A stretch of 51,299 nt of DNA from an uncultured Bacteroidota bacterium (GTDB lineage: Bacteria; Bacteroidota; Bacteroidia; Flavobacteriales; Flavobacteriaceae), in assembly GCA_902510475.1 (NCBI GenBank), contig CABXCC010000008.1, positions 1-51,299 on the forward strand, in the 5' to 3' direction. Shown here piece by piece: positions 1 to 51,299 of the stretch. The translations under genes were made by a program, and so were the position numbers. Each line of letters begins with the position of its first letter. Position 1 is the first letter of the stretch. The notes under the pieces are model-generated. The model saw only the letters and a program-made list of their open reading frames with translations, made no database searches and was not told where the DNA came from.

Positions 1-242
1 TTCTTGTTGAACCTATGCAAGCTGAGACAAAAACGGCATCTGGGATAATAATTCCTGATAATGCAAAGGAAAAACCACAAAAAGCAATTGTAGTGGCAGT
101 TGGTGATGGTACCAAAGATCACTCAATGACAGTAAAAGTTGGAGATCACGTTCTTTACGGAAAGTATTCTGGAACAGAGCTTAAGCATGATGGAAAAGAC
201 TATTTGATTATGTCAGAAAAAGATATTCTGGCAATCGTTTAA
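1..242 (+). CDS. groES: co-chaperonin GroES (5'-truncated by window edge)
   Basis: GroES caps the GroEL ring and closes the folding chamber in the cytoplasm. The reading frame is already open at base 3 (L-V-E-P before the first visible Met), and LVEPM matches the usual RVLVEP segment near the GroES N-terminus. The Met at 15 is therefore internal and about ten N-terminal residues lie outside the window. Visible family features are the mobile-loop region KTASGIIIPDNAKEKP, the VGDHVLYGKYSG segment and the C-terminal KDILAIV. GroEL follows after 17 bp, the usual groESL operon. The promoter and any heat-shock operator are not in view. Confidence 0.96.
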   Translation, partial: LVEPMQAETKTASGIIIPDNAKEKPQKAIVVAVGDGTKDHSMTVKVGDHVLYGKYSGTELKHDGKDYLIMSEKDILAIV

Positions 243-247
243 TATAA

Positions 248-1894
<1,647 letters not shown>

Positions 1895-1916
1895 TTCCTT
1901 AGATAAATCTTAATTT

Positions 1917-1948
1917 AAAAGAGCTATAATTAATTTTATTGCTCTTTT
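1917..1948. terminator. bidirectional intrinsic terminator, groEL / heavy-metal protein
   Basis: The arms AAAAGAGC (1917-1924) and GCTCTTTT (1941-1948) pair perfectly. Inside them ATAA/TTAT adds four pairs across a single T-T mismatch, closing on TTAATT. A T-run follows on plus and the A-run gives one on minus. The minus-strand gene stops at 1936-1938, inside the hairpin, so its last codons form one arm. Confidence 0.85.
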
Positions 1949-2331
1949 TTATTGGATGTATGTATTGGTTTTCTATCTAAGCCATGGTCTTTTATAACTT
2001 GCAAATCACGATATTGACAACAAGGGTCTAATAAGCTGTAAGCTTCATCGGTGGCAATTTTTTTCTCAGTATCATGACCAATTGATCCTAAAAATTCATG
2101 AATCTCATTTATCGTGATCTTCTTCTCATTATATACAACTTTCAATACTCTATTATCCAAATTCCAATCAGCTAACTTAATTCCATTTATGTCAATTACT
2201 TTTTTTTCAATTCTTTCTTCACACATCATACAAACCCCATCCACAACAATTTTGGTAGATTTAGTTTGACTAAAACTATTTAATGTAATTAATAGAAAGA
2301 TTGAAATAAATAGATGGTTGTTATTTTTCAT
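1936..2331 (-). CDS. secreted heavy-metal-associated (HMA) domain protein
   Basis: A 131-residue protein with a signal peptide (residues 1-21, ending NSFSQ), so it should act in the periplasm. Residues about 26-90 form an HMA-type ferredoxin-like fold with the metal-binding motif GVCMMCEER (Cys34 and Cys37), as in CopZ, Atx1 and MerP. A second cysteine pair, DPCCQYRD (Cys104-105), sits in a C-terminal tail not found in simple CopZ/MerP domains. It lies 11 bp downstream of a TonB-dependent receptor gene and is probably cotranscribed with it, suggesting the pair moves or senses a soft metal such as copper. The metal is inferred, not shown. The stop codon is inside the terminator shared with groEL. 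Confidence 0.88.
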   Translation of the reverse strand: MKNNNHLFISIFLLITLNSFSQTKSTKIVVDGVCMMCEERIEKKVIDINGIKLADWNLDNRVLKVVYNEKKITINEIHEFLGSIGHDTEKKIATDEAYSLLDPCCQYRDLQVIKDHGLDRKPIHTSNKKEQ

Positions 2332-2342
2332 GAATTACTAAT

Positions 2343-4619
2343 TTAATTAATTTTATACCTAAGTCCAAGATACGACATTCTACCAGATACTGGACCATAA
2401 ATCATGGTTGCATCAAAATATTGACCAAACGGATCAGAATTAGAAATAATACCATCATTTTGTTTGTAATTAGTCAGATTTTCAGCCCCTAAATAAACTT
2501 CAAATGAATCTGAAAAAACCCTTGTAATTTGAGAGTTGATTAAATCCAGCTTTGACGAGAATGGATCTAATCTAAATATTTCTGGGTTCTGAATTGTTGA
2601 AGGAATTCTTTGTTTTCCTAAATGATTATAAGAAACATCAAATTTCCATTTCCTTGATTTTTCGTTTGAAGGTCCATCGTATGAAAGGTTCAGAAAAAAT
2701 CTGTTGGAAGGAGTTAATGGGTTTTGTAACCTGCCAGAAATATAGTCTGTTTTGGCATCAGTATTTTTGTAAGCAAATAGTAAATCAATACTATTTGCTA
2801 AAGAGTAAGAAAATTGTGCTTGAAAGCTCTTAGCATAACTTCTACCAAATAAATTATAAAATAAAATATTTGAAGGGCTTTCCCAATCAATAACAACTTT
2901 ACTTTCAAAATCTGTAATGTAGTAATCTATTATTAATTGAGAATCTTTGCCAAATAGTTTGAAACTTTGAATTATTGAAGCTCCATAATTCCAAGCAACT
3001 TCAGGCTCCATGTCAAAATAATTATATGACATAAACTCAGTTGAAGCATCTGCACTGGAAAAAGAAATTAATCTTGAACTGTAAAATAGTTTTTGATTTT
3101 CAGAAAAGAGATTGGCGATTCTGTTTGCTTTACCTGCAGACAATTTTATCGTTGTTTTTGGCAGCGCCTGAAATCGGACATGTAATCTAGGTGAGATGAA
3201 ATTACCTATAATGTTATGATTGTCATACCTTATTCCAGCAGAAAGATTTAAATTATCAAGATTATCATAGTTGTATTCAAAATATGCTCCAATTGTCTTT
3301 TCTGTTCTATCTAAGTCAAAAAATGATGTATTTAAATTGTTAACGGATTCGTCATAATTATCATAAGCAAATGAAATTCCGGTTTTAATTTTACTTCTAG
3401 TATCACCAATTATAGAGTTATATAACAGATTGGAATAAAAACTAGTATGACTTGTATCATGAAAACTATTTCCAAAATCAGACCCCTGATCAACATTGCT
3501 ATATGACAATTGTAACCCTAAAGACCTGTAAGTTATTTCTGGATCAACATATCCAAATTTTAAAGTACTTCTAATTATATTGGAATCTGCAGAACCACCC
3601 CAAGAATCGTTAATAGGAGGTCCAGGAATAATAGCGGGATCAAAATAATCAATTTCTCCATAGACCCTTTCATCACCAACATAATTAATATCAAAAAAAC
3701 CAACTAAACCCTTAGTTGCATTGGTATACTGAAATCTATTTAAAATATTAATTTGTTGACCCGTGGGAGCATCACCAAAATTATCATTGTTATGATCGTC
3801 TCTGTTGTCTTTTTTATCAGCATGCAAATACAAACCATAATCAATTTTTTCCGTCAACTTTGTAGAATAATGAGTGTTTAATTCAAATCTTTCCATAGAG
3901 TTGTAATACGCATTAGCGAAAAACTTATTATCAGACATTGGCTTAAGTAGTTCAGCATTAATCTGTCCTGAAACACTCTCATAACCATTTACAACACTTC
4001 CCGAACCTTTTGCAACCTGAATACTTTCAATCCATGTACCCGGGATAAATGTTAGTCCATATGCATTTAAAGCGCCTCTTATAGAGGGTATGTTTTCAAC
4101 AGATATCAAAATATTTGGACTAGCTAAACCTAACATGTTAATTTGCTTTCTTCCAGAAATTGCATCAGAAAAATTCACGTCTATTGAAGGGGTAGTTTCA
4201 AAACTTTCAGCAAGATTACAGCAGGCAGCTTTTAATAATTCTTCAGAGCTTATTTTTAACACATTTGCAGAACTTAGCAAGGAGACAGATGAGGATTTTT
4301 CTTTAAACTTAATTGTTATCGCTTCTAAACTGGAATCTTGTTTTAATATAATTTTTGAATATTTATTTTTGGTTTTAAGTGTGTCGTTTAAATAGCCTAC
4401 ATAGCTAACAACAAATTCTTTTGCATCTTTAATATCATTGATAAGAAAATTGCCATTTTGGTCGGAGACAACTCCCTTTGAGCCGTCAACTAAATAGATA
4501 TTTGCACCAACAATTGGAGCTTCATTATCGTCAAGTATTTCAACAACCATCCCAGACAGATTTTGAGAAAACAAGGTCACAGACCAGAGAAGGCAAAACA
4601 AAGAAAATATCTGCTTCAT
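2343..4619 (-). CDS. TonB-dependent outer-membrane receptor, probable metal-related
   Basis: A 758-residue outer-membrane transporter. It has a signal peptide (1-19, ending TLFSQ), a carboxypeptidase-regulatory-like beta-sandwich at about 20-95 (VVEILDDNEAPIVGANIYL), a plug domain at about 115-225 (NILISVENIPSIRGAL, GSGSVVNGYESVSGQINAEL) and a beta-barrel to the end. The plug carries an unusual adjacent cysteine pair (KAACCNLAESF, Cys133-134). The downstream partner is an HMA protein that also carries a Cys-Cys pair, so a metal or metal-chelate substrate is inferred. It starts at ATG 4619, and the upstream region holds a 12-bp repeat array (4650-4685) that may be its promoter or operator. Confidence 0.9.
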   Translation of the reverse strand: MKQIFSLFCLLWSVTLFSQNLSGMVVEILDDNEAPIVGANIYLVDGSKGVVSDQNGNFLINDIKDAKEFVVSYVGYLNDTLKTKNKYSKIILKQDSSLEAITIKFKEKSSSVSLLSSANVLKISSEELLKAACCNLAESFETTPSIDVNFSDAISGRKQINMLGLASPNILISVENIPSIRGALNAYGLTFIPGTWIESIQVAKGSGSVVNGYESVSGQINAELLKPMSDNKFFANAYYNSMERFELNTHYSTKLTEKIDYGLYLHADKKDNRDDHNNDNFGDAPTGQQINILNRFQYTNATKGLVGFFDINYVGDERVYGEIDYFDPAIIPGPPINDSWGGSADSNIIRSTLKFGYVDPEITYRSLGLQLSYSNVDQGSDFGNSFHDTSHTSFYSNLLYNSIIGDTRSKIKTGISFAYDNYDESVNNLNTSFFDLDRTEKTIGAYFEYNYDNLDNLNLSAGIRYDNHNIIGNFISPRLHVRFQALPKTTIKLSAGKANRIANLFSENQKLFYSSRLISFSSADASTEFMSYNYFDMEPEVAWNYGASIIQSFKLFGKDSQLIIDYYITDFESKVVIDWESPSNILFYNLFGRSYAKSFQAQFSYSLANSIDLLFAYKNTDAKTDYISGRLQNPLTPSNRFFLNLSYDGPSNEKSRKWKFDVSYNHLGKQRIPSTIQNPEIFRLDPFSSKLDLINSQITRVFSDSFEVYLGAENLTNYKQNDGIISNSDPFGQYFDATMIYGPVSGRMSYLGLRYKIN

Positions 4620-4649
4620 TAATTAATATATTAATAATGTAAAAATAGT

Positions 4650-4685
4650 AAATATCAAAATAGATATTTCAAGAATATCAAAATA
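4650..4685. repeat. AATATC/GATATT repeat array upstream of the receptor gene
   Basis: AATATCAAAATA occurs exactly at 4651-4662 and again at 4674-4685, a 23-bp period. Between them GATATTT (4663-4669) is the inverse of AAATATC (4650-4656), giving three alternating half-sites. On the minus strand each direct copy reads TATTTTGATATT, so the pair could also be a -33/-7 promoter (TTTTG, 16 bp, TATTTTG) about 30 bp before the receptor ATG. Operator and promoter readings are not exclusive, and AT-rich coincidence is possible. Confidence 0.45.
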
Positions 4686-4762
4686 TTAACTTATCAAAAA
4701 AAGGTGTTAACAAAATTGAATTCTTTGATCTTTAATTAAGACAATTCGTTTATCAATTTATT

Positions 4763-4770
4763 TACTTTTG
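4763..4770 (+). promoter_or_regulatory. candidate Bacteroidota -7 box for purH
   Basis: TACTTTTG matches the Bacteroidota primary-sigma -7 consensus TAnnTTTG exactly. It ends only 5 bp before the purH ATG (4776), so a start site at the usual distance would fall at or next to the start codon, giving a leaderless or nearly leaderless mRNA. I see no convincing TTG -33 element at the normal spacing. Confidence 0.45.
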
Positions 4771-4775
4771 AAAGT

Positions 4776-6272
4776 ATGAATGATACAAGAATAAAGTCTG
4801 TGCTAATTTCTGTTTTTTCTAAGAAGGGTATCGAACCAATTATTGAAGAACTTTCTAAAAATGATGTAAAAATATACTCTACAGGTGGGACATGTAAATA
4901 TATTTCAGAACTTGGCTACAATGTTACAGAGGTTGAAAATGTAACTGAATATCCCTCGATTTTTGGAGGAAGAGTTAAAACCTTACATCCAAAAATATTT
5001 GGTGGTATTCTTTATCGAAGAGATAATAAAAATGACATTGACGAAAAAGAGAAATTTGATATCCCGTCTATTGATCTTGTCATTGTTGATCTTTATCCGT
5101 TTGAAGAAACAGTTAAAAATAGTAAAAGCGAATCTGAAATAATAGAAAAAATTGACATTGGAGGAATTGCCTTGATAAGGGCAGCAGCAAAAAATTTTAA
5201 AAATGTTACCTGTATTTCATCCGTGAACGACTACGAACTTTTCTTAAAAAAATATAAGACGCAAGATGGAGTTTTAAATCAAGAGGATAGAAAGTTATTT
5301 GCCGCTAAATCATTCAGAACATCTTCTTCATATGATTCTGCCATTCAAGGATATTTTGGAGAGGTAAAAGAATCTGAGTTAAGATATGGTGAAAACCCAC
5401 ACCAAAAGGGAATTTTTTCAGGAAATATCAATAAAGTTTTTTCAAAATTACACGGCAAAGAACTTAGCTATAATAACTTTTTAGACATAGATGCAGCCAT
5501 GGATTTAATGTCTGAATTCAAAGATGACCAGCCCACATTTGCTATCTTAAAACACAACAATGCATGTGGAATTGCAATGAAATCTAGTATTAAAGAAGCT
5601 TATGATTCTGCCTTAGCAGCTGATCCAATTTCTGCATTTGGGGGTATCTTAATTTCTAATAAGAAAATTGATTTTGAAACTGCTAACACCATTAATTCTT
5701 TGTTCTGTGAAGTTGTTATTTCCCCAGAATTTGATTCTGATGCTTTGGAAAAATTGAAAGAAAAAAAAAATAGAATAATATTACTTTTAAATGACTATCC
5801 TAAAAAAGAGCAACTTATTAGAACATGTTTGAACGGATCATTAAAACAATCGCCAGATAATATAATTGATAGTGTTGAAATGTTAAAGTATCCAACAAAA
5901 ATTAAACCCAATCCCGAACAAATTGAAGATTTGTTATTCGCTTCCAAAATCTCAAAAAATACAAAATCAAACACTATTGTTTTAGTAAAAAATAAACAAC
6001 TACTAGCAAGTGGAACAGGTCAAACTAGCAGGGTTGATGCGTTAAATCAAGCCGTTGAAAAAGCCGAAAAATTTGGTTTTGATTTAAAGGGTGCTTGTAT
6101 GGCAAGTGATGCGTTTTTTCCTTTCCCAGACTGCGTAGAAATTGCTCATAAAAAAGGGATAAACTCGATTATTCAACCCGGAGGATCAATAAAAGATAAT
6201 TTAAGTGTGGATTACTGTGATAATAATAAAGTTGCTATGGTTTTTACTGGGGTTAGACATTTTAAACATTGA
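4776..6272 (+). CDS. purH: bifunctional AICAR formyltransferase / IMP cyclohydrolase
   Basis: Catalyses the last two steps of purine synthesis: AICAR plus 10-formyl-THF to FAICAR, then ring closure to IMP. The N-terminal cyclohydrolase (MGS-like) domain shows STGGTCKYI and GGRVKTLHPKIFGGIL. The C-terminal transformylase shows LKHNNACGIA, containing the catalytic Lys-His pair, ADPISAFGGIL, and the C-terminal FPFPDCVEIA and IIQPGGSIKD. The 498 residues are near the short end of the family but all blocks are present. It reads divergently from the receptor at 4619 and is followed after 90 bp by mreB on the same strand. Confidence 0.98.
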   Translation: MNDTRIKSVLISVFSKKGIEPIIEELSKNDVKIYSTGGTCKYISELGYNVTEVENVTEYPSIFGGRVKTLHPKIFGGILYRRDNKNDIDEKEKFDIPSIDLVIVDLYPFEETVKNSKSESEIIEKIDIGGIALIRAAAKNFKNVTCISSVNDYELFLKKYKTQDGVLNQEDRKLFAAKSFRTSSSYDSAIQGYFGEVKESELRYGENPHQKGIFSGNINKVFSKLHGKELSYNNFLDIDAAMDLMSEFKDDQPTFAILKHNNACGIAMKSSIKEAYDSALAADPISAFGGILISNKKIDFETANTINSLFCEVVISPEFDSDALEKLKEKKNRIILLLNDYPKKEQLIRTCLNGSLKQSPDNIIDSVEMLKYPTKIKPNPEQIEDLLFASKISKNTKSNTIVLVKNKQLLASGTGQTSRVDALNQAVEKAEKFGFDLKGACMASDAFFPFPDCVEIAHKKGINSIIQPGGSIKDNLSVDYCDNNKVAMVFTGVRHFKH

Positions 6273-6362
6273 TATGAATTTATTGTTTTATTATTTAATT
6301 TTTATTCTTAGATTTACATTACAGGCCTGAGTATTATAAACTTTATTTTTTTTCTTTAACCT

Positions 6363-7391
6363 ATGGGGTTTTTTGATTTTTTAACGGAAGAGATTGCAAT
6401 CGATTTGGGTACAGCAAATACTTTAATAATACATAATGATAAAGTTGTTGTAGATAGTCCTTCTATCGTCGCCAAGGATAGAATATCAGGAAAAATTATA
6501 GCTGTAGGGAATGAAGCAAATTTGATGCAAGGAAAGACCCATGAAAGTATCAAAACAATAAGACCTCTAAAAGATGGTGTGATCGCTGATTTTGACGCAT
6601 CAGAACAGATGATTAACTTATTTATTAAAAGTATTCCTACTTTAAAAAATAAAATATTTTCCCCCTCACTTATAATGGTAATTTGTATTCCTTCTGGAAT
6701 TACAGAGGTTGAAATGAGGGCTGTTAAAGAATCTGCTGAAAGGGTTAATGGAAAAGAGGTCTATCTAATTCACGAACCAATGGCAGCAGCAATTGGAATT
6801 GGAGTAGATATTATGCAGCCAAAAGGAAATATGATTATAGATATTGGTGGAGGAACTACAGAAATTGCAGTTATTGCATTAGGAGGAATTGTATGTGACC
6901 AATCTTTAAAAGTAGCAGGTGATGTTTTTACAAACGACATCATTTACTACATGAGAACCCAGCATAATCTGTATGTGGGAGACAGAACTGCTGAAAAAAT
7001 AAAAATTCAGATTGGTGCAGCAACAGAAGATCTTGACGACCCCCCTGAAGACATGAGTGTTCAAGGACGTGATTTATTAACGGGTAAACCAAAACAAATT
7101 GAAATATCCTACAGAGAAATAGTAAAAGCTTTAGAAAAATCAATATTAAGGGTCGAAGATTCAGTAATGGAGACATTATCCAAGACACCTCCAGAACTTG
7201 CTGCTGATATTTATAATACAGGGATGTATTTAGCCGGGGGTGGATCTATGCTTAGAGGTTTAGATAAACGACTATCTAAGAAAACTGATCTTCCGGTATA
7301 CATTGCAGAAGACCCACTTAGAGCTGTTGTAAGGGGAACAGGTATTGTTTTAAAAAATATTCCAAAATACAAAAGTGTCCTGATAAAATAG
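6363..7391 (+). CDS. mreB: rod-shape actin homologue MreB
   Basis: Cytoplasmic actin-like ATPase whose membrane-bound filaments direct lateral wall synthesis with MreC, MreD, PBP2 and RodA. The 342-residue length is typical. The actin-fold phosphate-1 loop IAIDLGTANTLI, phosphate-2 loop MIIDIGGGTTEIAVI and adenosine motif MYLAGGGSMLRGLD are all visible, with HEPMAAAIGIG between. The N-terminus MGFFDFLTEE has the amphipathic character used for membrane contact. It is the first gene of an unbroken mreBCD-mrdA-rodA run on the plus strand, with 10 bp to mreC. Confidence 0.98.
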   Translation: MGFFDFLTEEIAIDLGTANTLIIHNDKVVVDSPSIVAKDRISGKIIAVGNEANLMQGKTHESIKTIRPLKDGVIADFDASEQMINLFIKSIPTLKNKIFSPSLIMVICIPSGITEVEMRAVKESAERVNGKEVYLIHEPMAAAIGIGVDIMQPKGNMIIDIGGGTTEIAVIALGGIVCDQSLKVAGDVFTNDIIYYMRTQHNLYVGDRTAEKIKIQIGAATEDLDDPPEDMSVQGRDLLTGKPKQIEISYREIVKALEKSILRVEDSVMETLSKTPPELAADIYNTGMYLAGGGSMLRGLDKRLSKKTDLPVYIAEDPLRAVVRGTGIVLKNIPKYKSVLIK

Positions 7392-7401
7392 ATAGAAAAG
7401 T

Positions 7402-8202
7402 ATGCAACGAATTATTTATTTCTTAATTAGAAATAAGAATTTTATTTTATTTCTAACGTTGCTTTCAATTTCAATTTCACTTAATTTTATCTACAACGAG
7501 TACAACAAAAGTAAATTTATAAACTCTAGTAATTTTATATTTTCATCTCTTTACGATACAAAGTTTACGGTTTCAAAATATTTAAATCTTGAGCTTCAAA
7601 ATCAATTATTATTAGAAGAGAATAAAAACCTTAAAAAGATCTTATTTAATTCAGAGACCCCTACTAAAAGTTTTGATTCGATAAATTCGATAGGTTTTGA
7701 AGTAATGACAGCATCAGTCATAAAAAATAGCTATTCTAAAACGAATAATTTTATTACCATTAATAAAGGCTTTAAAGATGGAATTGGTATTGACAACGGT
7801 GTAATATCATCAAATGGGGTGGTAGGAATTATTGATAAAACTACTACAAATTATTCAAGACTTATTTCAATACTAAACACAAATTTTTTGCTCAATGCTA
7901 AATTTAAAAATTCAAATTATTTTGGAGTTTTATCGTGGAATGGAAAAAATATTAATAAAGTTCAATTAAAGGATGTTCCAAAACAAGCCAAAATTAAAAT
8001 CGGTGATACAATTGTTACAGGTGGTAATTCGTTAATTTTTCCAAAAGGAATACTAATTGGATATATCCAATCCTTTAAACTTGATAACTCAGAAAATTAT
8101 TTGGAAATAGAGGTGAATTTGTCAACAGATATGACAAATATTGAAAATTTATATATAATAAATAATAACAATGCTACAGAAATAAATTTGCTAAATGAAT
8201 AA
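7402..8202 (+). CDS. mreC: rod shape-determining protein MreC
   Basis: A 266-residue bitopic inner-membrane protein: a short cytoplasmic N-terminus, one membrane helix at about 10-30 (FILFLTLLSISISLNFIYN), a predicted coiled coil at about 50-75 (YLNLELQNQLLLEENKNLKKIL), then the periplasmic beta-rich domain with the conserved segments TINKGFKDGIGIDNGVISSNGVVGII and IGDTIVTGGNSLIFPKGI. MreC bridges MreB to PBP2 and activates it. The gene overlaps mreD by 8 bp, consistent with translational coupling. The sequence is divergent, as usual for MreC, but position and domain order settle the call. Confidence 0.94.
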   Translation: MQRIIYFLIRNKNFILFLTLLSISISLNFIYNEYNKSKFINSSNFIFSSLYDTKFTVSKYLNLELQNQLLLEENKNLKKILFNSETPTKSFDSINSIGFEVMTASVIKNSYSKTNNFITINKGFKDGIGIDNGVISSNGVVGIIDKTTTNYSRLISILNTNFLLNAKFKNSNYFGVLSWNGKNINKVQLKDVPKQAKIKIGDTIVTGGNSLIFPKGILIGYIQSFKLDNSENYLEIEVNLSTDMTNIENLYIINNNNATEINLLNE

Positions 8203-8698
8203 TATAATTTACAATTTAATATTAGGTGCATCTCTAATTTTAATGCAGTCACTGTTTCTAAACAATATAAATTTTTTAGAATATCTAAATCCTTTTATTT
8301 ATATATATTTTATAATATATTATCCAATTAAAAACAATAGGTCTGTATTTATAATTCTTGCCTTTATTTATGGTTTACTAATTGATTTGTTTTCCGACAC
8401 TCATGGAATTCATGCTGCCTCTACGCTTTGCATTGCATATTTTAGACCCTACTTACTTAAACTTTTTTTTGGTATGGCATACGAACATCAAGTTGTAAAA
8501 TTCAATTCCTTGGAACTTAAACAAAATATATTTTATCTTTTTTCAATGATAATTATTCATCATATAATCTTATTTAGTCTAGAAGTTTTTAATCTGTCAC
8601 TAGCAAATTTAATTTTTAATAACATAATAAGTAATAGCGTTTTCACCTTTATGTCTATTTATGTATTATATGAATTTTTAATGAGAAAATCCAAATGA
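8195..8698 (+). CDS. mreD: rod shape-determining protein MreD
   Basis: A 167-residue polytopic membrane protein with about five hydrophobic helices. The family-typical short motif YGLLIDLFSDTHGIHAASTL is at about 58-77. MreD is the integral-membrane member of the elongasome. It overlaps mreC by 8 bp at its 5' end and the PBP2 gene by 4 bp (ATGA) at its 3' end, so the cluster is probably translated in a coupled way. Sequence alone gives a weak match; the gene order makes the assignment secure. Confidence 0.92.
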   Translation: MNNIIYNLILGASLILMQSLFLNNINFLEYLNPFIYIYFIIYYPIKNNRSVFIILAFIYGLLIDLFSDTHGIHAASTLCIAYFRPYLLKLFFGMAYEHQVVKFNSLELKQNIFYLFSMIIIHHIILFSLEVFNLSLANLIFNNIISNSVFTFMSIYVLYEFLMRKSK

Positions 8699-10560
8699 GA
8701 AAAAGCTTATTCTTCGTATTGGTTCTTTTTACTTCCTTAACTTTTATTGCTAGGCTTTTCTATCTACAAATTTATGCAACAGAACCGTATTCAATTTACG
8801 AAGATAATGCTATAAGGAAGGTTTACACGTATCCTAAAAGAGGATATATTTATGATAGAAATAATAAGCTGCTAGTTTCAAACCAACCCTCATACGATGT
8901 AATGGTAATCCCAAGGGAAGTCAAAGAGCTAGATACAACAGAATTCTGTGGTTTGCTTAAAATTTCTAAAGATTATTTCGTTAATAAGTTAGACAGGACT
9001 AGCAACTACTCAAGAAGAATACCATCTGTATTTTTAGCACATCTTTCAAAGAATGATTACGGGTTTTTAGCCGAAAAAATAAGGAAATATGAGGGGTTTT
9101 ATATTCAAAAAAGAAACCTGAGAGAATACAATACAAGCATCGGAGCAAATGTTCTAGGCTATGTAGCGGAGGTAAATAGATCTAATATTGAAAAAGACCC
9201 GTATTATAATACCGGAGACATTATAGGCAAACAAGGAGTTGAACTTTCTTATGAAAAATATTTAAGAGGAGAGAAAGGAATTAAATTTATTCAAAAAGAT
9301 AGGTTTAACAGGGATTTAGGTAATTTTAACAATGGCAAGAATGATATAAATTCGATCGCAGGAAATGATTTAACTATAACAATAGATTCTCATTTACAGG
9401 AATACGGGGAATCATTAATGGTAAATAAAAGAGGAGCAATAGTCGCAATAGAACCAGCCACTGGCGAACTACTCTCTCTTGTTTCTTCCCCCTCCTATAA
9501 TCCAAATTTATTAGTTGGTAGAGAAAGGTCCAAAAATTATTATGAACTTTATAAAGACAGTATTTATAAACCACTCATTGATAAAGGATTATTATCAACT
9601 TTTCCGGCAGGATCTCCTTTTAAAATAATCGTTGGGTTAATCGCTTTGCAGGAAAATGCCGTTTCTGAGAAAAGTACAATATACTGTAACGGATCATATG
9701 TCTATGGTAAAAATAAAAAATCTATGAAGTGTCATTGTGGTGGTGGATACAGAAACATTTATAATGGTATTTCAGAATCTTGTAATTCATACTTTGCTGA
9801 AGCCTACAGAAAGACAATTAATATGGACAATGAAGTTTCAAAGAATTTTGATAAGTGGAGCTCAAGTGTTAAGAGTTTTGGTCTTGGAAATTTTTTGAAT
9901 AACGACTTACCTGTGGGTAAAAAAGGAATTATTCCTGACTCTGAATTTTATGACAAATGGTATCCAGATTTTAGATGGGGGCCTACTACAAACTTATCTA
10001 ATTCAATTGGTCAAGGTGAAATTCTGGTTACTCCAATTCAACTTGCTAATATGATGGCCGCAGTTGCTAATAAGGGATATTATTATACTCCTCATATAAT
10101 TAAAAATATTCAAGGTGACTCAATCGAAGAGAGATTTAGAAAAAAAAATATTATTGAAATTGATAAACAACATTTTGATAAAATTGAAATTGGACTAAAA
10201 GAGGTTTATAAAAGTGGAACAGGTAAGTTTTTAAATATTCCTGGAATTGAAATATGCGGTAAATCAGGAACAGCTGAAAATTTTACAAGACTTAATGGTA
10301 AAAAAACTCAATTGACCGACCATTCAATTTTTGTTGCCTATGCTCCAAAAGAAAATCCAAAAATTGCCATTGCTGTATTGGTAGAAAATGGCTATTACGG
10401 GTCAACTTGGGCGGGTAGAATAACAAGTTTGATGATCGAAAAATATTTAAAAGGATATGTAACTCTTAAAAAAACTGAGGAACTAGTTATTAATAAGAGC
10501 TTAGAAAATGAGTATTTAAAACCATTTTCTGGTAAGCCATTTTCTATTAATAAGCTATGA
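8695..10560 (+). CDS. mrdA: penicillin-binding protein 2 (elongasome transpeptidase)
   Basis: A 621-residue inner-membrane class B PBP that cross-links peptidoglycan during elongation. It has one N-terminal membrane anchor (about 5-25), a dimerisation/pedestal domain (KRGYIYDRNNKLLVSNQPSYDV at about 48-69; YVAEVNRSNIEKDPYY; GKQGVELSYEKYLRG) and the transpeptidase domain. The active-site motifs are SPFK (catalytic Ser307, Lys310), SCN (362-364) and KSGT (522-525). The first motif has Pro where many PBPs have Thr. It overlaps mreD and rodA by 4 bp each. Its glycosyltransferase partner is RodA, encoded next. Confidence 0.97.
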   Translation: MRKSLFFVLVLFTSLTFIARLFYLQIYATEPYSIYEDNAIRKVYTYPKRGYIYDRNNKLLVSNQPSYDVMVIPREVKELDTTEFCGLLKISKDYFVNKLDRTSNYSRRIPSVFLAHLSKNDYGFLAEKIRKYEGFYIQKRNLREYNTSIGANVLGYVAEVNRSNIEKDPYYNTGDIIGKQGVELSYEKYLRGEKGIKFIQKDRFNRDLGNFNNGKNDINSIAGNDLTITIDSHLQEYGESLMVNKRGAIVAIEPATGELLSLVSSPSYNPNLLVGRERSKNYYELYKDSIYKPLIDKGLLSTFPAGSPFKIIVGLIALQENAVSEKSTIYCNGSYVYGKNKKSMKCHCGGGYRNIYNGISESCNSYFAEAYRKTINMDNEVSKNFDKWSSSVKSFGLGNFLNNDLPVGKKGIIPDSEFYDKWYPDFRWGPTTNLSNSIGQGEILVTPIQLANMMAAVANKGYYYTPHIIKNIQGDSIEERFRKKNIIEIDKQHFDKIEIGLKEVYKSGTGKFLNIPGIEICGKSGTAENFTRLNGKKTQLTDHSIFVAYAPKENPKIAIAVLVENGYYGSTWAGRITSLMIEKYLKGYVTLKKTEELVINKSLENEYLKPFSGKPFSINKL

Positions 10561-11837
10561 TTGGGCAGAGAAAAAATAGATTAAAATTAGATTGGATAAT
10601 AATTTCGATTTATCTTTTGCTTGTTGGCTTTGGTGTCGGAAATATTTTATCCTCTAGTATCTCTGGAGAAGAAATTTATCTTTTTGATTTCACAAAATTA
10701 TACGGAAAACAATTCATCTTTGCTTTTATCTCACTATTTGTTGGTTTCATTGTAATTTCTATAGATGTTAAATTTTACGAGAGATTTTCAAGTCTCTTTT
10801 ACCTCTTATCTTTAATATTATTGATATGCCTGTTTTTATTTGGTAAAAGGATAAATGGAGCTTTATCATGGTTTCCAATAGGAAGTTTTAATCTTCAGCC
10901 TAGTGAATTTGTAAAGATTACTGTTGCATTGGCTGTTTCAAAATACATTAGTGATTATCAAACTGATTTAAGAAAAATATCAGACCAAGCAAAATTATTT
11001 TTAATTATTCTAATACCTATTATAATAATTATTTTACAGAATGATACGGGAAGTTCAATTGTGTTTTTTTCGCTTTTTCTTGTTTTATATAGAGAGGGTA
11101 TTTCCCAAAATTATATTAAATCTATTATTGCAATAATTATTTTATCGATAATTACGCTTAAATTTTCATTATTAACCTCCTCCATTATTGCTGTGTTTTT
11201 TACCACTGCATATTATTTTTTTAAAGGAAAAACAAAAAATAAAATTATTAAGATCATTGTTGTTTCATTTCTTAGTCTAACAACTTGTTTTGCAACAACC
11301 TACACTTACAATAATATTTTAAAAAATCATCAAAGGAATTATATTAAAGTATGGTTAAATCTTGAAAAAGACCCACTTAAAATTAAAAAAATGGAGAAAA
11401 CCATTTTATATAACTTAAACGAGTCAAAAAAAGCCATAAGCTCAGGTGGTTTGACCGGAAAAGGATATTTAAAGGGCACTAGGACAATGGGGAATTTTGT
11501 TCCTGCACAACACAGTGATTACATATTCAGTACTGTGGGGGAAGAATGGGGGTTTTTTGGAAGTATTTTTATAATTTTTCTGTATACAATGCTGATTTTA
11601 AGAATCTTATATCTTTCAGAAATTCAAAAAAATAAGTTTAGCAGAGTATATGGCTATTCAACTGCATCAATATTATTTATACATTTTTTAATAAATATTG
11701 GAATGGTATTGGGACTCACCCCTACTATAGGAATACCGTTACCTTTTTTAAGTTATGGCGGATCTAGTTTAATTGCATTTACAATTCTATTATTTGTCTT
11801 TTTAAGATTAGACGCAAATAAAATTAACGAATGGTAA
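10557..11837 (+). CDS. rodA: rod shape-determining SEDS glycosyltransferase RodA
   Basis: A 426-residue SEDS polymerase with about ten membrane helices. It polymerises lipid II into glycan strands together with PBP2. SEDS signatures seen: LQPSEFVKI at about 114-122, the catalytic-loop region HSDYIFSTVGEEWGFFGS and the C-terminal GIPLPFLSYGGSSLI. The start overlaps the PBP2 stop by 4 bp, so the two partners are probably made in a fixed ratio. It is the last gene of the run and ends 2 bp from the convergent gldC stop. No hairpin terminator is visible between them. Confidence 0.97.
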   Translation: MIGQRKNRLKLDWIIISIYLLLVGFGVGNILSSSISGEEIYLFDFTKLYGKQFIFAFISLFVGFIVISIDVKFYERFSSLFYLLSLILLICLFLFGKRINGALSWFPIGSFNLQPSEFVKITVALAVSKYISDYQTDLRKISDQAKLFLIILIPIIIIILQNDTGSSIVFFSLFLVLYREGISQNYIKSIIAIIILSIITLKFSLLTSSIIAVFFTTAYYFFKGKTKNKIIKIIVVSFLSLTTCFATTYTYNNILKNHQRNYIKVWLNLEKDPLKIKKMEKTILYNLNESKKAISSGGLTGKGYLKGTRTMGNFVPAQHSDYIFSTVGEEWGFFGSIFIIFLYTMLILRILYLSEIQKNKFSRVYGYSTASILFIHFLINIGMVLGLTPTIGIPLPFLSYGGSSLIAFTILLFVFLRLDANKINEW

Positions 11838-11839
11838 TC

Positions 11840-12172
11840 TTATTTTTTTAACTCTAGTTTTTCAGCAAAATAGTCACAAAAATCTAACATTGTCTGAGAC
11901 ATCTTTTCATCTTGGGTTGCTCGATTAAAAGTTGTTGCCATACTTGAAAGTATCTGATGAAAGAAAATTTTCATTTCATCTAAAGGCATGTCCTTAGTCC
12001 ACAAATCAATACGTAAACTTTCTTTTCTTTTTGAATCCCATACTGATAAAAAAGCTGCTTTTGTTTCATGGTCTTTAATGCCAGCATCACTGGCTGACCA
12101 TAGAATTTTTTCTGGAATTTTATTCTCGTCTAACTCTACAGAAATTTCAATTTTTGATTTTTGTTTTTTCAT
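11840..12172 (-). CDS. gldC: gliding motility protein GldC
   Basis: A 110-residue cytoplasmic protein matching GldC in length and in the segments KSKIEISVELDENKIPEKI, KAAFLSVWD and DLWTKDMPLDEMKIFFHQ. GldC is found across Bacteroidota with gliding/T9SS genes; it supports gliding, but its biochemical role is unresolved. Its ATG overlaps the gldB stop by one base (TAATG), so gldB-gldC form an operon. This gene pair next to nadE is a familiar flavobacterial arrangement and supports the taxonomic reading. Nothing in the sequence suggests loss of function. Confidence 0.93.
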   Translation of the reverse strand: MKKQKSKIEISVELDENKIPEKILWSASDAGIKDHETKAAFLSVWDSKRKESLRIDLWTKDMPLDEMKIFFHQILSSMATTFNRATQDEKMSQTMLDFCDYFAEKLELKK

Positions 12173-13134
12173 TATTTCTTTGGCTTATATTTTGATTTAT
12201 TATAAATATCAATTGGTTTTAATGCTATCATTTCTTTAAAAGAAATCTTATTATTTTTCATGAAAGATTTTACAATCTGCCAACCAATAAATTTACCAAT
12301 CATTTCTGATGAATCTTTATCATTTTCCAAATAGAATTTAGAAAAAGGAGCATTGTTTATAAATCTACTATTTAGTTTATTGTCTGGATCAAATAGAATT
12401 TCATTTTCAATAAAATAGGTCCAAACAAAATATTCATTTTCAATTGCCCAATTTATCTTCTTTTGACTATAGCCAATTTTAAACTTTTCAGGAACTTCAT
12501 CTAAAATAATATCCTTATAATACAAAACCTTTCCGTGATAAATTATCTTATCAAGAAATGTATAGTCTTCTGAACTTGGGATAAGTTTTTTAGCATACTG
12601 ACTTGCAATATCAGAAATGATATTTTCCTGATTTAAATCTTCTTTTATGTAGTTGGGAATGCCTTCATAGAATCTATGATCAAACCCAAGATAATTATCT
12701 AATCCGATTAGTAAAATCGAGTCAGCAAGAATAATTCGGTTTCTATAATCAACATCTGTATTAACTGTTATTAGTCTTGGTTTTTGGATAGAGTCAAAAT
12801 ACTCGTCATTGTTTTTAAAGAATTTTGTTATTTGGATTTGTAAAGATGTAATATCATCATATTGATACAAAATTTCATTATAAATTTCTCTCTGAATTGG
12901 ATCATTTAATCTTCTTACCCAAATTTCATCTGAAAAATTACTTGGAAAAAATAAAGGGTACATTTCTATAACCCTATCAATTGAGCTTATATTAGATTCA
13001 TAAAAAACTTTTTCAAATCTTTCAATTTTTAATAAATTTTGTGATGGATCTTTCGTTTCAGCACATGATACTATAAAAAGTATAATTAAAAAAATTATAA
13101 TTTTGTTAATGTAGTTTGGCAAAAAGATTGACAT
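12172..13134 (-). CDS. gldB: gliding motility lipoprotein GldB
   Basis: A 320-residue predicted lipoprotein. A hydrophobic helix at about 11-23 ends in the lipobox FIVSC, with acylation at Cys24, followed by AETKDPS. The mature part contains the family stretches IDRVIEMYPLFFPSNFSDEIW and ITVNTDVDYRNRIILADS, and near the C-terminus MIGKFIGWQIVKSFMKNN, a segment reminiscent of zincin-like DUF2268 relatives without a clear HExxH. GldB is required for gliding in the order's model species. It is first in the gldB-gldC operon and is divergent from nadE. Confidence 0.92.
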   Translation of the reverse strand: MSIFLPNYINKIIIFLIILFIVSCAETKDPSQNLLKIERFEKVFYESNISSIDRVIEMYPLFFPSNFSDEIWVRRLNDPIQREIYNEILYQYDDITSLQIQITKFFKNNDEYFDSIQKPRLITVNTDVDYRNRIILADSILLIGLDNYLGFDHRFYEGIPNYIKEDLNQENIISDIASQYAKKLIPSSEDYTFLDKIIYHGKVLYYKDIILDEVPEKFKIGYSQKKINWAIENEYFVWTYFIENEILFDPDNKLNSRFINNAPFSKFYLENDKDSSEMIGKFIGWQIVKSFMKNNKISFKEMIALKPIDIYNKSKYKPKK

Positions 13135-13152
13135 TAGTTTATTTTAGCATTA

Positions 13153-13160
13153 CAAATATA
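13153..13160 (-). promoter_or_regulatory. candidate -7 box for gldBC
   Basis: Read on minus, TATATTTG matches TAnnTTTG exactly and lies 18 bp before the gldB ATG (13134), a normal distance for a short leader. The 51-bp intergenic region also holds TACCTTTA on the plus strand (13171-13178), one base off consensus and 7 bp before nadE. No clear -33 element is seen for either. Confidence 0.4.
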
Positions 13161-13185
13161 ATATACTTTTTACCTTTAATAAGAA

Positions 13186-13971
13186 ATGAAAGAATCAGAA
13201 ACTATAGATCATATCGTTGATTGGATCAAAGATTACCAAAGTAAAAATAAAATTAAGGGGTTGGTTATAGGTGTTTCAGGTGGAATTGATTCTGCCCTAA
13301 CATCTACGTTATGTGCTTTAACGGGTTTAAATACATTGTGCTTGAATATGCCAATAAGACAGAAAAAGGAACAATTCGATAGAGCAGCTAAGCATATCTC
13401 ATGGCTAAAAAATAAATTTGAAAATGTAAATTCTATAAATATCGATCTAACAGCTTTTTTTGAGAAATTTGAATCAACGGTTGATACAAGTTTTGATAAA
13501 AGCGAATTAGGTCTAGCAAATTCTAGATCTAGAATGAGAATGCTAACACTATACTATTATGCAGGAATTAGTAATTCAATTGTTGTTGGTACTGGAAATA
13601 AAGTTGAAGATTTTGGAATTGGATTTTATACTAAGTATGGTGATGGAGGGGTTGATATAAGCCCGATTGCTGACCTAATGAAAAGTGAAGTATACGAATT
13701 ATCAAAGTATTTGGAGATTAGCAAAAGCATATTAAATGCAGCCCCCACAGACGGTTTATGGGATGATGACAGAAGTGATGAAGATCAAATTGGAGTTTCT
13801 TATGAAGATCTTGAAAATATAATGAGTAGATTAGAAAATGGTGAAGACCCTCAAGAATTTGATGTTAAAATTAAAAGTTTTTATGAAGTATATATTGGTC
13901 ATCATAAAAGTAACAAACACAAGATGGCAGAAATTCCAGTCTGTAAAATTCCTAGTAAATTAAAATTATAA
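13186..13971 (+). CDS. nadE: ammonia-dependent NAD+ synthetase
   Basis: Makes NAD+ from deamido-NAD+, ATP and ammonia in the cytoplasm. The 261-residue length fits the short, ammonia-dependent form without an amidohydrolase domain. The PP-loop SGGIDSALTS is at about 31-40, the NAD/deamido-NAD contact TGNKVEDFGIGFYTKYGDGGVDISPIADL at about 140-170, and the PTDGLWDDDRSDEDQIG loop near 191-207. The gene is divergent from gldB and convergent with dnaG, with which it overlaps by 6 bp at the stop codons. No hairpin terminator is visible at that junction. Confidence 0.97.
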   Translation: MKESETIDHIVDWIKDYQSKNKIKGLVIGVSGGIDSALTSTLCALTGLNTLCLNMPIRQKKEQFDRAAKHISWLKNKFENVNSINIDLTAFFEKFESTVDTSFDKSELGLANSRSRMRMLTLYYYAGISNSIVVGTGNKVEDFGIGFYTKYGDGGVDISPIADLMKSEVYELSKYLEISKSILNAAPTDGLWDDDRSDEDQIGVSYEDLENIMSRLENGEDPQEFDVKIKSFYEVYIGHHKSNKHKMAEIPVCKIPSKLKL

Positions 13972-15915
13972 TACCCTATTTAATTTTTCTGAAAGTAGCT
14001 TTTTAAGATTTGAATAATTTACAACTTCTTCTAAAACAGAGTCAGTAATATTCTTTTTTAAACTTTCGTCTTTAAACCCGTTTACCTTTTTATCTATTAA
14101 AAAACATCTCAAATTCAAAATAGTTTCAATCGTAAGTTGAGAGAGTGAATTTTTTTTTGACCTGGGGTATATATTGTTTTTCTCCCAATTATGAAGAAAA
14201 TATTTTTCATTATCCATTATTATATTAGTGACTTCAAGCTGTTGATTTTCAGATAACTTATTCATAAACTTGTCTATACTTATCTCTTTATTTTCGTTAA
14301 AGCACTCAATAATATTGAAATATATATTTTTAAAATCATCGTTTGAAAATTCCATTTCGTCAATATGTAAGTCCATATATACTTTTTCAAAAACTTTTAA
14401 TGATCTCTTTGATATATTTGTTTCTGAAATACCTTGTTCGTTTTGGGAAAAAACCTCTTCTTCAAAATCAATTGATTCATTTCCATATAACAGTAAAATT
14501 TCTATAATTTTTTTTTCTAACTCATACAGTGCATTAACTTCTCTTTTATTTTTATCACCTTTAACAATAGAAATGGGTTCAAATATTTTTTTTGGTTTCT
14601 TCTTTTGAGAATTAAAATCTTGCTTCCTAATCTGAGCCAATGTACTGTATAACACTTGCTCACTTATATCCATTATTGAGGAACATTCTTTGACATAAAT
14701 TTCTCGCTTTATTTGATCAGAAATTTTAGCAATACTCTCCACCATATCACGTATAACACCTGCTTTCTTGACCGGATCACTATTTGATTCGTTTAATAAT
14801 AAGGACGCTTTATAAACTATAAAATCTTTAGAACTTTCTTCAAAGTATAATTTTACTTCATCTAAGTTTTTATCGCTTACAAAGGTATCAGGGTCTTCGT
14901 TTTTTGGTAAATTACAGATCTTTACATTCATTCCTTGCTCAAGTATTAAATCAATACCTCTTAAAGTTGCTCTTGAGCCTGCTTCATCTCCATCAAAAAG
15001 AACGGTTATATTTTTTGTTAATCTATTAATCAATCTAATTTGACTTTCTGTAAGTGCAGTCCCAGATGATGCCACAACATTTGTGATACCACTCTGATGC
15101 ATTTTAATTACGTCCGTATAACCCTCAACTAAGTAACATTTATCTTCTTTAACAATTGATTGCTTACTTTCGAATATTCCGTATAGGACTTTACTTTTTT
15201 GATAAATTAAAGATTCAGGGGAATTTATGTACTTAGCAATATTTTTTGAAGCTCCTAATATTCTTCCTCCAAAACCCAAAACTCTTCCAGACATGCTCCT
15301 AATAGGGAAAATAATTCTTCCTCTAAACCTGTCTATATTATTAGATTCTTTAACAATTGTAAGTCCTGTTTTCTCTAAATAATTTGTTTTATATCCGGCT
15401 TTATTTGCAGAATAAGAAAAGTCATCTATTTTTTTTAATGAATATCCGATTTCAAATTTTTCAATAGTTTTATTGTTAAAACCTCTTTCTTTTAGATACG
15501 ATAAGGCAATTGTCTTTCCTTCTTCTGAATTTAATTTTTTCTTAAAATGGTTTTTAGCATAATCAGAAATTAGAAAAAGACTTTCTTTTTCATTGTCTTC
15601 AGTAATTTGCTCAGCTGTTTTTTGCGTTTCTTCAACTTCTATATTGTATTTATTAGCAATATATTTAATCGCCTCTGGATAAGTATATTGTTCATGCTCC
15701 ATTAAAAAAGTTATTACAGTACCTCCCTTTCCACTTGAAAAATCTTTCCAAATTTGCTTGGCAGGTGAAACCATAAAACTTGGTGTTCTTTCTTCGCTAA
15801 AAGGGCTTAAACCTTTAAAGTTTGATCCTGATTTTTTTAACTGAACAAAATCACCTATAACCTCCTCTACAAGGGCAGTTTCAAATACTTTTTGTATGGT
15901 GCTTTTTGAAATCAA
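13966..15915 (-). CDS. dnaG: DNA primase DnaG lacking zinc-ligand cysteines
   Basis: Synthesises RNA primers at the replication fork. It has 649 residues: N-terminal CHC2-type domain (about 5-95), TOPRIM catalytic core (YLVEGYTDVIKMHQSG, FDGDEAGSRATLRG) and a helical C-terminal DnaB-interacting region. The zinc finger is degenerate: the usual CPFH is SPFS (37-40), and the second Cys pair is replaced in WKDFSSGKGG (56-65), while the TPSF and GG flanks are kept. The start is TTG at 15915: no in-frame ATG lies upstream, a stop occurs four codons earlier, and MISKSTI matches how flavobacterial primases begin. I recall the cysteine loss as a lineage trait. Confidence 0.97.
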   Translation of the reverse strand: MISKSTIQKVFETALVEEVIGDFVQLKKSGSNFKGLSPFSEERTPSFMVSPAKQIWKDFSSGKGGTVITFLMEHEQYTYPEAIKYIANKYNIEVEETQKTAEQITEDNEKESLFLISDYAKNHFKKKLNSEEGKTIALSYLKERGFNNKTIEKFEIGYSLKKIDDFSYSANKAGYKTNYLEKTGLTIVKESNNIDRFRGRIIFPIRSMSGRVLGFGGRILGASKNIAKYINSPESLIYQKSKVLYGIFESKQSIVKEDKCYLVEGYTDVIKMHQSGITNVVASSGTALTESQIRLINRLTKNITVLFDGDEAGSRATLRGIDLILEQGMNVKICNLPKNEDPDTFVSDKNLDEVKLYFEESSKDFIVYKASLLLNESNSDPVKKAGVIRDMVESIAKISDQIKREIYVKECSSIMDISEQVLYSTLAQIRKQDFNSQKKKPKKIFEPISIVKGDKNKREVNALYELEKKIIEILLLYGNESIDFEEEVFSQNEQGISETNISKRSLKVFEKVYMDLHIDEMEFSNDDFKNIYFNIIECFNENKEISIDKFMNKLSENQQLEVTNIIMDNEKYFLHNWEKNNIYPRSKKNSLSQLTIETILNLRCFLIDKKVNGFKDESLKKNITDSVLEEVVNYSNLKKLLSEKLNRVL

Positions 15916-16069
15916 ATACTTAAATTAAATAACTATGTAATTTAATAAATTAATAATGATAATTCCCTGTTTTTATATTCAATATATTATGGACATTGAT
16001 ATTTCGACTTTTTATTTTAAATTTTTATGATGATTTTATTAAATTGTAGCAACTTTAAATTAAACCAAT

Positions 16070-17461
16070 ATGCAAAAAATTACTTTTTTACTTTTATTAT
16101 TTACAGCAGGAATATTTTCCCAAACAATACAGATGCCTGATATCCCCGAAGACGGTATTACTTATCAGACAAAAACTTTAAATAGTGCAATACCAATATG
16201 TTCCCCAGCACCTCCAGAACCTGGTGATTATATTGTAGAAATGTATGACGGATATGGTGATGGATGGCAAAGTACTGGAATTGAAGTATGTATAGACGCC
16301 AATTGCCAAGATGTAACATTAGCGTCTGGAAACTTCGCTGAGTACACAGTCTCAGTCCCTGATGGAACAGGTACTTTAAGTTGGGATTGGGCTGGAGACG
16401 ATTACCCAAATGAAGTATTTTTAGTAGTATACGCTCCAGACGGAAGTTTACTATTCTTTGGAACAGGTTTACCTCCAGATCAGATGTCGCTATATCAAAA
16501 TGGTGCATACCCAGAAAGTGTATGGAACGAAACATTTCTTGATGAAACTTCTCCAAATTACGGGAACCACATAGTGATGTCTGTTGGGTTACTACCAATC
16601 ACATTTTGTGAACTAACTGATAATTGGGATTTTTCAGGGATTTCTCATGAAGCAGAAGTTGAAGTTACTATGATACCTATTGAAAACTCATCGTATTCTT
16701 CTTCCGAGTATCCAAACACTACACATGTAAAATCTTTCCTCTCTGGTGATCAATCTGTAGTTCAATTTCCAGGGTTTACATCCTCTGGTTATACATACAA
16801 TGGTGAAAATAGTATAATTAATAGTAATTATTCCACAGCATTAACAATTATGCCCTATCCGTTTAGCGTAGGTGACAGTCACTCTGATGCTGTTTATAAC
16901 ATCCCTTTTGATTGTGCTATCTGCCCTCCTGAGATGTATAGAGACCATGAAGTAACAACTCAAGCTTTAGGCTCTGGAACTGTAACAATGCCTGACGGAA
17001 GTATATATAATAATGTTGTTTTAGTTCAGCATGATGCTATATTTTCCGATGCTCAAACTGGTTCTGACCCATGTATAACAGCAAGAACATCATATTTCTG
17101 GTGGGCTGAAGATTTAGGAATTCCTTTGATTGAGACATACTCTCAAGTTACGTATGGAGCTTGTGACTTCCCGTCTGCTCAATTTACAAGATTTTATGCA
17201 GGAGATCCATTATCTACGACAAATGCTGAAATCTTGGATATGAGAATTTATCCAAATCCAGTTAACGGAAATTATGTTACGATTCAATCACCAATCCAAG
17301 GATTGAAAGAGGTTGAAGTATATACAATAACTGGTAGAAAATTACTGCAAACCGTTCTTACGGATGATCAACTTGATGTAAGCTCGTTTAATAGTGGTTT
17401 CTATGTGGTTAAAGTAACAATCAATGGACAGAGTAAATTATCAAAATTAGTAGTTAGATAG
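16070..17461 (+). CDS. secreted T9SS cargo protein with GDGW domain
   Basis: A 463-residue exported protein of unknown function. The signal peptide is residues 1-17 (ending AGIFSQ). A beta-rich domain at about 45-140 contains MYDGYGDGWQST, a motif common in secreted marine Bacteroidota proteins. A middle section (about 180-385) rich in Ser, Thr and Tyr matches nothing I recognise. The C-terminal 75 residues form a T9SS type A sorting domain: RIYPNPVNGNYVTIQ, VEVYTITGRKLLQ, GFYVVKVTINGQSKLSKLVVR. It should be exported through the type IX system and anchored or released at the surface. Its coding sequence looks less AT-extreme than its neighbours. It stands alone and ends at a terminator shared with rlmN. 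Confidence 0.9.
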   Translation: MQKITFLLLLFTAGIFSQTIQMPDIPEDGITYQTKTLNSAIPICSPAPPEPGDYIVEMYDGYGDGWQSTGIEVCIDANCQDVTLASGNFAEYTVSVPDGTGTLSWDWAGDDYPNEVFLVVYAPDGSLLFFGTGLPPDQMSLYQNGAYPESVWNETFLDETSPNYGNHIVMSVGLLPITFCELTDNWDFSGISHEAEVEVTMIPIENSSYSSSEYPNTTHVKSFLSGDQSVVQFPGFTSSGYTYNGENSIINSNYSTALTIMPYPFSVGDSHSDAVYNIPFDCAICPPEMYRDHEVTTQALGSGTVTMPDGSIYNNVVLVQHDAIFSDAQTGSDPCITARTSYFWWAEDLGIPLIETYSQVTYGACDFPSAQFTRFYAGDPLSTTNAEILDMRIYPNPVNGNYVTIQSPIQGLKEVEVYTITGRKLLQTVLTDDQLDVSSFNSGFYVVKVTINGQSKLSKLVVR

Positions 17462-17488
17462 TTTATTAGATCTTATTTAATAAAAAAG

Positions 17489-17518
17489 AATGCCAGATAA
17501 AGTATTTTATCTGGCATT
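17489..17518. terminator. bidirectional intrinsic terminator, T9SS cargo / rlmN
   Basis: The arms AATGCCAGATAAA (17489-17501) and TTTATCTGGCATT (17506-17518) are perfect 13-bp complements around a 4-base loop, with T5 following on plus and an A-run on the other side serving minus. The rlmN stop codon (17507-17509) and its last three sense codons lie in the right arm, so coding and termination share bases. Confidence 0.92.
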
Positions 17519-18550
17519 TTTATTAGCAAGTTGACCACATGCAGCATCAATATCTTGCCCTCTTGATCTACGTATGGTTGCCTTTATCTTGTTGCGCTCT
17601 AATAATTGCATGTAATGGTCTAAAACATCATCTGGTGCCTGAACAAAACTAGGGTCATCAATACTATTATATTGAATCAGATTAACCTTACTTGGGGTCT
17701 TTTTACAAAACTTTATAAGAGCATGTATATCTTCTATTTTATCATTAACTCCCTTCCAAACTACATATTCATATGTAATTATTTTTTTTGTTTTATTATA
17801 CCAATATTGTAAAGCATCAGCAAGTTCATCTAAATCCATTTTTTCATTAAATGGCATAATCGAAGTTCTGGTTTCATTTATCGCAGAATGTAAAGAAACG
17901 GCGAGTTTGAATTTTACATTATCATCAGCTATTTTTTTAATCATTTTTGGTACACCTGAGGTTGAAACTACTATTCTCTTAGATGACATTCCCAGTCCAG
18001 ATTTTGATGTAATCTTATGAATTGATTTTAACAAATTGTTATAATTCATCAGAGGCTCCCCCATACCCATGAAAACAATATTAGTAAGAGGTCTATTAAA
18101 AAATTCCTTTGCTTGTCTACTAATTAAAACTACTTGATCATATATCTCATCAGGATTTAAATTTCTCATTCTCTTTAATCTTGCAGTAGCACAAAACTTA
18201 CAATTTAAACTACAACCAACTTGAGAAGAAACACAAGCTGTTATTCTACCTTTAGTGGGAATTAATACACATTCAACAACAAATCCATCAAACAATTCAA
18301 TTGCATTTTTAATCGTTCCATCGGAACTTTTTTGCATTTTATGAACCTTGATATTATTTATAACAAAGTTGTTATTTAGAAAATTTATCAGCTCATCTGG
18401 CAAATTTTTCATCTCAGAAAAACTATAAATAGATTTAGTCCATAGCCAGTGAAAAACCTGTTTAGACCTATATGGCTTAAATGAATTTGAGATTAATATT
18501 TCCTTAAATTCCTGCTCGGTAAGGGATCGAATATCCTTTTTGGAAACCAA
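17507..18550 (-). CDS. rlmN: 23S rRNA A2503 / tRNA A37 C2-methyltransferase
   Basis: Radical-SAM methyltransferase that makes 2-methyladenosine at 23S rRNA A2503 and in some tRNAs. It has 347 residues. The [4Fe-4S] ligand motif CSLNCKFCATAR is at about 116-127, MGMGEPLMNY marks the GxGE SAM motif, and the catalytic C-terminal Cys lies in DIDAACGQLA. The N-terminal helical domain (FKPYRSKQVFHWLW) is intact. It is the last gene of the long minus-strand run that starts at pheA, 6 bp after queA. Its 3' end is built into the terminator hairpin, and the protein ends KNAR. Confidence 0.97.
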   Translation of the reverse strand: MVSKKDIRSLTEQEFKEILISNSFKPYRSKQVFHWLWTKSIYSFSEMKNLPDELINFLNNNFVINNIKVHKMQKSSDGTIKNAIELFDGFVVECVLIPTKGRITACVSSQVGCSLNCKFCATARLKRMRNLNPDEIYDQVVLISRQAKEFFNRPLTNIVFMGMGEPLMNYNNLLKSIHKITSKSGLGMSSKRIVVSTSGVPKMIKKIADDNVKFKLAVSLHSAINETRTSIMPFNEKMDLDELADALQYWYNKTKKIITYEYVVWKGVNDKIEDIHALIKFCKKTPSKVNLIQYNSIDDPSFVQAPDDVLDHYMQLLERNKIKATIRRSRGQDIDAACGQLANKNAR

Positions 18551-18556
18551 AATTAT

Positions 18557-19612
18557 TTATATAATTAACATTGAATCACCATAACTGAGAAAGTTATATT
18601 TTTCTTTCATAGCCTCCTCATATGCCTTTTTAATAAAATCATTTCCTAAAAAAGCAGAGCTCATCATTAGTAAAGTTGACTTAGGCATATGAAAATTAGT
18701 GATCATGGAATTTGCAATACTAAATTCATATGGTGGAAATATAAATTTATTTGTCCATCCGTTAAATTCGTTGAGAGTTCCCATTGATGAAACAGAACTT
18801 TCGATAGCTCTCATTACGGTGGTACCTACGGCACATATTCTTCTTTTATTAGCTAAACCTTCGTTAATCATATTAGCAGAGGATTGCTCTATAATAACTC
18901 TTTCACTATCCATTTTATGTTTTGAAAGATCTTCAACCTCAACAGGATTAAATGAGCCAAGGCCAACGTGAAGAGTAATTTCAGAGAACTTAATTCCTTT
19001 GATTTCTAATCTTTTCATCAAATGTTTTGAGAAATGTAGTCCAGCAGTTGGAGCAGCAACAGCACCTTCGTGTTTGGCATAAATAGTTTGATACCTGTCT
19101 TTGTCTTCAGGCTCAACTTCTCTATTAATATATTTTGGAAGAGGTGTTTCCCCTAAATTGATTAATAATTTTCTAAAATCTTCATAGCCAACATCACATA
19201 AAAATCTTAATGTTCTTCCTCTAGAAGTGGTATTATCAATTACCTCAGCAACCAGTTTATCATCATCGCCAAAGTAGAGTTTATTACCAATTCTAATCTT
19301 CCGGGCTGGGTCAACCAAAACATCCCAAAGTCTCTGCTCAGCATTTAACTCTCTTAACAAAAAAACTTCAATTCTTGCACCTGTTTTTTCCTTGTTACCA
19401 TATAATCTTGCTGGAAATACCTTAGTATTATTTAATACAACAACATCGTCTTCATCAAAATATTCAATCATATCCTTAAATTGCCTATGCTGAATAGAGT
19501 AATCCTTTCGGTCAATAACCATAAGTTTTGATTCATCTCTATTTTTATTTGGATATTCAGCAACCAGTTTTTCAGGCAACTCATAACTAAAATCTGAAAG
19601 TTTCATTTTCAT
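18557..19612 (-). CDS. queA: S-adenosylmethionine:tRNA ribosyltransferase-isomerase
   Basis: Transfers and isomerises the ribosyl of SAM onto 7-aminomethyl-deazaguanine in tRNA, giving epoxyqueuosine. It has 351 residues (349 if Met3 is the start). Family blocks: [66 protein letters not shown] and [12 protein letters not shown]. Relatives usually begin MKLSDF-like, so ATG 19606 is as likely as 19612. It follows aroA after 67 bp, the largest gap in this run, so it may have its own promoter. rlmN follows after 6 bp, making a small RNA-modification pair. Confidence 0.97.
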
Positions 19613-19679
19613 AACGGAGGTATTAAAAGTTGCAAATATACAATCTTGAGATAGGGGTTGTCAAGTAAATGGTATTATT

Positions 19680-20894
19680 TTATTTTGAAACAATTCCAAT
19701 TTTAGATAAATCTGACCAAAAAGAGCGGTAGGATTTAGAAACCACCTGCGAATTTAAAATTTTAATATTTGTTTTTACAGATAAACATGCAAATGCCATG
19801 GCCATTCTGTGATCGTCATATGTTTCAATTTCTACATTCGGAATTAAATCTACATCAGAATTAAATTTTATAGAATCTGATGTAATTTTGACATCTAATC
19901 CAAACTTGCCTAATTCATTTTTTAAGGCATTTAATCTGTCAGTTTCTTTAATTTTTAAGGTATGCAAGCCAATTAAATTGCAGGAAACTTTTAAGCAAAG
20001 ACAAGTAACGCAAATTGTTTGGGCCAAATCGGGGTTTGATGATAAATCTAAGGAAATTGATTTTTTAGCCTCTGCAACTTTCTCTATTATAATTGAGTCA
20101 TTTAAAAAAGTTGTTTGTATACCAAAAATTTGAAAAAAATCTTTAACCCTGCTATCTCCTTGAATACTATCTTTTTTAAAACTGTTTAGACAAATTTTAA
20201 ATCCAATTGGAGCCATTGCTACTATAGAATAAAAATAAGACGCTGAAGACCAATCTGACTCAACAGAAATTTCTTTTGGTATAGTTTCTTTTAATTCTTT
20301 TACTTCAATACTATTTTTATTATAAATTACTGTAACCCCAATCTGTTCTAATAAATTTATTGTCATTTTAATATATGGCAAAGAGGTTTCCTTTCCATTT
20401 AAATTGATTTTTAAGCCTCCTTTTATTTTTGGGGCAATTAGTAGTAATGACGAAATGTACTGACTACTAACAGATGAATCTATATTTATATTCCCTCCAA
20501 CTAAAATTGAGGGTTTAATCAATAAAGGAGGAAACCCATCTTTTTCTAAATAAGTGATCTCTGCTCCTAAATTTCTCAAGGCATCAACCAAAATTTTAAT
20601 TGGTCTTTGCTTCATTCTTGAAGAACCTGTTAAGGTTTTTGGAGACTTAGCTTGAATTGAAAAAAGAGATGTTAAAAACCTCATAGCAGTTCCAGCATGT
20701 CCAATATCTATAAAACTTGAGCTTCCCTGGAGTCCATTTTCTAAAAAGTTAGTGTCATCGCAATCTGAAATGTTTATAATGGACAATTCCTTATAAAGAC
20801 TCTTTAGTATTAATAACCTATTTGATTCACTTTTAGAACCAGGAATGTAAAGTTTTCTATATTTTAAATTAGAATTTACTAATAAAGAATTCAT
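19680..20894 (-). CDS. aroA: 3-phosphoshikimate 1-carboxyvinyltransferase (EPSP synthase)
   Basis: Sixth step of the shikimate pathway: transfers enolpyruvate from PEP to shikimate-3-phosphate. It has 404 residues, slightly shorter than the usual 420-430. Seen: SKSESNRLLILKSL (substrate-binding Lys/Ser/Arg), GHAGTAMRFLTS (the PEP-site loop, with GHAG in place of the common GNAG), SSQYISSLLLIAP, KETDRLNALKNELGKFG and YDDHRMAMAFA. All catalytic blocks are present despite the divergent sequence. It directly abuts the MazG-like gene (0 bp) within the aromatic operon. Confidence 0.95.
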   Translation of the reverse strand: MNSLLVNSNLKYRKLYIPGSKSESNRLLILKSLYKELSIINISDCDDTNFLENGLQGSSSFIDIGHAGTAMRFLTSLFSIQAKSPKTLTGSSRMKQRPIKILVDALRNLGAEITYLEKDGFPPLLIKPSILVGGNINIDSSVSSQYISSLLLIAPKIKGGLKINLNGKETSLPYIKMTINLLEQIGVTVIYNKNSIEVKELKETIPKEISVESDWSSASYFYSIVAMAPIGFKICLNSFKKDSIQGDSRVKDFFQIFGIQTTFLNDSIIIEKVAEAKKSISLDLSSNPDLAQTICVTCLCLKVSCNLIGLHTLKIKETDRLNALKNELGKFGLDVKITSDSIKFNSDVDLIPNVEIETYDDHRMAMAFACLSVKTNIKILNSQVVSKSYRSFWSDLSKIGIVSK

Positions 20895-21221
20895 TTAGCT
20901 TAACTTTTCGTTTGTGTGGTGTCTATCATGATCTCTTTCAGCTTTGATTTTAAGCCTATCATCAAATGATTTTTGAAGGTCAACTCCTGTTTGATTTGCT
21001 AAGCATAATAAAACAAATAAAACATCTGATAATTCACCAGCTAAATCAACTTTTTTATCTGAATTTTTAAAGCTTTGCTCTCCGTATTTTCTTGAAATAA
21101 TTCTGGCAACTTCTCCAACCTCCTCAGTTAATTGTGCCATATTTGTTAATTCATTAAAGTATCTGACACCGTGATTTTTAATCCAATCGTCTACCTTTAA
21201 TTGCAAATTTTTAATTTCCAT
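20895..21221 (-). CDS. MazG-like nucleotide pyrophosphohydrolase
   Basis: A 108-residue single-domain all-alpha NTP pyrophosphatase. The metal-binding pattern EExxE...ExxD is visible as LTEEVGEVAR (about 31-40) and LAGELSDVLF (about 60-69), the signature of the MazG/dCTPase/HisE superfamily. Such proteins hydrolyse NTPs or dNTPs to NMP and PPi, often clearing damaged nucleotides; the substrate here cannot be read from the sequence. It sits between dtd (6 bp) and aroA (0 bp) in the aromatic operon, so its expression is tied to that operon although its chemistry is not aromatic biosynthesis. Confidence 0.88.
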   Translation of the reverse strand: MEIKNLQLKVDDWIKNHGVRYFNELTNMAQLTEEVGEVARIISRKYGEQSFKNSDKKVDLAGELSDVLFVLLCLANQTGVDLQKSFDDRLKIKAERDHDRHHTNEKLS

Positions 21222-21227
21222 AGTTTA

Positions 21228-21671
21228 TTAATTTTTTTCTAATATTATTGTAACAGGGCCATCATTGATGAGTTCAATCTTCATGTCGGCACCAAATTTT
21301 CCTGTTCTAACTTTTGATGAAATTAATTTTTGTAATTCATCTATAAAGTGGTTATATAATGAAATAGCTAATTCTGGTTTTGCTGCATTTATGAAACTTG
21401 GTCTATTACCCTTATTTGTATCAGCATATAAAGTAAATTGGCTAACAACTAAAACTTCACCTTTTATTTGCATTATGTTTTTATTCATTTTTCCGTTATC
21501 ATCATTAAAAATTCTAAGTTTTATGATTTTGTTGGCCAATTCTTTAGCCATTTCATAATTATCATTTTTTGAGATTCCGATTAAAATTACCATCCCAGTA
21601 TTAATCGAAGAATATAATTTATTCTTGATTTTTAAATTTGATTTTTTTACCCTTTGGACTACTAATTTCAA
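21228..21671 (-). CDS. dtd: D-aminoacyl-tRNA deacylase
   Basis: Hydrolyses D-amino acids, classically D-Tyr, and glycine mischarged on tRNA. It has 147 residues, the usual length. Both active-site signatures are present: VVSQFTLYAD (the SQFTLYA motif) and NDGPVTIILE (the NxGPxT cross-subunit Gly-cisPro motif at the C-terminus). It lies between rsgA (0 bp) and the MazG-like gene in an operon that makes Tyr and Phe, an apt place for a D-Tyr proofreading enzyme, though this link is inference. Confidence 0.97.
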   Translation of the reverse strand: MKLVVQRVKKSNLKIKNKLYSSINTGMVILIGISKNDNYEMAKELANKIIKLRIFNDDNGKMNKNIMQIKGEVLVVSQFTLYADTNKGNRPSFINAAKPELAISLYNHFIDELQKLISSKVRTGKFGADMKIELINDGPVTIILEKN

Positions 21672-22601
21672 TTACCTGTGTTTTAAATTTTCATCATTCA
21701 AAATCTGAATATAGTTTTCATATCTAGAACCTGAAATTATATTTTTTTTAAACATTTCTTTAATCCGACAATTTGGTTCGTTTAAATGAAGACAATTACT
21801 AAATTTACATTTGTTTTTTTCTCTTAAAAACTCTGGGAAAAAATCTGAAATTTCTTCTTTTTTAAAATTAACAAGACCAAAACCTTTAATTCCTGGGGTG
21901 TCAATAAGCTTTGTATTGCTATCTAAATCAAATAACTCAGCATACGTAGTTGTATGTTTACCCTGCGAATGCTGAGATGATATATCTCCCACTTTCAATT
22001 CTAAGGAAGAATCTATAGCATTTATTAATGATGTTTTACCAACACCAGAATGACCTCCAAACATAATTGTTTTTTTGGTTACTTCTTCTTTTAAATTTGT
22101 AATATTAAAATTATTAATAGTTGAGGTTAAAAGGCATTTATATCCAATATTTGAATAAATTTCAACTAGATTGTCAATCTTATTTTGCTCCTCTTTGTTA
22201 TAAATATCATATTTGTTAAATACCAATAATGTTTCAATTGAATAAGCTTCTGCGTTAACCAAAAATCTATCTATGAAACTGGTTGTAGTTATCGGATCTT
22301 TAATTGTGATAACCATGACCAATAAATCAATATTAGAAGCTAAAATGTGTGATTGCTTAGATAAATTAACGGACTTTCTTACTATATAATTCTTTCTTTC
22401 TAGAATATTTTGGATTATACCTAAATTTTCTTCGTCATTATATTCCAAAGAAAAATTAACTCTGTCCCCAACGGCTACTGGATTTGTACTTTTAAAATTC
22501 TCAAGTCTTAGTTTTCCTTTTATTTTGCATTGATAAAATTTTCCCTCATCCGTTTTGACAGAGTACCATGAACCTGTTGATTTGTAAACTGTTCCTATCA
22601 A
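21672..22601 (-). CDS. rsgA: ribosome biogenesis GTPase RsgA
   Basis: Circularly permuted GTPase that checks late 30S subunit maturation. It has 309 residues: N-terminal OB fold (about 1-70, TGSWYSVKTDEGKFYQCKIKGKLR), permuted GTPase domain with motif order G4 (NKYD), G1 (GGHSGVGKTSLIN) and G3 (DTPG), then the C-terminal zinc finger with CKFSNCLHLNEPNC. It overlaps the DAHP synthase gene by 4 bp and abuts dtd, so it is fully embedded in the aromatic operon. Confidence 0.97.
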   Translation of the reverse strand: MIGTVYKSTGSWYSVKTDEGKFYQCKIKGKLRLENFKSTNPVAVGDRVNFSLEYNDEENLGIIQNILERKNYIVRKSVNLSKQSHILASNIDLLVMVITIKDPITTTSFIDRFLVNAEAYSIETLLVFNKYDIYNKEEQNKIDNLVEIYSNIGYKCLLTSTINNFNITNLKEEVTKKTIMFGGHSGVGKTSLINAIDSSLELKVGDISSQHSQGKHTTTYAELFDLDSNTKLIDTPGIKGFGLVNFKKEEISDFFPEFLREKNKCKFSNCLHLNEPNCRIKEMFKKNIISGSRYENYIQILNDENLKHR

Positions 22602-23689
22602 TTACTATCTGTTTTTAAAATCATCTCCTGATGATTAATTGATTCTTGATGAATTGCTTTGAAAACCTTCAAAATAAATTCCTCACTTAAATTTTTTTCA
22701 TCACCTTCAAGTATCATCTTTCCCAAAATTTCATTCCACCTCTTAGATTGCAAAACTGCTACGTTATTTTTCTTTTTTAACAACCCAATTTTTTCAGCAA
22801 CATCCATTCTATTACCTAAGATATTAATTAATTGATTATCATATAAATTTATCTGAGTTCTTAAATTTTTAAGTTTATCATTATAACCCTCATTATCAGT
22901 GGTAGCACCTCTAATTATCAGATTTTTTGTCAGTAGTTTTAATTCTTTTGGAGTAATTTGCTGCTTTGCATCACTCCAGGCATTTTCTGGGTCATTATGA
23001 GATTCTATCATTAATCCATCGTAGTTTAAATCTAAAGCTGTTTGACACAAATCAAAAATTAAATCTCTTCTCCCAGCTATGTGAGAAGGGTCTAGTATTA
23101 AAGGCAAATCAGGTAATTTTCTTTGTAAATCAATTGCTATTTGCCATTCTGGATTGTTTCTGTATTTTGTTTTTTCATATGTAGAAAATCCTCTGTGAAT
23201 TGCTCCGATATTTTTAATATTTGAAGAATAAAATCTTTCAATTGCACCCATCCATAAGGACAAATCTGGGTTAACAGGGTTTTTTATCAAAACTATTTTT
23301 TTTGTCCCTCTGAGTGCCTCCGCAATTTCTTGAACGATAAAAGGGCTTACAGTTGTTCTGGCCCCAATCCATAAAATATCTATTTCATTCTTCAAAGCAA
23401 GATCAACATGATTAGCATTTGCAACTTCGGTAGTAGTTAATATCCCTGTTTCTTTTTTCGCTTTTTTCAACCATTCTAATGCCAATGCTCCAACTCCTTC
23501 AAAATTACCTGGTCTGGTTCTGGGTTTCCATATACCAGCTCTGTATATTGTAGCATCTGAGTCTTTTAATTGATTTGCGATATCTAATACTTGAACTTCT
23601 GTTTCTGCACTACATGGTCCTGCTATTAAAAGTGGGTGTGATAGATTCATATCATCTAACCATTTTCTTAAACTTCTGCTATTTTTCAT
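22598..23689 (-). CDS. bifunctional DAHP synthase / chorismate mutase
   Basis: Opens the shikimate pathway (PEP plus erythrose-4-phosphate to DAHP) and also converts chorismate to prephenate. It has 363 residues: a type I-beta DAHP synthase barrel at about 15-265 (LIAGPCSAETE, YRAGIWKPRTRPGNFEG, IKNPVNPDLSLW, LDPSHIAGRRD, DGLMIESHNDP) fused to a C-terminal AroQ-type chorismate mutase at about 275-350 (LRTQINLYDNQLINILGNRM, EKIGLLKKKNNVAVLQSKRW). The C-terminal mutase fusion is familiar in Bacteroidota, where it can confer prephenate feedback on the synthase. It lies 2 bp after tyrA and overlaps rsgA by 4 bp. Confidence 0.95.
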   Translation of the reverse strand: MKNSRSLRKWLDDMNLSHPLLIAGPCSAETEVQVLDIANQLKDSDATIYRAGIWKPRTRPGNFEGVGALALEWLKKAKKETGILTTTEVANANHVDLALKNEIDILWIGARTTVSPFIVQEIAEALRGTKKIVLIKNPVNPDLSLWMGAIERFYSSNIKNIGAIHRGFSTYEKTKYRNNPEWQIAIDLQRKLPDLPLILDPSHIAGRRDLIFDLCQTALDLNYDGLMIESHNDPENAWSDAKQQITPKELKLLTKNLIIRGATTDNEGYNDKLKNLRTQINLYDNQLINILGNRMDVAEKIGLLKKKNNVAVLQSKRWNEILGKMILEGDEKNLSEEFILKVFKAIHQESINHQEMILKTDSN

Positions 23690-23691
23690 AA

Positions 23692-24546
23692 TTAATTAAT
23701 TCCTTTTAATATCTTTTTAATGTAATTAGTTTTCTTTAATTGTGACTCTAACTCTTCAAATTTATTTGATTCTATTAAATCTTTAATAAGCTCTAAATTA
23801 TTAATGTAGTCTGAAAGAGATTTTAAAACATTTGCTTTGTTATCATCAAAAATATCAGTCCACATTTTAGGAGAACTTTTTGCTAATCTAACAGTTGACT
23901 CAAAACCACTTCCTGCCATATCAAAAATATTTTTTTCACTTTCTTCTTCATCCATAACAGTTTTTCCTAACATAAATGAACTTAAATGTGAAAGATGAGA
24001 AACATAGGCAATGTGCTTATCATGAGAAATAGAATCCATATAACTAACAATCATCTTCATTTTTGAGAAAATTTCTAAAGCAGTATTAATGATGTTGTCA
24101 TTTGATTTTTGGTGTTCACAAATAATTATATTCTTAGTGTTGAAAAGTCCATAATGAGCTGCATTTGGTCCTGAAAATTCGGTACCAGCAATAGGATGAG
24201 CTGCAACAAAATTTGATCTATTTTTATGATTCACTACGGATTTACAAATTGAATTTTTTGTAGAGCCAAAATCAATAACAATGGTATCTTGAGTAGATTT
24301 ATCAAGAACATTTGGAAGTGTGTTTATTATTGACTTTACAGGGATTGCAAGTAATACCATAAAAGGGTTTGTGATATCCTCAATCGATCCTATTGCATCG
24401 ATTATTCCCAAATTGATAGCTTGATCTAAATTTTCTGTGGAATTATCTATTCCAATTATATTTGAATCAGGAAAAATTTTTTTTATTTCTAATGCAAAAC
24501 TACCCCCGATTAAACCAACACCAATTATGTATATTTTTCGACTCAT
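23692..24546 (-). CDS. tyrA: prephenate dehydrogenase
   Basis: Oxidatively decarboxylates prephenate to 4-hydroxyphenylpyruvate on the way to tyrosine. It has 284 residues. The N-terminal Rossmann fold begins IYIIGVGLIGGSFALEIK (GxGxxGGS) with the acidic NAD-selecting residue at the end of beta-2 (IGIDNS). Family landmarks are VIDFGSTKNSI, the catalytic-His region FVAAHPIAGTEFSGP, and SHDKHIAYVSHLSHL. There is no ACT or mutase domain; the mutase is supplied by the next gene. It overlaps the aminotransferase by 4 bp. Confidence 0.95.
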   Translation of the reverse strand: MSRKIYIIGVGLIGGSFALEIKKIFPDSNIIGIDNSTENLDQAINLGIIDAIGSIEDITNPFMVLLAIPVKSIINTLPNVLDKSTQDTIVIDFGSTKNSICKSVVNHKNRSNFVAAHPIAGTEFSGPNAAHYGLFNTKNIIICEHQKSNDNIINTALEIFSKMKMIVSYMDSISHDKHIAYVSHLSHLSSFMLGKTVMDEEESEKNIFDMAGSGFESTVRLAKSSPKMWTDIFDDNKANVLKSLSDYINNLELIKDLIESNKFEELESQLKKTNYIKKILKGIN

Positions 24547-25685
24547 AATCTGCTAATGGCTTTAATTATATTTTCCTTTGCATTACATAGTGAAAAACGA
24601 ACATAACCTTCACCATTTGATCCAAAAATACTTCCAGGTGCTATAAAAATCTGATGATTATTTAACAAGTCATCAATAAAATCGATTGAGGACATATCTT
24701 TTTTAATCTTTGCCCAAACAAATAATCCAGATGAATTTTTTGAATATGTACAATTTAGCTTATCAGCTAATTTCCATATTAATATTCTTCTTTCAGAATA
24801 TATTTTATTTTGGGACAAAAACCAATTTGAAGACTGATTTAGAGCAGAAATGGCTCCAATTTGTAATGGATAGAACATTCCAGAATCTATATTACTTTTT
24901 ACCTTTAAAATATTAGAAATATATTTATTATTTGAAATTGCAAAGCCCAATCTCCAACCAGCCATATTAAAACTTTTGCTCAGAGAATTTAATTCTATAC
25001 ATGTTTCTTTTGCTCCTTTTACACTTAATAAACTTATCGGATTATCATTTAAAATGAAACTATATGGATTATCATTAATTAATAATATATTATTTGTCTT
25101 TGCGAAATCAATAAGATCTTCAAAAAATGAAATTGATGCGTTTGCTCCTGTAGGCATATGAGGATAATTAATCCACATTATTTTAACATCAGTTAAATCA
25201 ATTTTACTTAACTCTTTTATATTTGGAAGCCAATTATTTTTTTCAGACAGATCATAGTATATGATATCATTTCCCAATAAATTTGAAATTGAAGAATAAG
25301 TTGGGTACCCAGGATTAGGAACCAAAACCTTATCGTTTTTTTCTAAAAAAGACATTGAAATATGAAAAATACCTTCTTTACTACCGATTAAAGGTAGTAT
25401 TTCATTTTTAGGGTTTAATCGAACATTGAAATAAGATTGATAGAAATTAGAAATTTCACTTCGAAACAATTCGATCCCATTATAACTTTGATATTTATTT
25501 GCGTTTTTGTCATTTAATGCTTTCGTTAAGTTTTCTAATGAAGATTTTGGGGGTTTCAAATCAGGGCTGCCAATTCCAAGATTAATAATGTCTTTTCCTT
25601 GATCTATTAAGGATCTTACCTCTCTTAATTTTTTTGAAAAGTAATATTCCGTTATTCTATCTAATCTTTCAGAGTGCTTAATCAT
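24543..25685 (-). CDS. class I/II aminotransferase (aromatic operon)
   Basis: PLP-dependent fold-type I aminotransferase. By position it probably transaminates phenylpyruvate and 4-hydroxyphenylpyruvate, or prephenate, but substrate range cannot be read from sequence. Seen: INLGIGSPDLKPP, PNPGYPTYSS, the NDNPYSF Asn/Tyr pair, and the PLP lysine in SLSKSFNMAGWRLGF. The frame is open up to ATG 25706, but MIKHSERLDRITEYYFSKKL from ATG 25685 matches how relatives begin and reduces the overlap with pheA from 29 to 8 bp, so I take 25685 (380 residues); 25688 is also possible. It overlaps tyrA by 4 bp. Confidence 0.92.
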   Translation of the reverse strand: MIKHSERLDRITEYYFSKKLREVRSLIDQGKDIINLGIGSPDLKPPKSSLENLTKALNDKNANKYQSYNGIELFRSEISNFYQSYFNVRLNPKNEILPLIGSKEGIFHISMSFLEKNDKVLVPNPGYPTYSSISNLLGNDIIYYDLSEKNNWLPNIKELSKIDLTDVKIMWINYPHMPTGANASISFFEDLIDFAKTNNILLINDNPYSFILNDNPISLLSVKGAKETCIELNSLSKSFNMAGWRLGFAISNNKYISNILKVKSNIDSGMFYPLQIGAISALNQSSNWFLSQNKIYSERRILIWKLADKLNCTYSKNSSGLFVWAKIKKDMSSIDFIDDLLNNHQIFIAPGSIFGSNGEGYVRFSLCNAKENIIKAISRL

Positions 25686-26505
25686 CATTTGAATTTTTAT
25701 ACTCACCTAAAACCTTAAATTCCTTGGCCATAATTTGAATAATTGACTTTGCTTTTAAGTAATTATCAAGATTTTCAAAAGTAACATCTACAAAAAAAGA
25801 ATATCTCCATGGAGTTTCTATTTTAGGCATAGATTGAATTTTTGTTAGATTTAATTTACAGTCACTAATTACATTCAAGATGGTTGCTAAACTTCCTCTT
25901 TTATGGTCTAATTCAAATTTTAATGATGCTTTATTTATTTGCAATTTGTCTAAACTGATGTCTTTTTTTAGGACAACAAAACGGGTTTGATTTTTTTTAA
26001 TTGATTGAATGTCTTCTTTGATTAAATTAAGATCATAAATTTTAGCCGCCAATTTACTTGCAATAGCTCCAATTCCCATAGCTTTTGTATTAGATATTTT
26101 CTTTGCAACATTGGCGGTATCCTTTTCTTCTACTAGTTTAAAACTTGGGTTTTCTTTCAAAAAATCTCTGCATTGTAGAAGTGCCATGGGATGCGAATGA
26201 ATTTCTTTTATATCATCAAGAGATTGACCTTTCAAAGCCATTAAATTATGTGATATCTCTAAATAATGTTCTCCAACAATATTTATATTATATTCATCAA
26301 TCAGTGCATAGTTGGGAATTATTGATCCGGCTGTTGAATTTTCAATAGCCATTAAAGCATATTGAATCTCATTTTTAGAGAGAGAGAAAATCATATCTTC
26401 AAAAGATAGATATTCGTAAAGTTTTATTTCTTTATCAAAGTAATTTTCAACAGCGATGTGGTGGAATGAGCCCCTAATTCCTTGAATACCAATTTTCTTT
26501 TTCAT
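25678..26505 (-). CDS. pheA: prephenate dehydratase with ACT domain
   Basis: Converts prephenate to phenylpyruvate. It has 275 residues from ATG 26505: dehydratase domain at about 1-180 (IGIQGIRGSFHHIAVENYF, MAIENSTAGSI, the catalytic KKNQTRFVVL motif) and an ACT domain at about 190-270. The Phe-binding ESRP motif reads QSMP and the GALV position reads GSLA, so allosteric response may differ from the enterobacterial enzyme. The frame stays open to ATG 26538, but that start lies inside the terminator hairpin; the ATG at 26505 directly follows the T-run and gives MKKKIGIQG, the natural N-terminus. First structural gene of the aromatic operon, under the attenuator at 26506-26627. Confidence 0.95.
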   Translation of the reverse strand: MKKKIGIQGIRGSFHHIAVENYFDKEIKLYEYLSFEDMIFSLSKNEIQYALMAIENSTAGSIIPNYALIDEYNINIVGEHYLEISHNLMALKGQSLDDIKEIHSHPMALLQCRDFLKENPSFKLVEEKDTANVAKKISNTKAMGIGAIASKLAAKIYDLNLIKEDIQSIKKNQTRFVVLKKDISLDKLQINKASLKFELDHKRGSLATILNVISDCKLNLTKIQSMPKIETPWRYSFFVDVTFENLDNYLKAKSIIQIMAKEFKVLGEYKNSNDD

Positions 26506-26533
26506 AAAAAAAAAGTCCCGAAATATTCGAGAC
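26506..26533 (-). terminator. attenuator: intrinsic terminator abutting the pheA start codon
   Basis: Read on minus, GTCTCGAA (26533-26526) pairs with TTTCGGGAC (the 26522-26515 arm; 8 pairs including one G-T wobble, loop TAT) and is followed by nine T residues (26514-26506). The pheA ATG (26505) is the very next base. Since it sits between the Phe/Tyr-rich leader peptide and pheA on the same strand, it fits an attenuator terminator. It cannot simply end the upstream gapN transcript without also blocking pheA. Confidence 0.85.
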
Positions 26534-26568
26534 CACATTTAGTTAATTTAAATCTATTAAATAGCCTC
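26529..26568 (-). promoter_or_regulatory. candidate antiterminator pairing
   Basis: GAGGCTA (26568-26562) can pair with TGGTCTC (26535-26529): seven pairs, two of them G-T. The right arm takes most of the 5' arm of the terminator, so the two structures exclude each other. The left arm begins at the last base of the leader-peptide stop codon, so a ribosome finishing the peptide would cover it and allow termination, while a ribosome stalled on Phe or Tyr codons would leave it free. The helix is modest and AT-rich surroundings weaken the case. Confidence 0.5.
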
Positions 26569-26627
26569 TAGTTCCTTTGAAAATAAAAGAAAAAATAAAA
26601 GTTTAAAAAATAGTTGTAAAAATTCAT
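26568..26627 (-). CDS. Phe/Tyr-rich attenuation leader peptide
   Basis: A 19-codon open frame, MNFYNYFLNFYFFFYFQRN, then TAG. Eleven of 19 residues are aromatic: seven Phe and four Tyr, the end products of the operon that follows. It is upstream of pheA on the same strand, with a terminator hairpin 34 bp after its stop and the pheA ATG right after that. This is the architecture of amino-acid attenuation leaders such as pheL in enterobacteria: scarce charged tRNA-Phe or tRNA-Tyr would stall the ribosome and favour readthrough. No Shine-Dalgarno is visible, normal for Bacteroidota. I saw no clear -7 box upstream, so the transcript may start in, or run on from, the gapN 3' end. Too short to be called by ordinary gene finders. 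Confidence 0.8.
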   Translation of the reverse strand: MNFYNYFLNFYFFFYFQRN

Positions 26628-26684
26628 ATAAATATATATTGGACTAATGTAAATAATATTTTTAATTAAAAAAAGAAAGTTTGA

Positions 26685-28277
26685 TTAAAGAATATAATCA
26701 GTAGAAACAAAATTAGAATTATCTGATCCTAATAAATCCTTAATAATTTTATTATTTTCTTTGTTATCTTTTGAAGCAACAAAAGTTCTAATCGAAAACG
26801 ATCTTAATGCATCATGTACACTTAAAGTGCTAAAAGCAGAATCTTTTCTTCCTGTAAAAGGATAAATATCAGGGCCTCTTTGACAAGAACTGTTTATGTT
26901 TACTCTACATACAAGATTAACCAAAGTATCTATTAATGGGCCTAGTGTATTTGTATTTTTTCCAAAAACACTTACTTGCTGACCGTAATTTGATTCAGCC
27001 ATATCCTCAAGAGGTGTGTCAATATCTTTGAAGGAAATAATCGGTACTACTGGACCAAATTGCTCGTCCTTATATACATCCATGTCCTTAGAAACAGGAA
27101 AAAGAATAGCTGGAAATACATAATTTTCACAGCTCTTACCTCCATTTTTGTTCATGATTTTCGCTCCTTTAGACTGAGCGTCAGAAATTAACTCTTGAAT
27201 ATACTTTGGTTTACTTGGCTCAGGCAGCGGAGTAAGATTTACATTTTCATCCCATGGATTCCCATACTTTAATTTATCAACTTCATTTGAAAATCTTTCA
27301 ATAAAAACATCCTTCACATCTTCATGTACATAAATTATTTTAAGTGCAGTGCATCTTTGGCCGTTGAAGGATAGGGCTCCGTTTATACATTCTTTAATAG
27401 TTAAATCTAAATCAGCATCAGGCATAATAATAGCAGGGTTTTTTGCTTCTAAACCTAATACCAATCTTAGTCTATTTTTCTTAGGATGAGATTCTTGAAG
27501 AGCATTTGCAGATGAACTATGACCAATTAATGCTAAAACATTAATTTTTCCGGACTCCATAATTGGTGTAGCTAAAACTCTACCCCTTCCAAATAACACA
27601 TTTACTACTCCAGGTGGAAAATGTTTTTGAAATGCCTCCATTAGCGGAGATATTAATAAAACCCCATGCTTTGCAGGTTTAAAAATAACCGTATTTCCCA
27701 TCATAAGAGCTGGGATTAATAAACAAAACGTTTCATTTAACGGGTAATTATATGGCCCAAGACAGAGAACAACTCCTAATGGTCCTCTTCTTATGTGAGC
27801 ATTTATTCCACTATTTTTTTGAAACTTAGCAGAGTCTCTATCGATTTGCTTATATGCCTCTATGGTGTCGTATATATAATCAACTGTTCTATCAAACTCT
27901 TTTTTTGAATCGTTGTGGTTTTTACCAATTTCCCACATTAACAGATTTACAACTTCTTCTCTTTTACCCTTCATTTCTTCAACGAAACTTTCCATTGCCT
28001 TGATTCGATCAACGACTTTCATGGTAGGCCAGAGTCCCTTTCCATTATCGAAAGCTTTACAGGCGGAGTCTAATGCTTCTATGGCTTGATCTTTACCTAA
28101 ACTAGGTATCTCTCCGAGAAGCGTAGGCTTATATTTTTCATGAGACGAAATTGTAGAATATACGGGTGAAAAATTCCCTTTCCAAGAAACAAGTTTTCCA
28201 TTAACAAGATAATTATCTTGTATAACTGTTTCATTGATTTTAAAATGATTTGGTATTGGTGAAAATTTAAAGTCCAT
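26685..28277 (-). CDS. gapN: NADP-dependent non-phosphorylating glyceraldehyde-3-phosphate dehydrogenase
   Basis: Aldehyde-dehydrogenase-fold enzyme that probably oxidises glyceraldehyde-3-phosphate directly to 3-phosphoglycerate, making NADPH and bypassing ATP formation. It has 530 residues. Seen: oxyanion-hole GPYNYPLNE (Asn177), [12 protein letters not shown] (cofactor site), general base in [10 protein letters not shown] (Glu277), and nucleophile in [10 protein letters not shown] (Cys309); FNGQRCTA and the N-terminal style fit the GapN branch better than other ALDHs. It is about 35 residues longer than plant and streptococcal GapN, with extra sequence at both ends. It is monocistronic or read through toward the pheA leader 57 bp downstream, as no terminator is visible. 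Confidence 0.85.
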
Positions 28278-28355
28278 AGTTATAAAATATTAGTTAATCA
28301 ATTTCTATTCCAAAAAAATAAATCATTATGTTTATAGAAGCAAATTTTAATTTAA

Positions 28356-29336
28356 ATGTTTTCTATTACAATGCATAGAAACAACAAGCAGAAATATTAC
28401 ATATTAAATTATCTAAAACTAATTATTCCCGATTTCTTTTTCAGAACGAGGTTAAATATTAAATTAAAAAACTTAACAAATTATGATTACGATCATGTAA
28501 AGTCAAGGGTAAATTATTACAATAAGCTCAAAAAAAAAACAGACTTACCAGAAGGAATTAAGAACCTAAATTCTTTCAAGATTAAAAACCATCACAGAAC
28601 CTACTTTTTTGACACATATGAGTACAGTAGATTTTTTAAAAAAAGATTCAAAATAAATATGCTCTTCGGAGACATAGTTCACATCCCTAAATTGCCATCA
28701 GTTGTTAAAAGTAGACCAATTTCTGATAAAAATGAAAATTCTATTTTATTAAAGTTAAATAAGGTTAGACATTTCACTTATACACGTGACAAGAACAATT
28801 TCAAAGAAAAACAAAATATACTTATTGGAAGATCGGCAATAACTAAAAAGCATAAAAAAAGGATAGAATTTTTTAAAAAATACTTTAATAATAATTTATG
28901 CGATTTGGGCAAAATAAATAAAAATGGAGTTCATGACGAATGGTTGAAGAATAAAATCTCTATTGAAAATCACTTAAAATATAAATTTGTAATGTGTGTT
29001 GAGGGAGTTGATGTAGCCACAAATTTAAAATGGGTAATGTCTTCAAATTCAATTGCAGTAATGCCAAAGCCAGAGATAGAATCCTGGTTCATGGAAAAAA
29101 CATTAATACCAGATTTTCATTATATAGAAATAAAAAACGATTATTCAGATTTAGAAGAAAAATTAAATTATTATTTAAATAATTTAAATAAATGTTTAGA
29201 AATAATTAAGAACGCAAATAAATATGTTTCTCAATTTAAAAATAAAGAAAGAGAAGATATAATTTCCTTATTAGTTTTGAAAAAATATTTTTATTACACG
29301 AATCAGATAAAAGAATTTAGCAACTTGGATTATTAA
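28356..29336 (+). CDS. GT90 (CAP10/LpsA-type) family glycosyltransferase
   Basis: A 326-residue cytoplasmic, very Lys/Asn/Phe-rich protein. The C-terminal half has the GT90 pattern: LNKVRHFTYTRDKN (about 134-147), NILIGRSAITKKHKKRIEFFKKYF, LCDLGKIN, then EGVDVATNLKWVMSSNSIAV (216-235) and MPKPEIESWFMEKTLIPDFHY. Such enzymes add xylose, glucose or galactose to polysaccharide or LPS cores; donor and acceptor are unknown here. ATG 28371 is an alternative start. It is the only plus-strand gene between 17.5 and 40.6 kb, unrelated to its neighbours, and its 3' end overlaps ilvA by 20 bp. Composition and setting suggest a gene acquired late. Confidence 0.78.
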   Translation: MFSITMHRNNKQKYYILNYLKLIIPDFFFRTRLNIKLKNLTNYDYDHVKSRVNYYNKLKKKTDLPEGIKNLNSFKIKNHHRTYFFDTYEYSRFFKKRFKINMLFGDIVHIPKLPSVVKSRPISDKNENSILLKLNKVRHFTYTRDKNNFKEKQNILIGRSAITKKHKKRIEFFKKYFNNNLCDLGKINKNGVHDEWLKNKISIENHLKYKFVMCVEGVDVATNLKWVMSSNSIAVMPKPEIESWFMEKTLIPDFHYIEIKNDYSDLEEKLNYYLNNLNKCLEIIKNANKYVSQFKNKEREDIISLLVLKKYFYYTNQIKEFSNLDY

Positions 29337-30324
29337 TCATCCATGTTTTTGCTCTTTGGTTTATTTCCGGTAGTCTCTGTTCATCATTATTACCACCACA
29401 AATTATACAAACAACATTCTTATTAATTATCTTGTCTTTGTATTGTCTTAAAGCAGCAGCTGACATTGCTCCTGCTGGTTCGGCTATTATCCCCTCAATT
29501 TTATTTAAATCTAATATAGATTTACATATTTCTCCTTCATCAATTAATATGATATCATCTAAAAATTCTTTACAGTAATCAAAACTATAATTACCCACTT
29601 TTTTCACTGCAGCTCCGTCCACAAAACCATTGATTTTTTCAAGAGTTACTAATTTGTTTTGCTCAAGTGATTTAAGCATTGAGGGAGCCCCCATGGGCTC
29701 AATCCCAACTATTTTAGTTGACGGACTAAGTTGTTTAAAAACGTTAATTGCACCAGAAATTAATCCTCCTCCTCCTATGGGAATAAATATATAATCAATT
29801 TTATTTTTAAACTGATTTAAAATTTCAAGAAAAACTGTTGCTTGACCCTCAATAACTTTAATGTCATCAAAAGGATGAATAAAAGTCTTGCCGTTGGTTT
29901 TACAATCCTCTAATGCTTTTTTATAGGCCTGTGTAAAATTATTACCAAAAAGAACTACCTCGACATTGTCTTTACCAAATTTTTTTACCTGCTTAATTTT
30001 TTGATTTGGAGTAGTAACTGGCATAAAAACCTTACCTCGATAACCCAACATTTCACAACTTACGGCAAAACCTTGAGCATGATTACCCGCACTTGCGCAT
30101 ACAATTCCGTTCTTAACCTCCTGAGCACTTAAACTTATTATTTTATTATAAGCTCCTCGAATTTTAAATGATCTAATTTTTTGAAGATCCTCTCTCTTAA
30201 AAAAAATTTTAGAATTATATATGTCAGAATAAGTTTTGACTTCGTAAAAAGATGTATTAATAGCTACACTAGAAAGATTTTTGTGAGCAGTTTGTATTTT
30301 CCTTAATTCAATAAATTTATTCAC
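29317..30324 (-). CDS. ilvA: threonine ammonia-lyase without regulatory domain
   Basis: Deaminates threonine to 2-oxobutanoate, the entry to isoleucine. It has 335 residues. The PLP lysine is in RSFKIRGAYNK (Lys54); SAGNHAQGFA and the phosphate-binding GGGGLISGA follow, and VCIICGGNND closes the fold-type II catalytic domain. The protein ends some 20 residues later (PEINQRAKTWMINNPSC), where flavobacterial IlvA normally runs on about 80 residues into an ACT-like regulatory domain. Its last six codons overlap the convergent GT90 gene. The result resembles a short, TdcB-sized enzyme that may not be inhibited by isoleucine. Last gene of the ilv operon; start and ilvC stop share one base. Confidence 0.9.
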   Translation of the reverse strand: MNKFIELRKIQTAHKNLSSVAINTSFYEVKTYSDIYNSKIFFKREDLQKIRSFKIRGAYNKIISLSAQEVKNGIVCASAGNHAQGFAVSCEMLGYRGKVFMPVTTPNQKIKQVKKFGKDNVEVVLFGNNFTQAYKKALEDCKTNGKTFIHPFDDIKVIEGQATVFLEILNQFKNKIDYIFIPIGGGGLISGAINVFKQLSPSTKIVGIEPMGAPSMLKSLEQNKLVTLEKINGFVDGAAVKKVGNYSFDYCKEFLDDIILIDEGEICKSILDLNKIEGIIAEPAGAMSAAALRQYKDKIINKNVVCIICGGNNDEQRLPEINQRAKTWMINNPSC

Positions 30325-31793
30325 TAAAATAAATTTTTCATCGCGGTCATAGACTTTCTTAATTCTAAGCCGATCCTTTCTACCGGATGATTATTTATTT
30401 CAAAGTTAATTTTTTTAAGTAAGTCTTGGTCAATTTGTACTGGATTATTAATCCCCACTCCAATATCAGTAGAGTCTAACATGTCAATAAAATTTTCTAA
30501 TAACGGTTTTGCTTCATTAGAAAATAAATAACATCCATACTCTGCAGTATCTGAAATAATACTGTTCATTTCATAAAGTTTTTTTCTAGAAACTAAATTC
30601 GCAATTAATGGTAATTCATGTAAGGATTCATAATAAGCAGATTCATCAATTATTCCCGATGAAACCATAGTTTCAAATGCCAGCTCAACCCCAGACTTTA
30701 CAAAAGCAATCATTACAATTCCTTTTTCAAAATATTCTGATGTAGAAATATCTTCAGTAGATGAAATGGTTTTTTCAAAATTTGTATTCCCAGTTTCTTC
30801 TCTCCAGTTTAATAACTTTAAATCATCATTACCCCAATCTTTCATCATACCAAGTGAAAATTCACCTGAAATTATATCATCCATGTGTTTTTCAAATAAA
30901 GGCTTCATAATTGATTTTAAATTATCCGAGAGCTCACAAGCTTTAACTTTGGACTGATCAGATAATTGATCCATCATTTTAGTAATACCTCCATGCTTTA
31001 AAGATTCTGTGATTACTTCCCATCCATTTTGAAGTAACTTCGATGCATAATTTTTATCAATACCCAAAGAAACCATCTTGTCAAATAATAAAATTGACGC
31101 TGTTTGTAAAACACCACATAATATTGTTTGTTCACCCATTAAGTCGCTTTTTACTTCAGCAACAAAAGATGACTCTAATACACCTGCTCTATGTGAACCT
31201 AAGGAATAGGCATAAGCTTTTGCTAGTTCTAATCCTAAACCCTTAGGATCATTTGAATAATGAACTGCGATTAGTGTTGGCACCCCAAATCCTCTTTTAA
31301 ATTCTTCTCTTACTTCAGTCCCAGGACATTTTGGAGCAACCATTATAACTGTAATATCTTCTCTTATCTTAACCCCTTCTTCAACAATATTAAATCCGTG
31401 TGAGTAAGATAAAACACTATTTTTTTTCATCAGCGGCATTACTGATTTTACGACTTGAGTATGATTTTTATCAGGGGTTAAATTGATAACAACATCTGCA
31501 TTAGGGATTAGCTTTTCAAATGTTCCTACATTAAATCTGTTAGAAGTTGCGTTGATAAAAGATGGTCTTTTGGAAGCTATTGATGATGCACGCAATGCGT
31601 ACGAAATATCTAAACCAGAATCTTTCATGTTTAATCCTTGGTTTAGTCCTTGTGCACCACAACCAACAATTACAATTTTTTTATTTTTTAGAAGCGAGTT
31701 TTTATTTTTAAACTCGTCTAAATTCATAAATCTACATTTTGATAATTGATGAATTTTTTCTGATTCAGTCAATGAATTAAAATAATTATTCAT
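30324..31793 (-). CDS. ilvC: ketol-acid reductoisomerase, class II (long form)
   Basis: Isomerises and reduces acetolactate or acetohydroxybutyrate with NADPH and Mg2+. At 489 residues it is the long, E. coli-like class II form with a duplicated knotted C-terminal domain. The Rossmann motif is [20 protein letters not shown] at about 41-60, followed by the phosphate-contacting [13 protein letters not shown] loop; Mg2+ ligands lie in the [13 protein letters not shown] segment (Asp and Glu). The start overlaps ilvN by 8 bp and the stop shares a base with ilvA. Fourth gene of the ilvDBNCA operon. Confidence 0.97.
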
Positions 31794-32328
31794 TTTTATT
31801 TTTTTTAAAATCTGTTAATATTTCTGAGATCATTAATGGAGCTTTTGTTACAGCAATTCTTGCAGATCTTACATATTGTAAAATTCCATAATTACTTAGT
31901 TTTTCATAAAGCTCATCTAATTCATGTGTTCTTCCGGATTTCTCTATCACAAAAAATTCCGGATTAACTGTGACAATCAATGCATTGCTTTCTTTAATAA
32001 TATTTTGAATTTGTCTATCATCAAAAAGTAAAGATGATTTGATTTTAAAAAGACAAGATTCTTGATAGATGGTTTCTTCGTCAGTGTGATAGTATGCTTT
32101 AATAACTTCAATTTGCTTATTTATCTGACCAACAATTTTTTTGATTTGAACTTCGGTAGTTAAAATAAGAATTGTCCATCTTTGTACACTTTCAATTTCT
32201 GTCATTGACGAATTAAAACTTTCTATATTAATATGACGACGTTGAAAAATTGCAGAAATTCGGTTTAATAATCCAACACTGTCTTCCGTGTATACAGAAA
32301 CTGTATATTTATTTGTTTTTTTACTCAT
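31786..32328 (-). CDS. ilvN: acetolactate synthase regulatory (small) subunit
   Basis: A 180-residue regulatory subunit that raises activity of IlvB and confers branched-chain amino-acid feedback. An N-terminal ACT domain ([34 protein letters not shown], about 8-41) is followed by a second domain ending in AIVTVNPEF- and [18 protein letters not shown]-like segments, the IlvH/IlvN layout. It lies 4 bp after ilvB and overlaps ilvC by 8 bp. The presence of this ACT-bearing subunit contrasts with the loss of the regulatory domain in the neighbouring ilvA. Confidence 0.95.
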
Positions 32329-32332
32329 ATTG

Positions 32333-34021
32333 TTAACTTAATCTAATTTCTGAAACAGAAGAGCCAGTTGGTATCATAGGAAATACGTTACCTTCTTTTT
32401 CAACTACAACCTCCAAAAAATAAGGTTCATCAGATTTAATCATTTCTTCAACTGCATTTGCAAGGTCTTTGCGTTCTGTCACTCTTTTTGCCTTTAAATA
32501 ATATCCCTCAGCAATTTTAACAAAATCTGGATTTACCATTTCAGTTGAAGCATATCTTTTATCAAAAAATAATTGTTGCCATTGTCTTACCATTCCTAAA
32601 AAATCATTATTTAAAACAACTATTTTAACAGCAGCTTTAGTCTGGAAAACAGTCCCAAGCTCTTGAATAGTCATTTGATAACCTCCATCACCAATCACTG
32701 CTACCACTTCCCTTTCTGGAGATGCCATTTTAGCTCCAATTGCAGCAGGCAAAGCAAACCCCATTGTACCTAATCCTCCTGAGGTTATGTTGCTTTTTGA
32801 TTTATTGAAATTTGCATATCTACATGCAACCATCTGATGCTGACCCACATCAGATACGATAGCTGCATTCCCTTTTGTTTGGAAATTAATTTCTTTGATA
32901 ACCTCACCCATAGTTAACCCCTTTTTGGATGGGTTTAATTCCCCATCAATCACTTTATCATATTCAATTTTGTAAAGCTTTTTAAATTGATCCAACCAGT
33001 TTTTATATGATTTTTTATCGATTAATGGAATTATTTTAGAAAGAGTTTCCTTTGCGTCACCAAGAACAGGAATATCAACCTCAATGTTCTTATTTACTTC
33101 AGCAGGATCAATTTCAAAATGAATTATTTTAGCTTGTTTAGCATACCTGTTTACATCACCAGTGACTCTGTCATCAAACCTCATACCTATTGCAATTAGA
33201 ACATCACATTCATTGGTTAAAACATTTGGAGCATAATTACCATGCATTCCTAACATACCAACGTTAAGACTATGATCAGTTGGAATGGCTGATGCACCCA
33301 ATATTGTCCACGCAGCTGGTATTCCAGATTTTTCTATTAAATCTGTAAATTCCTTTTCAGCATTACCTAATATTACTCCTTGACCCCAAACTATTAATGG
33401 CTTTTCAGCCTTATTAATTAAATCAGCCGCTTTTTTAATTTGATCCATATTAATGATGGGTGTCGGTTTATAGCTTCTTATTCCGTTAATCCTTTTGTAT
33501 GAAAAATTAAATTCTTCAAATTGTGCATCTTTGGTAATGTCAATCAATACAGGACCAGGTCTTCCACTTTTAGCTATATAAAATGCCTTGGCAAAAATTT
33601 CAGGAATTTCTGAGGCTTTAGTTATTTGATAATTCCATTTTGTTATTGGGGTAGAGATACCTATTATATCTGTTTCTTGAAATGCATCACTACCTAATAA
33701 GTGTGAGCCAACCTGACCCGTTATACAAACCATTGGAGTCGAATCAATTTGGGCATCAGCTATACCGGTTACAAGATTTGTAGCTCCAGGACCTGAAGTA
33801 GCAATAGCTACACCTACCCTTCCGGAAATTCTTGCAAATCCCTGAGCTGAATGAGTTGCCCCTTGCTCATGTCTAGTTAGAACGTGTTGAATCTTATCTT
33901 GGTATTTATATAACTCATCATAAACAGGCATTATTGCTCCACCCGGATACCCATAAATTATATCAACACCTTCTTCTAATAGACATTTTATTACAGCTTC
34001 ACTACCTGAAATTTTAGACAT
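32333..34021 (-). CDS. ilvB: acetolactate synthase catalytic (large) subunit
   Basis: ThDP-dependent condensation of two pyruvates, or of pyruvate and 2-oxobutanoate; first common step of Val, Leu and Ile synthesis. It has 562 residues. Catalytic Glu lies in VLTRHEQGATHSAQGFAR; the FAD/central domain follows (MLGMHGNYAPN, RFDDRVTG); the ThDP-Mg2+ motif GDGGYQMTIQELGT ending at NNDFLGMVRQWQ is C-terminal. It lies 6 bp after ilvD and 4 bp before ilvN. All domains are full length. Confidence 0.97.
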   Translation of the reverse strand: MSKISGSEAVIKCLLEEGVDIIYGYPGGAIMPVYDELYKYQDKIQHVLTRHEQGATHSAQGFARISGRVGVAIATSGPGATNLVTGIADAQIDSTPMVCITGQVGSHLLGSDAFQETDIIGISTPITKWNYQITKASEIPEIFAKAFYIAKSGRPGPVLIDITKDAQFEEFNFSYKRINGIRSYKPTPIINMDQIKKAADLINKAEKPLIVWGQGVILGNAEKEFTDLIEKSGIPAAWTILGASAIPTDHSLNVGMLGMHGNYAPNVLTNECDVLIAIGMRFDDRVTGDVNRYAKQAKIIHFEIDPAEVNKNIEVDIPVLGDAKETLSKIIPLIDKKSYKNWLDQFKKLYKIEYDKVIDGELNPSKKGLTMGEVIKEINFQTKGNAAIVSDVGQHQMVACRYANFNKSKSNITSGGLGTMGFALPAAIGAKMASPEREVVAVIGDGGYQMTIQELGTVFQTKAAVKIVVLNNDFLGMVRQWQQLFFDKRYASTEMVNPDFVKIAEGYYLKAKRVTERKDLANAVEEMIKSDEPYFLEVVVEKEGNVFPMIPTGSSVSEIRLS

Positions 34022-34027
34022 AATATA

Positions 34028-35710
34028 TTAATTAAATTCATCTGTTACACAACCATTTGAAGCAGATGAAACAATATTTGCATACTTAAAAAGAGAACCA
34101 CTACTCGCCTTTATTTTTGGTTGTATCCAACTTTTTTTTCTGTCAATTATTTCTTGCTTACTTATGTGTAAATTAATCTTATTTTTGCTGGCATCAATCG
34201 AAATTTCATCACCATTCTTTATTAATGCAATTGCTCCTCCAACTTGTGCTTCGGGTGTAATGTGACCAACTACGAAACCATGGGTACCTCCCGAAAATCT
34301 ACCGTCTGTAATTAAAGCAACATGCTTACCTAAACCTGCTCCCATTATACCAGCTGTTGGCTTTAACATTTCTGGCATACCCGGCCCACCTTTTGGGCCA
34401 ACATATCTTATTACAACAACATCACCTCTTTCTACCTGACCGTTTTTAATTCCGTTATTAGCATCCTCCTCTGAATCATAGACTTTTGCAGGGCCAGTAA
34501 ATTGCAAGCCTTCTTTTCCAGTTATTTTTGCTACACTACCTTCTTCAGCAAGATTCCCATATAAAATCCTAATATGACCAGTAGGTTTAATTGGTTTTTC
34601 AATTGATCTTATAACATCCTGGTCAAAATTAAGAACTTTTACATTGTTAAGATTTTCTTTTAAAGATTTTCCGGTAACCGTTAAACACTCCCCGTGTAAA
34701 AAGCCAGAGTCTAATAAATATTTTAGCACAATTGGTATTCCACCAATTTCATGTAAATCCTCCATAAGGTATTTACCACTTGGCTTCAGGTCGGCAATAA
34801 AGGGAGTTTTTTCGCTAATTCTTTGGAAATCATCCAAAGTAAAATCAACTTTTGCAGCCCTTGCAATTGCCAAAAAATGTAATACGGCATTTGTTGATCC
34901 CCCTAATGCAACAACAGTAGTTACTGCATTTTCGATTGATTTTTTATTGATAATATCTAATGGTTTAATATCCTGCTCAATTATTAACTTAATAGCTTTT
35001 CCAGCTTCTTTGGAAATATTTTTCCTTTGATCATCATTTGCAGGAACTGAAGAGGAATAGGGCATTGACATGCCTAAGGCCTCTATTGCAGATGCCATAG
35101 TATTAGCAGTGTACATCCCACCACATGCTCCTGATCCTGGACATGATTTTTTTATAATGCTCCTGTATTCGATATTATCAATTTTTCCAGAAACATTGCC
35201 ACCCCAGGCTTCAAATGCTGAAACAATATCTAGTTTCTTATTTTTATGACATCCTGAATCGATGGTTCCACCATACAATAAAATTGAGGGTCTATTTAAA
35301 CGAATCATACCCATTAATGCACCAGGCATATTTTTATCACATCCTACAACTGTAATTAATCCATCATAACTCATTGCTTGAACCACGGTTTCTACAGAGT
35401 CGGCAATTATATCTCTTGACGGCAAAGAATATCTCATTCCAGGAGTTCCCATTGAGATTCCGTCGCTTACACCTATTGTATTGAATATTAAACCAACATA
35501 ATCAATTGACTCTACCCCAGACTTTACGTCTAGAGCCAACTTATTTAGATGCATATTACACGGATTTCCTTCGTAACCAGTACTTGCAATTCCTATTAAA
35601 GGCTTTTCAAAATCCTCATCTGAAAAACCAATAGCATAAAGCATAGCCTGAGCTGCAGGTTGTGAATTATCCTGTGTAATCACATGACTATGTTTATTTA
35701 ATTTTTTCAT
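34028..35710 (-). CDS. ilvD: dihydroxy-acid dehydratase
   Basis: Fe-S enzyme of valine and isoleucine synthesis, dehydrating dihydroxy acids to 2-oxo acids. It has 560 residues. Cluster-ligand cysteines appear in [24 protein letters not shown] and [35 protein letters not shown] is the C-terminal signature. It is first in the ilvDBNCA operon. A strong hairpin with T-run lies only 18-62 bp before the ATG (35728-35772), so either a promoter overlaps it or transcripts must read through it. Confidence 0.97.
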
Positions 35711-35727
35711 TTTTTTTACAATAAAAA

Positions 35728-35772
35728 AAGTAAATTATCTCCAATAGAAGTATATCAGGAAATAATCTACTT
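35728..35772 (-). terminator. hairpin with T-run directly upstream of ilvD
   Basis: On minus, AAGTAGATTATTTCC (35772-35758) pairs over 15 positions with GGAGATAATTTACTT (35742-35728), two pairs being G-T; loop 15 bases; T7 overlaps and follows the second arm. It ends the receptor gene stopping at 35822, and/or attenuates ilvD, whose ATG is at 35710. I looked for an Ile/Leu/Val-rich leader peptide before it and found no ATG at all between 35773 and 35821. Confidence 0.7.
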
Positions 35773-35821
35773 TATAAAGAAAAACTTTTTCTTCAACTAA
35801 AAAAAGAATTCTTAAAAAAAT

Positions 35822-38572
35822 TTACAGAGTATATATCAGTCTTAAAGTAATAAATCTGGGCTGAATAAAATATTCAGAGGTACTTACAGAAATATTTGAC
35901 ACACTTGATTGACTTTGTGACTTTGTATCCAAAAGATTTGTTGCTTTGATTTCAAACTCCCACTTGCTCTCTTTATCAGTTCTGTATGATAATGATGCGT
36001 CAAAAAATTTATAATTATTCAAAACCGTGTTTTGATCTTTAAATTTAGTTGTAGAGTAGTTTGTTCTAAAGGTAAAAGATTTTAAAATCAAAGCATCAAG
36101 CTCTAAAAATGGACTCTCCGTAAAATATTTTGTTTCTAAGGACCCTATATTAGTTTCACTAACAGAGTACTTAATTCCTGCCTCAATATTAGGAGCGTTT
36201 TTAAAAAGTGTTCTTATTGAGCTATTATAACTTTGCGAAAATGTTTCATTGAGACTTGGTGCTGAAGTATCTCTAATGAACTGATTAAATTTTGATAAAT
36301 TTAAGCTTGTTCCTAAGGTACCTCTAATTTTTCCATATGATCTTTGATATCTACCGTATACCGATAAATTTTCGTCAGCAAAAGAAGAATTGAAAGGATT
36401 ACTCGTGGCAATGACACTTTCAAAACTTGTTAAATTTCTTATTTGATCAATTGACTTATTATAATTAATTCCTGCATAAACATTTGTATAGTTAAATAAA
36501 TTAAAACTGTAATAATTTAAACTAATGTTATGAGAAACAGCATTTTGTAAATCTTGGGTTCCAATAAAAAGTGAATTATAATTATTCAGAACCAAACCTC
36601 TAGCGATTTTAGTTATATCGGTAAATTGAGTTCTCATTGCATAGTTTAGTCTAATTGACTCACTATCCTTTAATTGAATGATCATATTAAAATCTGGAAG
36701 AATTTTAAAAAAAGATTTTTTATAAGAAAAGTTGGAATCCACAGATCCACTCTGATTATTTTCAGAGTTATATGAATGTGCTGTAAATCCAGGACTAATC
36801 GTGAATTTCCCTGTTTTTAATCTATAATGTAATCCCAAATATAGATCATTGAATAAATAGCTTACATCATTAGAGTCAAAACCATCATTAACAAGGGATG
36901 TAGGATTGTAAATATTTTCATCATACTCGGACAAATATTGAAATATTTCCGAATCAAAATCTTGCTTGCTATAAATTGTTCCAAGAGTTAAGTTTAAATC
37001 ACTTTTCTTATTCAAAATATTCCAATAATCGACTTTTGCATCTAATTGATTTGACTTTACTCTTTTGTCCTGTGCAATATTATAAAAAGGAAGAGAATTG
37101 TCTAACCCAAGACCAATCGCTGTGATTTGATAATTATTGTTATTTTCCAATATAGCATTATAGAACGGATCCTCATCTTTTAATTGATGTTGAGCCTCGA
37201 GTGCGAAAATATTTTTCTCATTTAATGTATAATAATAATTTAAGTTTTGATTTATGCTAAAAGTTTCTGCTTCGTCTAACTGTTCAATTGAACCAATAAC
37301 AGATGAAAGGTAGTTTTGATCCTGGGATTCATTTGTAACCCTTCCTAAAACTTCGTAATCAACCTGATTGTTGACATTAGGATTAAATTTTAGCGAGAAT
37401 TTACCAATTCCTAATTCACTTATTTGAGAAGTATTAGTTTGAGTATTTTCATCTGGAATATCTTCAATCAGTCCAACATATTGTGTATTGTTATTTTGCT
37501 GAATTTCTGTTTCGCTGTTTGTTAAAATTAAAAAAGCAGAATAGTCTAATTTCTTTGACGGAGAAAAACTTGAGTTAATCGCGATAAATTCGGTGTTTAT
37601 GTCTTTGGCTCTATTATTTTGTAGTTGTAAAAAACCTAGATTGTTGTTGCCCAAAGAAATATTTGTTCCGCTTTTACCGCTAGGCCTGTTAAATCCACCA
37701 GAAAAACTCCAATAATCCCTTCTTGTAAATGCTTGTTCACCAATATTATTTAAATCACCAATTACGTTGATGCTGTATGTTGGGCTGTAGAAAAATAGTT
37801 TTGGTTGAAAAATATATAAATCTAAGTCTTGGTTTTGAGTGTAGTTAGGTGACTCGCCTGATCCTGCTAAAATATTACCAAACCAAAATTTATCTTTGCC
37901 CTTTTTTAATTTTATATTAATTGCAATATTGTCTTGATTATTTTGAACCGAGCTTAATTGTCCAACCTCAGCATAATTTTTAAGTATTTGAACCTTATCA
38001 ACAGCATTTGAGGGTATATTTTTTGATGCAATTTTAGAGTCTCCATCAAAGAAATCCTTTCCCTCTACCATGATCTTAGTAACCGCTTTTCCTTCTACCT
38101 CTATTTCTCCATCATCATTAATTTCAACTCCTGGTAAATTTTTTAAAACGTCCTCTAATTTCCTTTCAGTACCTGTTTTAAAAGAATCTGCATCATAAAC
38201 TAATGTATCTCCGCTAATTACAACGGGCATTTCATAAGTCAATTCAACAGCATCTAATTGATTATTAGTTTGAAGAGAAAAGTTTTTAAATATATCATCA
38301 TCTTTCGTCGTCAACATTTGTGAAAAAGTAGACATTCCAATATAACTAACCTGTAAATTATAAGATGTATTTTTCTTAAGGGATAATTTATAATTTCCTG
38401 TATCATCTGACATAGCAAATGTTTCCAAAGAGTTAGATTCAGAATTAATTAATATAATGTTGGCTAATTCTAAGGGTGTGCCAATACTGTCCGTGACTTT
38501 TCCCGTCATTTTTATCTGTGAAAAAATTACAGAATTTGTAAAAATAAATAGTATAAATAAGTGTTTTTTCAT
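35822..38572 (-). CDS. outer-membrane beta-barrel receptor with carboxypeptidase-like N-domain
   Basis: A 916-residue TonB-receptor-like protein. Signal peptide 1-19 (ending SVIFSQ), carboxypeptidase-regulatory-like domain at about 20-100 (MTGKVTDSIGTPLELANIIL), plug-like segment at about 120-225 (DTLVYDADSFKTGTERKLED, then VLKNLPGVEINDDGEIEVEG), then a long barrel rich in alternating aromatic strands. The VYDADSF/LPGVE style belongs to the Bacteroidota group that often neighbours GLPGLI proteins; no clear TonB box is seen. It starts 1 bp after the alkB stop, so it is the third gene of the GLPGLI-alkB-receptor operon. The ligand is unknown; a hydrophobic substrate is conceivable from context. 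Confidence 0.87.
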   Translation of the reverse strand: MKKHLFILFIFTNSVIFSQIKMTGKVTDSIGTPLELANIILINSESNSLETFAMSDDTGNYKLSLKKNTSYNLQVSYIGMSTFSQMLTTKDDDIFKNFSLQTNNQLDAVELTYEMPVVISGDTLVYDADSFKTGTERKLEDVLKNLPGVEINDDGEIEVEGKAVTKIMVEGKDFFDGDSKIASKNIPSNAVDKVQILKNYAEVGQLSSVQNNQDNIAINIKLKKGKDKFWFGNILAGSGESPNYTQNQDLDLYIFQPKLFFYSPTYSINVIGDLNNIGEQAFTRRDYWSFSGGFNRPSGKSGTNISLGNNNLGFLQLQNNRAKDINTEFIAINSSFSPSKKLDYSAFLILTNSETEIQQNNNTQYVGLIEDIPDENTQTNTSQISELGIGKFSLKFNPNVNNQVDYEVLGRVTNESQDQNYLSSVIGSIEQLDEAETFSINQNLNYYYTLNEKNIFALEAQHQLKDEDPFYNAILENNNNYQITAIGLGLDNSLPFYNIAQDKRVKSNQLDAKVDYWNILNKKSDLNLTLGTIYSKQDFDSEIFQYLSEYDENIYNPTSLVNDGFDSNDVSYLFNDLYLGLHYRLKTGKFTISPGFTAHSYNSENNQSGSVDSNFSYKKSFFKILPDFNMIIQLKDSESIRLNYAMRTQFTDITKIARGLVLNNYNSLFIGTQDLQNAVSHNISLNYYSFNLFNYTNVYAGINYNKSIDQIRNLTSFESVIATSNPFNSSFADENLSVYGRYQRSYGKIRGTLGTSLNLSKFNQFIRDTSAPSLNETFSQSYNSSIRTLFKNAPNIEAGIKYSVSETNIGSLETKYFTESPFLELDALILKSFTFRTNYSTTKFKDQNTVLNNYKFFDASLSYRTDKESKWEFEIKATNLLDTKSQSQSSVSNISVSTSEYFIQPRFITLRLIYTL

Positions 38573-38573
38573 C

Positions 38574-39671
38574 TTAATTATTGTTAGTTTCTATCTGAAA
38601 CATTTGTTTTGGAACTCTTGGATTCATTATTTTAAACCATAATACGGGAACAAATGATAATAAGATACTTGTAGGATATCCGAATGGTAATTGAGGAGAT
38701 TTGTCTATGGATTTTAAATTTTGATATTTTGTGACAGAAATTCTATGATGGTCACTGTGTCTTGTCAGTTCATAAAGAACTATTCTTCCTAAAATATGGT
38801 TTGAATTCCAAGAATGCATATCAGTAACTCTTTCATATCTTCCATTTGATAATTTTTTTCTCAATAGTCCATAGTGCTCGATATAATTAACGCATTCAAA
38901 CATCAAAATTGAAAATAGTGCAACCGATAAAACAAAAATTAAACCTTGAAGTGCAAAAAAAGTAAATACAATTAGAATATATAAAAACTGTATAATAGCG
39001 TACCAGAACATATCATTATGAAGAGAGAAAAAAGAAAGATTATTTTTGTCTAATCTTTTCCTTTGAATTTCTATTGCTGATACGATTTCACCTTTTATAG
39101 CGCTAATCCAAAATGAATAAAGTGGTTGATTATATTTAGCAGTAACGGGATCTTCACTAGTGGCAACCTTTAAGTGATGCCCAAAATTATGTTCTAAATA
39201 AAAATGCATGTATAAAGAAGGGATAAGTAAAAATTTTCCTAAGAATTTTTCATACTTTTTACTTCTATGACATAATTCATGAGCAACATTAATACCGTTT
39301 GAAACAACTACTAAACCAACGGCTAAAATTGCGGTAATATATTCAAAAGAGAAGAAATCCTTGTTTTTTAGAAAAATTAAGGCATAAATTAAAATACCAT
39401 AAACAAGAGGTATATTGATGTACAGCATGAGATCAAAAATCCAATGAGTAGATTTGTTAATCCTACCTTTTTCCAAGTCATCGATTTTAAGGAAAGTTAA
39501 TAAGTGTTCAATTATTGGAATTATTAAAAAAATATAAATAGGTGTCGTTAATAACCAATATCCGCCCATGTAAAATCCAAAAATTGCTGTTAAAGGGATT
39601 GAATAAGCCATCAAATATTTTAGATCACTAAAAATAAAACCATCAAATAATTTTAAGCTATTAAATTTCAT
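38574..39671 (-). CDS. alkB: alkane 1-monooxygenase (AlkB family)
   Basis: Integral-membrane non-haem di-iron hydroxylase of 365 residues with about six helices. All four histidine motifs are present: HELCHR (131-136; HExxHK usual), EHNFGHH (160-166), NYIEHYGL (262-269, AlkB hallmark) and LTRHSDHH (302-309; LQRHSDHH usual). The HYG motif separates it from plain fatty-acid desaturases. The likely reaction is terminal hydroxylation of medium or long alkyl chains, needing rubredoxin and its reductase; neither is encoded here. Packed between a GLPGLI gene (3 bp) and an outer-membrane receptor (1 bp), an unusual setting. Confidence 0.9.
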   Translation of the reverse strand: MKFNSLKLFDGFIFSDLKYLMAYSIPLTAIFGFYMGGYWLLTTPIYIFLIIPIIEHLLTFLKIDDLEKGRINKSTHWIFDLMLYINIPLVYGILIYALIFLKNKDFFSFEYITAILAVGLVVVSNGINVAHELCHRSKKYEKFLGKFLLIPSLYMHFYLEHNFGHHLKVATSEDPVTAKYNQPLYSFWISAIKGEIVSAIEIQRKRLDKNNLSFFSLHNDMFWYAIIQFLYILIVFTFFALQGLIFVLSVALFSILMFECVNYIEHYGLLRKKLSNGRYERVTDMHSWNSNHILGRIVLYELTRHSDHHRISVTKYQNLKSIDKSPQLPFGYPTSILLSFVPVLWFKIMNPRVPKQMFQIETNNN

Positions 39672-39674
39672 ATA

Positions 39675-40565
39675 TTAGTTTCTTCTGGATGATTTACCAC
39701 GTTGTCCTCTCCACATATCTCTCATTTCTTTGACTTTTACCTCAACAATATTTTCAAATTCACCCTTAGTAACAAATTCACCCTTAGTGGGTTCAGAAAT
39801 ATCAATCCTTTTTTCAGGATTCATAACGACTTTAGTGCACAGCATAACAGTTCTATCATTTGTTAATTCTAAAATTAGCCCTGGAAGACCACCATACTCG
39901 GCTGGGCCATGACTTACCGGTATTTGAGGGGTATACCAGGCAGTAATGGTTTCAACTTCTGCAGTAACAACAACTTCATCTAGCTTTTCTACTTTCTTGT
40001 TTATTTGGTTGTCTAAATTTTCTTTTTTACCACTGTCATCTTTAGCTTCTTTTGAGTTCTTTTCTGCATTCCTCCATACACTGGTCATCGTTTTTGGTTT
40101 TTTAACCTGAGCAGTTGCCTTAAAACACAAGTAGTTTCCGATCATTTTTTGTTCATTTTGCATGACCCATTTGATATTATCTTCATCAGTGGATATCAAG
40201 AACTTTTTTCCCATAAACTCGGTGCTTTGAAGAGATTTTTTTGAAGCCATATCCTTGTAAACAGGTCCACCAGTTGCCGCCATCATTTTTCCCCAACCTC
40301 TTCCACCACCACTGCCAGGTGCATCTAATCTTTCTTCTTGTTTGTAAATAGATTTGGTCTTATCAAAGGTTAATATGTAAACAGGTTCTAAATAGGGCTT
40401 CATCCTTTCTTTCATCGCTTTCTTTTGTTCAGCAGACATCCGATCCCCCCATGATCCTAAATCCATAGCAGTCTGTGTTTTGTAAAAAGCTTGACCTTGA
40501 AAATCTTGTGCAACAAAAGGAATACTTAATAAAAAGATTAGTAGTAGTGTAATAATATTTTTCAT
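39675..40565 (-). CDS. GLPGLI-family secreted protein
   Basis: A 296-residue exported protein with signal peptide 1-19 (ending IPFVAQ). The family-defining motif is present in PAEYGGLPGLILEL (226-231), preceded by the typical ITAWYTPQIPVSHGP stretch. A Gly-rich segment GSGGGRGWGKMM (84-95) and a basic C-terminus are specific to this copy. The family is Bacteroidota-restricted as far as I know and of unknown function, often beside TonB-type receptors. A 16-bp tandem repeat encodes TKGEF-VTKGEF (260-270). First gene of the GLPGLI-alkB-receptor operon. Confidence 0.88.
   Translation of the reverse strand: MKNIITLLLIFLLSIPFVAQDFQGQAFYKTQTAMDLGSWGDRMSAEQKKAMKERMKPYLEPVYILTFDKTKSIYKQEERLDAPGSGGGRGWGKMMAATGGPVYKDMASKKSLQSTEFMGKKFLISTDEDNIKWVMQNEQKMIGNYLCFKATAQVKKPKTMTSVWRNAEKNSKEAKDDSGKKENLDNQINKKVEKLDEVVVTAEVETITAWYTPQIPVSHGPAEYGGLPGLILELTNDRTVMLCTKVVMNPEKRIDISEPTKGEFVTKGEFENIVEVKVKEMRDMWRGQRGKSSRRN
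39755..39788. repeat. 16-bp tandem repeat inside the GLPGLI gene
   Basis: CAAATTCACCCTTAGT occurs at 39755-39770 and 39773-39788, period 18 bp, so the frame is kept and six residues are duplicated (TKGEF then VTKGEF). Identity at the DNA level suggests a recent slippage duplication. Confidence 0.85.
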
Positions 40566-40635
40566 GAAATATTTTTTTTAAAATTATTTAAAAGGCTGTC
40601 TTGTAGCTGTTAATTTCTAGTTAAATTAATCATAA

Positions 40636-40643
40636 TATTTTTG
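40636..40643 (+). promoter_or_regulatory. candidate -7 box for the secreted protein-dNK pair
   Basis: TATTTTTG matches TAnnTTTG and ends 12 bp before ATG 40656. It overlaps a TTG at 40641 that would otherwise be read as an upstream start, which supports the ATG. No clear -33 element. Confidence 0.45.
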
Positions 40644-40655
40644 TACATTGATCTT

Positions 40656-41432
40656 ATGAGGGCACAATTTTTATTCCTTTTTGTTTTTACAAACTTAATT
40701 TTTTCTCAAAACAGCCCATTCTTAGATAAGATAAGTACAGAAAAAATTATTTATGCAGAAAAAAAAATACATGGAGATGTGATGAATAATATATATTATT
40801 TGTCAGGTTCCGAGCTTTCGAAAAACAAAAACTTATTTTTTTCTGACTTCTCCTTGGGTGATATATCCAACGTTGATTTATTTAACGCTTTAAAGTTAAA
40901 GTTATGGTATAAGGATTATAACACCATGGTTGTATTAGACAACTTTTTAAACGAAATAGTTAGGGTGAATTTCAATAATTTAAATTATCCAAATGAAATT
41001 TCTCATGTTTCTACTTCTAACGATAATTTTATGTGGGTTTTTGATCAACTATCAATGAAAGTTAAAAAATTTGATTATGTAGAAAATAGTTTTGTAAAGG
41101 GGGTTGAAGTGCTTCTCAAGGAAAATATTATTGATATGAATAGTAATTATAATTTTTTATGGGTTTTGACCAAAAATAATTTCTATATGATAAATTACAA
41201 TGGGACAATTATTAGCAAATCAAAAAATTTAGGATTTAATAAGGTTAATTTTTTTAAAAAAAATATATTGCTTACTGGATCAAATAATATTTATTTATTT
41301 GATATTAGAGATTTTACATTTCAAAAAATAGATTCGGAAAAATTATTTATAAAAGATTTTTTCGTAATCAATGAAACCTTGTATATTTATGATGAGGATT
41401 TTTTAAATAAATATTTAATTTTAACAAATTAA
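40656..41432 (+). CDS. secreted protein of unknown function, possible beta-propeller
   Basis: A 258-residue exported protein. From ATG 40656 the N-terminus MRAQFLFLFVFTNLIFSQ is a clean signal peptide; the frame extends five codons to a TTG that lies in the promoter box and is rejected. The mature part shows repeating short strands every 35-45 residues with WVFD-, WVLT-, YLFD- and YIYD-like ends, compatible with a small beta-propeller; no family is recognised. It lies 1 bp before the deoxynucleoside kinase gene and is surely cotranscribed with it, though nothing links the functions. Confidence 0.75.
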   Translation: MRAQFLFLFVFTNLIFSQNSPFLDKISTEKIIYAEKKIHGDVMNNIYYLSGSELSKNKNLFFSDFSLGDISNVDLFNALKLKLWYKDYNTMVVLDNFLNEIVRVNFNNLNYPNEISHVSTSNDNFMWVFDQLSMKVKKFDYVENSFVKGVEVLLKENIIDMNSNYNFLWVLTKNNFYMINYNGTIISKSKNLGFNKVNFFKKNILLTGSNNIYLFDIRDFTFQKIDSEKLFIKDFFVINETLYIYDEDFLNKYLILTN

Positions 41433-41433
41433 C

Positions 41434-42039
41434 ATGCACATAGCTATCGCAGGTAATATAGGCGCAGGTAAAACAACATTAACTAAATATCTTGCCAAGC
41501 ATTACAAATTCAACAAAGAACTAGAAGACGTTGTAAAAAACCCATACCTAGACGATTTTTATAATCAGATGGAGAGATGGAGTTTCAATCTTCAAGTCTA
41601 TTTTTTGAATAGTCGTTTTAGGCAAGTAAAAGAAATTCATAAAAAGAATAAAAATGTAATCCAAGACAGAACGATATATGAGGATGCTAATATTTTTGCG
41701 CCAAACCTTCATGCAATGGGATTAATGACGAATAGAGATTTTGAAAATTATAAATCATTATTCGATTTGATGGAAGAGAATGTTTCTGCTCCAGATTTGT
41801 TAATTTATCTAAGAAGCTCAATTCCTAATCTTGTTTCTCAAATTCATAAAAGAGGAAGAGAATACGAAAATTCAATTAGTATTGACTATTTAAGTAGACT
41901 AAATGAAAGGTATGAAGCATGGATTCACAAATACAAAAAGGGGGAACTTCTTATTATCGATATTGATGATCTGGACTTTGTTGAAAACAAAGATGATTTG
42001 AAAAAAATAATATCTTTAATTGATAAAAAGATGAAATAA
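41434..42039 (+). CDS. deoxynucleoside kinase
   Basis: Salvage kinase phosphorylating deoxynucleosides (dA, dG or dC type). It has 201 residues, the usual bacterial dNK/dGK/dCK length. P-loop IAGNIGAGKTTLTKYLA (4-20), the ERWSFNLQVYFLNSR region that binds base and sugar, the catalytic-arginine motif IQDRTIYEDANIFA, and a lid region RGREYENSI rich in Arg are present. Specificity cannot be told apart from the sequence. It ends at a strong bidirectional terminator facing the pyrophosphatase gene. A nucleoside transporter (48208) and thyA (49682) nearby fit a nucleotide salvage theme but are separate units. Confidence 0.93.
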   Translation: MHIAIAGNIGAGKTTLTKYLAKHYKFNKELEDVVKNPYLDDFYNQMERWSFNLQVYFLNSRFRQVKEIHKKNKNVIQDRTIYEDANIFAPNLHAMGLMTNRDFENYKSLFDLMEENVSAPDLLIYLRSSIPNLVSQIHKRGREYENSISIDYLSRLNERYEAWIHKYKKGELLIIDIDDLDFVENKDDLKKIISLIDKKMK

Positions 42040-42067
42040 AAAAAGGCCTCAATTTAGGCCTTTTTTT
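42038..42067. terminator. bidirectional intrinsic terminator, dNK / hppA
   Basis: AAAAAAAGGCCT (42038-42049) and AGGCCTTTTTTT (42056-42067) are perfect 12-bp complements with loop CAATTT and T-runs on both strands. The dNK stop codon (42037-42039) touches the left arm; the hppA stop is at 42072. Confidence 0.95.
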
Positions 42068-42071
42068 ATTT

Positions 42072-44702
42072 TTAATTTCTTGATTTAGAAAATTGGTTGA
42101 TAAAAGCAATCTTATCCCTGTCAAATCTAAATGATTCCATCCAGTTTAGGCTTGTTTCCTTTCCGTCAGGGGTTACAATTTTACCATTATCCCATAAAAG
42201 CACCCACTCATCTCCATTATCACCGGTCACGGCAAAATTTACTGCAACATTATAATCTTTAATATCTACTCCTGAATAAGTGTCTGAAATAAATTTCATT
42301 ACTTCTTCTTTACCTTCAATTAAAGATCCGTCAGAAAGATTAAAAACAACATCATCTGATAAATATTCAGCGACCTTACTGTAATCTTTAGCTATTAAAT
42401 CTCTTACCATTCCTTGAACAACTAATACTTTTTCATCGTTACCTGTTTCAAAGGAATCCAAATAGGTTGCGTCATATATATAGTTTGTTGAAGTCTCATC
42501 AGTATGATGTGTTCCATGCCCACCTAATATTGGGGCGATAACTAAACCAATAAGACAAGTTAATTTGATAAGAATATTCATTGACGGACCAGAAGTATCC
42601 TTGAAAGGATCCCCAACGGTGTCCCCAGTGACAGATGCTTTATGCGCATCAGATCCTTTAAATGTCATTTCTCCATTAATTTCAACGCCTGCTTCAAAAG
42701 ATTTTTTTGCATTATCCCAAGCACCACCAGCATTGTTTTGGAAAATTGCCCATAAAACACCACTAACAGTAACGCCAGCCATATAACCTCCAAGCATTTC
42801 TGCAATTAGTTGATTATCTAATCCAAATAACATTGGTAGTACAGTGATTATAATTGGAGTTCCAATTGTTAAAATTCCTGGAAGCATCATTTCTCTTAAA
42901 GATGCCTTTGTTGAAATATCAACACATTTATCATATTCGGGCTTTGCTTTCCCTTTCATAATTCCAGGGATTTCTTTAAACTGTCTTCTAACTTCATATA
43001 CCATTTCCATGGCAGCCTTTCCTACAGCATTCATGGCTAGAGCTGAAAATACCACAGGCACCATCCCTCCAATAAATAACATTGCTAAAACTGGAGCTTT
43101 GAAAATATTAATACCCTCAATTCCAGTGAATGTTACATAAGCTGCAAACAATGCAAGTGAAGTAAGTGCAGCCGAAGCAATTGCAAAACCTTTTCCAGTA
43201 GCAGCAGTAGTATTACCAACTGAATCCAATATATCTGTTCTTTCTCTAACTATTGGATCTTGACCACTCATTTCTGCAACACCTCCAGCATTATCAGAAA
43301 TTGGTCCAAATGCATCAATTGCTAATTGCATACCAGTTGTAGCCATCATAGCTGAGGCAGACAAAGCAACTCCGTAAAATCCTGCAAATGCATATGACGC
43401 CCAAATTGCTGCAGCAAATAAGATAACCGATCCAAAGGTAGAAATCATTCCCGTTGCCAAACCAGCAATAATATTAGTCGCTGCCCCAGTACTAGATTTT
43501 TGAACAATTTCTAGAACAGGTTTTTTACCCAATCCCGTATAATATTCAGTGATTGCAGAAATAAACCATCCAACAATTAAACCTGTTAAGGTAGCATAGA
43601 ATACATTCATTGAAGGAATTTCTTTTAATCCTTCACCAAAAAATTCCATATTCAAAGTAGCTGGAAGCATATAATCTACAAGGAAAAAACAAGATATTGC
43701 AACTAATAGTATTGAGATACCATTTCCTTTATTTAAGGCTCCCATTACCTCAGCTTCTTTTGCATCGTTAGAATTAATTTTTACAAATAATGTACCTATT
43801 AATGAAATGATGATACCAACACCTGCAATAGCCATAGGCAATAAAATCGGTCCAATTCCTCCAAAAGCATCTTCGATTGAACCGCCCATGTCTACTATCA
43901 CATAATTTCCAAGAACCATTGCAGCCAATACAGTTGCAACATAAGAACCAAACAAATCAGCTCCCATACCTGCAACATCCCCTACATTATCCCCTACATT
44001 ATCTGCAATTGTAGCAGGATTTCTAGGATCATCTTCTGGAATTCCAGCTTCAACTTTTCCTACTAAGTCAGCTCCTACATCAGCAGCTTTTGTATAAATA
44101 CCACCACCTACTCTGGCAAACAAAGCAATAGACTCAGCACCTAATGAAAATCCAGCTAAAGTTTCTAAAACAATTGTCATGGTATCACTGGCAGATCCGT
44201 AATCTGTAGCGGCCCATACACCACCCATAAAGTGGTTGAAAAATATTATAAAAAAGGCTGTTAAACCTAAAACAGCTAAACCTGCAACACCTAATCCCAT
44301 AACTGTTCCACCAGCGAAAGAGATTTTTAACGCATTTGGCAGCGATGTTTTAGCAGCTTGGGTAGTTCTTACATTTGTTTTTGTAGCTATTTTCATTCCT
44401 ATATTTCCGGCATAGGCAGAGAAAAATGCACCAAAAATAAACGATACAACTATTAATATGTGAGTTGTAGGTACTATAAAGGAGATTCCTGCTAAAACTG
44501 CACTTACAATAAGGACAAAAACCGATAGCAGACGATATTCAGCATTTAAAAACGCTAAAGCTCCTTCATAAATGTGATCAGAAATTTCTTTCATTTTTCC
44601 GTCTCCGGCATCTTGTTTCATCACCCATGATCTTCTTACAAAAACATAAGTAAGACCTAAAACTGACATCATTATTGGCATGTAAATCATCATTGAATCC
44701 AT
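42072..44702 (-). CDS. hppA: membrane pyrophosphatase with C-terminal NTF2-like domain
   Basis: Hydrolyses PPi to pump cations across the inner membrane. It has 876 residues; about 1-735 are the 16-helix core with [18 protein letters not shown] (234-251) and the second acidic motif [20 protein letters not shown] (496-504) has Ala where K+-independent enzymes have Lys, so it should be K+-dependent. The ion-gate Glu is not in helix 6 (DLFGSYV, Gly252), whereas helix 5 has GAES (Glu190), the pattern I recall for flavobacterial H+-pumping forms. Residues about 755-876 form an NTF2/SnoaL-like domain ([20 protein letters not shown] ... [14 protein letters not shown]), not part of ordinary HppA. It follows pdhB after 64 bp. 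Confidence 0.95.
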
Positions 44703-44766
44703 AGTTAATTTCTTAATTTAGGTGGCAAAAATAGTGAAATAGAGTTAATTACAAAAAACTCTTTGA

Positions 44767-45744
44767 TTATTTGTAAAGCACCTTCTTTACAGAGTTAATA
44801 ACGTCTTCACTGTTAGGTAACCATTCTTTTAGTAAAACTGGTGAATATGGTGCTGGCGTATCAGCTGTATTAATTTTTTCAATTGGTGCATCTAAATAAT
44901 CAAATGCTTTGGATTGAACTTGAAATGTGATTTCTGTAGCAACATTTCCAAAAGGCCAAGCTTCTTCTAATATAACAAGTCTATTTGTCTTTTTAACAGA
45001 TTTTAAAATTGTCTCGGTATCTAAGGGTCTAACCGTCCTTAGGTCAATAATTTCACATGAAATATTTTCCTTTGCCAATTCATCTGCAGCTTTGTATGCT
45101 TCCTTAATTATTTTTCCAAAAGAAACTATTGTTACGTCACTTCCTTCTCTTTTAATATCAGCAACACCAATAGGAATAGTGTATTCACCTTCTGGAACTT
45201 CCCCTTTATCCCCATACATTTGTTCGCTTTCCATAAAAATTACAGGATCATCATCTCGTATTGCTGATTTTAATAATCCCTTCGCATCATAAGGATTTGA
45301 CGGTACAATTACCTTAAGACCGGGGGTATTAGCAAACCAATTTTCAAAAGCTTGAGAATGTGTTGCAGCCAATTGACCAGCGGAAGCTGTGGGCCCCCTA
45401 AACACAATAGGACAGTGAAATTGTCCACCAGACATCTGTCTAATCTTTGCAGCGTTATTGATTATCTGATCAATACCCACAAGGGAAAAATTAAAAGTCA
45501 TATACTCAACAATTGGCCTGTTTCCGGTCATAGTAGAACCAATAGCAACCCCTGCAAAACCAAGTTCTGAAATTGGGGTATCAATTACTCTTTTAGGACC
45601 AAATTCATCAAGCATTCCTTTTGATGCTTTGTATGCACCGTTGTACTCAGCAACTTCTTCACCCATTAGAAATATACTTTCGTCATTTCTCATCTCTTCG
45701 CTCATCGCCTCACACACAGCTTCTCTAAATTGGATAGTCCTCAT
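44767..45744 (-). CDS. pdhB: pyruvate dehydrogenase E1 component, beta subunit
   Basis: Beta subunit of the ThDP-dependent E1 that decarboxylates pyruvate for the PDH complex. It has 325 residues. Characteristic blocks: QFREAVCEAMSEEMRNDESIFLMGEEVAEYNGAYK (N-terminal, with the Glu that activates ThDP), RVIDTPISELGFAGVAIG, CPIVFRGPTASAGQLAATHSQ and DLRTVRPLDTETI. No E1-alpha or E2 gene is adjacent, so the complex is encoded in separate loci, as is usual in flavobacteria. It is divergent from etfBA and upstream of hppA on the same strand. Confidence 0.95.
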   Translation of the reverse strand: MRTIQFREAVCEAMSEEMRNDESIFLMGEEVAEYNGAYKASKGMLDEFGPKRVIDTPISELGFAGVAIGSTMTGNRPIVEYMTFNFSLVGIDQIINNAAKIRQMSGGQFHCPIVFRGPTASAGQLAATHSQAFENWFANTPGLKVIVPSNPYDAKGLLKSAIRDDDPVIFMESEQMYGDKGEVPEGEYTIPIGVADIKREGSDVTIVSFGKIIKEAYKAADELAKENISCEIIDLRTVRPLDTETILKSVKKTNRLVILEEAWPFGNVATEITFQVQSKAFDYLDAPIEKINTADTPAPYSPVLLKEWLPNSEDVINSVKKVLYK

Positions 45745-45759
45745 AAAATAAATTTTTCA

Positions 45760-45767
45760 CAAAAATA
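45760..45767 (-). promoter_or_regulatory. candidate -7 box for pdhB
   Basis: On minus, TATTTTTG matches TAnnTTTG and lies 15 bp before the pdhB ATG (45744). No clear TTG at the -33 spacing. It lies in the 132-bp divergent region shared with etfB. Confidence 0.4.
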
Positions 45768-45841
45768 ATAAAGCACATAAAATTAATCATAAATAACTTA
45801 AAAATATTTTCATTGTAAAGTTTTTTTATTTGTCAAATTCG

Positions 45842-45849
45842 TAACTTTG
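45842..45849 (+). promoter_or_regulatory. candidate -7 box for etfBA
   Basis: TAACTTTG matches TAnnTTTG and lies 27 bp before the etfB ATG (45877), leaving a leader of about 20 nt. The -33 side is T-rich (TTTTTTTATTTG) without an unambiguous TTG at standard spacing. Confidence 0.5.
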
Positions 45850-45876
45850 TTTAAAGAAATTTAACGCAAAATTTTT

Positions 45877-46623
45877 ATGAAAATATTGGTTTGTATAAGT
45901 CATGTTCCTGATACCACATCAAAAATTAATTTCACCGAAAACAATTCAAAGTTTGATAAAAATGGGGTTCAATTTATCATTAACCCTAATGATGAATTTG
46001 GATTAACAAGAGCTATTTGGTTCAAAGAAAAAAATAATGCGAGTGTCGATGTGATAAATGTTGGGTTACAAGAGACCGAACCCACATTAAGAAAAGCCCT
46101 AGCGATAGGTGCAGACAAGGCCATAAGAATAAACATCGAGCCAACAGATAGTTCAGTTGTTGCAAAATCTATTTCAGATTATATTTCAGACAATAATTAT
46201 GATTTAATAATCGCAGGAAGAGAATCTATTGACTATAATGGCGGTATGGTTCCAGGGATGATTTCAGCATTAACAAAAATTAATTTTATCGATAAATGCA
46301 TTGATTTAAATATTTCTGAAAATTCAGTATTAGCCTCTAGAGAGATTGACGGGGGTATGGAGAATATTTCTACTTCATTGCCCTTAATAATTGGAGGTCA
46401 GAAGGGACTAGTTGAAGAAAATGATTTAAAAATACCTAATATGAGAGGTATCATGATGGCCAGAAAAAAAGAGCTATTGGTTTTGGATCCAGGCGATTAT
46501 ACTGATACTCTAAAAACAGACAATTTTGAAAAACCGGAACCAAAAGGAGAGGTGACATTGGTATCACCTGATGAAGTTGAAAAACTTATAGAACTATTAA
46601 ATAACGAAGCAAAAGCAATTTAA
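45877..46623 (+). CDS. etfB: electron transfer flavoprotein, beta subunit
   Basis: Subunit of the FAD/AMP heterodimer that takes electrons from acyl-CoA and related dehydrogenases to the respiratory chain. It has 248 residues. Seen: MKILVCISHVPDTTSKI at the N-terminus, INPNDEFGLTRAIWFKE, the AMP-binding segment with LAIGADKAIRIN, and LIIAGRESIDYNGGMVPGMI. The ETF-beta signature region ASREIDGGMENISTSLPLIIGGQKGL is intact. The stop is followed immediately by the etfA ATG, an etfBA operon with its own -7 box. The partner ETF dehydrogenase is not in the window. Confidence 0.97.
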   Translation: MKILVCISHVPDTTSKINFTENNSKFDKNGVQFIINPNDEFGLTRAIWFKEKNNASVDVINVGLQETEPTLRKALAIGADKAIRINIEPTDSSVVAKSISDYISDNNYDLIIAGRESIDYNGGMVPGMISALTKINFIDKCIDLNISENSVLASREIDGGMENISTSLPLIIGGQKGLVEENDLKIPNMRGIMMARKKELLVLDPGDYTDTLKTDNFEKPEPKGEVTLVSPDEVEKLIELLNNEAKAI

Positions 46624-47586
46624 ATGGGAATATTAATATTTGCAGAAACATACAAAGGGGAATTTAAAAAAGATTCATACGAATTAGCATCATATGCATA
46701 TGAAATAGCGTCAGAAAAAGGCTCCTCCGTTACGGCTATTTGTTTCAATGCTGTAAACCCTGAGAGCCTATCCAATTATGGTGTAAACAAAATAATAAAT
46801 TGTTCCAATGAGGAACTAAAAGATTTTGATGTAACAATATACTCAGATTGTATTTCTGAAACCTTTGCTTTGGAAAATTCAAATATTTTAATTCTGAGCT
46901 CAAGCTCAAATTCTAAATATTTAGGCGGGGTTTTAGCAATTAAATTGAATGCCGGTTATGCAACAAATGTAATTTCAAAGCCATCTTTTTCAAATGGCCT
47001 TTCCTTAAGGAGAAATACATTCACAAATAAAGCCTTTGAAAACGTAAATATTTTAACGGAAAACTCAATTATAGGGCTTTCTAAAAATTCATTTGGATTA
47101 AAAGAAAAAAATGTCAAATCAGAAATCGAAGATAAAAAATTTGATATTGGTTCAGCTGCAAATAAGGTAACCTCTATTGAAAAAATGTCCAGTAAAGTTA
47201 CCATTGCAGATGCTGATATTGTTGTTTCTGGTGGCAGGGGGTTAAAAGGTCCTGAAAATTGGAATTTAATTGAAGATTTAGCAGAAGTATTAGGTGCTGC
47301 AACTGCATGTTCTAAACCAGTTTCAGATTTAGGATGGAGGCCGCACAGCGAACATGTTGGTCAAACCGGCAAGCCTGTTTCTTCAAATCTATATATTGCC
47401 ATTGGAATTTCTGGGGCTATACAACATTTGGCTGGGGTTAATTCTTCAAAAACCAAAGTAGTAATTAATACTGATCCTGATGCTCCTTTCTTCAAAGCGG
47501 CTGACTATGGAATTGTGGGTGATGCTTTTGATGTGGTGCCAAAATTAATACAGAAACTAAAAGATTTTAAGTCAACAAATAATTAG
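46624..47586 (+). CDS. etfA: electron transfer flavoprotein, alpha subunit
   Basis: FAD-binding partner of EtfB. It has 320 residues: a divergent N-terminal half (ILIFAETYKGEFKKDSYELASYAYEIA) and a conserved C-terminal FAD domain with VSGGRGLKGPENWNLIEDLAEVLGA, CSKPVSDLGWRPHSEHVGQTGKPVSSNLYIAIGISGAIQHLAG and INTDPDAPFFKAADYGIVGDAFDVVPKL, covering the ETF-alpha signature. It starts at the base after the etfB stop. No hairpin terminator is seen in the 44 bp before the next gene, so readthrough is possible. Confidence 0.97.
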   Translation: MGILIFAETYKGEFKKDSYELASYAYEIASEKGSSVTAICFNAVNPESLSNYGVNKIINCSNEELKDFDVTIYSDCISETFALENSNILILSSSSNSKYLGGVLAIKLNAGYATNVISKPSFSNGLSLRRNTFTNKAFENVNILTENSIIGLSKNSFGLKEKNVKSEIEDKKFDIGSAANKVTSIEKMSSKVTIADADIVVSGGRGLKGPENWNLIEDLAEVLGAATACSKPVSDLGWRPHSEHVGQTGKPVSSNLYIAIGISGAIQHLAGVNSSKTKVVINTDPDAPFFKAADYGIVGDAFDVVPKLIQKLKDFKSTNN

Positions 47587-47630
47587 GCCCAATTTTTTTA
47601 TAAATAAAAACTTAAGATTAGATTTACATT

Positions 47631-48227
47631 ATGAACCTCATTGAGTTACTAATAAACGGAATTTCCTACAGTCAAACACAAAACGGTGCCTACGCATTAA
47701 TTCTTAGTGAAATCGAAGGGGAGAGAAAACTTCCGATTGTCATTGGCACCAATGAAGCACAATCTATAGCAATAGCAATCGAAAAAGAAATTAAACCACC
47801 AAGGCCCTTAACCCATGATTTATTTAAAAACTTTTGTGAAAGATTTGATATAAAAATTAAACAAGTAATCATTCATAAATTAGTTGATGGTGTTTTTTAT
47901 TCAAGTGTTATTTGTGAAAGGGATGGCATTGAAAAGATAATTGACTCCAGATCTAGTGATGCAATAGCACTAGCTATCAGATTTGAAGCCCCTATTTACA
48001 CTTATGAAACGATACTAGAAAAAGCAGGAGTTGTAATACAAGTTGAAAAAGATTTTGATGAGAAATCTTTGCTTAAGGAATTGTTTTCTGAAGATGATAC
48101 ATATATTGAAAGTCCAGATCTTCAAGATAAATCAACTAAGGAATTAGAAGAATTGTTAAAAATTGCAATTCAAAATGAAAATTATGAATCAGCAGCAAAA
48201 ATAAGAGATGAAATTTCTAACAGATAA
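47631..48227 (+). CDS. bifunctional nuclease domain (DUF151) protein with UvrB/C motif
   Basis: A 198-residue cytoplasmic protein. Residues about 1-140 are a bifunctional-nuclease (BFN/DUF151) domain: GAYALILSEIEGERKLPIVIGTNEAQSIAIAI, RPLTHDLF, VFYSSVICERDG and IDSRSSDAIALAIR. Residues about 168-197 form a UvrB/UvrC coiled-coil motif (LEELLKIAIQNENYESAAKIRDEI), which mediates UvrB-UvrC contact in excision repair. The family's biochemical role is poorly defined; some plant members have DNase and RNase activity. Its 3' end overlaps the start of the transporter gene by 20 bp. Confidence 0.93.
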   Translation: MNLIELLINGISYSQTQNGAYALILSEIEGERKLPIVIGTNEAQSIAIAIEKEIKPPRPLTHDLFKNFCERFDIKIKQVIIHKLVDGVFYSSVICERDGIEKIIDSRSSDAIALAIRFEAPIYTYETILEKAGVVIQVEKDFDEKSLLKELFSEDDTYIESPDLQDKSTKELEELLKIAIQNENYESAAKIRDEISNR

Positions 48228-49611
48228 CAAAAAAACACTACTATTTTTTATAGTTTTTACTCTAATTACTAATCTTACTTTTGCTCAAAATCAGCAAATC
48301 ATCCCCAGCCAAGGTTTTGGTACAGAAAGTTTTTTGAGAGGGGTTTTAGGGATAATTTTTTTAATTTTTACTACGTATCTACTTAGCAATAATAAAAAAG
48401 CAATTAATTGGAAAACTGCAGGATTTGGACTCATCCTTCAACTTGTCTTGGCGATTGGGGTTTTAAAAGTATCCTGGATAAAAACTGTTTTTGAAAATGC
48501 TGGTAAAATATTTGTTAAGATTTTGGATTTTACAATGGAGGGAACAAAATTTTTATTTGGTGATTTGGTAAGTCCAGATAATTTTGGAAATGTTTTTATT
48601 TTCTCGATTCTTCCAACAGTTATATTTTTTGCAGCATTAACCTCAATATTATTTTACCTAGGCATAATTCAAAAAATAGTAAGGATAATGGCTCTATTAC
48701 TTTCTAAAATCTTAGGTGTCTCTGGTCCTGAAAGTCTGAGTGTTGCTGGAAATATATTTCTTGGACAAACTGAATCGCCTTTGATGATTAAGGCCTACTT
48801 AGAAAAAATGTCAAAATCTGAAATACTTTTGGTAATGGTTGGAGGAATGGCAACCGTGGCAGGAGGGGTTCTTGCTGCTTATATAGGTTTTCTTGGTGGA
48901 GATGATCCAGAATTAAAAGTTTTCTATGCCAAACATCTGTTAACAGCGTCAGTAATGGCTGCACCAGGTGCAATTGTAATATCAAAAATTCTTTACCCAG
49001 AAACCGAAAAAATCAATTCTGATGTGAAAATTTCACAAAAAAAAATCGGTACTAATTTTTTAGATGCAATATCAATTGGCACTTCTGAAGGATTAAAACT
49101 AGCTGCTAATATTGCCGCAATGCTTTTAGTATTTATAGCGTTTATAGCTTTAATAAACTATCTGCTAAGTGGCGCCGGAAGTGTTTTAAATATAAATGAT
49201 TTCATAAAAGATAATACTGTTTACAATGAATTATCTCTTGAACTAATTTTAGGATATTTGTTTTCCCCTGTCATGTGGTTAATCGGAGTGGCTAAAGAGG
49301 ATATTACATTAATGGGTCAACTATTGGGAATTAAACTTGCGGCCAGTGAGTTTATAGGATACATTCAGTTATCCAGTTTAAAAGATGCATCTAACCTGAT
49401 TCACCTGAATTACCAAAAATCAATAATTATAGCCACCTACATGTTATGTGGTTTTGCAAATTTTGCCTCAATAGGAATTCAAATTGGTGGTATTGGTGCT
49501 CTTGAACCAAAACAACGAACAAACTTATCTAAGCTTGGGTTCAAAGCATTGATTGGTGGTACACTAGCCTCCCTTCTCTCTGCTACAATTGCAGGAATGA
49601 TTATCGGCTAA
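48208..49611 (+). CDS. concentrative nucleoside transporter (NupC/CNT family)
   Basis: Cation-coupled nucleoside importer, 467 residues. An extra N-terminal hydrophobic stretch ending LTNLTFAQNQQ looks like a cleavable signal peptide ahead of the usual CNT core, a pattern I associate with Bacteroidota homologues. Core signatures: GNIFLGQTESPLMIKAYLEKMSKSE (substrate- and ion-binding hairpin), GGMATVAGGVLAAYIGFLGG, and C-terminal MLCGFANFASIGIQIGGIGALEPKQR. Start at ATG 48208 overlaps the nuclease gene by 20 bp; no later ATG keeps the signal peptide. Fits salvage with the deoxynucleoside kinase at 41434. Confidence 0.94.
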   Translation: MKFLTDNKKTLLFFIVFTLITNLTFAQNQQIIPSQGFGTESFLRGVLGIIFLIFTTYLLSNNKKAINWKTAGFGLILQLVLAIGVLKVSWIKTVFENAGKIFVKILDFTMEGTKFLFGDLVSPDNFGNVFIFSILPTVIFFAALTSILFYLGIIQKIVRIMALLLSKILGVSGPESLSVAGNIFLGQTESPLMIKAYLEKMSKSEILLVMVGGMATVAGGVLAAYIGFLGGDDPELKVFYAKHLLTASVMAAPGAIVISKILYPETEKINSDVKISQKKIGTNFLDAISIGTSEGLKLAANIAAMLLVFIAFIALINYLLSGAGSVLNINDFIKDNTVYNELSLELILGYLFSPVMWLIGVAKEDITLMGQLLGIKLAASEFIGYIQLSSLKDASNLIHLNYQKSIIIATYMLCGFANFASIGIQIGGIGALEPKQRTNLSKLGFKALIGGTLASLLSATIAGMIIG

Positions 49612-49614
49612 AAA

Positions 49615-49642
49615 GTTAATAACTTTTAATTTGCTTATTAAC
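49615..49642. terminator. weak stem-loop after the nucleoside transporter
   Basis: GTTAATAA (49615-49622) and TTATTAAC (49635-49642) pair over 8 bases with a 12-base loop, beginning 3 bp after the transporter stop. There is no strong T-run after it and the stem is almost pure AT, so it is at best a weak terminator or an operator-like palindrome before thyA. Confidence 0.3.
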
Positions 49643-49681
49643 TTAAATTAGGACTATTATTTATTTTTACCAACTGATCTT

Positions 49682-50506
49682 ATGAAACAATATTTAGACT
49701 TAGTTAAACATGTGCTTGAAAAAGGAGAACTCAAAGCTGATCGTACAGGAACGGGTACCAAAAGTGTTTTTGGATATCAAATGAGATTTGATCTAAGTGA
49801 AGGGTTTCCAATGGTAACAACCAAAAAACTTCATTTAAAATCTATAATTCATGAGCTTTTATGGTTCTTAAAAGGGGATACAAACATAAAATATTTAAAA
49901 GATAACGGAGTAAATATTTGGAATGCATGGGCTGATTCAAACGGCGACCTAGGTCCAGTTTATGGATTTCAATGGAGAAATTGGAACAACGATGGAATAG
50001 ACCAAATATCAAACTTGATTAATGATTTAAAAAATAGTCCAAGTAGTAGAAGGCATTTAATTTCTGCTTGGAATCCGTCTGTTTTACCTGATACCTCTAA
50101 GTCTTTTGAAACAAATGTTTCCAACGGAAAAGCAGCATTACCGCCTTGTCATGCATTTTTTCAATTTCATGTTATTAACGGAAAGCTTTCATGTCAATTA
50201 TATCAAAGAAGTGCTGATATTTTTCTTGGTGTCCCTTTTAATATTGCATCCTATTCTTTATTGACTCTAATGATTGCTCAAGTATGTAATTTAGAAGCTG
50301 GTGATTTCATTCACACCTTTGGAGATGCTCATATTTATAGTAATCATTTTGAACAGATGAAATTACAACTGGCCAGAGAACCAAGGAATTTACCAACTAT
50401 TAAAATAAACAGTGAGGTTAATAATATTTTTGATTTTAAATTTGAAGACTTCACTTTAGAAAATTACGATCCTCACCCTCATATCAAAGGAAAAGTTGCC
50501 GTTTAA
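49682..50506 (+). CDS. thyA: thymidylate synthase
   Basis: Methylates dUMP to dTMP with methylene-THF, yielding dihydrofolate. It has 274 residues, near the E. coli length, with an insert of about ten residues before the active site ([16 protein letters not shown]). Seen: [23 protein letters not shown], the nucleophile in [10 protein letters not shown], the phosphate-binding [16 protein letters not shown], and GDAHIYSNH. It lies 9 bp before folA, so DHF made here is recycled by the next enzyme; a classic pair. Confidence 0.98.
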
Positions 50507-50515
50507 TTTATTTTA

Positions 50516-51016
50516 ATGAAAGAAAAAACCATCACCATTATTGTTGCTGCTGCTGAAAATGATGCAATTGGAAAGAACAATGATCTTATATGGAGTTTGC
50601 CTAATGATTTAAAAAGATTTAAAAAACTAACTTCAGGTCATTGTATCATTATGGGTAGAAAAACATTTGATTCATTCCCAGGGCTATTGCCAAACAGAAA
50701 ACATATTGTCATTTCAAAAAAACCATCCGCTTCTTTTCCTAATAATGTTGTTGTTGTTAAAAGTATTGAAGATGCATTAAAAGAAACAGGAGATGACATA
50801 AACCCGTTTATTATTGGTGGGGGACAAATTTATAAACTTGCAATGGATTTAAGTGACAGAATTGAATTAACCAGGGTTCATGAAAATTTTGAGGCGGATA
50901 CTTTTTTTCCAAAAATTGATACGGATAAATGGAAATTATTAAATTCGGAAAAACACGAAAAAGACGAACGACATGATTTTTCATACACATATAAAACTTA
51001 TATAAAAAATAATTAA
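50516..51016 (+). CDS. folA: dihydrofolate reductase
   Basis: NADPH-dependent reduction of dihydrofolate to tetrahydrofolate. It has 166 residues, standard. Seen: AENDAIGKNNDLIWSLPNDLKRFKKLT, with the catalytic Asp in LPNDLKRFK; GHCIIMGRKTFDSFPGLLPNRKHIVIS for NADPH; and FIIGGGQIYKLAM. Forms an operon with thyA. The stop codon shares its last base with the fabD ATG (TAATG), so fabD is probably cotranscribed. Confidence 0.97.
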   Translation: MKEKTITIIVAAAENDAIGKNNDLIWSLPNDLKRFKKLTSGHCIIMGRKTFDSFPGLLPNRKHIVISKKPSASFPNNVVVVKSIEDALKETGDDINPFIIGGGQIYKLAMDLSDRIELTRVHENFEADTFFPKIDTDKWKLLNSEKHEKDERHDFSYTYKTYIKNN

Positions 51017-51299
51017 TGAAGGCATATATTTTTCCAGGTCAAGGGGCGCAATATCCAGGTATGGGTAAAGATTTATTTGAATCTTCAAAAATTGCTGCAA
51101 AATATTTTAACGAAGCAGATGAAATTCTAGGATTTAAAATCAGTGATATCATGTTTGATGGTTCTGCGGAAGATTTAAGACAAACATCGGTTACACAACC
51201 AGCAATTTTTCTTCATTCTGTTATCCTTGCAATTAGTAAAAGAGAAAGCGTGATACCCAAAATGGTTGCTGGCCATTCATTAGGCGAGTTCTCAGCTCT
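51016..51299 (+). CDS. fabD: malonyl-CoA:ACP transacylase (3'-truncated by window edge)
   Basis: Loads malonyl onto acyl carrier protein to start fatty-acid elongation. The 94 codons in the window read MKAYIFPGQGAQYPGMGKDL at the N-terminus (the FPGQGAQ motif), then DLRQTSVTQPAIFLHSV and the nucleophile elbow AGHSLGEFSA, with the catalytic Ser. The rest, including the catalytic His, lies beyond the window. The ATG shares a base with the folA stop. No gene symbol conflict: the short N-terminus without extra domains points to FabD rather than a polyketide acyltransferase. Confidence 0.95.
   Translation, partial: MKAYIFPGQGAQYPGMGKDLFESSKIAAKYFNEADEILGFKISDIMFDGSAEDLRQTSVTQPAIFLHSVILAISKRESVIPKMVAGHSLGEFSA

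Follow-up and report, generated by a model that had tools for sequence, protein, structure and literature searches.

The question raised by this locus is whether the short gap in front of pheA, in the stretch of DNA analyzed here (51,299 nucleotides, hereafter the window), holds a regulatory element for the aromatic biosynthesis genes behind it. The gap comprises 179 nt (26506–26684, minus strand), separates an aldehyde dehydrogenase-like gene from pheA and contains, in this order, a −7 box, a short leader ORF and a hairpin with a T run (Table 1). A preliminary description made from the sequence had claimed a 19-residue, Phe/Tyr-rich minus-strand frame with 11 aromatic residues just ahead of pheA, and both content and site were borne out: translation of 26568–26627 gave MNFYNYFLNFYFFFYFQRN and a stop codon, with 7 Phe and 4 Tyr among the 19 residues, and the ORF lies inside the gap, 5' of pheA. 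Gene calls likewise agreed with the claimed pheA–aminotransferase–tyrA order downstream, and a gene for a DAHP synthase fused to chorismate mutase (AroF_CM) comes next. Among the matches listed, tyrA was the only one of the four operon genes to pass an NCBIfam cut-off.

Table 1. Features of the pheA upstream gap and of the genes on either side of it, in the direction of transcription
Feature	Position	Strand	Basis
Aldehyde dehydrogenase-like gene, upstream neighbour	26685–28277	−	ORF list
Predicted promoter, −7-like box TACATTAG	26644–26651	−	one mismatch to TAnnTTTG
Leader peptide ORF MNFYNYFLNFYFFFYFQRN plus stop, control codons Phe/Tyr	26568–26627	−	translation and comparative survey
Region 2, predicted antiterminator 5' arm GAGGCTAT	26561–26568	−	pairs with region 3, G–U pairs included
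Region 3 GTGGTCTC, predicted antiterminator 3' arm, overlapping the terminator 5' arm	26529–26536	−	folding
Predicted intrinsic terminator GGTCTCGAA-TAT-TTCGGGACT, then 8 T	26506–26534 (hairpin 26534–26514)	−	scan; fold −9.6 kcal/mol
pheA, prephenate dehydratase	25678–26505	−	PF00800 over cut-off; NCBIfam prephenate dehydratase below cut-off
PLP-dependent aminotransferase (putative, specificity-neutral label)	24543–25706	−	NCBIfam matches listed all below cut-off
tyrA, prephenate dehydrogenase	23692–24546	−	NCBIfam NF006307 over cut-off
aroF-type DAHP synthase fused to chorismate mutase (AroF_CM)	22598–23689	−	NCBIfam matches listed below cut-off

The true start of pheA is most likely the ATG at 26505, which the T run of the terminator abuts. 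An alternative in-frame ATG at 26538 would give a pheA ORF of 286 amino acids reading through the terminator; automatic annotation could choose it and so hide the attenuator. Leaders as short as this one are probably easily overlooked by gene callers. Further upstream on the same strand lies an ilvA-ilvC-ilvN-ilvB-ilvD-like cluster (29317–35710, gene names assigned by sight). The terminator scan gave no terminator-like site upstream of this cluster, and therefore no sign of an attenuator there.

Density of aromatic codons was evaluated against dinucleotide shuffles of the 179-nt gap. An ORF with at least 8 Phe/Tyr in 10 codons arose in 129 of 20,000 shuffles, or in 55 of 20,000 when ATG starts only were allowed. 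No other short ORF (6–60 amino acids) on either strand of the 51-kb window is equally dense, the runner-up (7 of 10) lying on the plus strand at 12161. Taken alone, the frame is suggestive, because 0.3–0.6% of the gap shuffles are as dense in this DNA of 18% G+C; the case for a leader is made by conservation.

Of 60 relatives, 43 have a pheA homologue, as do 55 of 197 class genomes and 183 of 199 family genomes; 130 pheA upstream regions of Bacteroidia, window included, were surveyed. Forty regions came from 44 places in relatives (leaving out the second G006 copy, G059, G040 and G053), 50 from 55 class-genome matches (leaving out G000, which was already in, and G088, G181, G165 and G040), and 40 were hand-picked along the ranking of family genomes, among the matches listed. 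A leader was scored as an ORF of up to 60 amino acids with at least 6 Phe/Tyr in 10 codons within 250 nt. Such an ORF was present in 109 of the 130 regions, compared with 3.7% of 6,500 shuffles and none of the 130 reverse complements. Within the window's own family, 76 of 78 regions carry one, as do 33 of 52 outside it, so the aromatic-rich short ORF that the preliminary description expected upstream of related pheA genes is indeed there. A second collection comprised 80 named loci (Flavobacterium, Winogradskyella, Psychroserpens and others), for which Trp was counted along with Phe and Tyr; 78 passed on the forward strand and 3 on the reverse. Judged by length, seven of these loci are contigs already in the first set, and 71 of the 73 new ones passed. 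The two misses are L158 and L197. The gene order PheA > AT > TyrA > AroF_CM held at all 77 of the named loci for which 4 kb or more of downstream sequence was available.

The 21 regions below threshold are of several kinds, some without explanation. Leaders remain visible below threshold at L027 (MNRLENTFNSFYFIYDR), L044 (…TYFWFYPASKREG) and L047 (…TYFWFYPTLSTGG). At L019 (genome G033) the leader lies ~510 nt upstream, beyond inserted repeats (L274); these repeats, with GGCGGGATC-type hairpins, sit between leader and pheA, and L158 has a similar short ORF in place of a leader. At L036 and L039, pheA stands directly behind another gene, as judged by sight. A covariance model (R1) matched 103 of 120 genomes, its training set being partly the same genomes. 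Twenty R1 matches were followed up (L261–L280): eight precede pheA, two are leaders before other genes (L268 and L269), and at ten a convincing leader was not found.

Upstream of the leader, the window's box TACATTAG sits 16 nt ahead of the leader ATG. Within 60 nt before the leader ATG, the motif TAnnTT(T/A/C)G occurs at 86 of the 109 leader loci, compared with 11% of mononucleotide-shuffled regions, which is consistent with a promoter at this place; TAnnTTTG is the Bacteroidetes sigma-A −7 consensus according to PMC9723704.

The content of the leaders was then compared. Both Phe and Tyr occur in each of the 109 leader cores, Tyr at 3.4 times expectation, a figure inflated by the selection on density. 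Trp, which did not count towards the density by which the set was selected, occurs in 42 of the 109 cores against 11.8 expected. Most other residues are rarer than expected, Asn and Thr lying ~1.5-fold above. The genus leaders have Phe-Phe-Tyr seven to five codons before the stop (positions −7 to −5), encoded by TTC in 15 of 15, TTT in 14 of 15 and TAT in 15 of 15. Pairwise differences over the last 12 codons of the genus leaders amount to 92 synonymous and 372 non-synonymous (32 of them aromatic-to-aromatic), so that constraint is confined to the aromatic run, with no purifying signal over the whole peptide. For the window we do not claim Trp sensing: Trp is absent from all 17 genus leaders (L001–L017), though sister species keep trpE.

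The decisive part of the element is the terminator together with the competing antiterminator arm, neither of which the preliminary description had mentioned. The window hairpin is the sole minus-strand terminator-like site between 19.5 and 38.5 kb; the pattern alone is not significant, with 2 such sites on both strands of this interval against 6.6 expected from shuffles. Across the survey, a terminator lies between the last aromatic codon of the leader and pheA at 108 of the 109 loci. At these 108, p values taken against mononucleotide-shuffled spacers show a spacer segment (region 2) complementary to the terminator 5' arm with p ≤ 0.05 in 82 and p ≤ 0.01 in 55; for the window p is 0.03, which is moderate only. 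The first base of region 2 in the window is the third base of the leader stop codon and lies 14 nt beyond the start of the last aromatic codon. The same distance recurs as the median across loci (14 nt, sd 2.4), whereas the offset from the stop codon varies freely (−31 to +8, sd 9.0); the search for region 2 started at +6 nt, which sets a lower bound on the register. A distance of ~14 nt is roughly the ribosome's downstream reach from the A-site codon, and stalling on the last aromatic codon would therefore leave region 2 just uncovered.

Folding was limited to the RNA that exists at the moment the terminator 5' arm is complete. The arm formed on average 10.2 pairs with the first 25 nt of the spacer (minimum 5), compared with 3.5 for shuffled spacers, and the segment from leader to arm folded with z < −2 in 84 of 108 loci (median z −3.34). 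For the window this segment gave −9.1 kcal/mol (z −2.45), beside −9.6 for the terminator. A looser criterion of at least 4 pairs was unselective, being reached at 108 of 108 loci but also in 2,059 of 4,320 spacer shuffles. When foreign arms were set against a locus's spacer, on average 91% of them fitted no better than the locus's own arm and 80% fitted strictly worse; for the window's arm the figure is 80%, which falls short of nearly all. The evidence for the antiterminator is accordingly moderate for the window alone and strong for the family. The fold of minimum free energy for the whole window leader was no better than shuffles (z −0.88), and whole-leader folding is uninformative because terminator and antiterminator compete. 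Alignment A2 (MAFFT, 59 sequences) has six column triples that span regions 2, 3 and 4, and joint variation shows in one of them (G-C-G 18, A-T-A 17, A-T-G 13, others 11). The other five are not clean, region 2 being one column off in GGGAC-type sequences; because of this misalignment the full covariation count was dropped, and the shuffles and the own-versus-foreign arms were relied on.

According to the preliminary description, the frame matches a Phe/Tyr leader peptide in ribosome-mediated attenuation; the leader in 109 of 130 regions, the terminator at 108 of 109 loci and the arm in near-constant register support that proposal. Given leader, terminator, competing arm, register, conservation and changing control codons, all read from sequence comparison, we consider it very probable that the element is a ribosome-mediated transcription attenuator of the pheA–aminotransferase–tyrA–aroF/CM operon. 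From this arrangement we infer a promoter, ribosome stalling and termination as follows. Transcription would start just upstream of the leader, as the −7 box implies, and a ribosome would translate the 19-codon leader behind RNA polymerase. With ample charged tRNA-Phe and tRNA-Tyr, it would reach the UAG stop and cover region 2, leaving region 3 to pair with region 4; the terminator would form and transcription would end before pheA. With charged tRNA scarce, the ribosome would stall in the Phe/Tyr run, and once the last aromatic codon occupied the A site, region 2 would be just free to pair with region 3, the terminator would be blocked and the operon would be transcribed.

Loci at which related elements precede other genes were then compared. 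At eight of nine TrpE-type loci in the window's genus (L241–L249), a WWW leader (e.g. MKKLQLNMWWWKHEIFIS) occurs with the shared hairpin and T run; the ninth, L243, for which the start was not parsed, has TGGTGGTGG but without the same terminator. A convincing antiterminator arm was not found in the two trpE elements tested. In the window's own genome (65% complete), no IGPS was found, and a single chorismate-binding enzyme of 353 amino acids is present.

Sixteen of the 199 family genomes lack a PheA match, and none of the same 16 has a PF00800 match. In G346, which belongs to these 16, a contig edge carries a fragment of pheA together with its leader. Thirteen AroF_CM loci were parsed in family genomes without pheA (the G346 locus, L294, was not parsed). 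A Trp-Trp ORF precedes AroF_CM at six of these 13 (L283–L287 and L293), compared with 11 of 2,600 shuffles, and before pheA at none of the 130 regions. Each of the six is followed by a terminator; spacing from the last Trp codon is looser here, 26–35 nt. All six fall among the eight genomes with trpC (PF00218) and none among the five without (one-sided hypergeometric 0.016, uncorrected for shared ancestry). Four genomes of family f62 without pheA contributed five AroF_CM loci, and no aromatic leader was found at any of these. In the congeneric genome G007 (L281), pheA is missing and AroF_CM stands, by sight, behind the same upstream aldehyde dehydrogenase end; here, where pheA is absent, both the leader (MRLFSYNSQSFYFIS) and the hairpin look degenerate.

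Runs of Tyr codons were found before two short phenylalanine 4-monooxygenase genes: YYYYY at L312 (…NIYYYYYPLLNFRIG, GTG start) and YYYY at L314 (MKNLNNTYYYYPILTRRIGQ), each with a terminator and matched by 1 and 0 of 1,000 shuffles, respectively. Both gene products pass PF00351, the L314 product lying one bit under the NCBIfam cut-off for phenylalanine 4-monooxygenase. Of five short-form hydroxylases, two have a Tyr leader with terminator, two do not and one was not parsed. At 25 long-form aromatic hydroxylase loci (L316–L340), no Tyr-rich leader with a convincing terminator was found, L330 having a weak hairpin. Across Trp-Trp, Tyr-run and WWW leaders, the predicted control codons change with the regulated gene. 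HisG (PF01634), sought as a second attenuator control, was absent in 21 of 21 genus genomes (56–86% complete); the genus may be without histidine synthesis.

These comparisons bear on the other ways in which the window could be read. Chance could make a T-rich spacer, in a gap of 18% G+C, read as Phe/Tyr codons beside an unrelated terminator of the upstream gene: the base composition and the equally dense gap shuffles speak for this, terminator-like patterns are expected randomly, and a terminator after an upstream gene is ordinary. Yet leaders are conserved in regions of up to 52% G+C (e.g. L066), each core contains both Phe and Tyr, the register is narrow, and the window hairpin comes after the leader, 150 nt past the stop of the upstream gene; conservation refutes chance for the family, and for the window its probability is negligible. 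Alternatively, the stall could come not from uncharged tRNA but from the aromatic peptide itself, perhaps with free Phe/Tyr as its ligand, in the way TnaC works with Trp. The peptide is very hydrophobic, and its core FYxFFYF is rather conserved as amino acids in the genus, but related leaders carry Tyr runs, WW or WWW instead, according to the controlled gene, and the order and number of Phe and Tyr vary widely. Sensing at the codon level fits this replacement and variability better than one peptide fold; we consider nascent-peptide arrest very improbable. We give still less credence to a small functional (membrane) peptide or a translation-coupling/reinitiation ORF, with a terminator merely trimming read-through. 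Reinitiation has been proposed for leader genes near structural genes, with a Bacteroidetes peak at 11–14 bp (PMC4833913), but 62 nt with a terminator between them separate the window leader stop from the pheA start, residues outside the aromatic run are variable, and the leader looks decayed in G007, in the absence of pheA.

The alternative that carries the most weight concerns the signal: the attenuator could respond to Phe only, its Tyr codons being incidental, as for the AroR leader of Corynebacterium glutamicum, which has Phe-Tyr-Phe although Tyr availability is without effect (PMC11802643). Against this stand the Tyr in every core, in the excess given above with its inflation by density selection, and the Tyr-run leaders before phenylalanine hydroxylase genes, which speak for a control role of Tyr codons in this group without proving one for the window. 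A Phe-only attenuator is unlikely, and joint sensing of Phe and Tyr is the likely, though unproven, behavior of the window element.

Multivalent leaders, with control codons for several end products in one leader, are known from ilvL and thrL, which differ from the window's in serving branched-chain or Thr/Ile products in enterobacteria. The pheL-pheA attenuator of enterobacteria resembles the window in having a Phe-rich leader peptide and attenuation upstream of pheA; to our knowledge its control codons are Phe and include no Tyr control codons, and its type of leader is presumably the Rfam family named Phe_leader. By comparison, the present element has no Rfam match, and its operon adds the aminotransferase, tyrA and DAHP synthase. 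Bacteroid-trp RNA, read as an attenuator, is like the window a Bacteroidetes cis-regulatory RNA of the aromatic pathway but concerns Trp, not Phe/Tyr. It is listed as RF01692 in Table 1 of PMC2864571. According to PMC11802643, which also mentions the pheL-pheA attenuator, the AroR leader of the C. glutamicum aroF operon (Neshat 2014) is induced by Phe limitation, Tyr availability being irrelevant. As described there, AroR is like the window in placing a mixed Phe-Tyr-Phe leader over aromatic biosynthesis including DAHP synthase; it belongs to another phylum and has a Phe-Tyr-Phe run, whereas the window leader has 11 Phe/Tyr residues, and Trp is added in the 42 related Bacteroidia cores noted above, none of them in the window's genus.

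Searches of Rfam returned no match at gathering in the window or in seven related loci. The Bacteroid-trp gathering score was unreached in the window and in these seven loci, which include the trpE loci L241 and L246, and neither Phe_leader nor Bacteroid-trp was among the five matches listed for 26480–26700 (E up to 10). No T-box riboswitch matched in the window. A weak BTncRNA_FopS match (21.7 bits, gathering 56, E 0.24) was taken as chance. Lopatovskaya et al. 2010 is reportedly a comparative survey of attenuation that could contain a pheA leader. The literature searched, with that survey and supplements outside its coverage, gave no Phe/Tyr leader before Bacteroidetes pheA beyond PMC9723704, and within the same limits neither the anatomy of the leader and its register nor the spread through the class, the retuning of codons or the tandem form was found. 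PMC9723704 reported in 2021 a structured 5' element without Rfam match upstream of pheA in Flavobacterium psychrophilum and other Flavobacteriaceae, and leader-peptide attenuation was proposed there for amino-acid operons in general. Its element agrees with the present one in gene, bacterial family, position in the mRNA 5' region and lack of an Rfam match; its main-text account of the pheA element gives no peptide, codons, antiterminator or mechanism, to which leader, register, class-wide spread and retuning are added here. Because this pheA element and the Corynebacterium AroR leader had already been reported, the kind is known and the site had been glimpsed before, and the finding is not wholly new. 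What the analysis supplies is a probable mechanism for a conserved flavobacterial 5' element earlier reported without one, and comparative evidence that leader-peptide attenuation governs the Phe/Tyr branch across much of a class.

On balance we favor, with some reserve, a broader interpretation in which one Bacteroidia-wide attenuator platform (−7 box, leader and GTC(T/C)CG-type antiterminator/terminator) acts as a general sensor of aromatic amino acids whose control codons evolve with the genes behind. These would be Phe/Tyr, often with Trp, before the full pheA–AT–tyrA–aroF operon; Trp-Trp for DAHP synthase without pheA in Trp-making genomes; and Tyr runs before phenylalanine hydroxylase. 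One family would have two Phe/Tyr attenuators in series, and the window element would sense Phe and Tyr jointly. Such repeated retuning amounts to a natural experiment on what the ribosome senses. As an attenuator needs a ribosome keeping pace with RNA polymerase, its spread would imply functional transcription–translation coupling in the group, and since leader-peptide attenuation requires the ribosome close to the polymerase, these elements make coupling in Bacteroidetes directly testable. A review (PMC7858274) holds that uncoupled expression is maybe fairly widespread in bacteria; the word element Bacteroid- is absent from its text as available to us.

Family f62 was also searched for pheA, which is present in 46 of 60 genomes, and the best 30 loci were examined. 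Tandem Phe/Tyr leaders precede pheA at 11 of these best 30 (L212, L216, L217, L220, L221, L223, L224, L225, L228, L229 and L231). The first leader of L221 is without a terminator and that of the first leader of L231 is unconvincing; by the scan, both leaders are followed by a terminator at 10 of the 11.
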